Origin: Candidatus Aerophobota bacterium
GTDB lineage: Bacteria > Aerophobota > Aerophobia > Aerophobales > JAGGXI01
NCBI GenBank assembly: GCA_021163155.1
Contig: JAGGXI010000039.1
Coordinates: 1 to 28,050, forward strand
DNA: 28,050 bases
Direction of reading: 5' to 3'
Below the pieces are notes generated by a model. The model had not been told where the DNA came from. It was given only the letters and a program-made list of their open reading frames with translations, and ran no database searches. Below are positions 1 through 28,050 of the stretch, one piece after another. The stretch's first letter is position 1. Every line of letters begins with the position of its first letter. The position numbers and the translations under genes were made by a program.

Positions 1-33
1 AACTTAAAAAAAACAAAAAAGGAGGTGAGATTA

Positions 34-117
34 ATGAAAGCTAAGTTAATAAAGGCGTTGTTTGTTATTACATCTCTTCTGCTTGCTGGTGGTGCTAATA
101 TTCATTGGGGTGGTTAA
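34..117 (+). CDS. 27-residue secreted-looking peptide upstream of HD-GYP gene
   Basis: This short ORF starts with ATG 8 bases after GGAGG. The whole AAGGAGGTGA at 19-28 is complementary to the usual 16S rRNA 3' end, so strong translation is expected. The peptide begins MKAKLIKAL, continues with a hydrophobic stretch (residues 8-20) and ends GGANIHWGG. It has three lysines in the first seven residues, a short hydrophobic core and a Gly-Gly-Ala that could be a signal-peptidase-like site. Cleavage there would release NIHWGG. The general design resembles short hydrophobic pheromone precursors of Gram-positive bacteria, some of which end in Gly-Gly, but no family was recognised. It lies 112 bases upstream of, and in the same direction as, a membrane HD-GYP protein and a DUF5317 protein. 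A role as exported signal, leader peptide or small membrane protein is inference. The ORF is likely real because of its ribosome site and amphipathic design. Confidence 0.6.
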   Translation: MKAKLIKALFVITSLLLAGGANIHWGG

Positions 118-165
118 AGAGAAAAAGACAGAACTAAAGGAAAAATAAAAAGAAAGAAAAAAAAA

Positions 166-211
166 CTTAAAAAAAGAGAGGGAAGATATTTATTAATTTG
201 CTTTTTTTAAG
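166..211 (+). repeat. 11-bp inverted repeat before the HD-GYP gene
   Basis: CTTAAAAAAAG at 166-176 is the exact reverse complement of CTTTTTTTAAG at 201-211, with a 24-base loop. It lies in the purine-rich leader between the small peptide and the HD-GYP start and ends just before that gene's TAAGGAG ribosome site (215-221). The stem is A/T only and weak. It could modulate readthrough or translation, but this is inference. Confidence 0.4.
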
Positions 212-229
212 AAGTAAGGAGCAAAAGAT

Positions 230-1474
230 TTGCCGGGTATTGGTAAAGGGACAAGGATATATACAATTGCTATCAGTTGTATTGGTATAGCTTTATTAGT
301 TTACTGGACATCCAACATATCTTTAAAAGGAGAAATATTAAGAGGATTTCTTTTTTGGGCAGTTTTGTCTGTAATGATTGAATCAATGCCAATATATTTA
401 TCGCGACAGGAGATTGTTACTCTCGGTTTTCCTATAACTTATGCTTCTCTTTTAATTTATGGGCCAGGGATTAGCAGCTGGGTAGCTATTTGTGGAGCAA
501 TTATAGGAGTTGGACGAAGCAAAAAGTTAAAGATAGATAGAGTCTTATTCAATATCTCCCAGCTTACTCTTTCTATTTCTATAGCCTGGATTATTTACCA
601 AAAATCAGGTGGAACACTTATTACTTCTAATTCTGTATATTCTTTTTTTCCTTTGGTTTTCTCGGCAGGGACATATTTTTTAGCCAACACTTTTTTAGTA
701 AGTACAGTGATTGCTCTACAACAAAAAGCCTCTATTTTTAAAATAGGATTGTTTAGCTTCAAATACACCACTTTAAATTATTTAGCTCAAGTTCCTATTG
801 CAATTTTAATGGCAATAATTTATAGACAGATAAGTTGGTGGGCAAGTCTATTTCTTCTTTTCCCTATTTTTATTGCTCATTATGTCTACAGATTGTATGC
901 AAATTTACAGAAACAGCATTTAGATACTATTCAGGCTTTAGCTACAGCTATAGAAGCGAGAGACTCTTATACTGAAAACCACTCTCGAAGAATGGCCGAG
1001 TATGCTTTTTTAGTAGCCAAACAGATAGGACTTTCTATAAATGAAGCAGAAACAATAGAATATGCTGCTATATTGCATGATATTGGTAAAATTGGCATTA
1101 ACGATAACATTCTTAATAAACCCGGACCATTAACTGAAAAGGAACGGGTTAAAATGAAAAAACATGTTAAGATAGGAGCAAATATTCTTACTCGTATTGA
1201 CTCATTTAAAGAAGCTTCACGAATAGTGTATCATCATCATGAAAGATACGATGGTAAAGGATATCCCGATAAATTAAAAGGAAAGGAAATTCCTATAGGA
1301 GCAAGAATTCTCAGTGTGATAGACGCTTATGACGCTATAACTTCAGAAAGACCCTATCGCCCAGCTCGTTCTGCTAAAGAAGCAATAGAGGAAATAAAGA
1401 AAAATGCAGGAACACAGTTCGATGAAAAGGTAGTTAAAATTTTCTTGAAAGTGCTAAAGCAAAATGTTACTTGA
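230..1474 (+). CDS. Membrane-anchored HD-GYP cyclic-di-GMP phosphodiesterase
   Basis: The 414-residue protein should hydrolyse cyclic-di-GMP at the inner face of the membrane. Residues 1 to about 225 form a multi-pass membrane region (about seven hydrophobic segments) that resembles MASE-type sensor domains; I cannot assign the exact family. The rest is a complete HD-GYP domain: the HD pair at 283-284 in AILHDIGKIG, and HHHERYDGKGYP at 335-346 with the GYP triad. DAYDAIT and RPYR follow as expected. It starts with TTG at 230, 8 bases after TAAGGAG. Its last 11 bases overlap the next gene, so the two are probably translationally coupled. The small peptide at 34-117 precedes it. Known in the family: HD-GYP domains cleave c-di-GMP to pGpG or GMP. 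Inferred: the membrane part senses an external signal, perhaps the upstream peptide. Confidence 0.9.
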   Translation: MPGIGKGTRIYTIAISCIGIALLVYWTSNISLKGEILRGFLFWAVLSVMIESMPIYLSRQEIVTLGFPITYASLLIYGPGISSWVAICGAIIGVGRSKKLKIDRVLFNISQLTLSISIAWIIYQKSGGTLITSNSVYSFFPLVFSAGTYFLANTFLVSTVIALQQKASIFKIGLFSFKYTTLNYLAQVPIAILMAIIYRQISWWASLFLLFPIFIAHYVYRLYANLQKQHLDTIQALATAIEARDSYTENHSRRMAEYAFLVAKQIGLSINEAETIEYAAILHDIGKIGINDNILNKPGPLTEKERVKMKKHVKIGANILTRIDSFKEASRIVYHHHERYDGKGYPDKLKGKEIPIGARILSVIDAYDAITSERPYRPARSAKEAIEEIKKNAGTQFDEKVVKIFLKVLKQNVT

Positions 1475-2024
1475 TGTAATGGTCTACTCTCTGATTATAG
1501 GGTTATTACGAAGAAGAAGGTGGGAAGGATTAGCTACTCTTCCTATAAAAAAGGTAGGATTAATTATTTTAGCATTTTTAATTCAATTTATTCTTGTATT
1601 TTTTGGAGAAAGAAATTGTCAACTGTTTTCTAAGATAGGAATATACCTTCATATTTTCTCCTATATTTTATTGTTAGTAGCACTCTGGTATAGCAAAGAG
1701 ATAAAAGGAATGAAGATTATAGGAATAGGGGTATTGATTAACTTCATAGTTATCCTTGCAAATGGTGGTCAGATGCCTGTATCAGCTAAAGCTCTGTTAA
1801 AAGCAGAGATGAATGATATGCTGCCTCTTTTAAATAGTAAAAGTTATGTTGTCCATACATTATTAACGGAAAAAAGCCACTTAAAATTTTTAGCAGACAT
1901 AATACCTCTTCCTCCTCCTTATCCAAGGACACGTGTTTTGAGTATAGGTGATATAGTTATGGGTGCCGGCCTTTTCATCCTAATTCAGTGTAATATGTCG
2001 AAGAAGAGAAGCAGAGATTTCTGA
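1464..2024 (+). CDS. DUF5317 family integral membrane protein
   Basis: A 186-residue membrane protein with about five hydrophobic helices. It carries the landmarks I associate with DUF5317: ANGGQMPVS near residue 100, then HTLLTEKSHLKFLADIIPLP and a closing segment with RVLSIGDI. Its function is unknown. The start codon lies inside the end of the HD-GYP gene (11-base overlap), and no other start with a better ribosome site was seen, so the two proteins are probably made together and may interact in the membrane. The last residues (about SRDF) and the stop codon fall inside a copy of a dispersed repeat seen elsewhere in the window, so the C-terminal tail may have been altered by repeat insertion. 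Family assignment is from remembered motifs. Confidence 0.75.
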   Translation: MLLDVMVYSLIIGLLRRRRWEGLATLPIKKVGLIILAFLIQFILVFFGERNCQLFSKIGIYLHIFSYILLLVALWYSKEIKGMKIIGIGVLINFIVILANGGQMPVSAKALLKAEMNDMLPLLNSKSYVVHTLLTEKSHLKFLADIIPLPPPYPRTRVLSIGDIVMGAGLFILIQCNMSKKRSRDF

Positions 2025-2045
2025 AAAACCTCTATAGGCCTCTAA
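2008..2045. repeat. Partial copy of the GAGGCCTCTGAAAAACC-type repeat
   Basis: The stretch AGAGATTTCTGAAAAACCTC followed by TATAGGCCTCT shares its blocks with the fuller copies at 8472-8571 and 10106-10195. It supplies the stop codon of the DUF5317 gene. The rest of the 208-base gap before pilT is A/T-rich, with no gene. Confidence 0.5.
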
Positions 2046-2196
2046 TTTAGCAAACTATAAAATTATCTTTGAGTAAAATTAGGATTTTGGAACTTAAAAT
2101 TTTGGCGGATTAAATTGGATTAAAAATACAAGAAGAGGAATTCTTAAATAACCTCATTTAATAGCATTAGGAAGGTTAAAGTTTTAAAAAACTAAA

Positions 2197-2210
2197 TTTG
2201 TATACACAAA
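2197..2210. promoter_or_regulatory. Short palindrome upstream of pilT
   Basis: TTTGT ATAC ACAAA forms a 5+5 dyad about 22 bases before the pilT start codon. It overlaps a TGTATACA that could act as an extended -10 element. It may be an operator or part of the promoter. Support is limited to symmetry and position. Confidence 0.25.
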
Positions 2211-2232
2211 CTTTTGGATTAAGGAGAGAGTA

Positions 2233-3294
2233 ATGGATATGGAATTTTTATTAAAAATGATGAAGGAGAACGGAGCTTCAGATTTACATATTGTAGCTGG
2301 AGTCCCCCCTATTTTTCGTATTAATGGAGAATTAAAACCATTTGGAGAAAGAAAAATTACTCCTGCAGAGTCAACATCCCTTATTTATTCATTAATGAAT
2401 GAGGAGCAGAAAAAAAATTTTGAAAAGATAAAAGAATTAGATTTCTCTTTCGGTATCTCAGGAACAGGACGCTTTAGAATAAATGCTCATTTTCAACGGG
2501 GTTCGATGGCCGCAGCTGTTAGACATATCTCCAATAATATCCCTTCTATTTCTGAGTTGAATCTTCCGCCTATACTTAATAAATTGGCTCTTACAAAGCA
2601 AGGAATGGTGTTGGTAACAGGGCCAACTGGTTGCGGAAAGTCAACAACTCTAGCAGCTATGGTAGAGATAATAAATAAAGAAAAAGCATTCCATATTATT
2701 ATTATAGAGGACCCTATTGAATATCTTCATTCACACAAAAAAAGTATAGTGGAACAAAGAGAAGTGGGCAATGACACATTCTCCTTTGCTAATGCCTTAA
2801 AATATGCTCTTCGTCAAGACCCAGATGTTATCCTTATAGGGGAATTGAGAGACTTAGAGACTATAAGCACAGCTATTACAGCCGCTGAAACAGGTCACTT
2901 AATTTTAGGAACCTTACATACACCTGATGCTCCTCAGGCTATTGATAGACTTGTCGGTGTTTTTCCTCCTTATCAGCAACCTCAGATAAGGATGCAATTA
3001 TCTACATCTCTTCAAGTAATAATAAACCAAAGGCTTCTTCTTAAAAAGAATGAGGCAGGAAGGGTACCCGCTGTAGAATTATTAATTGCTACGCCTGCGG
3101 TAAGCAATTTAATTCGTAGCGGTAAAACTCATCAGTTATATACAGTTATACAAACGGGGGAACACATAGGAATGCAAACAATGGACCAGGCATTAAAAAA
3201 ACTGGTAGATAAGAGATTAATAAGTTTTGAAACAGCTTTACAAAAAGCAAGGGACCCAAAGAACTTTCAAAGTTTATTTATTAAAAGTAAATGA
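2233..3294 (+). CDS. pilT: PilT-type twitching motility ATPase
   Basis: The 353-residue protein is a full-length hexameric secretion ATPase of the PilT branch, which powers type IV pilus retraction at the cytoplasmic base of the machine. Visible motifs are an N-terminal PAS-like part beginning with the family signature ASDLHI, Walker A GPTGCGKS at 130-137, the Asp box around IIEDPIEYLH, Walker B in DPDVILIGELRD and the His box in LGTLHTPDAPQAIDR. The C-terminal motif TPAVSNLIRSGKTHQLY corresponds to the AIRNLIRE region that separates PilT from PilB. It starts with ATG after AAGGAGAG. No other pilus genes are in the window, so it is either an orphan or its partners are elsewhere. Length and motifs show no damage. 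Confidence 0.93.
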   Translation: MDMEFLLKMMKENGASDLHIVAGVPPIFRINGELKPFGERKITPAESTSLIYSLMNEEQKKNFEKIKELDFSFGISGTGRFRINAHFQRGSMAAAVRHISNNIPSISELNLPPILNKLALTKQGMVLVTGPTGCGKSTTLAAMVEIINKEKAFHIIIIEDPIEYLHSHKKSIVEQREVGNDTFSFANALKYALRQDPDVILIGELRDLETISTAITAAETGHLILGTLHTPDAPQAIDRLVGVFPPYQQPQIRMQLSTSLQVIINQRLLLKKNEAGRVPAVELLIATPAVSNLIRSGKTHQLYTVIQTGEHIGMQTMDQALKKLVDKRLISFETALQKARDPKNFQSLFIKSK

Positions 3295-3336
3295 GGTTGA
3301 TAAGTATTATCTCAGCACTAATCCCATTAACGTAAA

Positions 3337-3774
3337 ATGAAATTAAAAATGATATATAAAAAATATATAGTAGAAAGAGCCAAAGAAGCATTTTTTTGGA
3401 CATTTATTGCTTTTGAGGGCAGTATTATTATCTCTAGATTAATTGTTTTAGATGTGGAAAAAGGTAAGGCTATCTTTAGTTATTTGTATATAAAAGGATA
3501 TCATATTCACCATTTTTATTATGGGATAATTCTTTTAATTGCTTCTAATTGGTTGGCTTTAATTAGATACAAAAAACTATATAAAAGAATTTCTAGAGTA
3601 TTGGCCAGTATTTTGTTCGGAGGAGGATTGGGATTGGTAACCGATGAGTTTGGGCTTCTATTGACTATGGAATTTGGAATTAAGGGCAATTATTGGGCAC
3701 CTCAATCTTATTATGCAATAGGGATAGTCTCTTTTATCTTTGTAGGATGCTTACTCTTTTTAAAAGCAGATTAA
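3337..3774 (+). CDS. Small multi-pass membrane protein, unknown function
   Basis: A 145-residue protein with about four hydrophobic segments. Polar marks inside the membrane region are GYHIHHFYYGIILL (three histidines near residues 56-59) and GLGLVTDEFGLLLT (Asp-Glu near residue 102). The combination of a His-His motif followed by a buried DEF occurs in a family of uncharacterised integral membrane proteins and could bind a metal, but I cannot name the family. The gene follows pilT by 42 bases on the same strand, so the two may be co-transcribed. No clear Shine-Dalgarno precedes ATG 3337; an in-frame ATG at 3349 is an alternative start. Confidence 0.7.
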   Translation: MKLKMIYKKYIVERAKEAFFWTFIAFEGSIIISRLIVLDVEKGKAIFSYLYIKGYHIHHFYYGIILLIASNWLALIRYKKLYKRISRVLASILFGGGLGLVTDEFGLLLTMEFGIKGNYWAPQSYYAIGIVSFIFVGCLLFLKAD

Positions 3775-3794
3775 CTTATATTTTACAAAGTATA

Positions 3795-3835
3795 GGGCAA
3801 GAAAGCCCCCGACTCCTGGTCGTGGAGAGTGTCAA
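3795..3835 (+). mobile_element. Hairpin resembling an IS200/IS605-type right end (relic)
   Basis: GGGC AAGAAA GCCC (3795-3808) overlaps a second stem CCCCGAC / GTCGTGG (3807-3813 with 3819-3825, one mismatch), followed by GAGTGTCAAG. From memory, the pattern GAAAGCCCCCGAC plus GTCG and GTGTCA resembles the 3' ends of IS200/IS605 elements and their TnpB-associated RNAs. No tnpA or tnpB lies next to it, so at most this is an end relic. Assignment is by resemblance only. Confidence 0.35.
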
Positions 3836-3872
3836 GAATATCTCGGGACTTTTCCCCTTCGTCGTTGTCTAA

Positions 3873-4035
3873 GAGTAAATGGGTAAATGGGTTGATGGGT
3901 TGATGGGATAAAACTTTTTAGTACTATTTTTTATAACTCCTTCATCTTTTCTCTTACTCCCCATTTCCTTATTTCCCTTATTTACTTATTTTCCTCATTT
4001 ACCCCTCTACTCATTTACTCCTCTACTCATCTACC
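3873..4035. repeat. Octamer repeat arrays in opposite orientations
   Basis: Four octads (GAGTAAAT, GGGTAAAT, GGGTTGAT, GGGTTGAT) run from 3873 to 3904. The reverse-complement type (CCTCTACT, CATTTACT, CCTCTACT, CATCTACC) runs from 4004 to 4035. The two halves can partly pair across the about 100-base middle, which is itself pyrimidine-rich. Similar octads lie at 6269-6385. No gene is seen between 3775 and 4202. Units of 8 bases without spacers exclude a CRISPR array. Confidence 0.75.
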
Positions 4036-4202
4036 CAAATCTATAATGCTCCTTCGGGGAAAGTACCTTGATAGCCATATAAATCTCAAACTAATACTTT
4101 CTTATATGATCAAGATTTAAATAATATTGTTGAAGAGCTTATTAAAGTTATCCTATACATTAATAACCTCATTACTGAAAATTGAAATATATCCGAAAGA
4201 AG

Positions 4203-4850
4203 ATGAAAAAAATAGGTATAATCACAACTATAACTCCTCAAAAAAACAACCCAAATAGATTTTCTCTCTTTGTAGATGGAAAATTTATTTCGGGAATTAG
4301 TTATGAAGCAATAAAAGAAGCAAACCTTTATGTCGGTAAAGAGCTAAAAGATAAAGATTTAAAGCAAATATACTATAAAGAAAAAGTGAATAAGGCTCGG
4401 ATGTTTGCTTTAAAGCTCTTAAGTTATAGAGAAAGAAGCAAGTGGGAGATTAAAAAAAGGATGGAAATAAAAGGTTACCAAAAGGAAATAATCGAAGATA
4501 CTTTGAACTATTTAAAAAAACGAAATCTTATAAATGATAAAAGGTTTGCTCGTATGTGGATAGAAGACCGTATAAGAAGTGGATATGGAAGAAGAAGAAT
4601 ATATTACGAGTTATCAGAAAAAGGAGTAGATAAGGAAATAGTTGGTGACCTTATTAAGAAATTATATCCCGAAGTAAATGAAATAAATATAGCTCTCCAT
4701 CTACTTGCAAAAAATAAGCGATTTTTAAAAGAAGAGAAAAATTTAAGAATAAGAAAAATATCTGCTTTTCTTGAAAGAAGAGGTTTTCCTTTTAATGTAA
4801 TAAATGAGGTAATTGAAAAAAGAGCAGAAATTGTAAACAATGTTAGCTAA
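4203..4850 (+). CDS. recX: Regulatory protein RecX
   Basis: RecX binds RecA filaments and limits recombination in the cytoplasm. The protein shows the usual start pattern (MKKIGIITTITPQ, then NRFSLFVDGKFISGIS) and three tandem three-helix repeats: ARMFALKLLSYRERSKWEIKKR, then YLKKRNLINDKRFARMWIEDR, SGYGRRRIYYELSEKGVD, and a fourth partial unit near the C-terminus. With ATG 4203 it is 215 residues, within the family range. An upstream TTG at 4182 would add 7 residues, but ATG fits the family N-terminus and has GAAAG before it. The stop overlaps the convergent dut stop by four bases (CTAA). recA is not in this window. Confidence 0.88.
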   Translation: MKKIGIITTITPQKNNPNRFSLFVDGKFISGISYEAIKEANLYVGKELKDKDLKQIYYKEKVNKARMFALKLLSYRERSKWEIKKRMEIKGYQKEIIEDTLNYLKKRNLINDKRFARMWIEDRIRSGYGRRRIYYELSEKGVDKEIVGDLIKKLYPEVNEINIALHLLAKNKRFLKEEKNLRIRKISAFLERRGFPFNVINEVIEKRAEIVNNVS

Positions 4851-5314
4851 ACAGCACTTTTTTTGTTTATCCCTGATGAGCCAAAACCATCCTCTCCTCT
4901 TTCAGTTTTATTCAGTTTTTTAACTATCTGAAAACGAGGCTTTTTAAACTTTTGAATCACTAATTGACAGATTTTATCTCCTCTCTTTACTTTAAAGGTT
5001 CTATTTTTATCATGGTTTATTAAAATAGCAGCTATCTCGCCTCTATATCCAGGGTCAATTAATCCGGGTGAATTCAAAATACTCACTCCATACTTAAGAG
5101 CAAGGCCAGATCTTGGATGAATAAATCCTGCATATCCTTTAGGAATAGCAATTTTTATTCCTGTAGGTATTAGCTTCCTCTCTCCCGGTTTTATGAGTGC
5201 ATCAACCCTACTATAAAGGTCGCATCCGACATCAGTTTTATGAGCATAAACTGGCGAAGGCATATTTAAATCAAGTTGTATAAGTTTAATTTTCAATTCT
5301 TCTATCCTTTTCAA
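4847..5314 (-). CDS. dut: Deoxyuridine 5'-triphosphate nucleotidohydrolase
   Basis: The 155-residue trimeric dUTPase hydrolyses dUTP to dUMP and pyrophosphate, feeding thymidylate synthesis and keeping uracil out of DNA. All five motifs are visible: VGCDLYS (I), PRSGLALKYG (II), GLIDPGYRGE (III), KRGDKICQLVIQK (IV) and the flexible C-terminal GEDGFGSSG (V). It starts with TTG whose last bases form part of the TGA stop of the upstream RNase Z gene (TTGA), which suggests translational coupling. There is no better start nearby: the next Met lies inside the fold (NMPSP). It is convergent with recX. Confidence 0.93.
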   Translation of the reverse strand: MKRIEELKIKLIQLDLNMPSPVYAHKTDVGCDLYSRVDALIKPGERKLIPTGIKIAIPKGYAGFIHPRSGLALKYGVSILNSPGLIDPGYRGEIAAILINHDKNRTFKVKRGDKICQLVIQKFKKPRFQIVKKLNKTERGEDGFGSSGINKKSAV

Positions 5315-6222
5315 ATGGTAATTTTCATAAAATCTTTTGCTATTTCTAAAGAAGGGTAATCTTTTATCTTTTCCCTTAATTTTTCAGGGTCCTTATATCT
5401 CCTGCTGATATGTGTTAAAATAACCTTTTTAGCGTTTATTTGTTCTACCATTTTTATAATATCCTCAAGAGAAGCATGTCCATATTTTTTAAATTTTCCA
5501 AAATCAAAGTAGGTACAATCCTGAATTAATAAGTCTGTATTTTGAGCTAATTTAATTAAATTATCACATACCTTTGTATCTCCGGAATAGACAATTTTCT
5601 TACCCTTTCTCGTGGTAGAAATACTTTCCAGCTTAATCTCTCTGTTTTTAAAAATCACTTTGCCTTTTTCTTTAATCTTCTTATAAATCAATCCTTGAGC
5701 TGGTAGACCTGCTTGCTTTATTTTGTTTTTATCAATCTTAATCCTCTCTTTTTCCATTAAACCGTAAGCTACAGCAGGCATTTCATGTTCTACAGGTATC
5801 GATACAATCTTAAAATTAGCTGTTTCTAATAAATCTGTTATTTTATCACCCTTAGTAGGAACGTCTCTTGAGATAACTTTAAATGTTTCTGAAGGATACC
5901 TTAAATTGAACAGGTTTGTAAATCTTTTTAATTCTGGTGCATAAATAGTTAAGGATTTTACTCTATCTTCAAAACTCATAGTATCTACTAATCCAGGAAG
6001 GCCAAAATAATGGTCTCCATGCCAATGGGTTATGAAAATTTCATTTAATTTCATAGGATTTAAATCTGCTAAGAGCATCTGCCTTTGTGTCCCTTCTCCA
6101 CAATCGAATAGATAGCAAAATTCATTTCTGTCCCTATAGGTAAGGTATATAGCTGGATGAGCTCTTTCTCGTGTAGGAATACCTGCAGTTGTCCCTAAAA
6201 TAGTTATCTCAATTTTAGCCAT
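5311..6222 (-). CDS. rnz: Ribonuclease Z (tRNA 3' processing endonuclease)
   Basis: A 303-residue metallo-beta-lactamase-fold nuclease that trims the 3' ends of tRNA precursors. Signature features are an N-terminal ILGTTAGIPTRER, the metal motif HWHGDH (residues 66-71) followed by YFGLPGLVDTM, the SGDT loop, an aspartate metal ligand in LIQDCTYFD with HASLED, and THISRRY near the end. The length is typical of the short tRNase Z form. It starts with ATG and is the first gene of an rnz-dut pair with a 4-base overlap. The insert around residues 150-175 (KERIKIDKNKIKQAGL) matches the exosite arm region of bacterial RNase Z. Confidence 0.92.
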   Translation of the reverse strand: MAKIEITILGTTAGIPTRERAHPAIYLTYRDRNEFCYLFDCGEGTQRQMLLADLNPMKLNEIFITHWHGDHYFGLPGLVDTMSFEDRVKSLTIYAPELKRFTNLFNLRYPSETFKVISRDVPTKGDKITDLLETANFKIVSIPVEHEMPAVAYGLMEKERIKIDKNKIKQAGLPAQGLIYKKIKEKGKVIFKNREIKLESISTTRKGKKIVYSGDTKVCDNLIKLAQNTDLLIQDCTYFDFGKFKKYGHASLEDIIKMVEQINAKKVILTHISRRYKDPEKLREKIKDYPSLEIAKDFMKITI

Positions 6223-6268
6223 AAATAGTTACCCATAATAGTTAGTTTCTTTAAAATTTTTCTTTTTC

Positions 6269-6385
6269 TCATCTACTCATTCATCCAGCAAGTAAATGGG
6301 TTAATGAGTTAATGGGTAAATGAGTAAGAAGAACAGTCCTTCTCATCATCTTTATCTTTATGCGTTAGCATCTACTCATCTACCA
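6269..6385. repeat. Second octamer repeat array
   Basis: Octads AGTAAATG, GGTTAATG, AGTTAATG, GGTAAATG run from 6291 to 6322. They are flanked by reverse-type units (CTCATCTACTCATTCATCC at 6269-6287 and CATCTACTCATCTACC at 6370-6385). It is the same kind of array as at 3873-4035, so the two flank the recX-dut-rnz block. The gap 6223-6561 has no other recognisable feature. Confidence 0.7.
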
Positions 6386-6561
6386 AAATCTATATCTTCC
6401 TAATATTAATATATCAAATATTTACAATTCTGGCAATTTTTCAGAAATGGCTGAATAAGGCATAGAAAAGAGATGAATTTGATTGACTTTTTATTTTAAA
6501 ACTATTATTATGGTTCCAAGAATACTCATATATCTGGATATAAAATAAAATGAGGTGATAT

Positions 6562-7815
6562 ATGACAAAAAAGAATATTGGATTTATATCTACTCGGTTT
6601 GCAGGGACCGATGGGGTTTCTTTGGAAACGGGAAAATGGGCTAGAATATTCGAAAGTGAAGGCCATAGTTGCTTTTATATGGCTGGTGAGCTTGATAGAC
6701 CTCCTCAAAGGTCGTTCCTGGTAGAAGAAGCACACTTTAAGCATCCAGCAATTCGGGAAATTTTTAGAAAATGCTTCAATGTTCAAAGACGAAGTCCCTC
6801 TGTTACCAAAGAAATTTGTCAAATTAAAGATAATCTTAAAGAAAGGATTTATGAATTTATTAAAGTCTTTAAAATTGATGTTCTTATTCCGGAGAATGCT
6901 ATCACTATTCCTTTAAATATTCCTCTTGGTCTTGCTATCACTGAGGTAATCTCTGAAACAGGTATTCCAACAATTGCCCATCATCACGATTTTTTCTGGG
7001 AACGCAAGCGATTTTTAGTAAACGCCGTTTGGGAATATCTTAATATGGCGTTTCCTCCTCATTTGCCATCCATTCATCATGTAGTAATAAACTCATCAGC
7101 AGATAACCAATTAAGCTTAAGAACAGGTATTTCAGCAATGATAGTTCCCAATGTAATGGATTTTGACAATCCCCCCTCTATTGACGGTTATTCCTCCGAC
7201 ATACGGGAATCTTTAGGTCTTGATGAGGATGAGCTTTTAATTCTTCAACCAACAAGGGTAGTAAAACGTAAAGGAATTGAGCATTCTATAGAGCTGGTAA
7301 GAAGGCTAAATATGAAAGCAAAGTTAGTCATCTCTTATGCGTCGGGAGACGAAGGCCATGAGTATGAGAAAAGAGTGCGAGAATACTCTTCAATGATGAA
7401 TATTAATACATTATTTGTTTCCGAGATTATTAAAAGTTGTCGTGGCAAAACAGATGATGGAAGAAAAATATATACTCCTCAGGATATTTATGCTCATGCG
7501 GACCTGGTGACCTATCCTTCTAATTTTGAAGGTTTTGGCAATGCATTTTTGGAAGCCATCTACTTTCGTAAGCCAATTGTAGTTAATAATTATTCTATAT
7601 ATGCTATAGATATTAAACCAAAGGGATTTAAAGTTATTGAAATAAATGACTATGTTAATGAAGATGCAGTTAACCTTACAAGAAAGATTCTTAAGAGTCC
7701 TGACTTAGCTAAGAAGATAGTTGAGCATAATTATAAACTGGGAAAGAGATATTATTCTTGTTCAATTTTAAAACAAAAACTAAAGTTATTGTTGGAAAAC
7801 TGTTTTGGTGTGTAA
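6562..7815 (+). CDS. Glycosyltransferase, GT4-like GT-B fold
   Basis: A 417-residue retaining-type glycosyltransferase. The N-terminal Rossmann half begins KNIGFISTRFAGTDGVSLETG, the Gly-rich acceptor/donor loop seen in GT4 enzymes. A PTIAHHHDFFW segment lies near residue 145. The C-terminal donor-binding half has QPTRVVKRKGIEHSI (Arg and Lys for the nucleotide-sugar phosphates) and the EX7E-type motif in PSNFEGFGNAFLEAIYFRKP. No membrane segment is seen, so it is cytosolic or peripheral. It starts with ATG after GAGGTGAT. The sugar and acceptor cannot be read from sequence; some relatives make mannosyl- or glucosylglycerate-type solutes. A solute role would fit the inositol-phosphate enzyme about 0.8 kb downstream, but that is inference. 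Confidence 0.85.
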   Translation: MTKKNIGFISTRFAGTDGVSLETGKWARIFESEGHSCFYMAGELDRPPQRSFLVEEAHFKHPAIREIFRKCFNVQRRSPSVTKEICQIKDNLKERIYEFIKVFKIDVLIPENAITIPLNIPLGLAITEVISETGIPTIAHHHDFFWERKRFLVNAVWEYLNMAFPPHLPSIHHVVINSSADNQLSLRTGISAMIVPNVMDFDNPPSIDGYSSDIRESLGLDEDELLILQPTRVVKRKGIEHSIELVRRLNMKAKLVISYASGDEGHEYEKRVREYSSMMNINTLFVSEIIKSCRGKTDDGRKIYTPQDIYAHADLVTYPSNFEGFGNAFLEAIYFRKPIVVNNYSIYAIDIKPKGFKVIEINDYVNEDAVNLTRKILKSPDLAKKIVEHNYKLGKRYYSCSILKQKLKLLLENCFGV

Positions 7816-7914
7816 TGATTGATAAGCATAATAAAGAATAATTTTCAAAATTTTCTTCTTATAAGATTAAGTTGCACATAGAAAGCCTCTAAAGACGATA
7901 GTAAATATAATTAA

Positions 7915-8388
7915 TTAACGCCTCGCTGACTTTTTTTGTTTAGCTATCTTTTCTCCAAAATCTTCACATTTTTTTAAATCAATTTCTTTAGGTCTTCTTA
8001 TGGGAAGAAAAGGAACCCCAGCAGTTATAATAAGGCTTAATTTCACACTCTTAACGCCTTTTTCTATAAAATACCTCTTTATCTCTTTGATGACTTTCTC
8101 TCCACCTCGTCCTCCATGAACGGCAAAAGAAGCCCCTATTTTATTTTTCAATGCGTCCTCAGGTAGCTTTTCAAAAAAAGATTTAACAGAGCTTAAAGCT
8201 TTTTCAATATGGGTAGCGCTTCCTATGACCAAAATATCGGATGATTCAACATCTTTTAATTCTGCTCTTTTGATATTCTTTACTTCTACCCCAATTTTCC
8301 CTTTTTTTAATCCCTTTGCAATATTTTCAGCGACTATCTTAGTATTTCCTGTCCATGAAGCATACAAAATAAGACTTTTGACCTTCAC
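7915..8388 (-). CDS. Flavodoxin-domain protein
   Basis: A 157-residue single-domain flavodoxin-like protein expected to bind FMN and carry electrons in the cytoplasm. The phosphate-binding loop is YASWTGNTKIVAENIA (residues 9-24), with the usual T/S-x-T-G-N-T form; the second FMN loop region is IGSATHIEKA and the third FAVHGGRGGEKVIK. It starts with GTG at 8388, 5 bases after GAGGAGG (8394-8400). The C-terminus is Lys/Arg-rich. Its partner enzyme is not evident. It lies downstream of, and in the same direction as, the inositol-phosphate gene but is separated by a 194-base repeat-bearing gap. Confidence 0.85.
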   Translation of the reverse strand: MKVKSLILYASWTGNTKIVAENIAKGLKKGKIGVEVKNIKRAELKDVESSDILVIGSATHIEKALSSVKSFFEKLPEDALKNKIGASFAVHGGRGGEKVIKEIKRYFIEKGVKSVKLSLIITAGVPFLPIRRPKEIDLKKCEDFGEKIAKQKKSARR

Positions 8389-8471
8389 TCTGGCCTCCTC
8401 TAAAATAATAATAACTTAAAACTTAAGGGACGAAAAAAATCCAATGATATTTCTCTCATACGATTTAAATT

Positions 8472-8571
8472 GAGGCCTCTGAAAAACCTTCAGAGTTCTC
8501 CATTAATCTAATCTGCGTAATCCGGATTTTTATCTGTGAAATCAGAGATTTCTGATTTTTTCAGAAATCTC
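8472..8571. repeat. 100-bp copy of dispersed repeat with strong hairpin
   Basis: This copy begins GAGGCCTCTGAAAAACC and shares GTAATCCGGATTTTTATCTG and CAGAGATTTCTGA with the copy at 10106-10195. Its right end forms a perfect 11-bp hairpin: GAGATTTCTGA (8545-8555), TTTTT loop, TCAGAAATCTC (8561-8571). Placed just after the stop of the minus-strand gene at 8583, the hairpin could also end or attenuate that transcript, although no T-run follows on that strand. Confidence 0.7.
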
Positions 8572-8582
8572 AAGTTAGTTTT

Positions 8583-9923
8583 TTATGCTGCTTTATGTGA
8601 TTTGTAACAGATCACTACCCTTCTTATATTCTCTATATTCATCAACAAAGCTATAAGAAGGAGTGCCCAAATTGGTTGATTTATTATAGCTCCAACAAAT
8701 ATCAAAAATATCCTAACATCACGTCCTATTCTAATTCTAAAACCTTTATTTGACTTAAACCTCTCCTTCATTAAGCCATCATATTTGTCAGCTGTATAGC
8801 TGTTCATAAAAGAGCCGATAATAGCCATAAAACCAATAAATAAAAAGAGAATGCTATTCCCTGATGAAATAAAGGCATGATAGGTTAGGCCAAAAAGTAT
8901 AAAAGCATCGGCATATCGATCTAAAACAGCATCAAACCATCCCCCAAAATTACTCTCTCTGTATTTCAACCTTGCTACTTCTCCATCGCAGCCATCAATA
9001 ATGGATGATATTTGAGCCAGAATACCACCAGCAAGAAGAGCAATGTAACCACCTAAAAAGAAGATACTCGACGATATTAATGAGAGAATAAAAGAGAAGA
9101 CTGATATTTGATTTGGAGTAATATCCGTTTTTATAAGGTACTTTGTAATTTTAGTAGATAATGGTCTATTGAGATATTTTGAGATAGGACCGTCGGAAGG
9201 TTTCTTTAATTTATCAATTAAACAATTTTCAGCTGTTTGAAAGGCTTTTTCATCATCTACATCTATCCAAAAGCTATTCTTAATATCAAATGCTCTGACC
9301 TTTCCTTGTTCAGCCAATATCTTTATTGCTCCAGAAAGGGAGGTATTATTATTGCGGTTAATACTCGTTTTTATTGCTGTAAAGATTGAGGGTGAACATA
9401 AAAAAATTCCCGTATCATAAGCATTATATTCTATAATATTTTTACCTATGTCAATAACTTTGCCTTTATCAACAAGCACTTTGGTAGCATCTTTAATGTC
9501 AACTAAGCGATTTGAATCTGTACAATAATCAATAGCTAATATGACCTCTTTCTCCTGCATCTTCTCATTTTTTAGTTGCTTAAGAATATTTCCATTAAAG
9601 ATATGGTCTCCCATTAATAAGATAAAATTTTCATTTAATAGTTTTTCTGCTTTAAGAACGGATACGCCGTTTTCCTTCTCCCACTCCTCATTTATAATAT
9701 GGGTTATCTTTATATTTCTTTCTCTGCTAAGATTATTCAGAAAGAGCCTTACATTTTTACCATTGTATCCTGTTACTACATAAAAATCGGTTATACCACT
9801 TTTCTTTGCATTCAATATCACTCGTTCAATAAGGGTCAGTCCCAGAAGAGGGACAAGCGGCTTTGAGTCTCCCCTGGTTGATAGTCTTTCCCCTTTACCA
9901 GCAGCAATAATTAGACATTTCAT
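8583..9923 (-). CDS. Inositol-phosphate cytidylyltransferase / CDP-alcohol phosphatidyltransferase fusion
   Basis: The 446-residue protein has two domains. Residues 1 to about 235 are a nucleotidyltransferase (LIIAAGKGERL...SKPLVPL, then GVSVLKAEKLL and LLMGDHIF). Residues from about 250 on are a membrane CDP-alcohol phosphotransferase with the full motif D-G-x2-A-R-x8-G-x3-D-x3-D, seen as DGEVAR, then GGWFD and AVLD. The order and local sequence (ENGVSVL, MGDH, SSIIDGCDGE) match the remembered bifunctional IPCT/DIPP synthase that makes the compatible solute di-myo-inositol phosphate in Archaeoglobus and Thermotoga. That enzyme activates inositol-1-phosphate with CTP and transfers it to a second inositol-1-phosphate. 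No inositol-1-phosphate synthase is in the window, so another polyol or a phospholipid product is possible. An ATG start and about six TM helices are evident. Confidence 0.82.
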   Translation of the reverse strand: MKCLIIAAGKGERLSTRGDSKPLVPLLGLTLIERVILNAKKSGITDFYVVTGYNGKNVRLFLNNLSRERNIKITHIINEEWEKENGVSVLKAEKLLNENFILLMGDHIFNGNILKQLKNEKMQEKEVILAIDYCTDSNRLVDIKDATKVLVDKGKVIDIGKNIIEYNAYDTGIFLCSPSIFTAIKTSINRNNNTSLSGAIKILAEQGKVRAFDIKNSFWIDVDDEKAFQTAENCLIDKLKKPSDGPISKYLNRPLSTKITKYLIKTDITPNQISVFSFILSLISSSIFFLGGYIALLAGGILAQISSIIDGCDGEVARLKYRESNFGGWFDAVLDRYADAFILFGLTYHAFISSGNSILFLFIGFMAIIGSFMNSYTADKYDGLMKERFKSNKGFRIRIGRDVRIFLIFVGAIINQPIWALLLIALLMNIENIRRVVICYKSHKAA

Positions 9924-9957
9924 TAGATTAATTTTCTCCTATATGGCTTATTTAAGA

Positions 9958-9984
9958 ATATTTTAAAAGTTTAGTTCTTTTAAA
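9958..9984. repeat. Perfect 10-bp inverted repeat upstream of the IPCT-like gene
   Basis: ATTTTAAAAG (9958-9967), a 7-base loop, then CTTTTAAAAT (9975-9984). It lies about 35 bases upstream of the minus-strand start codon at 9923, so it may be an operator or leader hairpin. Evidence is symmetry and position only. Confidence 0.35.
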
Positions 9985-10105
9985 ATCTTTCTTTTTTCTG
10001 CATCATTGCGAGGTCACCTATTGTGAGTATAGCAAGCTTGTTGAGTTTATAATAAGTAAAACTTTTGCTCTTGTCAACCAACTTTTGTAGGAAACTCATC
10101 TTATT

Positions 10106-10195
10106 GAAACCTCCGAAAAACTTCCAGAGGCCTCTTATCTATGTAATCCGGATTTTTATCTGTGTAATCAGAGATTTCTGACTTTTTAGAAATCG
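10106..10195. mobile_element. 90-bp repeat nested in the MITE, with 6-bp target duplication
   Basis: Compared with the sister element at 25324-25584, 90 bases interrupt the conserved run at CATCTTATT/AGATTTT. The bases CTTATT occur on both sides (10100-10105 and 10196-10201) but once in the uninterrupted copy, as expected for a target-site duplication. The insert is a copy of the repeat at 8472-8571 (GAAAAAC near its left end, GTAATCCGGATTTTTATCTG in the middle, AGAAATC at the right). Confidence 0.75.
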
Positions 10196-10310
10196 CTTAT
10201 TAGATTTTTAGAATATCTTGAAATCTGTAATACTTGCATTAACAACGATCTATGTAAAAAGAGAAAAATTAATTTCAAAATCACAGATCCCACATTTAGT
10301 ATATGATTAC

Positions 10311-10490
10311 CTTTGTAGCATTTGAGTTCGCGCTACAAAGCACGGTAGCCGCAACTTTTAAGTTGCGCTGTTTTACGCAGGTGGTAGCCGCAACTTTTAC
10401 CCCGCTAAATAGTAGTAACATCTAATGGGGTTTAGATTGCGCAAAGAAGACCGTTACACAATAACGCAGGCTCTGAGCCTTGCGGCTACC
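10311..10490. repeat. REP-like hairpin cluster (GGTAGCCGC type)
   Basis: The cluster starts with CTTTGTAGC / GCTACAAAG (10311-10319 with 10332-10340). Two copies of GGTAGCCGCAACTTTT follow at 10344 and 10383, one forming the hairpin GCAACTT TT AAGTTGC. It ends with GCAGGCTCTGAGCCTTGC and TTGCGGCTACC (10480-10490), which is the reverse complement of the first GGTAGCCGCAA. The whole can fold as a long cruciform or RNA stem inside the MITE-like element. Confidence 0.7.
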
Positions 10491-10547
10491 ATTTTTTCGT
10501 GCAAAAGTTAGCTGTCAAAGATAAAAAGTAGGCTGTTAATCAATAAT

Positions 10548-10575
10548 TTAACAATATTTTTCTTTTCTGTATAAT
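10548..10575 (+). promoter_or_regulatory. Predicted sigma-70-type promoter for the THEP1 gene
   Basis: TTAACA at 10548-10553 (5 of 6 to the -35 consensus), a 16-base spacer and a perfect TATAAT at 10570-10575. The 8-base inverted repeat CAATAATT (10541-10548) / AATTATTG (10573-10580) brackets it and might be an operator. It lies about 80 bases upstream of the gene at 10657. Confidence 0.5.
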
Positions 10576-10656
10576 TATTGTTGAAGACAGCAGAAGTAAA
10601 GTAGGGTAGGGGAGATAAGATTATTATCTGGCAGCACACTAAGAAGGAGGTAGAAA

Positions 10657-11154
10657 ATTAAGAATATTCTTATCTGCGGAAAACCAGGAGTAGGTAAAAC
10701 AACCCTTATAAAAATAATAGCTAAAAATTTAAAAGGGAAAGCAGCTGGATTTTATACTGAGGAGATAAGGAAGGAAAAGGTAAGGGTTGGTTTTAAAATA
10801 AAAAATCTAGAAGGAAAAGAGGGAATTTTAGCTCATATAAACTGTCAAAGTCCCTACAGGATAGGAAAATATAAGGTAAACTTAAAAGAGTTTGAAGAGA
10901 TAGCTCTTCCTTCAATAGAGGAAGGAATAAAAGAAGGGAAAATTATTATCATTGATGAGATTGGGAAGATGGAACTCTATTCAAAAAAGTTTCGCCAGCT
11001 GGTAATTCAAGCCCTTGAGAGTTCAAATAATGTTATTGCCACTATACCTATATATAAAAATGAATTTTTAGAAGAAATTAGAGAAAGAAAAGATGCAAAA
11101 ATAATTAAGATAACGAGAGAAAATAGAGAAAAAATTTATGAAAATTTTATTTAA
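10657..11154 (+). CDS. THEP1-type nucleoside-triphosphatase with apparent ATT start
   Basis: The 165-residue P-loop protein reads KNILICGKPGVGKTTLIK at its start (Walker A) and IIIIDEIGKMELYSKKF in the middle (Walker B plus the DEIGKMEL signature of THEP1). FYTEEIR and GFKIKNLEG are further family marks. THEP1 proteins hydrolyse NTPs; the cell role is unclear. The length fits the family (about 165-180). AAGGAGG at 10644-10650 stands 6 bases before ATT at 10657. A TAG codon lies in frame at 10651, and no ATG, GTG or TTG occurs in frame before the P-loop; the first in-frame ATG is at 10969, deep in the Walker B region. Initiation at ATT, as in infC, is the simplest reading; a point mutation from ATG or a sequencing error are alternatives. 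Confidence 0.8.
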   Translation: MKNILICGKPGVGKTTLIKIIAKNLKGKAAGFYTEEIRKEKVRVGFKIKNLEGKEGILAHINCQSPYRIGKYKVNLKEFEEIALPSIEEGIKEGKIIIIDEIGKMELYSKKFRQLVIQALESSNNVIATIPIYKNEFLEEIRERKDAKIIKITRENREKIYENFI

Positions 11155-11163
11155 TTATATTTA

Positions 11164-12516
11164 TTATGCTGATTTTATTTTCTTTGCAGCAACTTCAGCG
11201 GCTTTGATACAAGGATATGCAGTTGGTGGTGCGGTAAGCAACGGATGAGTCCCAATCTGAGCAGTCAAAATAGAATTTACACTCATTTTATTTTGAATGA
11301 TAAGCCCGATAAGATTTACTATTTCTCCTGTGCTTGACCCGCCCATGACTTCTCCACCGAGTATTACCCCTGATTCTCGAGCAACAATTAGTTTCACAAC
11401 CTGTTTATGAGTGTTAGATAATGTTCCAGGATGTTTATCAATTCCTTCAAAAATACCTGTAATAATATCAAAGCCTTCTTTTCTTGCTATAGTCTCGGTT
11501 AATCCTGCTGCTCCAAAGCCAGTTTTTCCTATAGCGGTGAAAAAAACAGCAATAGTTCCGCTAAATGTTTTTACTGTACAGAGTTTATATAAATTCATAC
11601 CTGCAATTCTTGCCTCTGTGCAGCTGGTAGAAGCAAGCATAACACCACTCAATTTTCTGGTGGAAAAATCTCTTTTCTCAGCACAATCTCCTACAGCAAA
11701 GACATCTGGAGTATCTGTTCTCATATACTCATCCACTTTAACAAATCCCATCTCGTTAATTTTTATCTCTGATTTTTTGGCAAGTTCCGTATTGGGACGA
11801 TAACCCATAGACATAATCACTGCATCAACTTTAAGCTTTTCCCCATTATTTAAGAGAACATTGGTGACTTTTTTATCTCCTAATATCTCTTTTACTCCGG
11901 CACCGACTTTTATTTTTACCCCTCTCGATTTAAGAATTTCCTCAGCTTTGACTGTTATCTCCTCGTCAAAAACAAGGCCTAATATATGAGGCAATATCTC
12001 AACAATAGTTAAATCTTTATTAAGTTTATTTAACTCATCCGACATCTCAACACCAATGAAACCTCCGCCAATAGTAACTATTTTTTTGCAGCGATTAAGC
12101 TTTGCCATAACTTCATCAAGATATTCTTTATCCTTTCGTATTGTGAATACATTTTCTAAATCTGCTCCCTTAAGCCATTTAGGAACTTCAGGAGTAGAAC
12201 CTGTTGCCAATACAAGCTTTTCAAAGCTAATTTCTGTATTGTCAGCTGTTTTACAGACCTTATTTTTGTGGTCTATAGAAACTACTTCATCTATCTTAAG
12301 CCTTATACCTGCATTGGTTAAAACTCCATCAGGGATAACATCTTTATCGCTGCTTCTCAATGACCCAAAAATATATGGGATCCCACAGGGAATGATTACC
12401 TGTTTTTCCTTCCGAATAACCAAAAAATCTTTATCCGGATAAGAAGATTTCCCGGTTACTGCAGCGACAATACCTGCGGCACTTCCACCAATTACCAACA
12501 CATCTGTTTTTTCCAT
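11164..12516 (-). CDS. FAD-dependent pyridine nucleotide-disulfide oxidoreductase (CoA-disulfide reductase / NADH oxidase-like)
   Basis: The 450-residue flavoenzyme has an FAD-binding VIGGSAAGIVAA at the start, the single redox-active cysteine C44 in VIIPCGIPYIFG, an ATGS segment, a second dinucleotide site IVTIGGGFIGVE for NAD(P)H, and the FAD motif PDVFAVGDCAE. A dimerisation domain follows (about 330-450) with THPLLTAPPTAYP. The single-cysteine layout is that of CoA-disulfide reductases, NADH oxidases and NAD(P)H-dependent sulfur reductases. The exact substrate cannot be read from sequence. It starts with ATG after GGAGGT. It is convergent with the THEP1 gene, with a 9-base gap. It may serve thiol redox balance or sulfur reduction in an anaerobe (inference). 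Confidence 0.88.
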   Translation of the reverse strand: MEKTDVLVIGGSAAGIVAAVTGKSSYPDKDFLVIRKEKQVIIPCGIPYIFGSLRSSDKDVIPDGVLTNAGIRLKIDEVVSIDHKNKVCKTADNTEISFEKLVLATGSTPEVPKWLKGADLENVFTIRKDKEYLDEVMAKLNRCKKIVTIGGGFIGVEMSDELNKLNKDLTIVEILPHILGLVFDEEITVKAEEILKSRGVKIKVGAGVKEILGDKKVTNVLLNNGEKLKVDAVIMSMGYRPNTELAKKSEIKINEMGFVKVDEYMRTDTPDVFAVGDCAEKRDFSTRKLSGVMLASTSCTEARIAGMNLYKLCTVKTFSGTIAVFFTAIGKTGFGAAGLTETIARKEGFDIITGIFEGIDKHPGTLSNTHKQVVKLIVARESGVILGGEVMGGSSTGEIVNLIGLIIQNKMSVNSILTAQIGTHPLLTAPPTAYPCIKAAEVAAKKIKSA

Positions 12517-12657
12517 AGCTTTACCTCCTGATTAATTAATAGATTAATAATATAATAATTATAACAAAGAGCAGTCTAAAGTCAAGAAAAAAAATGTTTT
12601 TTAAATTTGACAAAAAATATGATGAGTTTAAAATGTTATTTGAAAGGAGCATCATTT

Positions 12658-15600
12658 ATGTTCTTTGTAGCTGACTTTCATATTCATTCCCGATACTCTC
12701 GTGCCACTTCCAAAAATTTATGCTTTGAGACAATATATCAATGGGCTAAATTAAAAGGTGTTTCACTTATCGGCACAGGTGATTTTACCCATCCGGCATG
12801 GCTTGCAGAGATAAAGGAAAAACTTACTCCTGATGGCAAAGGCCTTTTTAAGCTCAAGGATGAAAATATTCCATCCCTTAATATTAAGCTACCATCCCAA
12901 AATTTGAGTCCGATACGCTTTATGATTACCTGTGAAATCAGCAATATTTACAAGTATGATGGAAAAATGCGCAAGGTTCATAATCTTATATGTATGCCTG
13001 ATTTTGATTCAGCTTCACGATTTGCGAATAGACTCGATAGGATAGGCAATATCCGCTCTGATGGACGTCCCATACTTGGTCTTGATTCAAGAGACCTCTT
13101 TGAAATTTTACTTGAGACTTCTGAAAACGCTGTCTTGATACCAGCACATATCTGGACACCATGGTTTTCTGTTTTAGGCTCAAAATCAGGTTTTGATTCA
13201 ATTGAAGAATGCTATCAGGATCTTTTTAGCCATATTTTCGCTCTTGAAACAGGTCTCTCTTCTGACCCTCTAATGAACTGGATGGTCTCAAAATTGGACC
13301 GTTATACACTGGTGAGCAATTCCGATGCCCATTCGGCACCAAATATTGGAAGGGAAGCCAACCTCTTTAATTGTGAGATGAGTTATAATAACATAATGAA
13401 TACACTGAGGCATAAGGTAAAAGAAGGCTTCCTTGGTACCCTGGAATTCTTTCCTCAAGAAGGAAAATATTATTTTGATGGACATAGAAAATGTGATATC
13501 TGTCTTCCACCAAATGAAAGTAAAAAATACAATGGTATATGTCCTAAATGCGGCAAGCCACTTACATTAGGAGTTATGCACCGCGTTGCTGAATTAGCTA
13601 ATTATGCAATTGGACGTAAATCACCCACATCCTTCCCCTATAAAAGCGTTCTTTCGTTGGATAAAATACTTTCGGAGATTATCGGTACCGGGCCTACAAG
13701 CAAACAAGTTCAACGTGAATATTACAGACTCCTTAGTTTGCTTGGTCCAGAGTTATTAATACTTCTTGAGATGCCTTTAGACAATATTCAAAAACACGGT
13801 TCCGGTATCCTATCCGAGGCTATAAGAAGAATAAGAAACGGTAAAATACATGCTTCTCCCGGCTTTGACGGCCAATATGGGACCATCCATGTTTTTACCG
13901 ATAAGGAACGCAATGACTACAGTGGACAAACAACCTTTTTCTCACTCCAGGGAAAAGAATACGACATACCAGCAAAAAAAGAGGTGAAATCCTCCTTTGT
14001 TAAAGAATCCAATAATATGAAACCGCACTTCAAACCCCTAAAAGAAAAACACCAGCACAGCGAGAAACTTAATGATGCGCAGCAGGAGGCAGTTAAGAGT
14101 TCTTTTGGTCCACTTCTCGTTATAGCAGGTCCGGGAACAGGTAAAACAAAAACTCTTGTTGAGCGAATTGTATGGCTTATTACCGAAAAATTTGTTTCAC
14201 CCCAAGCTATTCTGGCTGTTACCTTTTCTAACCGTGCAGCACAAGAAATGGCTAATCGTATTGAGACCATACTATCAAGAAAAAAGGTGCAAAAAAGACC
14301 GGAAATCACCACTTTTCATAAATTGGGCCTTAAGATTATTATTGAAAATTGTGATCAATTTGAATTAAAAAAACAACCTATGGTTCTCTCTGAAGAAGAT
14401 ATGATTCATATCTTCTCTCATATAGTTAGACAGACAAAAAATTCAGACAAGATGCTTGATATTTCCTCACTTGAAAAATATGTCATTGCTTTTATTGAAA
14501 ACAGCGGGGAACATATTGCTGAGCCAAAATATATTTATCAACAAATAGATGATGCAATTGGACACTATGCTGAATACAAACGTAGATATGGGTTTATCGA
14601 TTTTATCGATCTTCTTGTTTTACCACTTTCGCTTCTAACAAATAACCAAAAACTGCTTGAACAATATAGGCAGCAGTGGCAACACATCTTTGTTGATGAA
14701 TATCAGGATGTGAATGCACTTCAATATCGGCTACTGCGTCTCCTGGCTACACATGGCAAAGATATTTTTGTTATAGGTGACCCTGACCAGGCCATATATG
14801 GATTCAGAGGTGCTGATGTACAGTATTTTACACATTTTCAAGATGATTATCCTGATGCTAATATAGTGAAACTTACAAGAAGTTATCGTTCAACCGATAC
14901 TATTTTAAAAGCCAGCAGTCATATGATTTCATCATGTGCACTTGCAAATAAACAGAAGTTATGGAGTGATATATCAGGTTCTCCATATATTGATATCAAT
15001 CGACTGCCTACTGAAAACTCTGAAGCTGAAAATGTTTTAAAGATTATTGAAAAGCTCATTGGCGGGTCGAGTTATTTTGCTATTGATACAGGACGCTCGG
15101 GTAGTGAAAGTATTAGTGATATTTCATTTAAGGATATAGCAGTTCTCTACCGTGCGCACTCGGTAGGCGACTCTATTGTAAAAGCACTCAGCCGTTCAGG
15201 AATACCAATCCAGCGCACTACGCGTACAGGTATCCTGGACAATAAGGAAATTAAGGCGGCACTTGCCTGCGTTAGATTTGTTGGAGAACCGTCCAGCATT
15301 TTTCATACTGAAGATATTTTACACTTTGGGATACCAGGTCTTTCAAAGTATTCCGCTTTAAGACTTATTGAAATAATTCGCTCTGATTTTTCTGGAAATA
15401 GAAATGTTTTTGATTGGCTGAAAAAATCAGGTAAATTATCACAAATAGAATTACAGGCTATCCAAAGTTTTAAGGCAAATATAGAAAATGTGGCTTCAGT
15501 TCTTCAGTGTAATGATATACGAAAAGTACTAAAATATGCTGGTAATGCAATGGGTATAGAAGATAAAGAATTCCAACAACCGCATTGGCTGCCTTTAATG

Positions 15601-16017
15601 GAACGCGCTGCTTCATCCACTAATCTCTCAGAGTTTTTTACTACAATCAGTCTTGATAAAGATACCGATTTTTATGACCCCCGTGTTGAGGGTGTTACAC
15701 TTATGACACTGCACGCATCTAAAGGGCTTGAGTGGAAGGTTGTATTTATCGTAGGCTGCGAAGAAGGACTCATTCCTTATAATGAGTGTAATAAAAAAAC
15801 CGATTTAAATGAGGAACGCCGTCTTTTATATGTTGGTATGACACGGGCAAAACAGTATCTCTTTATATCATATGCAGAATCAAGGATGATAAGAGGTAAA
15901 AAGGTAAAACGTCATCCATCATCTTTTCTTGCCGACATACCTGCGAATCTTAAGAATATCAAAGCTCCATTTTTCTTAAAAAAGGCTGACAGAATGCAAT
16001 TGGAACTTTTTAAATAA
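12658..16017 (+). CDS. EndoQ-like PHP nuclease fused to UvrD/PcrA helicase
   Basis: A 1119-residue fusion. Residues 1 to about 420 match the archaeal endonuclease Q type: a PHP domain with DFHIHSRYSR (H8, H10), GTGDFTHP (D42, H45), the segment IPAHIWTPWFSVLGSKSG and SNSDAH, plus a Cys4 zinc finger (C279, C282, C295, C298). EndoQ nicks DNA 5' to deaminated bases, AP sites and related lesions. Residues from about 465 are a superfamily 1A helicase: GPGTGKT (491-497), VDEYQD (679-684), GDPDQAIYGFRG, LTRSYRST, TLHASKGLEW and VGMTRAK (1059-1065). The fusion suggests nicking followed by strand unwinding in repair. ATG 12658 has AAAGGAG 8 bases upstream; the TTG at 12607 would add 17 residues with no family match. 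Confidence 0.92.
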   Translation: MFFVADFHIHSRYSRATSKNLCFETIYQWAKLKGVSLIGTGDFTHPAWLAEIKEKLTPDGKGLFKLKDENIPSLNIKLPSQNLSPIRFMITCEISNIYKYDGKMRKVHNLICMPDFDSASRFANRLDRIGNIRSDGRPILGLDSRDLFEILLETSENAVLIPAHIWTPWFSVLGSKSGFDSIEECYQDLFSHIFALETGLSSDPLMNWMVSKLDRYTLVSNSDAHSAPNIGREANLFNCEMSYNNIMNTLRHKVKEGFLGTLEFFPQEGKYYFDGHRKCDICLPPNESKKYNGICPKCGKPLTLGVMHRVAELANYAIGRKSPTSFPYKSVLSLDKILSEIIGTGPTSKQVQREYYRLLSLLGPELLILLEMPLDNIQKHGSGILSEAIRRIRNGKIHASPGFDGQYGTIHVFTDKERNDYSGQTTFFSLQGKEYDIPAKKEVKSSFVKESNNMKPHFKPLKEKHQHSEKLNDAQQEAVKSSFGPLLVIAGPGTGKTKTLVERIVWLITEKFVSPQAILAVTFSNRAAQEMANRIETILSRKKVQKRPEITTFHKLGLKIIIENCDQFELKKQPMVLSEEDMIHIFSHIVRQTKNSDKMLDISSLEKYVIAFIENSGEHIAEPKYIYQQIDDAIGHYAEYKRRYGFIDFIDLLVLPLSLLTNNQKLLEQYRQQWQHIFVDEYQDVNALQYRLLRLLATHGKDIFVIGDPDQAIYGFRGADVQYFTHFQDDYPDANIVKLTRSYRSTDTILKASSHMISSCALANKQKLWSDISGSPYIDINRLPTENSEAENVLKIIEKLIGGSSYFAIDTGRSGSESISDISFKDIAVLYRAHSVGDSIVKALSRSGIPIQRTTRTGILDNKEIKAALACVRFVGEPSSIFHTEDILHFGIPGLSKYSALRLIEIIRSDFSGNRNVFDWLKKSGKLSQIELQAIQSFKANIENVASVLQCNDIRKVLKYAGNAMGIEDKEFQQPHWLPLMERAASSTNLSEFFTTISLDKDTDFYDPRVEGVTLMTLHASKGLEWKVVFIVGCEEGLIPYNECNKKTDLNEERRLLYVGMTRAKQYLFISYAESRMIRGKKVKRHPSSFLADIPANLKNIKAPFFLKKADRMQLELFK

Positions 16018-16092
16018 TATTTCTACAGCAATTAGACTTATTTTTCCCTTTATTATAGCTCACTACCATGAGCATGTCTGGCCAGAATAGAG

Positions 16093-16335
16093 ATGATAAT
16101 AGTAAAATGTGCTAAATGTAAGAGGAAGATCTTTAAATATCTGAAGATTGGGAAGGGAAGATTGTGGCGTTGCTGGAAGGATCGAATAATCAAGGATTAT
16201 AGCATCCGGGATGGGAATGAAATTAAGTGCCAATGTAGTAATTTAATTGGTATTGATGAGGGGAAATGGATTAAAATGAAGCAGTACTCTTTTATATATT
16301 CAGGAGCAATAATAAAAAATAGGAGGAAAGAATGA
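16093..16335 (+). CDS. Small Cys-rich (zinc-ribbon-like) protein
   Basis: An 80-residue basic protein with five cysteines: C6 and C9 in the CAKC knuckle, C27, and C46 and C48 in CQC. This pattern could hold one zinc ion, as in small zinc-ribbon proteins such as phage Com-like translation regulators, but no family was firmly recognised. It starts at ATG with only a weak upstream ribosome site. Its stop overlaps the next gene's ATG (ATGA), so the two are probably translated together. Confidence 0.6.
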   Translation: MIIVKCAKCKRKIFKYLKIGKGRLWRCWKDRIIKDYSIRDGNEIKCQCSNLIGIDEGKWIKMKQYSFIYSGAIIKNRRKE

Positions 16336-16973
16336 AGATTACCATTATTTATGACAATACTGCTTACAGAGAAAGTCTCCAGAGTGATTGGGGATTTTCT
16401 TGTTTAGTAGAGGTAGAGAATACCCCAAGGATACTTTTTGATACCGGAGGAAATGGCAGGATACTACTCTCCAATATGGAAAAACTTAACATTAATCCTA
16501 AATCTATTAATGAGGTCTTTATTTCGCATGCTCATCTTGATCATACTGGCGGGCTTTCTGATTTCCTCCAGGTGAATCCAGAGGTTAAAGTTTATGTCCC
16601 TATCTCTTATCCTAAACCTTCAAAAGCAAAAGAAGTGATTAGCGTCAAACAGTCTCTCCAACTGCATGAAAATGTTTTCTCTACAGGTGAAATTGACCAT
16701 ATAGAACAGTCCATGGCAATTAAAATAGATAAAGGAATAGTTTTAGTTGTAGGTTGTTCACATCCAAAAATGGCACATATTCTTAAAGCAGCCTCGCAAT
16801 TTGGGAAAGTATACGGAATTGTTGGTGGTTTACATGGATTTAATGAATTTGAATTGTTTAAAGACTTAAAACTAATTTGTCCTACCCATTGCACTCAACA
16901 TAAAGCAAAGATAAGGTTTTTATACCCGGAGAAATACATTGAAGATGGAGCAGGAAGAGTAATTGAAATTTAA
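16332..16973 (+). CDS. Metallo-beta-lactamase-fold protein (COG1237-like)
   Basis: A 213-residue metal-dependent hydrolase of the metallo-beta-lactamase fold. Ligand motifs are HAHLDH (residues 66-71) in ISHAHLDHTGGL, a third histidine in VVGCSHPKM, and C-terminal GGLHGF with CPTHCTQHKAK. The DHTGG start and the CPTHCT end are typical of the group annotated as dihydropteridine ribofuranosyl-aminobenzene phosphate synthase-like (COG1237), whose bacterial substrates are mostly unknown. AGGAGGA precedes the ATG. It overlaps the upstream zinc-ribbon-like gene by four bases. Confidence 0.85.
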   Translation: MKITIIYDNTAYRESLQSDWGFSCLVEVENTPRILFDTGGNGRILLSNMEKLNINPKSINEVFISHAHLDHTGGLSDFLQVNPEVKVYVPISYPKPSKAKEVISVKQSLQLHENVFSTGEIDHIEQSMAIKIDKGIVLVVGCSHPKMAHILKAASQFGKVYGIVGGLHGFNEFELFKDLKLICPTHCTQHKAKIRFLYPEKYIEDGAGRVIEI

Positions 16974-16987
16974 TTAGGAATTAGAAA

Positions 16988-17278
16988 TTGAAATGTGAAA
17001 TAATATTAGATAGAAAATTTAAAGAGGAATATTGGAAGAGAAGAAAAGAGGTTCAAATGACCTTGATTAAATGGGGCATTAAAAGAGGATTGGCTAAAAA
17101 TATTAATCATAAACACTCAATCGGTGTATTAGAGAAAATTATTAAGGCAACTAAAAAAAGACATCCCAAAAATCCAGCTAAATATTTCCTAAATGGACTT
17201 AATTATTCAAGGATAAAACATGGAAGACCATTCTTATCATTTATTAATACAAATATTACGGATTGCAAGATATTCTAA
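16988..17278 (+). CDS. Hypothetical protein, 96 residues
   Basis: A basic, mostly helical protein with no recognised family. The segment IIKATKKRHPKNPAKYFLNGL is faintly like the helical tail of some replication or DNA-binding proteins, too weak for a call. It starts with TTG at 16988 after AGGA, 14 bases downstream of the previous gene, so it may be the third gene of that operon. Its stop codon touches a MITE end (17277-17312), so its C-terminus may have been cut or replaced when the element inserted. Confidence 0.5.
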   Translation: MKCEIILDRKFKEEYWKRRKEVQMTLIKWGIKRGLAKNINHKHSIGVLEKIIKATKKRHPKNPAKYFLNGLNYSRIKHGRPFLSFINTNITDCKIF

Positions 17279-17312
17279 AAATCTAATAAGATGAGTTTCC
17301 TGCAAAAGTTGG
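17277..17312 (-). mobile_element. Solo MITE end, inverted copy
   Basis: These 36 bases are the exact reverse complement of 25330-25365, which is the left end of the element at 25324-25584 (AAGTTGG at the outer side). No other part of the element is present. The scar lies just upstream of the fba ribosome site and touches the stop codon of the preceding ORF. Confidence 0.8.
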
Positions 17313-17351
17313 CTTACTTACAAAGAATTCTAATAATAAGGAGGTAATTTT

Positions 17352-18404
17352 ATGATAAACAAAATAGTTGAAATTTTAGGAAAAGATGCTCAATACTTAT
17401 TGGAGCATAGGTGTGACACAATTTTAAAAGATAATCTTCATCTTCCAGGACCTGATTTTATAGACAGGATAATTAGTATATCAGATAGAGGGAGTGCTGT
17501 TTTGAGAAATTTACAAACAGTTTTTAATCATGGAAGATTATCAGGCACAGGGTATCTTTCGATACTTCCGGTTGATCAAGGCATAGAACATTCAGCAGGG
17601 GCTTCTTTTGCACCTAATCCTATCTATTTTGACCCTGAAAACATAGTAAAGCTTGCCATTGAAGGAGGATGTAATGCTGTTACCTCAACTTTAGGAGTAT
17701 TAGGGACTGTTTCAAGAAAATATGCTCATAGGATTCCATTTATCACAAAGATTAATCACAATGAACTTCTAAGCTATCCAAACTCTTATGACCAAAGACT
17801 TTTTGCTTCGGTCCAGCAGGCATTTAACATGGGTGCAGTGGGAGTTGGTGCAACTGTCTATTTTGGTTCACAGGAATCCCGCAGACAAATAGAAGAAATA
17901 TCGCGGGCTTTTGAGCAAGCACATAAACTTGGTATGTTTACGGTTCTTTGGTGCTATTTAAGGAATGCGGCTTTCAAGAAAGATGGTACTGATTATCACA
18001 CATCGGCGGATTTAACCGGGCAGGCTAACCATTTAGGAGTTACTATAGAGGCAGACATTGTTAAACAAAAACAACCAACAAATAATGGAGGATACACTGC
18101 ACTTAAATTTGGAAAAACTCATCATCTTGTGTATGAAAAGTTAACATCAGAACATCCTATAGATTTAACAAGATATCAAGTAGCAAACTGTTATATGGGA
18201 AGAGTTGGTTTAATCAATTCAGGCGGATCATCAGGTAAAAACGATTTACAGCAAGTAGTGAGAACAGCTGTAATAAACAAAAGAGCAGGAGGAATGGGAA
18301 TTATATCGGGGAGAAAAACATTCCAAAAGCCAATGAAGGAAGGAATCATAATATTCAATGCAATACAGGATGTTTATCTTACTAATGAAATAACTGTAGC
18401 TTAG
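17352..18404 (+). CDS. fbaB: Class I fructose-bisphosphate aldolase (FbaB/DhnA type)
   Basis: The 350-residue enzyme splits or makes fructose 1,6-bisphosphate in glycolysis and gluconeogenesis through a Schiff-base lysine. It is the same length as the remembered E. coli FbaB and shares its landmarks: [97 protein letters not shown] and the end GRKTFQKPM...[15 protein letters not shown] precedes the ATG. The stop overlaps the convergent acyltransferase stop by four bases. A second, slightly diverged copy of its 3' end lies at 25647-25760. Confidence 0.95.
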
Positions 18405-19186
18405 AGGAGAGGGCCGGTAGAAGGGAGGGATGATAATTTCATTAAAGATTTCCTTACTTCCTCGGTTTTTAATTTTACAGAATCATTAACTTTAACTTCT
18501 ATAGGCTTACCTACAAAAATAACAACTCGGTTGAAAGGGAGAGGGAAAAAGTGATTATCCCATCTTTTAAGGAATATTCCCCTTTTGGCAACAATAGATA
18601 AGGGAATAATTTTAGCTTTACTCTTTTTAGCAAGATAGATTGCTCCTGGTTTAACTTCACAAACCGGACCCTTGGGGCCATCTACGGTAATAAAGATTTT
18701 ATAACCATTCTTAATTATCTTTAACATTTCTCGAATTGTTTGATATGAGCTATTTGCTTGGACAACCTGAAAACCAAACCTTTTAACCAATTCAGAAATA
18801 CAATTTCCTCTTAAGGAAGCCTCAACTAAAAATATTGCCTTAGGGATATGGAAATAAGTAAGAACCAGGGTGTAATTTCCGTGCCAGAGGACGAAAATAA
18901 TCTTTTTGTCTGTTATTCTCTTTAAATTTTCTTCGCTCACAATCTTTACTCTACTTGTCCAGGCAATAATAAACATAACCAATCGTAAAAATAAAGTAGA
19001 GCTTTTTATCATTCCTATATGCCAGATAATCTCTTGAGAGAATAATCCCCAGATTATCTTTTGGATTATCAACTCTATGATTATTTCTCTACCTATGAGC
19101 TGATAAATAGTTCTTTTAATGGTAATATCTAAGGCAATTCTAATTACTATAATTTGTGTAAAAAAACTCCATCCTCTCCTTATCAT
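18401..19186 (-). CDS. DUF374 / LPLAT-like acyltransferase
   Basis: The 261-residue frame carries a lysophospholipid-acyltransferase-like domain of the DUF374 type: the catalytic-like [14 protein letters not shown] (where the usual HX4D is seen in variant form), [48 protein letters not shown], and a closing VGKPIEV. It probably acylates a lipid or lipid A-like precursor at the inner membrane. The first 58 residues are unusual for the family and rich in Ile; the ATG at 19012 ([11 protein letters not shown]) would give a 203-residue protein that matches the family better, although its ribosome site is poor. It is convergent with fbaB. Confidence 0.75.
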
Positions 19187-19219
19187 ATTTTTCTCATTTC
19201 TCTTAATTTTGACCCAGAT

Positions 19220-19414
19220 TTAGCAATCTCCAAAGAGTGAGGTGAGGTTGTCCTGATGTTGATATGCTATTATCGTCTCATATAGAGTATCTTTAAGCAT
19301 TCCTCTGCACTCTTCCAAAGTTCTTCCTCCTGTTATTACTTCTGGCCACTCTACTAATTGTCCCATATAATCAGAGCTTATTTTTGTATATTTAGCAGTA
19401 TAGCTGTTTAACAT
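19220..19414 (-). CDS. HicB-family antitoxin-like protein (orphan)
   Basis: A 64-residue protein of the short HicB type: an N-terminal beta strand YTAKYTKISSDYMGQLVEWP, then GRTLEECRGMLKDTLYETI. HicB proteins neutralise the HicA RNase, and longer ones repress the operon. Here no hicA is seen on either side, so it may be an orphan antitoxin or have another partner. AAAGGAGGAGG lies 6 bases before ATG 19414. Its start overlaps the stop of a 50-codon ORF upstream. Confidence 0.75.
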   Translation of the reverse strand: MLNSYTAKYTKISSDYMGQLVEWPEVITGGRTLEECRGMLKDTLYETIIAYQHQDNLTSLFGDC

Positions 19415-19560
19415 AATACGCCTCCTCCTTTAATTATACTTAGATAAAGAGAGTTGTCAAAGCCGATCTTCCATGATGGATTGGTATTGATTATTTGCCG
19501 AATCAGTTCTATATCTTTATAGGTTATCTTTCCCCTCTGAATAACTATTGTTTTTCTCAT
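19408..19560 (-). CDS. 50-residue ORF ahead of hicB, DUF4338-start-like relic
   Basis: The ORF begins MRKTIVIQRGKITYKDIELI and ends GGGVLC, overlapping the hicB start by seven bases. The part ITYKDIELIRQIINTNPSW is faintly like the N-terminus of DUF4338 proteins, where the motif continues into an Arg-Leu-Ser region; here it breaks off after NPSW. The rest may be a random run-out ending inside the hicB ribosome site. It could be a 5' relic of a lost gene, or a leader ORF coupled to hicB. It is not a recognisable HicA. Confidence 0.4.
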   Translation of the reverse strand: MRKTIVIQRGKITYKDIELIRQIINTNPSWKIGFDNSLYLSIIKGGGVLC

Positions 19561-19916
19561 ACTTTTATTATATCATAAAACAAAAAAGAGTTCATAGGGA
19601 AATTTAAAAATTAGACAACTTTTCAGTATCAAGTTAGTCTGTTCTTAAATTAATACAAGGTGCCTGAATAGTAACAATATTTTTTGCTTATAAAAAATTT
19701 GGTTTTCATGAACATTAGGCTCAGAGTAATATTCCAGAATAAACTTAATAATCATTATTCAAATTGCCAAATTTGGGTTTAATCTTTTTTGAGTTTGAGG
19801 CTGAAAGAATTCAGAATATCTATTTCTTAACTTTAGATATGCATAAGGTTTGGATGCTTTTGATAAATCACCAATCATTGACATTAAAAGGAGTAATTTA
19901 CAGGAGGCAGGTTACT
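19561..19916. other. Intergenic region without a recognised gene
   Basis: A/T-rich sequence between divergent genes. An open frame extends upstream of the methyltransferase start from 19764, but without family similarity or a ribosome site, so it is treated as non-coding. No repeat or clear promoter was recognised. Confidence 0.5.
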
Positions 19917-20447
19917 ATGAATACCGAAAGAATACATAAAGAGATAGCAAAAAGACTTGGAAAAGTTGAATCTGTCCTGGATATAGGTTGCGGCAACGGT
20001 GCGACTATCAGGTTTTTAGCAGAATATGTAGCCCACGAGGCTATAGGAATCGACATAGCAGGAGCCAGTTTTTCTGAGGAATGGGTTTCGCAAGATGGGA
20101 ACTTTCGTCGAGCTGAATGCATAAGAGAGGATGCATATTCCATAAAATCTTTCTCCCATAACCGGTTTGACGCTGTGGTGACTGTTCATGCTTTTCATGA
20201 ATTATCTCATCCTATAAGCGCTCTTCATGAAGTAAAAAGGGTCTTAAAGCCGAGTGGGAAGATATTGATAGCCGATTTTGCCAAAGGCCATGAAGGTGAA
20301 AAGATATGGGGCGAAACCTATTACAGTCCAAAGCAGGTAGAAGCCATGTTGAAAAAGTGTGACTTTACGCAAATAGATGTAAAAAGAGTCTCTGGCGAAA
20401 ATTTTTTGTTTGCTTTGGCAAAAAAGGAGAAGGAGAAAAATGAGTGA
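19917..20447 (+). CDS. Class I SAM-dependent methyltransferase
   Basis: A 176-residue methyltransferase with a Rossmann SAM-binding fold: motif I VLDIGCGNGATIRFLA (about 20-35), the acidic end of strand 2 in AIGIDIAG, a motif-IV-like AVVTVHAFHELSHP, and EVKRVLKPSGKILIADFAKG typical of the UbiE/ArsM-like branch. The substrate is unknown. ATG 19917 has CAGGAGG 7 bases upstream; an upstream TTG at 19764 would add 51 residues with no family match. The 3' end overlaps a short ORF that starts at 20440. Confidence 0.85.
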   Translation: MNTERIHKEIAKRLGKVESVLDIGCGNGATIRFLAEYVAHEAIGIDIAGASFSEEWVSQDGNFRRAECIREDAYSIKSFSHNRFDAVVTVHAFHELSHPISALHEVKRVLKPSGKILIADFAKGHEGEKIWGETYYSPKQVEAMLKKCDFTQIDVKRVSGENFLFALAKKEKEKNE

Positions 20448-20505
20448 AACAGGGATAAAAAGCAAAGAGTTCATTTATCGAAACAAGGTGGTTTGGAAAA
20501 GATAG
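20440..20505 (+). pseudogene. Possible 5' relic of an OsmC-type gene
   Basis: Twenty-one codons beginning MSETGIKSKEFIYRNKVVWK, then a stop. A very strong ribosome site (AAGGAGAAGGAG) precedes the ATG, which overlaps the methyltransferase stop. The KSKEFIYR-plus-VVWK pattern resembles the first strand of OsmC-family proteins (start of the peroxiredoxin-like fold), but the rest is missing. This is a weak match over a short stretch. Confidence 0.35.
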
Positions 20506-20621
20506 AGGAAATTAAAGAAGCTCTAAGGAAGGAAAATTTTGTATTGTATATAGGATTTGAATTTGACAGAGATTATTCCCGTGATAGAATTGATAAATTT
20601 GTGGAAGGAGGCAATATCTAA
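20493..20621 (+). CDS. Small ORF of 42 residues, unknown
   Basis: The ORF starts with TTG after AAGGTGG and reads EKIEEIKEALRKENFVLYIG near its N-terminus and ends FVEGGNI. It is charged and probably helical. It ends one base before the cooT relic. No family was recognised; it may be a fragment of a larger lost gene or a genuine small protein. Confidence 0.3.
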   Translation: MEKIEEIKEALRKENFVLYIGFEFDRDYSRDRIDKFVEGGNI

Positions 20622-20622
20622 A

Positions 20623-20804
20623 ATGTGTATGGCAAGTGTTTGGATGAAGAAAGGTACTGAGGAAAAAACTTATTGGAAGAGGTAGCATTTATAAGGTTTA
20701 AAGAGGGGGACCTTATTTTATCAACTTTATTTGGAGAAGAAAAATCTGTAAAGGCTAAAATTAAAGAGATTGATTTTATGAATTCTAAAGTCTTACTCAA
20801 ATAA
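20623..20804 (+). pseudogene. cooT: CooT-like nickel-binding protein gene, frameshifted
   Basis: The first frame reads MCMASVWMKKGTEE and then stops after TYWKR. The -1 frame continues as NLLEEVAFIR, then DLILSTLFGEEKSVKAKIKE, and ends DFMNSKVLLK. Together they make a complete CooT-type protein of about 60 residues; CooT is a small nickel-binding accessory of CO dehydrogenase with an invariant Cys after Met1. The switch lies at a run of six A (20663-20668). It could be a real one-base loss, a sequencing indel, or slippage. The next fragment is cooC, which supports a former CO-dehydrogenase maturation cluster. Confidence 0.75.
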
Positions 20805-20823
20805 AATAGAAAAATTTAAAGGG

Positions 20824-20882
20824 ATGAAAAGATAAAAATCTTGGTGTGTGGTAAAGGGGGATGTGGGAAAAGCACAATTTGA
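20824..20882 (+). pseudogene. cooC: 5' fragment of a CooC-like ATPase gene
   Basis: After a possible ATG (20824, one base out of frame) the codons from 20832 read IKILVCGKGGCGKSTI and then TGA. This is the deviant Walker A N-terminus of CooC, the MinD-like ATPase that loads nickel into CO dehydrogenase. Nothing else of cooC remains: the sequence passes directly into the middle of a DUF1684 gene near 20878, which marks a deletion or recombination junction. Confidence 0.7.
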
Positions 20883-21348
20883 AGAGCGTAAGAGATTTAA
20901 AGAACTTGACTATTATTCTCCCAATCCGAATTACCACTTCGAGCTTGAAATTCATGAACATGAGGGAAAAAAGATGGTAAAGATGGCTTATACGAAGGGC
21001 AATGAACACGACTTTCTTCGGTGGGGAGAATTCCAATTCAGGGTCAGCGGCCAAAAACAATTTCTTCAAGCGTATAAAAGTAATCCTATTGAGGATAAGC
21101 TGTTTATACCTTCTAAAGATGGGACCTCTGGTAAAGAAACATATGGTGCGGGGCGGTATATTGACCTTGAGTCCGAAAGAGACCGTACTCCTGAGGGAAA
21201 ATGGATTCTTGATTTTAACAAGGCATATAATCCCTGGTGTGCTTATAGTGAGACATATACATGTCCTTTCGTACCTCCAGAAAATTGGCTTAAAATACCT
21301 ATCTATGCAGGGGAGAAAAATTATCCGTTAAAAAGCAAAGGAAAGTAA
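20848..21348 (+). CDS. DUF1684 family protein, 5' truncated
   Basis: From about residue 11 (FEERKRFKELDYYSPNP) the frame is a good DUF1684 protein: LRWGEFQF, LQAYKS, SGKETYGAGRYIDLE, DFNKAYNPWCAYSETYTCP and PPENWLKIPI. DUF1684 proteins are of unknown function. The first 10 codons (GTG 20848 onward) are out-of-frame cooC sequence. The usual N-terminal helical part of the domain is therefore missing, so the product is probably damaged although the rest is open. DUF59 follows after a 3-base gap. Confidence 0.7.
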   Translation: MVKGDVGKAQFEERKRFKELDYYSPNPNYHFELEIHEHEGKKMVKMAYTKGNEHDFLRWGEFQFRVSGQKQFLQAYKSNPIEDKLFIPSKDGTSGKETYGAGRYIDLESERDRTPEGKWILDFNKAYNPWCAYSETYTCPFVPPENWLKIPIYAGEKNYPLKSKGK

Positions 21349-21351
21349 ACA

Positions 21352-21657
21352 ATGGTTAAAAATATTTCAGAAGAAGAAATTCGCAAAGCAATGGCACAGG
21401 TAAAGCATCCAGCCATTAATCGCACTCTAATTGATTTAGGGATAATAAAAGATGAGACAATCAAAGGCAGCAAGGTTACAATTACTATAGCACTTCCCTC
21501 CCTTGATATTCCTATCAAAGATTATCTTATAAGGAGTGTGAGAGAGCCTATAGAGAAATTGAATGCAAGAGTTGAAGTAAAATTAATAGCAATGAATCAA
21601 GAAGAACTTCGGAAGTTTTTAATTATGGAGCAGGAAAGCTGGAAAGGTAATATGTAA
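21352..21657 (+). CDS. DUF59 (MIP18-type) protein
   Basis: A 101-residue protein resembling the N-terminal DUF59 domain of Mrp/ApbC and the SufT group: EEIRKAMAQVKHPAINRTLIDLGIIKD, then KVTITIALPSLDIPIKDYLIRSV and a third strand with VEVKLIA. These proteins assist Fe-S cluster assembly. The usual Cys of some DUF59 proteins is absent. The gene sits directly upstream of a methyltransferase-NifX fusion and an Fe-S protein. It starts at ATG 21352. Confidence 0.8.
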   Translation: MVKNISEEEIRKAMAQVKHPAINRTLIDLGIIKDETIKGSKVTITIALPSLDIPIKDYLIRSVREPIEKLNARVEVKLIAMNQEELRKFLIMEQESWKGNM

Positions 21658-21662
21658 ATTTT

Positions 21663-22667
21663 ATGAACAATTATTATCCTAAATCAAAAGTTGAAATTAA
21701 AGGATTTACTGCAAGATATTATGATGTATTGATGGATATTATAACTTTTGGAGAATATTCTTCGTTCATAGAAAAGGTTATTGAGTTAATGAGAATTAGC
21801 CCTCTTGATAGAATACTTGATTTAGGAGCGGGCACTGGTAGAAATACCTGTTTAATGATGAAGCATCTTTCAAAGGAAGGAAAATTAATTGGAATTGACA
21901 TTTCTCAGCAGATGATTTCCCAGTTTAGGAAAAAGTGCACTAATTTTCCTAATGCTAAAATTATCCATGCAAGGATTGACCAATCTTTGCCTTTTACAGA
22001 AGAGTTTGATAAGGTTTTTATTTCTTTTGTGCTCCATGGATTTCCCCAGGATGTTAGAAAAGTGATTATAAAGAATGTCTTTAAAGCGTTAAAGGCGAAT
22101 GGGAGTTTTTTTATTTTAGATTATAATGAATTTTCTTATAAGGAGACACCTTTTTACTTGAAGGTTCCTTTAAAACTTATAGAATGTCCCTATGCTTTTG
22201 ATTTTATCGGGCGAGATTGGAAGCAGATATTAGCAAATCATAATTTCGGTGGCTTTGAAGAGTTCCTTTTCTTCAAGGATTATGTAAGATTATTGGAAGC
22301 TAAAAAAATGGACGATGACAAAGAAAACCGCATAAGAATTGCCATTCCAACCAATGATGGAATAAATATTTTCCAGGGGATGTTAGGCAGAGCAAAAGAA
22401 ATGTTTATCTATGAAATTAAAAGAGGAATGCAATGTAGGCTAATTGAAAAGAGAAATAACCAGTTTGCCAACACTATGCAACATTTAAAGACCTTAGATG
22501 TATATGAGTTGCTTCATGATTGTGCGATAATTATATCTTCCAGTATCGGTAAAAAGGGAATAAAAAGGCTACAAGAAAGAGGAATGAAACTCTTTTTTAA
22601 AAAGGGAAATATGCAAGAGGCGTTATCCGATGCGATTAAAGAAGAAAAATTGCAGAAAAATAAATAA
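21663..22667 (+). CDS. SAM methyltransferase fused to NifX/NifB-like cofactor-binding domain
   Basis: A 334-residue two-domain protein. The N-terminal part (to about 210) is a class I methyltransferase with ILDLGAGTGRNTCL (51-64), IGIDISQQMISQF and a FILDYNEF segment, as in the UbiE branch. The C-terminal part from about 219 resembles the dinitrogenase iron-molybdenum cofactor-binding (NifX/NafY/MTH1175-like) domain: RIAIPTNDGINIFQGMLGRA, FIYEI, then CAIIISSSIGKKGIKRLQERG and GMKLFFKKG. The order is unusual to my knowledge. It starts 5 bases after the DUF59 gene, so the two likely form an operon with the Fe-S protein at 22754. The methyl acceptor is unknown. Confidence 0.82.
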   Translation: MNNYYPKSKVEIKGFTARYYDVLMDIITFGEYSSFIEKVIELMRISPLDRILDLGAGTGRNTCLMMKHLSKEGKLIGIDISQQMISQFRKKCTNFPNAKIIHARIDQSLPFTEEFDKVFISFVLHGFPQDVRKVIIKNVFKALKANGSFFILDYNEFSYKETPFYLKVPLKLIECPYAFDFIGRDWKQILANHNFGGFEEFLFFKDYVRLLEAKKMDDDKENRIRIAIPTNDGINIFQGMLGRAKEMFIYEIKRGMQCRLIEKRNNQFANTMQHLKTLDVYELLHDCAIIISSSIGKKGIKRLQERGMKLFFKKGNMQEALSDAIKEEKLQKNK

Positions 22668-22753
22668 GGATGGGCCATAAATTATTAAATTGGTTGTGAG
22701 AACTATAAAAGGAATTTTGAGATGATCGAAGTCAAAAGGAAAAGGTGTAAATA

Positions 22754-23122
22754 ATGCCAGACAGAGGGGATGTTAAAGAAAAAGTAAAGAAGATCGTTAA
22801 AGTTTTGCCTGAATTAAATTGTGGCAAATGTGGGTTTGATAATTGTGGAAAGTTTGCTAGAGCGGTAGCTGAAGAAAGAGCACCATGTTATGGTTGCGTT
22901 AGTGGCGGACCTTCAGTAGCCAACAAAGTGTGTGAGATTATGGAGGTGAGAGTTCCTGGAATAGCAAAGATTCCAGCTGACTATCCTGGATTTCCTCAAC
23001 CTGGAATAGCAAGTAGTCGGATGAATAGAGACCGAGGTAGAGGCCCGGGTGGGAGCCAGGGCATGAGGCGTCGCCCTGGTAGCGGTAAAGGTTTTGGTCG
23101 AAGAAGGGGCAAAGGTTTTTAA
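22754..23122 (+). CDS. 4Fe-4S domain protein with Arg/Gly-rich tail
   Basis: A 122-residue protein. Cysteines C23, C26, C31 (in LNCGKCGFDNCGKFARA), C45 and C48 (in APCYGC) and C60 follow the putative 4Fe-4S domain of RnfB/CO-dehydrogenase accessory type. Residues 90-122 are a low-complexity tail rich in Arg and Gly (RDRGRGPGG, RRRPGSGKGF), which suggests binding to nucleic acid or a flexible link. Such Gly-rich tails recall the small proteins found near NifX-like genes. AAGGTG precedes the ATG. It may pass clusters or electrons to the upstream NifX-fusion protein (inference). Confidence 0.8.
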   Translation: MPDRGDVKEKVKKIVKVLPELNCGKCGFDNCGKFARAVAEERAPCYGCVSGGPSVANKVCEIMEVRVPGIAKIPADYPGFPQPGIASSRMNRDRGRGPGGSQGMRRRPGSGKGFGRRRGKGF

Positions 23123-23193
23123 AAATCCCAAAGTGCAGAATAAGAAAAAAGAAGTAGTTATTGGTAAAGAGCTAATTCTCTAAAAGGAAACTG

Positions 23194-23940
23194 ATGCGAG
23201 CGAATAAAGTGGCTATGGCTATTTCAAAAGGGGTGAGGTTTTTAAGAAGACAACAGCGCAACTGGAAAGTTACAGTAGCGCGTATTTCTTTAAGGACATT
23301 GATTTATAAGACAGTTTTCCCTTACCAATCTGTTTATACTATGGGTTTAGGTGCTACTGCTACCCAGCTGGGTATTGTTAATACTGTGGGAATGGGCATC
23401 GCTGGCCTACTGAGTCCATTTACCGGATGGCTCATTGACAGAATTGGACAATTATCATCGTCGCTATGGTAGCATACTGGTTGAGAGATTCAACAAGTAT
23501 ACACAGTTGTGGTACTGTCTGTGCGAATTCCCCTGGCAAATAAGGACCGTGCAACTGGTATGAGTTTCTGTGAGACTCTTGCCGCAGGACTGCTGGGAAT
23601 GACGGGTCCCATGATTGGTGCTTTGCTAATTGCAAGTTTTAGTGGTATAAATGTAGAGGGTATAAGATCTTTGTTTTTTATTAGTCTCCTGGCCACTATC
23701 GGCACGTTTTTTCTTATACTTACTCAACTATCCAACCAGAAGTGGAAAAACAAAGATGAGGGTAAATCTGGCCTCTTTGGAGGTCTTTCTCAACTATTCA
23801 AGCAAGGACACAACTTAAAGCGATGGGTTGTTATCGCCTCTATAGGATGGCTTACAATGGGTATGGTCTTTCCCTTTACCCAGGTTTTCGCTTATGAGGT
23901 CAAAGGAGCTAACCAATATAGAGAAAAAGAAGTAAAGTAG
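23194..23940 (+). pseudogene. Major facilitator superfamily transporter, broken
   Basis: Open pieces in different frames together resemble one MFS transporter. The first (23194-23472) holds TM helices ending FTGWLIDRIG, the A-motif region, and then stops. The middle (about 23460-23530) reads MVAYWLRDST in yet another frame. The second large piece (from about 23530) reads LANKDRATGMSFCETLAAG and runs to FPFTQVFAYEVKGANQY near 23917, where MFS similarity ends with about half of the transporter missing. At least two frameshifts and a 3' truncation make it a pseudogene. It may once have resembled the intact transporter that follows. Confidence 0.75.
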
Positions 23941-24051
23941 GGAAAAGGGTAAAACCTGCAACCGAGGATATTATAAACAGGATATACCAGATCTTCACCG
24001 AAAAAGCCCGAAAACAAAAATGTTGTTATGTTAAAGTTGGGAGCACTAACA

Positions 24052-25323
24052 ATGAAAAGTAACGTAAAGACTTTAAGTGAAAAAAATGGAAAGCTAAAAT
24101 GGAATTTCGCCATGGGTCTTTTACATGGGATGCTCTTTACTGGGGGAATGGGATTTAGCGATCCCAACACTGTTCTTCCTATATTTATAAATAGTTTAAC
24201 TAATTCTAAAGTCCTCCTCGGACTTTTTGCCTCCACTATCGAAGCCAGAGGTTCCTTTTCCCGGCTAGGTAGTGTTTTACCTCAATTATTTGTAGCCAGT
24301 AAATTAGAGAACAAACCTCACAAAAAACCTCTACTGGTAATGGCTATCACGATCCGGGCACTATCCTGGGGCGCCTTGGCTGGCCTGGTCTTTTTTTTGA
24401 ACAATTCCCAATTTCTTCTTCTTTCTTCTTTTTTACTCCTTACACTTTTCACCTTCATGGGAGGGGTAGCTAATATACCTTTTATGGACATATGGGGAAA
24501 AGCTATACCCTCTCATTTAAGGGGAAGGTTTTTCGGATATCGGCAAATTTTTGGCGGACTTTTAGCTATAGGTGCAGGATTAGTGACTAAACAGATCTTG
24601 AGTAATAAGGAAATAATCTTTCCTAAAAATTTCGCTTTTTTATTTTTTCTCACCTTTATTTTTATAAGTTTTTCTTACCTTGCTTTAGGGTCAGTAAAAG
24701 AACCAATAGAAGAAGTGCATAAAGATTCAATAAAATTTGGACAGTTTTTAAGGAAAGCCATAGTAACTTTAAAAAGCGATAGGAATTACCAGAAATTTCT
24801 TCTCGTTCGATTCTTAAACGGAGCAGGCAGTTTATCCTTACCTTTTTATGTTATTTACGCCAAAGACATTCTTAAAATAAGCCTTGGTATGGTGGGAATT
24901 TTTATCTCAGCGCAAATGGTGGGTGGGTTACTGTCTAATTTTTTATGGTCATATATATCTGATTATATTGGTAACAGGAAGGTTATCCAGATAAGTTTAA
25001 TTACGAGTCTTCTTACACCAATTGCTGCTCTTTTAGTCAGTCCAAATTTATCCTTTCTTTTTATTTTGGTATTTGTTTCAGCTGGTTTTTGCATAAATGG
25101 AAGCAGAATAGGTTATACCAATTACTTATTGGATGTTTCTCCTGCTAAAAAGCGACCGACCTATATAGGATTAAATAGTACTTTCCTTGCACCAGCAGCT
25201 TTTTTCCCCTTAATTGGCGGGGTAGTGCTTCAATATACTTCTTTTGTATACCTTTTTATTTTAACCGCTCTATTTATTCTCACAAGCTTTTTATTAAGTT
25301 TTAAGCTGGAAGAATCCAGGTAA
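24052..25323 (+). CDS. Major facilitator superfamily transporter
   Basis: A 423-residue protein with about 12 hydrophobic helices and a central hydrophilic loop around residues 205-230, typical of MFS. Segments include NFAMGLLHGMLFTGGMGF, PSHLRGRFFGYRQIFGG (a cytoplasmic Arg-rich loop of the MFS type) and WSYISDYIGNRKVIQISL (motif A in the second half). The substrate is unknown. ATG 24052 has GGGAG 8 bases upstream and is preferred to an in-frame ATG at 24028 with no ribosome site. The stop codon directly abuts a MITE-like element. It follows the MFS pseudogene, which suggests a former tandem pair. Confidence 0.88.
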   Translation: MKSNVKTLSEKNGKLKWNFAMGLLHGMLFTGGMGFSDPNTVLPIFINSLTNSKVLLGLFASTIEARGSFSRLGSVLPQLFVASKLENKPHKKPLLVMAITIRALSWGALAGLVFFLNNSQFLLLSSFLLLTLFTFMGGVANIPFMDIWGKAIPSHLRGRFFGYRQIFGGLLAIGAGLVTKQILSNKEIIFPKNFAFLFFLTFIFISFSYLALGSVKEPIEEVHKDSIKFGQFLRKAIVTLKSDRNYQKFLLVRFLNGAGSLSLPFYVIYAKDILKISLGMVGIFISAQMVGGLLSNFLWSYISDYIGNRKVIQISLITSLLTPIAALLVSPNLSFLFILVFVSAGFCINGSRIGYTNYLLDVSPAKKRPTYIGLNSTFLAPAAFFPLIGGVVLQYTSFVYLFILTALFILTSFLLSFKLEESR

Positions 25324-25584
25324 TGTCAACCAACTTTTGCAGGAAACTCATCTTATTAGATTTTTATAATATCTTACAATCCGTAATATTTGCATTAATA
25401 ATGATCTATGTAAGAAGAGAAAGATTAATTTCAAAATCACAAATATCACATTTAAGCTGTAGTTATCCTTGCACTATCAAGATTGATTGGTAAAGTAAGG
25501 TAGCCGCAACCTTCAGGTTGCGCTGTTTTACGCAGGCTCTGAGCCTCGCGGCTACCATTTTTTTCGTGCAAAAGTTGGTTGTCA
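25324..25584. mobile_element. MITE-like element, copy 2 (uninterrupted)
   Basis: A 261-bp non-coding element with terminal inverted repeats TGTCAACCAACTTTTGCAGG (25324-25343) and CGTGCAAAAGTTGGTTGTCA (25565-25584), matching at 18 of 20 positions. The interior is similar to copy 1 at 10072-10517, including the segments around ATTAGATTTTT and GATCTATGTAA, and a REP-like hairpin (25499-25556). It begins right at the stop codon of the MFS gene. No transposase is present, so it would depend on one elsewhere. Confidence 0.8.
25499..25556. repeat. REP-like hairpin inside the MITE
   Basis: GGTAGCCGC (25499-25507) and GCGGCTACC (25548-25556) form the outer stem. Inside are GCAACCT TC AGGTTGC and AGGCTC T GAGCCT hairpins. 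It is the compact version of the cluster at 10344-10490. Confidence 0.75.
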
Positions 25585-25646
25585 AATAAAAAATGAAAGA
25601 TTCTTGCAAAGATAGATAAAAAGAATTAGGGTTTCCTCCCCCTTGA

Positions 25647-25760
25647 GGGATGGGGGTTATATCAGGGAGAAAAACATTCCAAAAGCCAATGAAGGAAGGA
25701 ATCATAATATTCAATGCAATACAGGATGTTTATCTTGCTAACGAAGTAACAGTGGTTTAG
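25647..25760 (+). pseudogene. 3' fragment of a second class I aldolase gene
   Basis: Thirty-seven codons and a stop read [18 protein letters not shown] and on to [11 protein letters not shown]. This matches the end of the intact fbaB (17352-18404) with few changes; nucleotide identity is near complete over about 80 bases and lower over the last 30. The 5' part is gone and the upstream flank is the MITE-like element. It is a relic of a duplicated or related fba gene. Confidence 0.8.
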
Positions 25761-25837
25761 AAGAGAAGAGGAGATCGGGCCTTGAAATGTAAATTAACAA
25801 TCAATCAGAGAATTGTAAGCCATAAATGGAAAGCTAA

Positions 25838-26611
25838 ATAGGACAATATCAGCACGATGTTGATCAAAACAGATTAAAGGAGAGCCTTGATAAGGTAGTA
25901 GAAAGCAGTGTGAATCTGGTAGGGGTTAATCTAAACACAGCAAGTAAACACTTACTGACCTATATTTCTGGATTAGGGCCTCAATTAGCCCAAAATATTG
26001 TTGATTATCGAAAAGAAAATGGACTATTTCAGTCGAGGGAAGAGTTAAAGAAAATTCCCCGGTTAGGTAATAAGGCATTTGAGCAATGTGCAGGATTTTT
26101 ACGTATACAAGATGCGAAAAATCCTTTGGATAATAGTGCTGTTCATCCAGAAAGTTATCATATTGTGGAACAAATGGCAAAAGATATGGAAATTTCTATT
26201 CCTGAATTGTTGAATAATGAGGCATTAAGAAATGAAATAAAGATAAAGAACTACGTAACCGAGCAGGCAGGTTTGCCAACATTGATTGATATTATGGATG
26301 AATTAGCAAAACCGAGTAGAGATCCAAGAAAAAAAATAAGAGTGTTTGAGTTTGCAAAAGAGATACACAAAATTGAAGATATAAAAGTTGGGATGGTTTT
26401 ACCAGGAATTGTAACGAATATTACTAATTTCGGAGTTTTTGTTGATGTTGGAGTTAAACAGGATGGTTTAGTGCATATTTCACAATTGACAAACAAATTT
26501 GTTGGTAACCCGGCAGATATTGTTCAATTACAACAATATGTGAAAGTAAAGGTGATGGATATAGACACAGATAGAAGGAGAATATCATTGTCAATGAAGG
26601 ATTTGACATAA
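25838..26611 (+). pseudogene. tex: C-terminal third of Tex (transcription accessory protein)
   Basis: The open frame begins just after a TAA and reads GQYQHDVDQNRLKESLDKVV, which is internal sequence of Tex proteins. It then has the helix-hairpin-helix region (NTASKHLLTYISGLGPQLAQ, REELKKIPRLGNKAFEQCAGFLRI) and a full C-terminal S1 domain (VGMVLPGIVTNITNFGVFVD, ISLSMKDL). Tex binds nucleic acids; here about 500 residues (YqgF and N-terminal helical domains) are missing. The first usable start is GTG 25910, giving 233 residues, so an S1-HhH fragment might still be made. The break lies next to the fba fragment. Confidence 0.8.
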
Positions 26612-26667
26612 TTTCTGTACAAAAAAGTAATTTTAATAAATATTGGCTCAAAAAATACTTTTGGGGA

Positions 26668-27018
26668 TTATTGAATAATGATTAATATAATTATTAACCA
26701 AATGATAAAAAGCAACCCGAAAGCAATACTGAGACCGACTCGAGCATAAATTTTAGATTTTAAGTCATTCCAGAGTAATACGAATCCTACCGGAGGAAAT
26801 ATAAATAAAAGCAATATTGCAAACCATTTCTTATGATACCATTTACTTTTTCTTTTTCCTATTCCGTATGGATATGTATAATAAAAAGTAGTGTTGCATT
26901 TTGGGCAATCCACCTTTAAGGTAGATCTTATTTGGGGAATGCGAAGTTTTTGTTGACAATCTGGATTAGGGCAGATTACAATTATCTTTTTCTCAGAATT
27001 AAATTTATGAGGTCTCAT
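26668..27018 (-). CDS. Zinc-ribbon membrane protein
   Basis: A 116-residue protein with an N-terminal zinc ribbon (CPNPDCQQKLRIP and VDCPKCNTTFYYTYP: four cysteines as CX4C and CX2C) followed by a KRKSKWYHKKW linker and two hydrophobic helices separated by a short charged loop (WNDLKSKIYARVG). The N-terminus is probably cytoplasmic. The family is of unknown role; such MJ0042-like ribbons occur in many bacteria. AAGGAG lies upstream of the ATG at 27018. Confidence 0.75.
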   Translation of the reverse strand: MRPHKFNSEKKIIVICPNPDCQQKLRIPQIRSTLKVDCPKCNTTFYYTYPYGIGKRKSKWYHKKWFAILLLFIFPPVGFVLLWNDLKSKIYARVGLSIAFGLLFIIWLIIILIIIQ

Positions 27019-27087
27019 GAAATCTATTTCTCCTTAACTTCCTCGATTTTCAAACACTCCATTATAGAGAGCATATTTTTGGCAATT

Positions 27088-27120
27088 TGTCAACCAAGTT
27101 TTGTAGGAAAATTCTTTTAT
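27088..27120. mobile_element. Degenerate MITE end
   Basis: TGTCAACCAAGTTTTGTAGG and the following AAAATTCTTTTAT match the left end of the MITE-like family with a few changes. The rest of the element is absent. The surrounding gap (27019-27486) holds only repeat scars. Confidence 0.65.
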
Positions 27121-27127
27121 AAGGCAG

Positions 27128-27147
27128 GGAACGGTCGCGATCGTTTC
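27128..27147. repeat. G/C-rich near-perfect palindrome
   Basis: AACGGTCGCGATCGTT (27130-27145) is palindromic except for one G/T pair, which would wobble-pair in RNA. It stands out from the surrounding A/T-rich sequence and may be a REP-like or protein-binding site. Its function is unknown. Confidence 0.45.
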
Positions 27148-27320
27148 TCAATAAAAGTGGCTTAAATAGAGGCCTAATTCAGCGATAAAATGAGTGAGAT
27201 AGTAAAAATATCATTATAAAATTAAAATGGTCAAATTACGGCTAATTTGCCTCTTTTTTAAGGATAAAGAAGGTTGACTGAGGAAAAAAAGAGCATATTA
27301 TATAAAAAAAGGATTAAATA

Positions 27321-27348
27321 GTGAGACGTGGAACGTGAGAGGTGAGAC
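27321..27348. repeat. Four tandem heptamers
   Basis: GTGAGAC, GTGGAAC, GTGAGAG and GTGAGAC stand head to tail. Units lack spacers, so this is a short tandem repeat rather than a CRISPR. Confidence 0.65.
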
Positions 27349-27430
27349 ATAAAAAGCAAAAATGCAGGATTAGAGAGAAGACAAGACTCCTTGCCTGAAA
27401 TCGGTGTAATCAGAGAAATCAAGAAAAAAC

Positions 27431-27453
27431 GCAGGATAAATCCTGCGGCTACC
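27431..27453. repeat. REP-like half unit
   Basis: GCAGGA TAAA TCCTGC forms a perfect 6-bp hairpin followed by GGCTACC, matching the right part of the GGTAGCCGC-type repeats seen at 10344 and 25499. Confidence 0.6.
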
Positions 27454-27486
27454 AGAGACAAGCAACAATATTTTTAAGAGAAACTT

Positions 27487-27783
27487 ATGCAAATGCGGAA
27501 AACAGAAGATGGAATTATCTTTAAAGTAAAAGTGCAGCCCAAGGCTTCAAAAAATGGGATTGCTGGTTTATATCAAGATTCGTTGAAGATAAGACTTACT
27601 GCTCCTCCCGTAGAGGGAAAAGCAAATAAAGCCCTCATAGATTTTTTATCCGGTTGGTTAGGAGTAAAAAAATCCCGGTTAAAAATTGTTAGTGGGCATC
27701 TCAGTAAAATAAAACTTATTGAAGTAGTGGGGGAGGAGAAAGATTTAATACAAAAAATTAAAAAGATAACAAAACAAAAATGA
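27487..27783 (+). CDS. DUF167 / YggU family protein
   Basis: A 98-residue protein of the small alpha/beta DUF167 family: VKVQPKASKNGIAGL, KIRLTAPPVEGKANKALIDFL, then KSRLKIVSGHLSKIKLIEV. The conserved APPVEGKANKAL signature is intact. Family function is unknown; its genes often lie near yggT and cell-division genes, which are not seen here before the window ends. It starts at ATG 27487 within a leader containing the REP-like unit. Confidence 0.92.
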   Translation: MQMRKTEDGIIFKVKVQPKASKNGIAGLYQDSLKIRLTAPPVEGKANKALIDFLSGWLGVKKSRLKIVSGHLSKIKLIEVVGEEKDLIQKIKKITKQK

Positions 27784-27796
27784 TAATGACCATTTT
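27776..27796 (+). terminator. Possible weak terminator hairpin
   Basis: AAAAATG (27776-27782), a 7-base loop and CATTTTT (27790-27796) overlap the stop codon of the DUF167 gene and end in T residues. The stem is A/T-rich, so termination would be weak. Confidence 0.3.
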
Positions 27797-27958
27797 TATT
27801 TTCATAAAAAGTAAAGTTAAAGGAAAAGATTAATTTTACTCTCAGCAAATTTTACGCCGGCCACTCTTTCCGATTTTTATAATCAAATTTTAAAATCGAG
27901 TTAATTATTTCTTGCCAGATTCTCTAAATATTAATTTTTCATTTCAGAAGTTAAATTT

Positions 27959-27981
27959 AAAATAAAATTTAATTTTATTTT
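27959..27981. repeat. A/T-only perfect inverted repeat
   Basis: AAAATAAAAT, loop TTA, ATTTTATTTT: a 10-bp perfect stem in the gene-free A/T-rich end of the window (27784-28050). A perfect TATAAT occurs downstream at 28034-28039 and may belong to a promoter of a gene beyond the edge, but no well-spaced -35 was seen. Confidence 0.4.
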
Positions 27982-28050
27982 ATTGAAGTTAAAGTAGTAT
28001 AAAATAATTAAAGCAAAAATTAAATTTTTACTCTATAATAGTGTTTAAAT

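Follow-up and report, generated by a model that had tools for sequence, protein, structure and literature searches.

A conserved short peptide encoded beside MASE9 HD-GYP and DUF5317 genes as a likely input to c-di-GMP signalling

The streptococcal SHP/Rgg systems and the enterococcal sex pheromones are built on very short precursors with a basic start, a hydrophobic stretch and the active signal at the C-terminus, and in the Rgg case the precursor gene lies near that of the receptor. The peptide considered here shares the short precursor, its basic start and hydrophobic stretch and, as proposed below, a C-terminal signal; by contrast, the receptors of those pheromones are cytosolic and reached by import, whereas here the adjacent gene encodes a c-di-GMP enzyme of the membrane. 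In the RpfC/RpfG system, signals passed between cells likewise end at an HD-GYP phosphodiesterase; there, however, the signal (DSF) is a fatty acid and its sensor a histidine kinase distinct from that enzyme, while in the present locus sensor and HD-GYP domain belong to a single polypeptide and the signal is proposed to be a peptide with a gene of its own. Unlike Agr-type cyclic peptides, the peptide has no conserved Cys and its neighbouring membrane protein belongs, by Pfam, to DUF5317 and not to AgrB; unlike the cytosolic TPR receptors of RRNPP pheromones, the adjacent protein is of the MASE9-HD-GYP type, and NprX and Phr models run against single peptide members gave chance-level matches only. 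The proteins CydX, KdpF and CbiN are generally known as small, membrane-directed and encoded in an operon with a membrane partner, all of which applies to the peptide as well; the latter nevertheless matches no family, has a shorter hydrophobic stretch and carries a variable tail.

Two reports extend the comparison. One concerns PptAB export in the pheromone systems (PMC5167397). In the other, Vibrio cholerae DbfQ is a small protein encoded beside the membrane sensor system on which it acts in the control of biofilms, which resembles the present arrangement, but DbfQ is periplasmic and its target a two-component system, not a c-di-GMP enzyme (PMC12714742). Literature searches of partial coverage returned nothing relevant on a Thermotoga peptide, on links between peptides and HD-GYP proteins, on MASE9 or on a connection between S-components and HD-GYP domains, and no paper naming DUF5317. 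The module of peptide, HD-GYP and DUF5317 genes described below is real, ancient and apparently undescribed.

The locus at the start of the contig

The window, i.e. the whole analysed stretch of 28,050 nucleotides, begins at base 1 of contig C89 in a 1.83 Mb draft genome of Candidatus Aerophobetes and has the following features.

1..127, no strand: assembler overlap, the start of C89 being identical to the end of contig C97 over exactly 127 bases
19..28, + strand: strong Shine-Dalgarno sequence AAGGAGGTGA ahead of the peptide gene; relatives have an identical or similar one
34..117, + strand: peptide gene, 27 codons, for the 27-residue MKAKLIKALFVITSLLLAGGANIHWGG; ATG at 34, stop at 115-117
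85..96, + strand: nearly invariant AGGA codons, with small residues at -1 and -3 (61 sequences); predicted signal-peptidase-type cut after base 96
97..114, + strand: codons of the tail NIHWGG, variable where LAGGA is constant; proposed released hexapeptide
230..1474, + strand: predicted membrane HD-GYP c-di-GMP phosphodiesterase, 414 aa, TTG start at 230 (HD_5; AlphaFold2 model with PDB match)
263..886, + strand: MASE9 membrane domain, residues 12-219, by Pfam; predicted ECF S-component fold (Z 16.3 to 4m5b, 15.1 to RibU)
938..1432, + strand: HD-GYP catalytic domain, residues 237-401, with invariant metal-site motifs
1464..2024, + strand: DUF5317 membrane protein, 186 aa (Pfam, 5.3e-49), its gene overlapping the HD-GYP gene by 11 bases
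2233..3294, + strand: PilT-type pilus ATPase, the next gene in the Aerophobota version; possible c-di-GMP-controlled output

An earlier note on this DNA had described a 27-codon ORF with a lysine-rich start, a hydrophobic core, the ending NIHWGG and a ten-base Shine-Dalgarno sequence, all of which are present, the ten bases of AAGGAGGTGA matching the anti-Shine-Dalgarno complement; its multi-TM HD-GYP gene overlapping the DUF5317 gene by 11 bases was likewise borne out. The bases shared by the start of C89 and the end of C97 are read here as an assembly break within a tandem array of peptide genes, and the window's genome may thus carry more than one copy, as relatives do.

Several draft genomes have contigs that end inside or beside the peptide ORF, often just after LAGGA (G050:C43, G132:C52, G121:C21, G307:C5, G022:C100, G010:C15, G013:C236 and G000:C97). 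Tandem copies or strain-specific differences in the tail could be the cause.

Reach, linkage and anatomy of the peptide family

The peptide is conserved, keeps its position, is constrained as coding sequence, follows a signal-peptide-like pattern and co-occurs with the other genes of the module. Searches of 40 family members against Pfam and NCBIfam returned chance-level matches only and hence no family match, and a scan of genome contigs with one single peptide sequence as query found nothing. When all 17 Aerophobota genomes were scanned with a profile, on the other hand, strong matches (E 4e-17 to 4e-8) appeared at HD-GYP/DUF5317 loci and where contigs end. Those Aerophobota relatives that have DUF5317, and whose DNA upstream could be read, encode a peptide of 24-30 residues before the HD-GYP gene, in several of them in two or three tandem copies; the first of two tandem copies in L013 (41-205) has lost the customary stop, so that its frame extends by some 30 residues.

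The Bacillota group was sampled with 398 genomes, of which 118 have DUF5317 and 94 the peptide. Control searches also gave DUF5317 matches in Thermotoga and Thermus. In most of the 80 DUF5317 loci taken from the 398 genomes an HD-GYP gene lies immediately 5' of DUF5317, and the common order in Bacillota is hpf, an unnamed gene of about 220 aa, peptide, HD-GYP, DUF5317 and secA. In one Actinomycetota genome the order hpf, unnamed gene, peptide (VKARIYTILTALATLVLAGGARFRF) and HD-GYP recurs, with DUF5317 on a separate contig. The earlier note had asked for a short ORF conserved near HD-GYP/DUF5317 pairs, and it is there at 76 of 76 distinct readable loci in Aerophobota and Bacillota, counting L026 and L110, two of the 77 positive rows, as one locus and leaving out loci with upstream DNA that runs off the contig. 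The tally stood at 63 before 13 more and then a last one were added; the 13 have two HD-GYP genes before DUF5317 or fell outside an initial search range that was too narrow.

How specific is this linkage? A profile built from 40 peptides and applied blind to all six frames of the same 398 genomes (E <= 1e-4, short open frames) recovered the peptide in 85 of 114 DUF5317-positive but only two of 284 DUF5317-negative genomes (Fisher 1.5e-58, a value that ignores kinship). In both exceptions, G050 and G132, the contig breaks off within the peptide, just before the expected remainder of the operon. All 80 peptide matches that share a contig with DUF5317 lie 1.36-3.2 kb upstream of it on the same strand. 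In four further genomes (G163, G242, G337 and G358; loci L184, L186, L188 and L190) DUF5317 is on another contig and the peptide still precedes the MASE9 HD-GYP gene; around the displaced DUF5317 of G163, G242 and G337, whose surroundings were read, neither HD-GYP nor peptide was found.

The ORF is constrained at the protein level, in line with the test that the earlier note had set. Across seven groups of related loci, pS was 0.52 and pN 0.13, and differences at codon positions 1, 2 and 3 numbered 395, 218 and 862; the constraint was lost when the same DNA was read one or two bases off (pS/pN 0.23/0.23 and 0.14/0.24). Since the profile matches almost only at this position, and since the codons are constrained, the association goes far beyond chance. 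In the record inspected for Natranaerobius, the peptide ORF is missing from the gene table.

The common plan of the peptide comprises a basic start, with mostly two or three K/R among the first nine residues, a ten-residue core (median hydropathy 3.2), the motif L-x-L-A-G-G-A and a tail of 4-6 residues. Residue -1 is A, G or S in 61 of 61 peptides and residue -3 in 60 of 61 (the remaining one having a gap), in agreement with the -3/-1 rule of signal peptidase; together with the basic n-region and the hydrophobic h-region this makes up the sequence pattern of a Sec signal peptide of the signal peptidase I type. A lipoprotein signal peptide is not indicated, as G stands where Cys should follow L-A-G and any Cys occurs in only 4/61. 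LAGGA is nearly fixed across the family and the tail varies: when members of a related group are compared, the fraction of differences is 0-0.08 for AGGA as against 0.43-0.57 for the tail. The exact His-Trp-Gly ending, the conservation of which the earlier note had proposed to check, is not conserved; the tails follow a looser pattern, roughly N, an aromatic or aliphatic residue, a basic or polar one, then W, L, M or F and up to two G (e.g. NFRW, NYRW, NFKLGG, HVKW, VWKWY), and some tails have neither a basic residue nor W. A fixed cut-like motif followed by a short variable tail would be the expected look of a processed signal, though no proof of one; the supposed signal is less well conserved than AGGA and the hydrophobic stretch, which would also fit a segment packing in the membrane.

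The membrane partners

The HD-GYP protein (230-1474) matches HD_5 at 6e-42, and H283 D284, H336 H337 E338 and G342 G344 Y345 P346 are invariant in 15 sequences, as befits the HD metal site and the HHE and DGxGYP motifs. Its N-terminal half was assigned to MASE9 (PF20972) with 39.6 bits against a curated cut-off of 24.3, and MASE9 was likewise found in L026, L101, L104 and Natranaerobius. In an AlphaFold2 model of the protein (pLDDT 86, pTM 0.68), the catalytic half matches solved HD-GYP domains with Z of 25-26. The membrane half matches the S-component of a transition-metal transporter, 4m5b (VIA-align Z 16.3, 3.1 A over 190 residues), followed by RibU (15.1), BioY (12.9), CbiM (12.8) and ThiT (11.6), on a scale on which helical folds may reach about 13 from their arrangement alone. 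Among the matches listed, however, it resembles no membrane fold besides S-components, and S-components that are unrelated in sequence come out side by side, ahead of every other membrane protein. The MASE9 domain is accordingly predicted to adopt the ECF S-component fold, from which it differs in being fused to HD-GYP and in its sequence identity of 8-13%. No gene for the transporter partners EcfT or EcfA lies beside the HD-GYP gene, its neighbours at the locus being the peptide, DUF5317 and PilT or SecA. S-components bind vitamin-sized ligands or metal ions, and a peptide of 4-6 residues is near that size range.

The assignment of the adjacent gene to DUF5317 is firm (PF17248, 166.5 bits against a cut-off of 25), and G89, N93, P105, D145, G162, D163 and G169 are invariant in 98 sequences. 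For its AlphaFold2 model (pLDDT 87, pTM 0.82), no PDB entry matched at E <= 0.001 and Z did not exceed 4.8, and a sequence search for solved relatives returned none. Two invariant Asp 18 apart and a GDxxxxxG pattern had suggested a distant signal peptidase II (LspA), an idea that gained no support from the comparisons: the hhalign score of DUF5317 against Peptidase_A8 was 19.3, three of 60 column-shuffled controls scored higher, and no LspA appears among the fold matches listed. LspA itself was not found in the window's genome (G000) or in G011-G016, some of which are at least 90% complete. DUF5317 is often fused to an MFS transporter in Actinomycetota, one type matching a transmembrane secretion effector, and in Euzebya to EAL (L237, L240, L241 and L245 in Actinomycetota; L234:3836-6376). 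Such fusions hint at a role in the membrane or in export.

A GGDEF-EAL protein can replace the HD-GYP enzyme while the peptide is retained. In Euzebya pacifica (Actinomycetota), where the upstream enzyme is a GGDEF-EAL protein and DUF5317 is the one fused to EAL, the peptide MSPRTRKALMNLAALVAVILATGAPQKWG ends 13 bases 5' of the GGDEF-EAL gene, and in another member of the phylum (G666) MNSRSKLMLFNLMVLVSVVAVAAAPYKWW precedes GGDEF-EAL and DUF5317.

Released signal or retained subunit?

The module is likely to serve as a signalling input to c-di-GMP. In the reading that we favour, the peptide would be made as a minimal Sec-type precursor consisting of the basic start, about ten strongly hydrophobic residues and AGGA; it would be inserted in or exported across the membrane, and a cut after GGA would free a tail of 4-6 residues, here NIHWGG. 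The S-component-like MASE9 receptor would bind this tail, which may raise or lower c-di-GMP hydrolysis by the HD-GYP domain, while DUF5317 might assist in the membrane by processing, export or presentation. Pili are a conceivable output in Aerophobota, through c-di-GMP control of the PilT-type ATPase. This reading as a whole, an exported and processed peptide that is sensed by MASE9 and sets c-di-GMP, is quite possible, if somewhat short of probable. The earlier note had already proposed the peptide, perhaps cut to NIHWGG, as ligand of the HD-GYP membrane domain, with DUF5317 as putative exporter, processor or co-receptor, and this interpretation is partly supported. A ligand role of the tail gains from the predicted fold of MASE9, from the fixed -3/-1 residues ahead of a variable tail and from the GGDEF-EAL swap that keeps the peptide; that the tail is very short speaks against the favoured reading.

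Is the peptide released at all, or is it retained uncut as a membrane micro-subunit (N-in, C-out), its AGGA packing against MASE9 and/or DUF5317, that is needed for assembly or for setting activity in the manner of CydX, KdpF or CbiN? The hydrophobic and AGGA segment is the most conserved part of the peptide and the gene order is constant, as such a subunit would have it. CbiM, moreover, is among the matches to the predicted S-component fold of MASE9 and works with, and needs, the small membrane partner CbiN, which keeps this alternative alive. Yet the uninterrupted, uncharged run is 14 residues in 33 of the 61 peptides, which is short for a transmembrane helix or membrane anchor, and a processed signal accounts better for tandem identical copies and for a tail that changes fast while the small-x-small motif before it stays fixed. 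Release is favoured, and the uncut subunit is a serious contender that we would nevertheless call doubtful.

Distances between the proteins bear on which partner the peptide would touch. Tail distance followed MASE9 distance once catalytic-domain distance was removed (partial 0.29, 0/500 permutations) and DUF5317 distance less closely (0.20), and peptide-core distance went slightly better with DUF5317 (0.23) than with MASE9 (0.17), all in partial Mantel tests, which are lenient with related sequences; this pattern weakly suggests contacts between tail and MASE9 and between core and DUF5317.

The second of these relations also fits the view that DUF5317 is the primary partner of the peptide, as processing enzyme or receptor, and the c-di-GMP enzyme merely a frequent output. 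Polar N93, N100, D145 and D163 of DUF5317 are invariant or nearly so, and copies that have no HD-GYP of this type adjacent are accompanied by other peptides: MMKKVLFWFTVASMVLAAVARFPWH in a STAS/Spo0E-like class and MKKFEGVKYSRIVINAIIVASVVVALTSGYKLGG with its relatives at five loci of large Bacillota genomes (L086-L089, L091), both without an adjacent MASE9 HD-GYP, besides MYKLMARFGFIVVLLLSAWAGWRW, present twice in G146, and MKAKVKYTLQIAALIALALGPVVGKPWW in G418. Where the genes separate, however, the peptide remains with MASE9 HD-GYP, and at most inspected Actinomycetota DUF5317 loci no peptide was visible to the filters used, so that peptide and DUF5317 are not inseparable. We consider a DUF5317-centred arrangement unlikely.

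A leader peptide, of which translation and not the product would control the enzyme by attenuation or translational coupling, agrees with an ORF that lies directly upstream and has a strong ribosome-binding site, but it is highly improbable given protein-level constraint over the full length and across phyla, many peptide-to-enzyme spacers of only 5-50 nt that leave little room for hairpins, tandem copies, peptides of similar make downstream of DUF5317 in other classes, and an Rfam search of the window that found no match, for which reason an RNA element was set aside as well. A type I toxin was discarded, being at odds with an operon partner that stays the same from phylum to phylum.

What would follow if the favoured reading of a released, MASE9-sensed peptide were true? 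A peptide with its own gene would then act on c-di-GMP in a single step, and would do so in Aerophobota, in much of Bacillota and in part of Actinomycetota; DUF5317 and MASE9 would acquire a function, the S-component fold would be tied to c-di-GMP signalling, and the ORF absent from the Natranaerobius gene table would be explained. Cultured members such as Natranaerobius make the idea testable with very short synthetic peptides. More tentatively, the peptides might form an undescribed and widespread class of cell-cell or self-sensing signals. Each would have 4-6 residues, come from a precursor of 24-30 residues that is nothing but a signal peptide, and bind straight to an S-component-like membrane receptor that is either part of a c-di-GMP enzyme by fusion or coupled with one; DUF5317 would be a dedicated accessory, and neither a kinase nor a transcription factor would stand between peptide and c-di-GMP metabolism. 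This is quite conceivable, but we would not call it probable.

Two further observations concern genes around the module. A DUF5317 paralog class lies beside a STAS protein (L103:3013-4317, L098, L102, L105, L107, L109) and has its own peptide downstream; some of its loci encode an HD protein with a Spo0E-like end. The L109 copy is apparently frameshifted. The protein of about 220 aa whose gene separates hpf from that of the peptide has no Pfam match; seen at 64 loci (L026:2868-3527 and its relatives), it is conserved in most Bacillota versions and in one Actinomycetota version.
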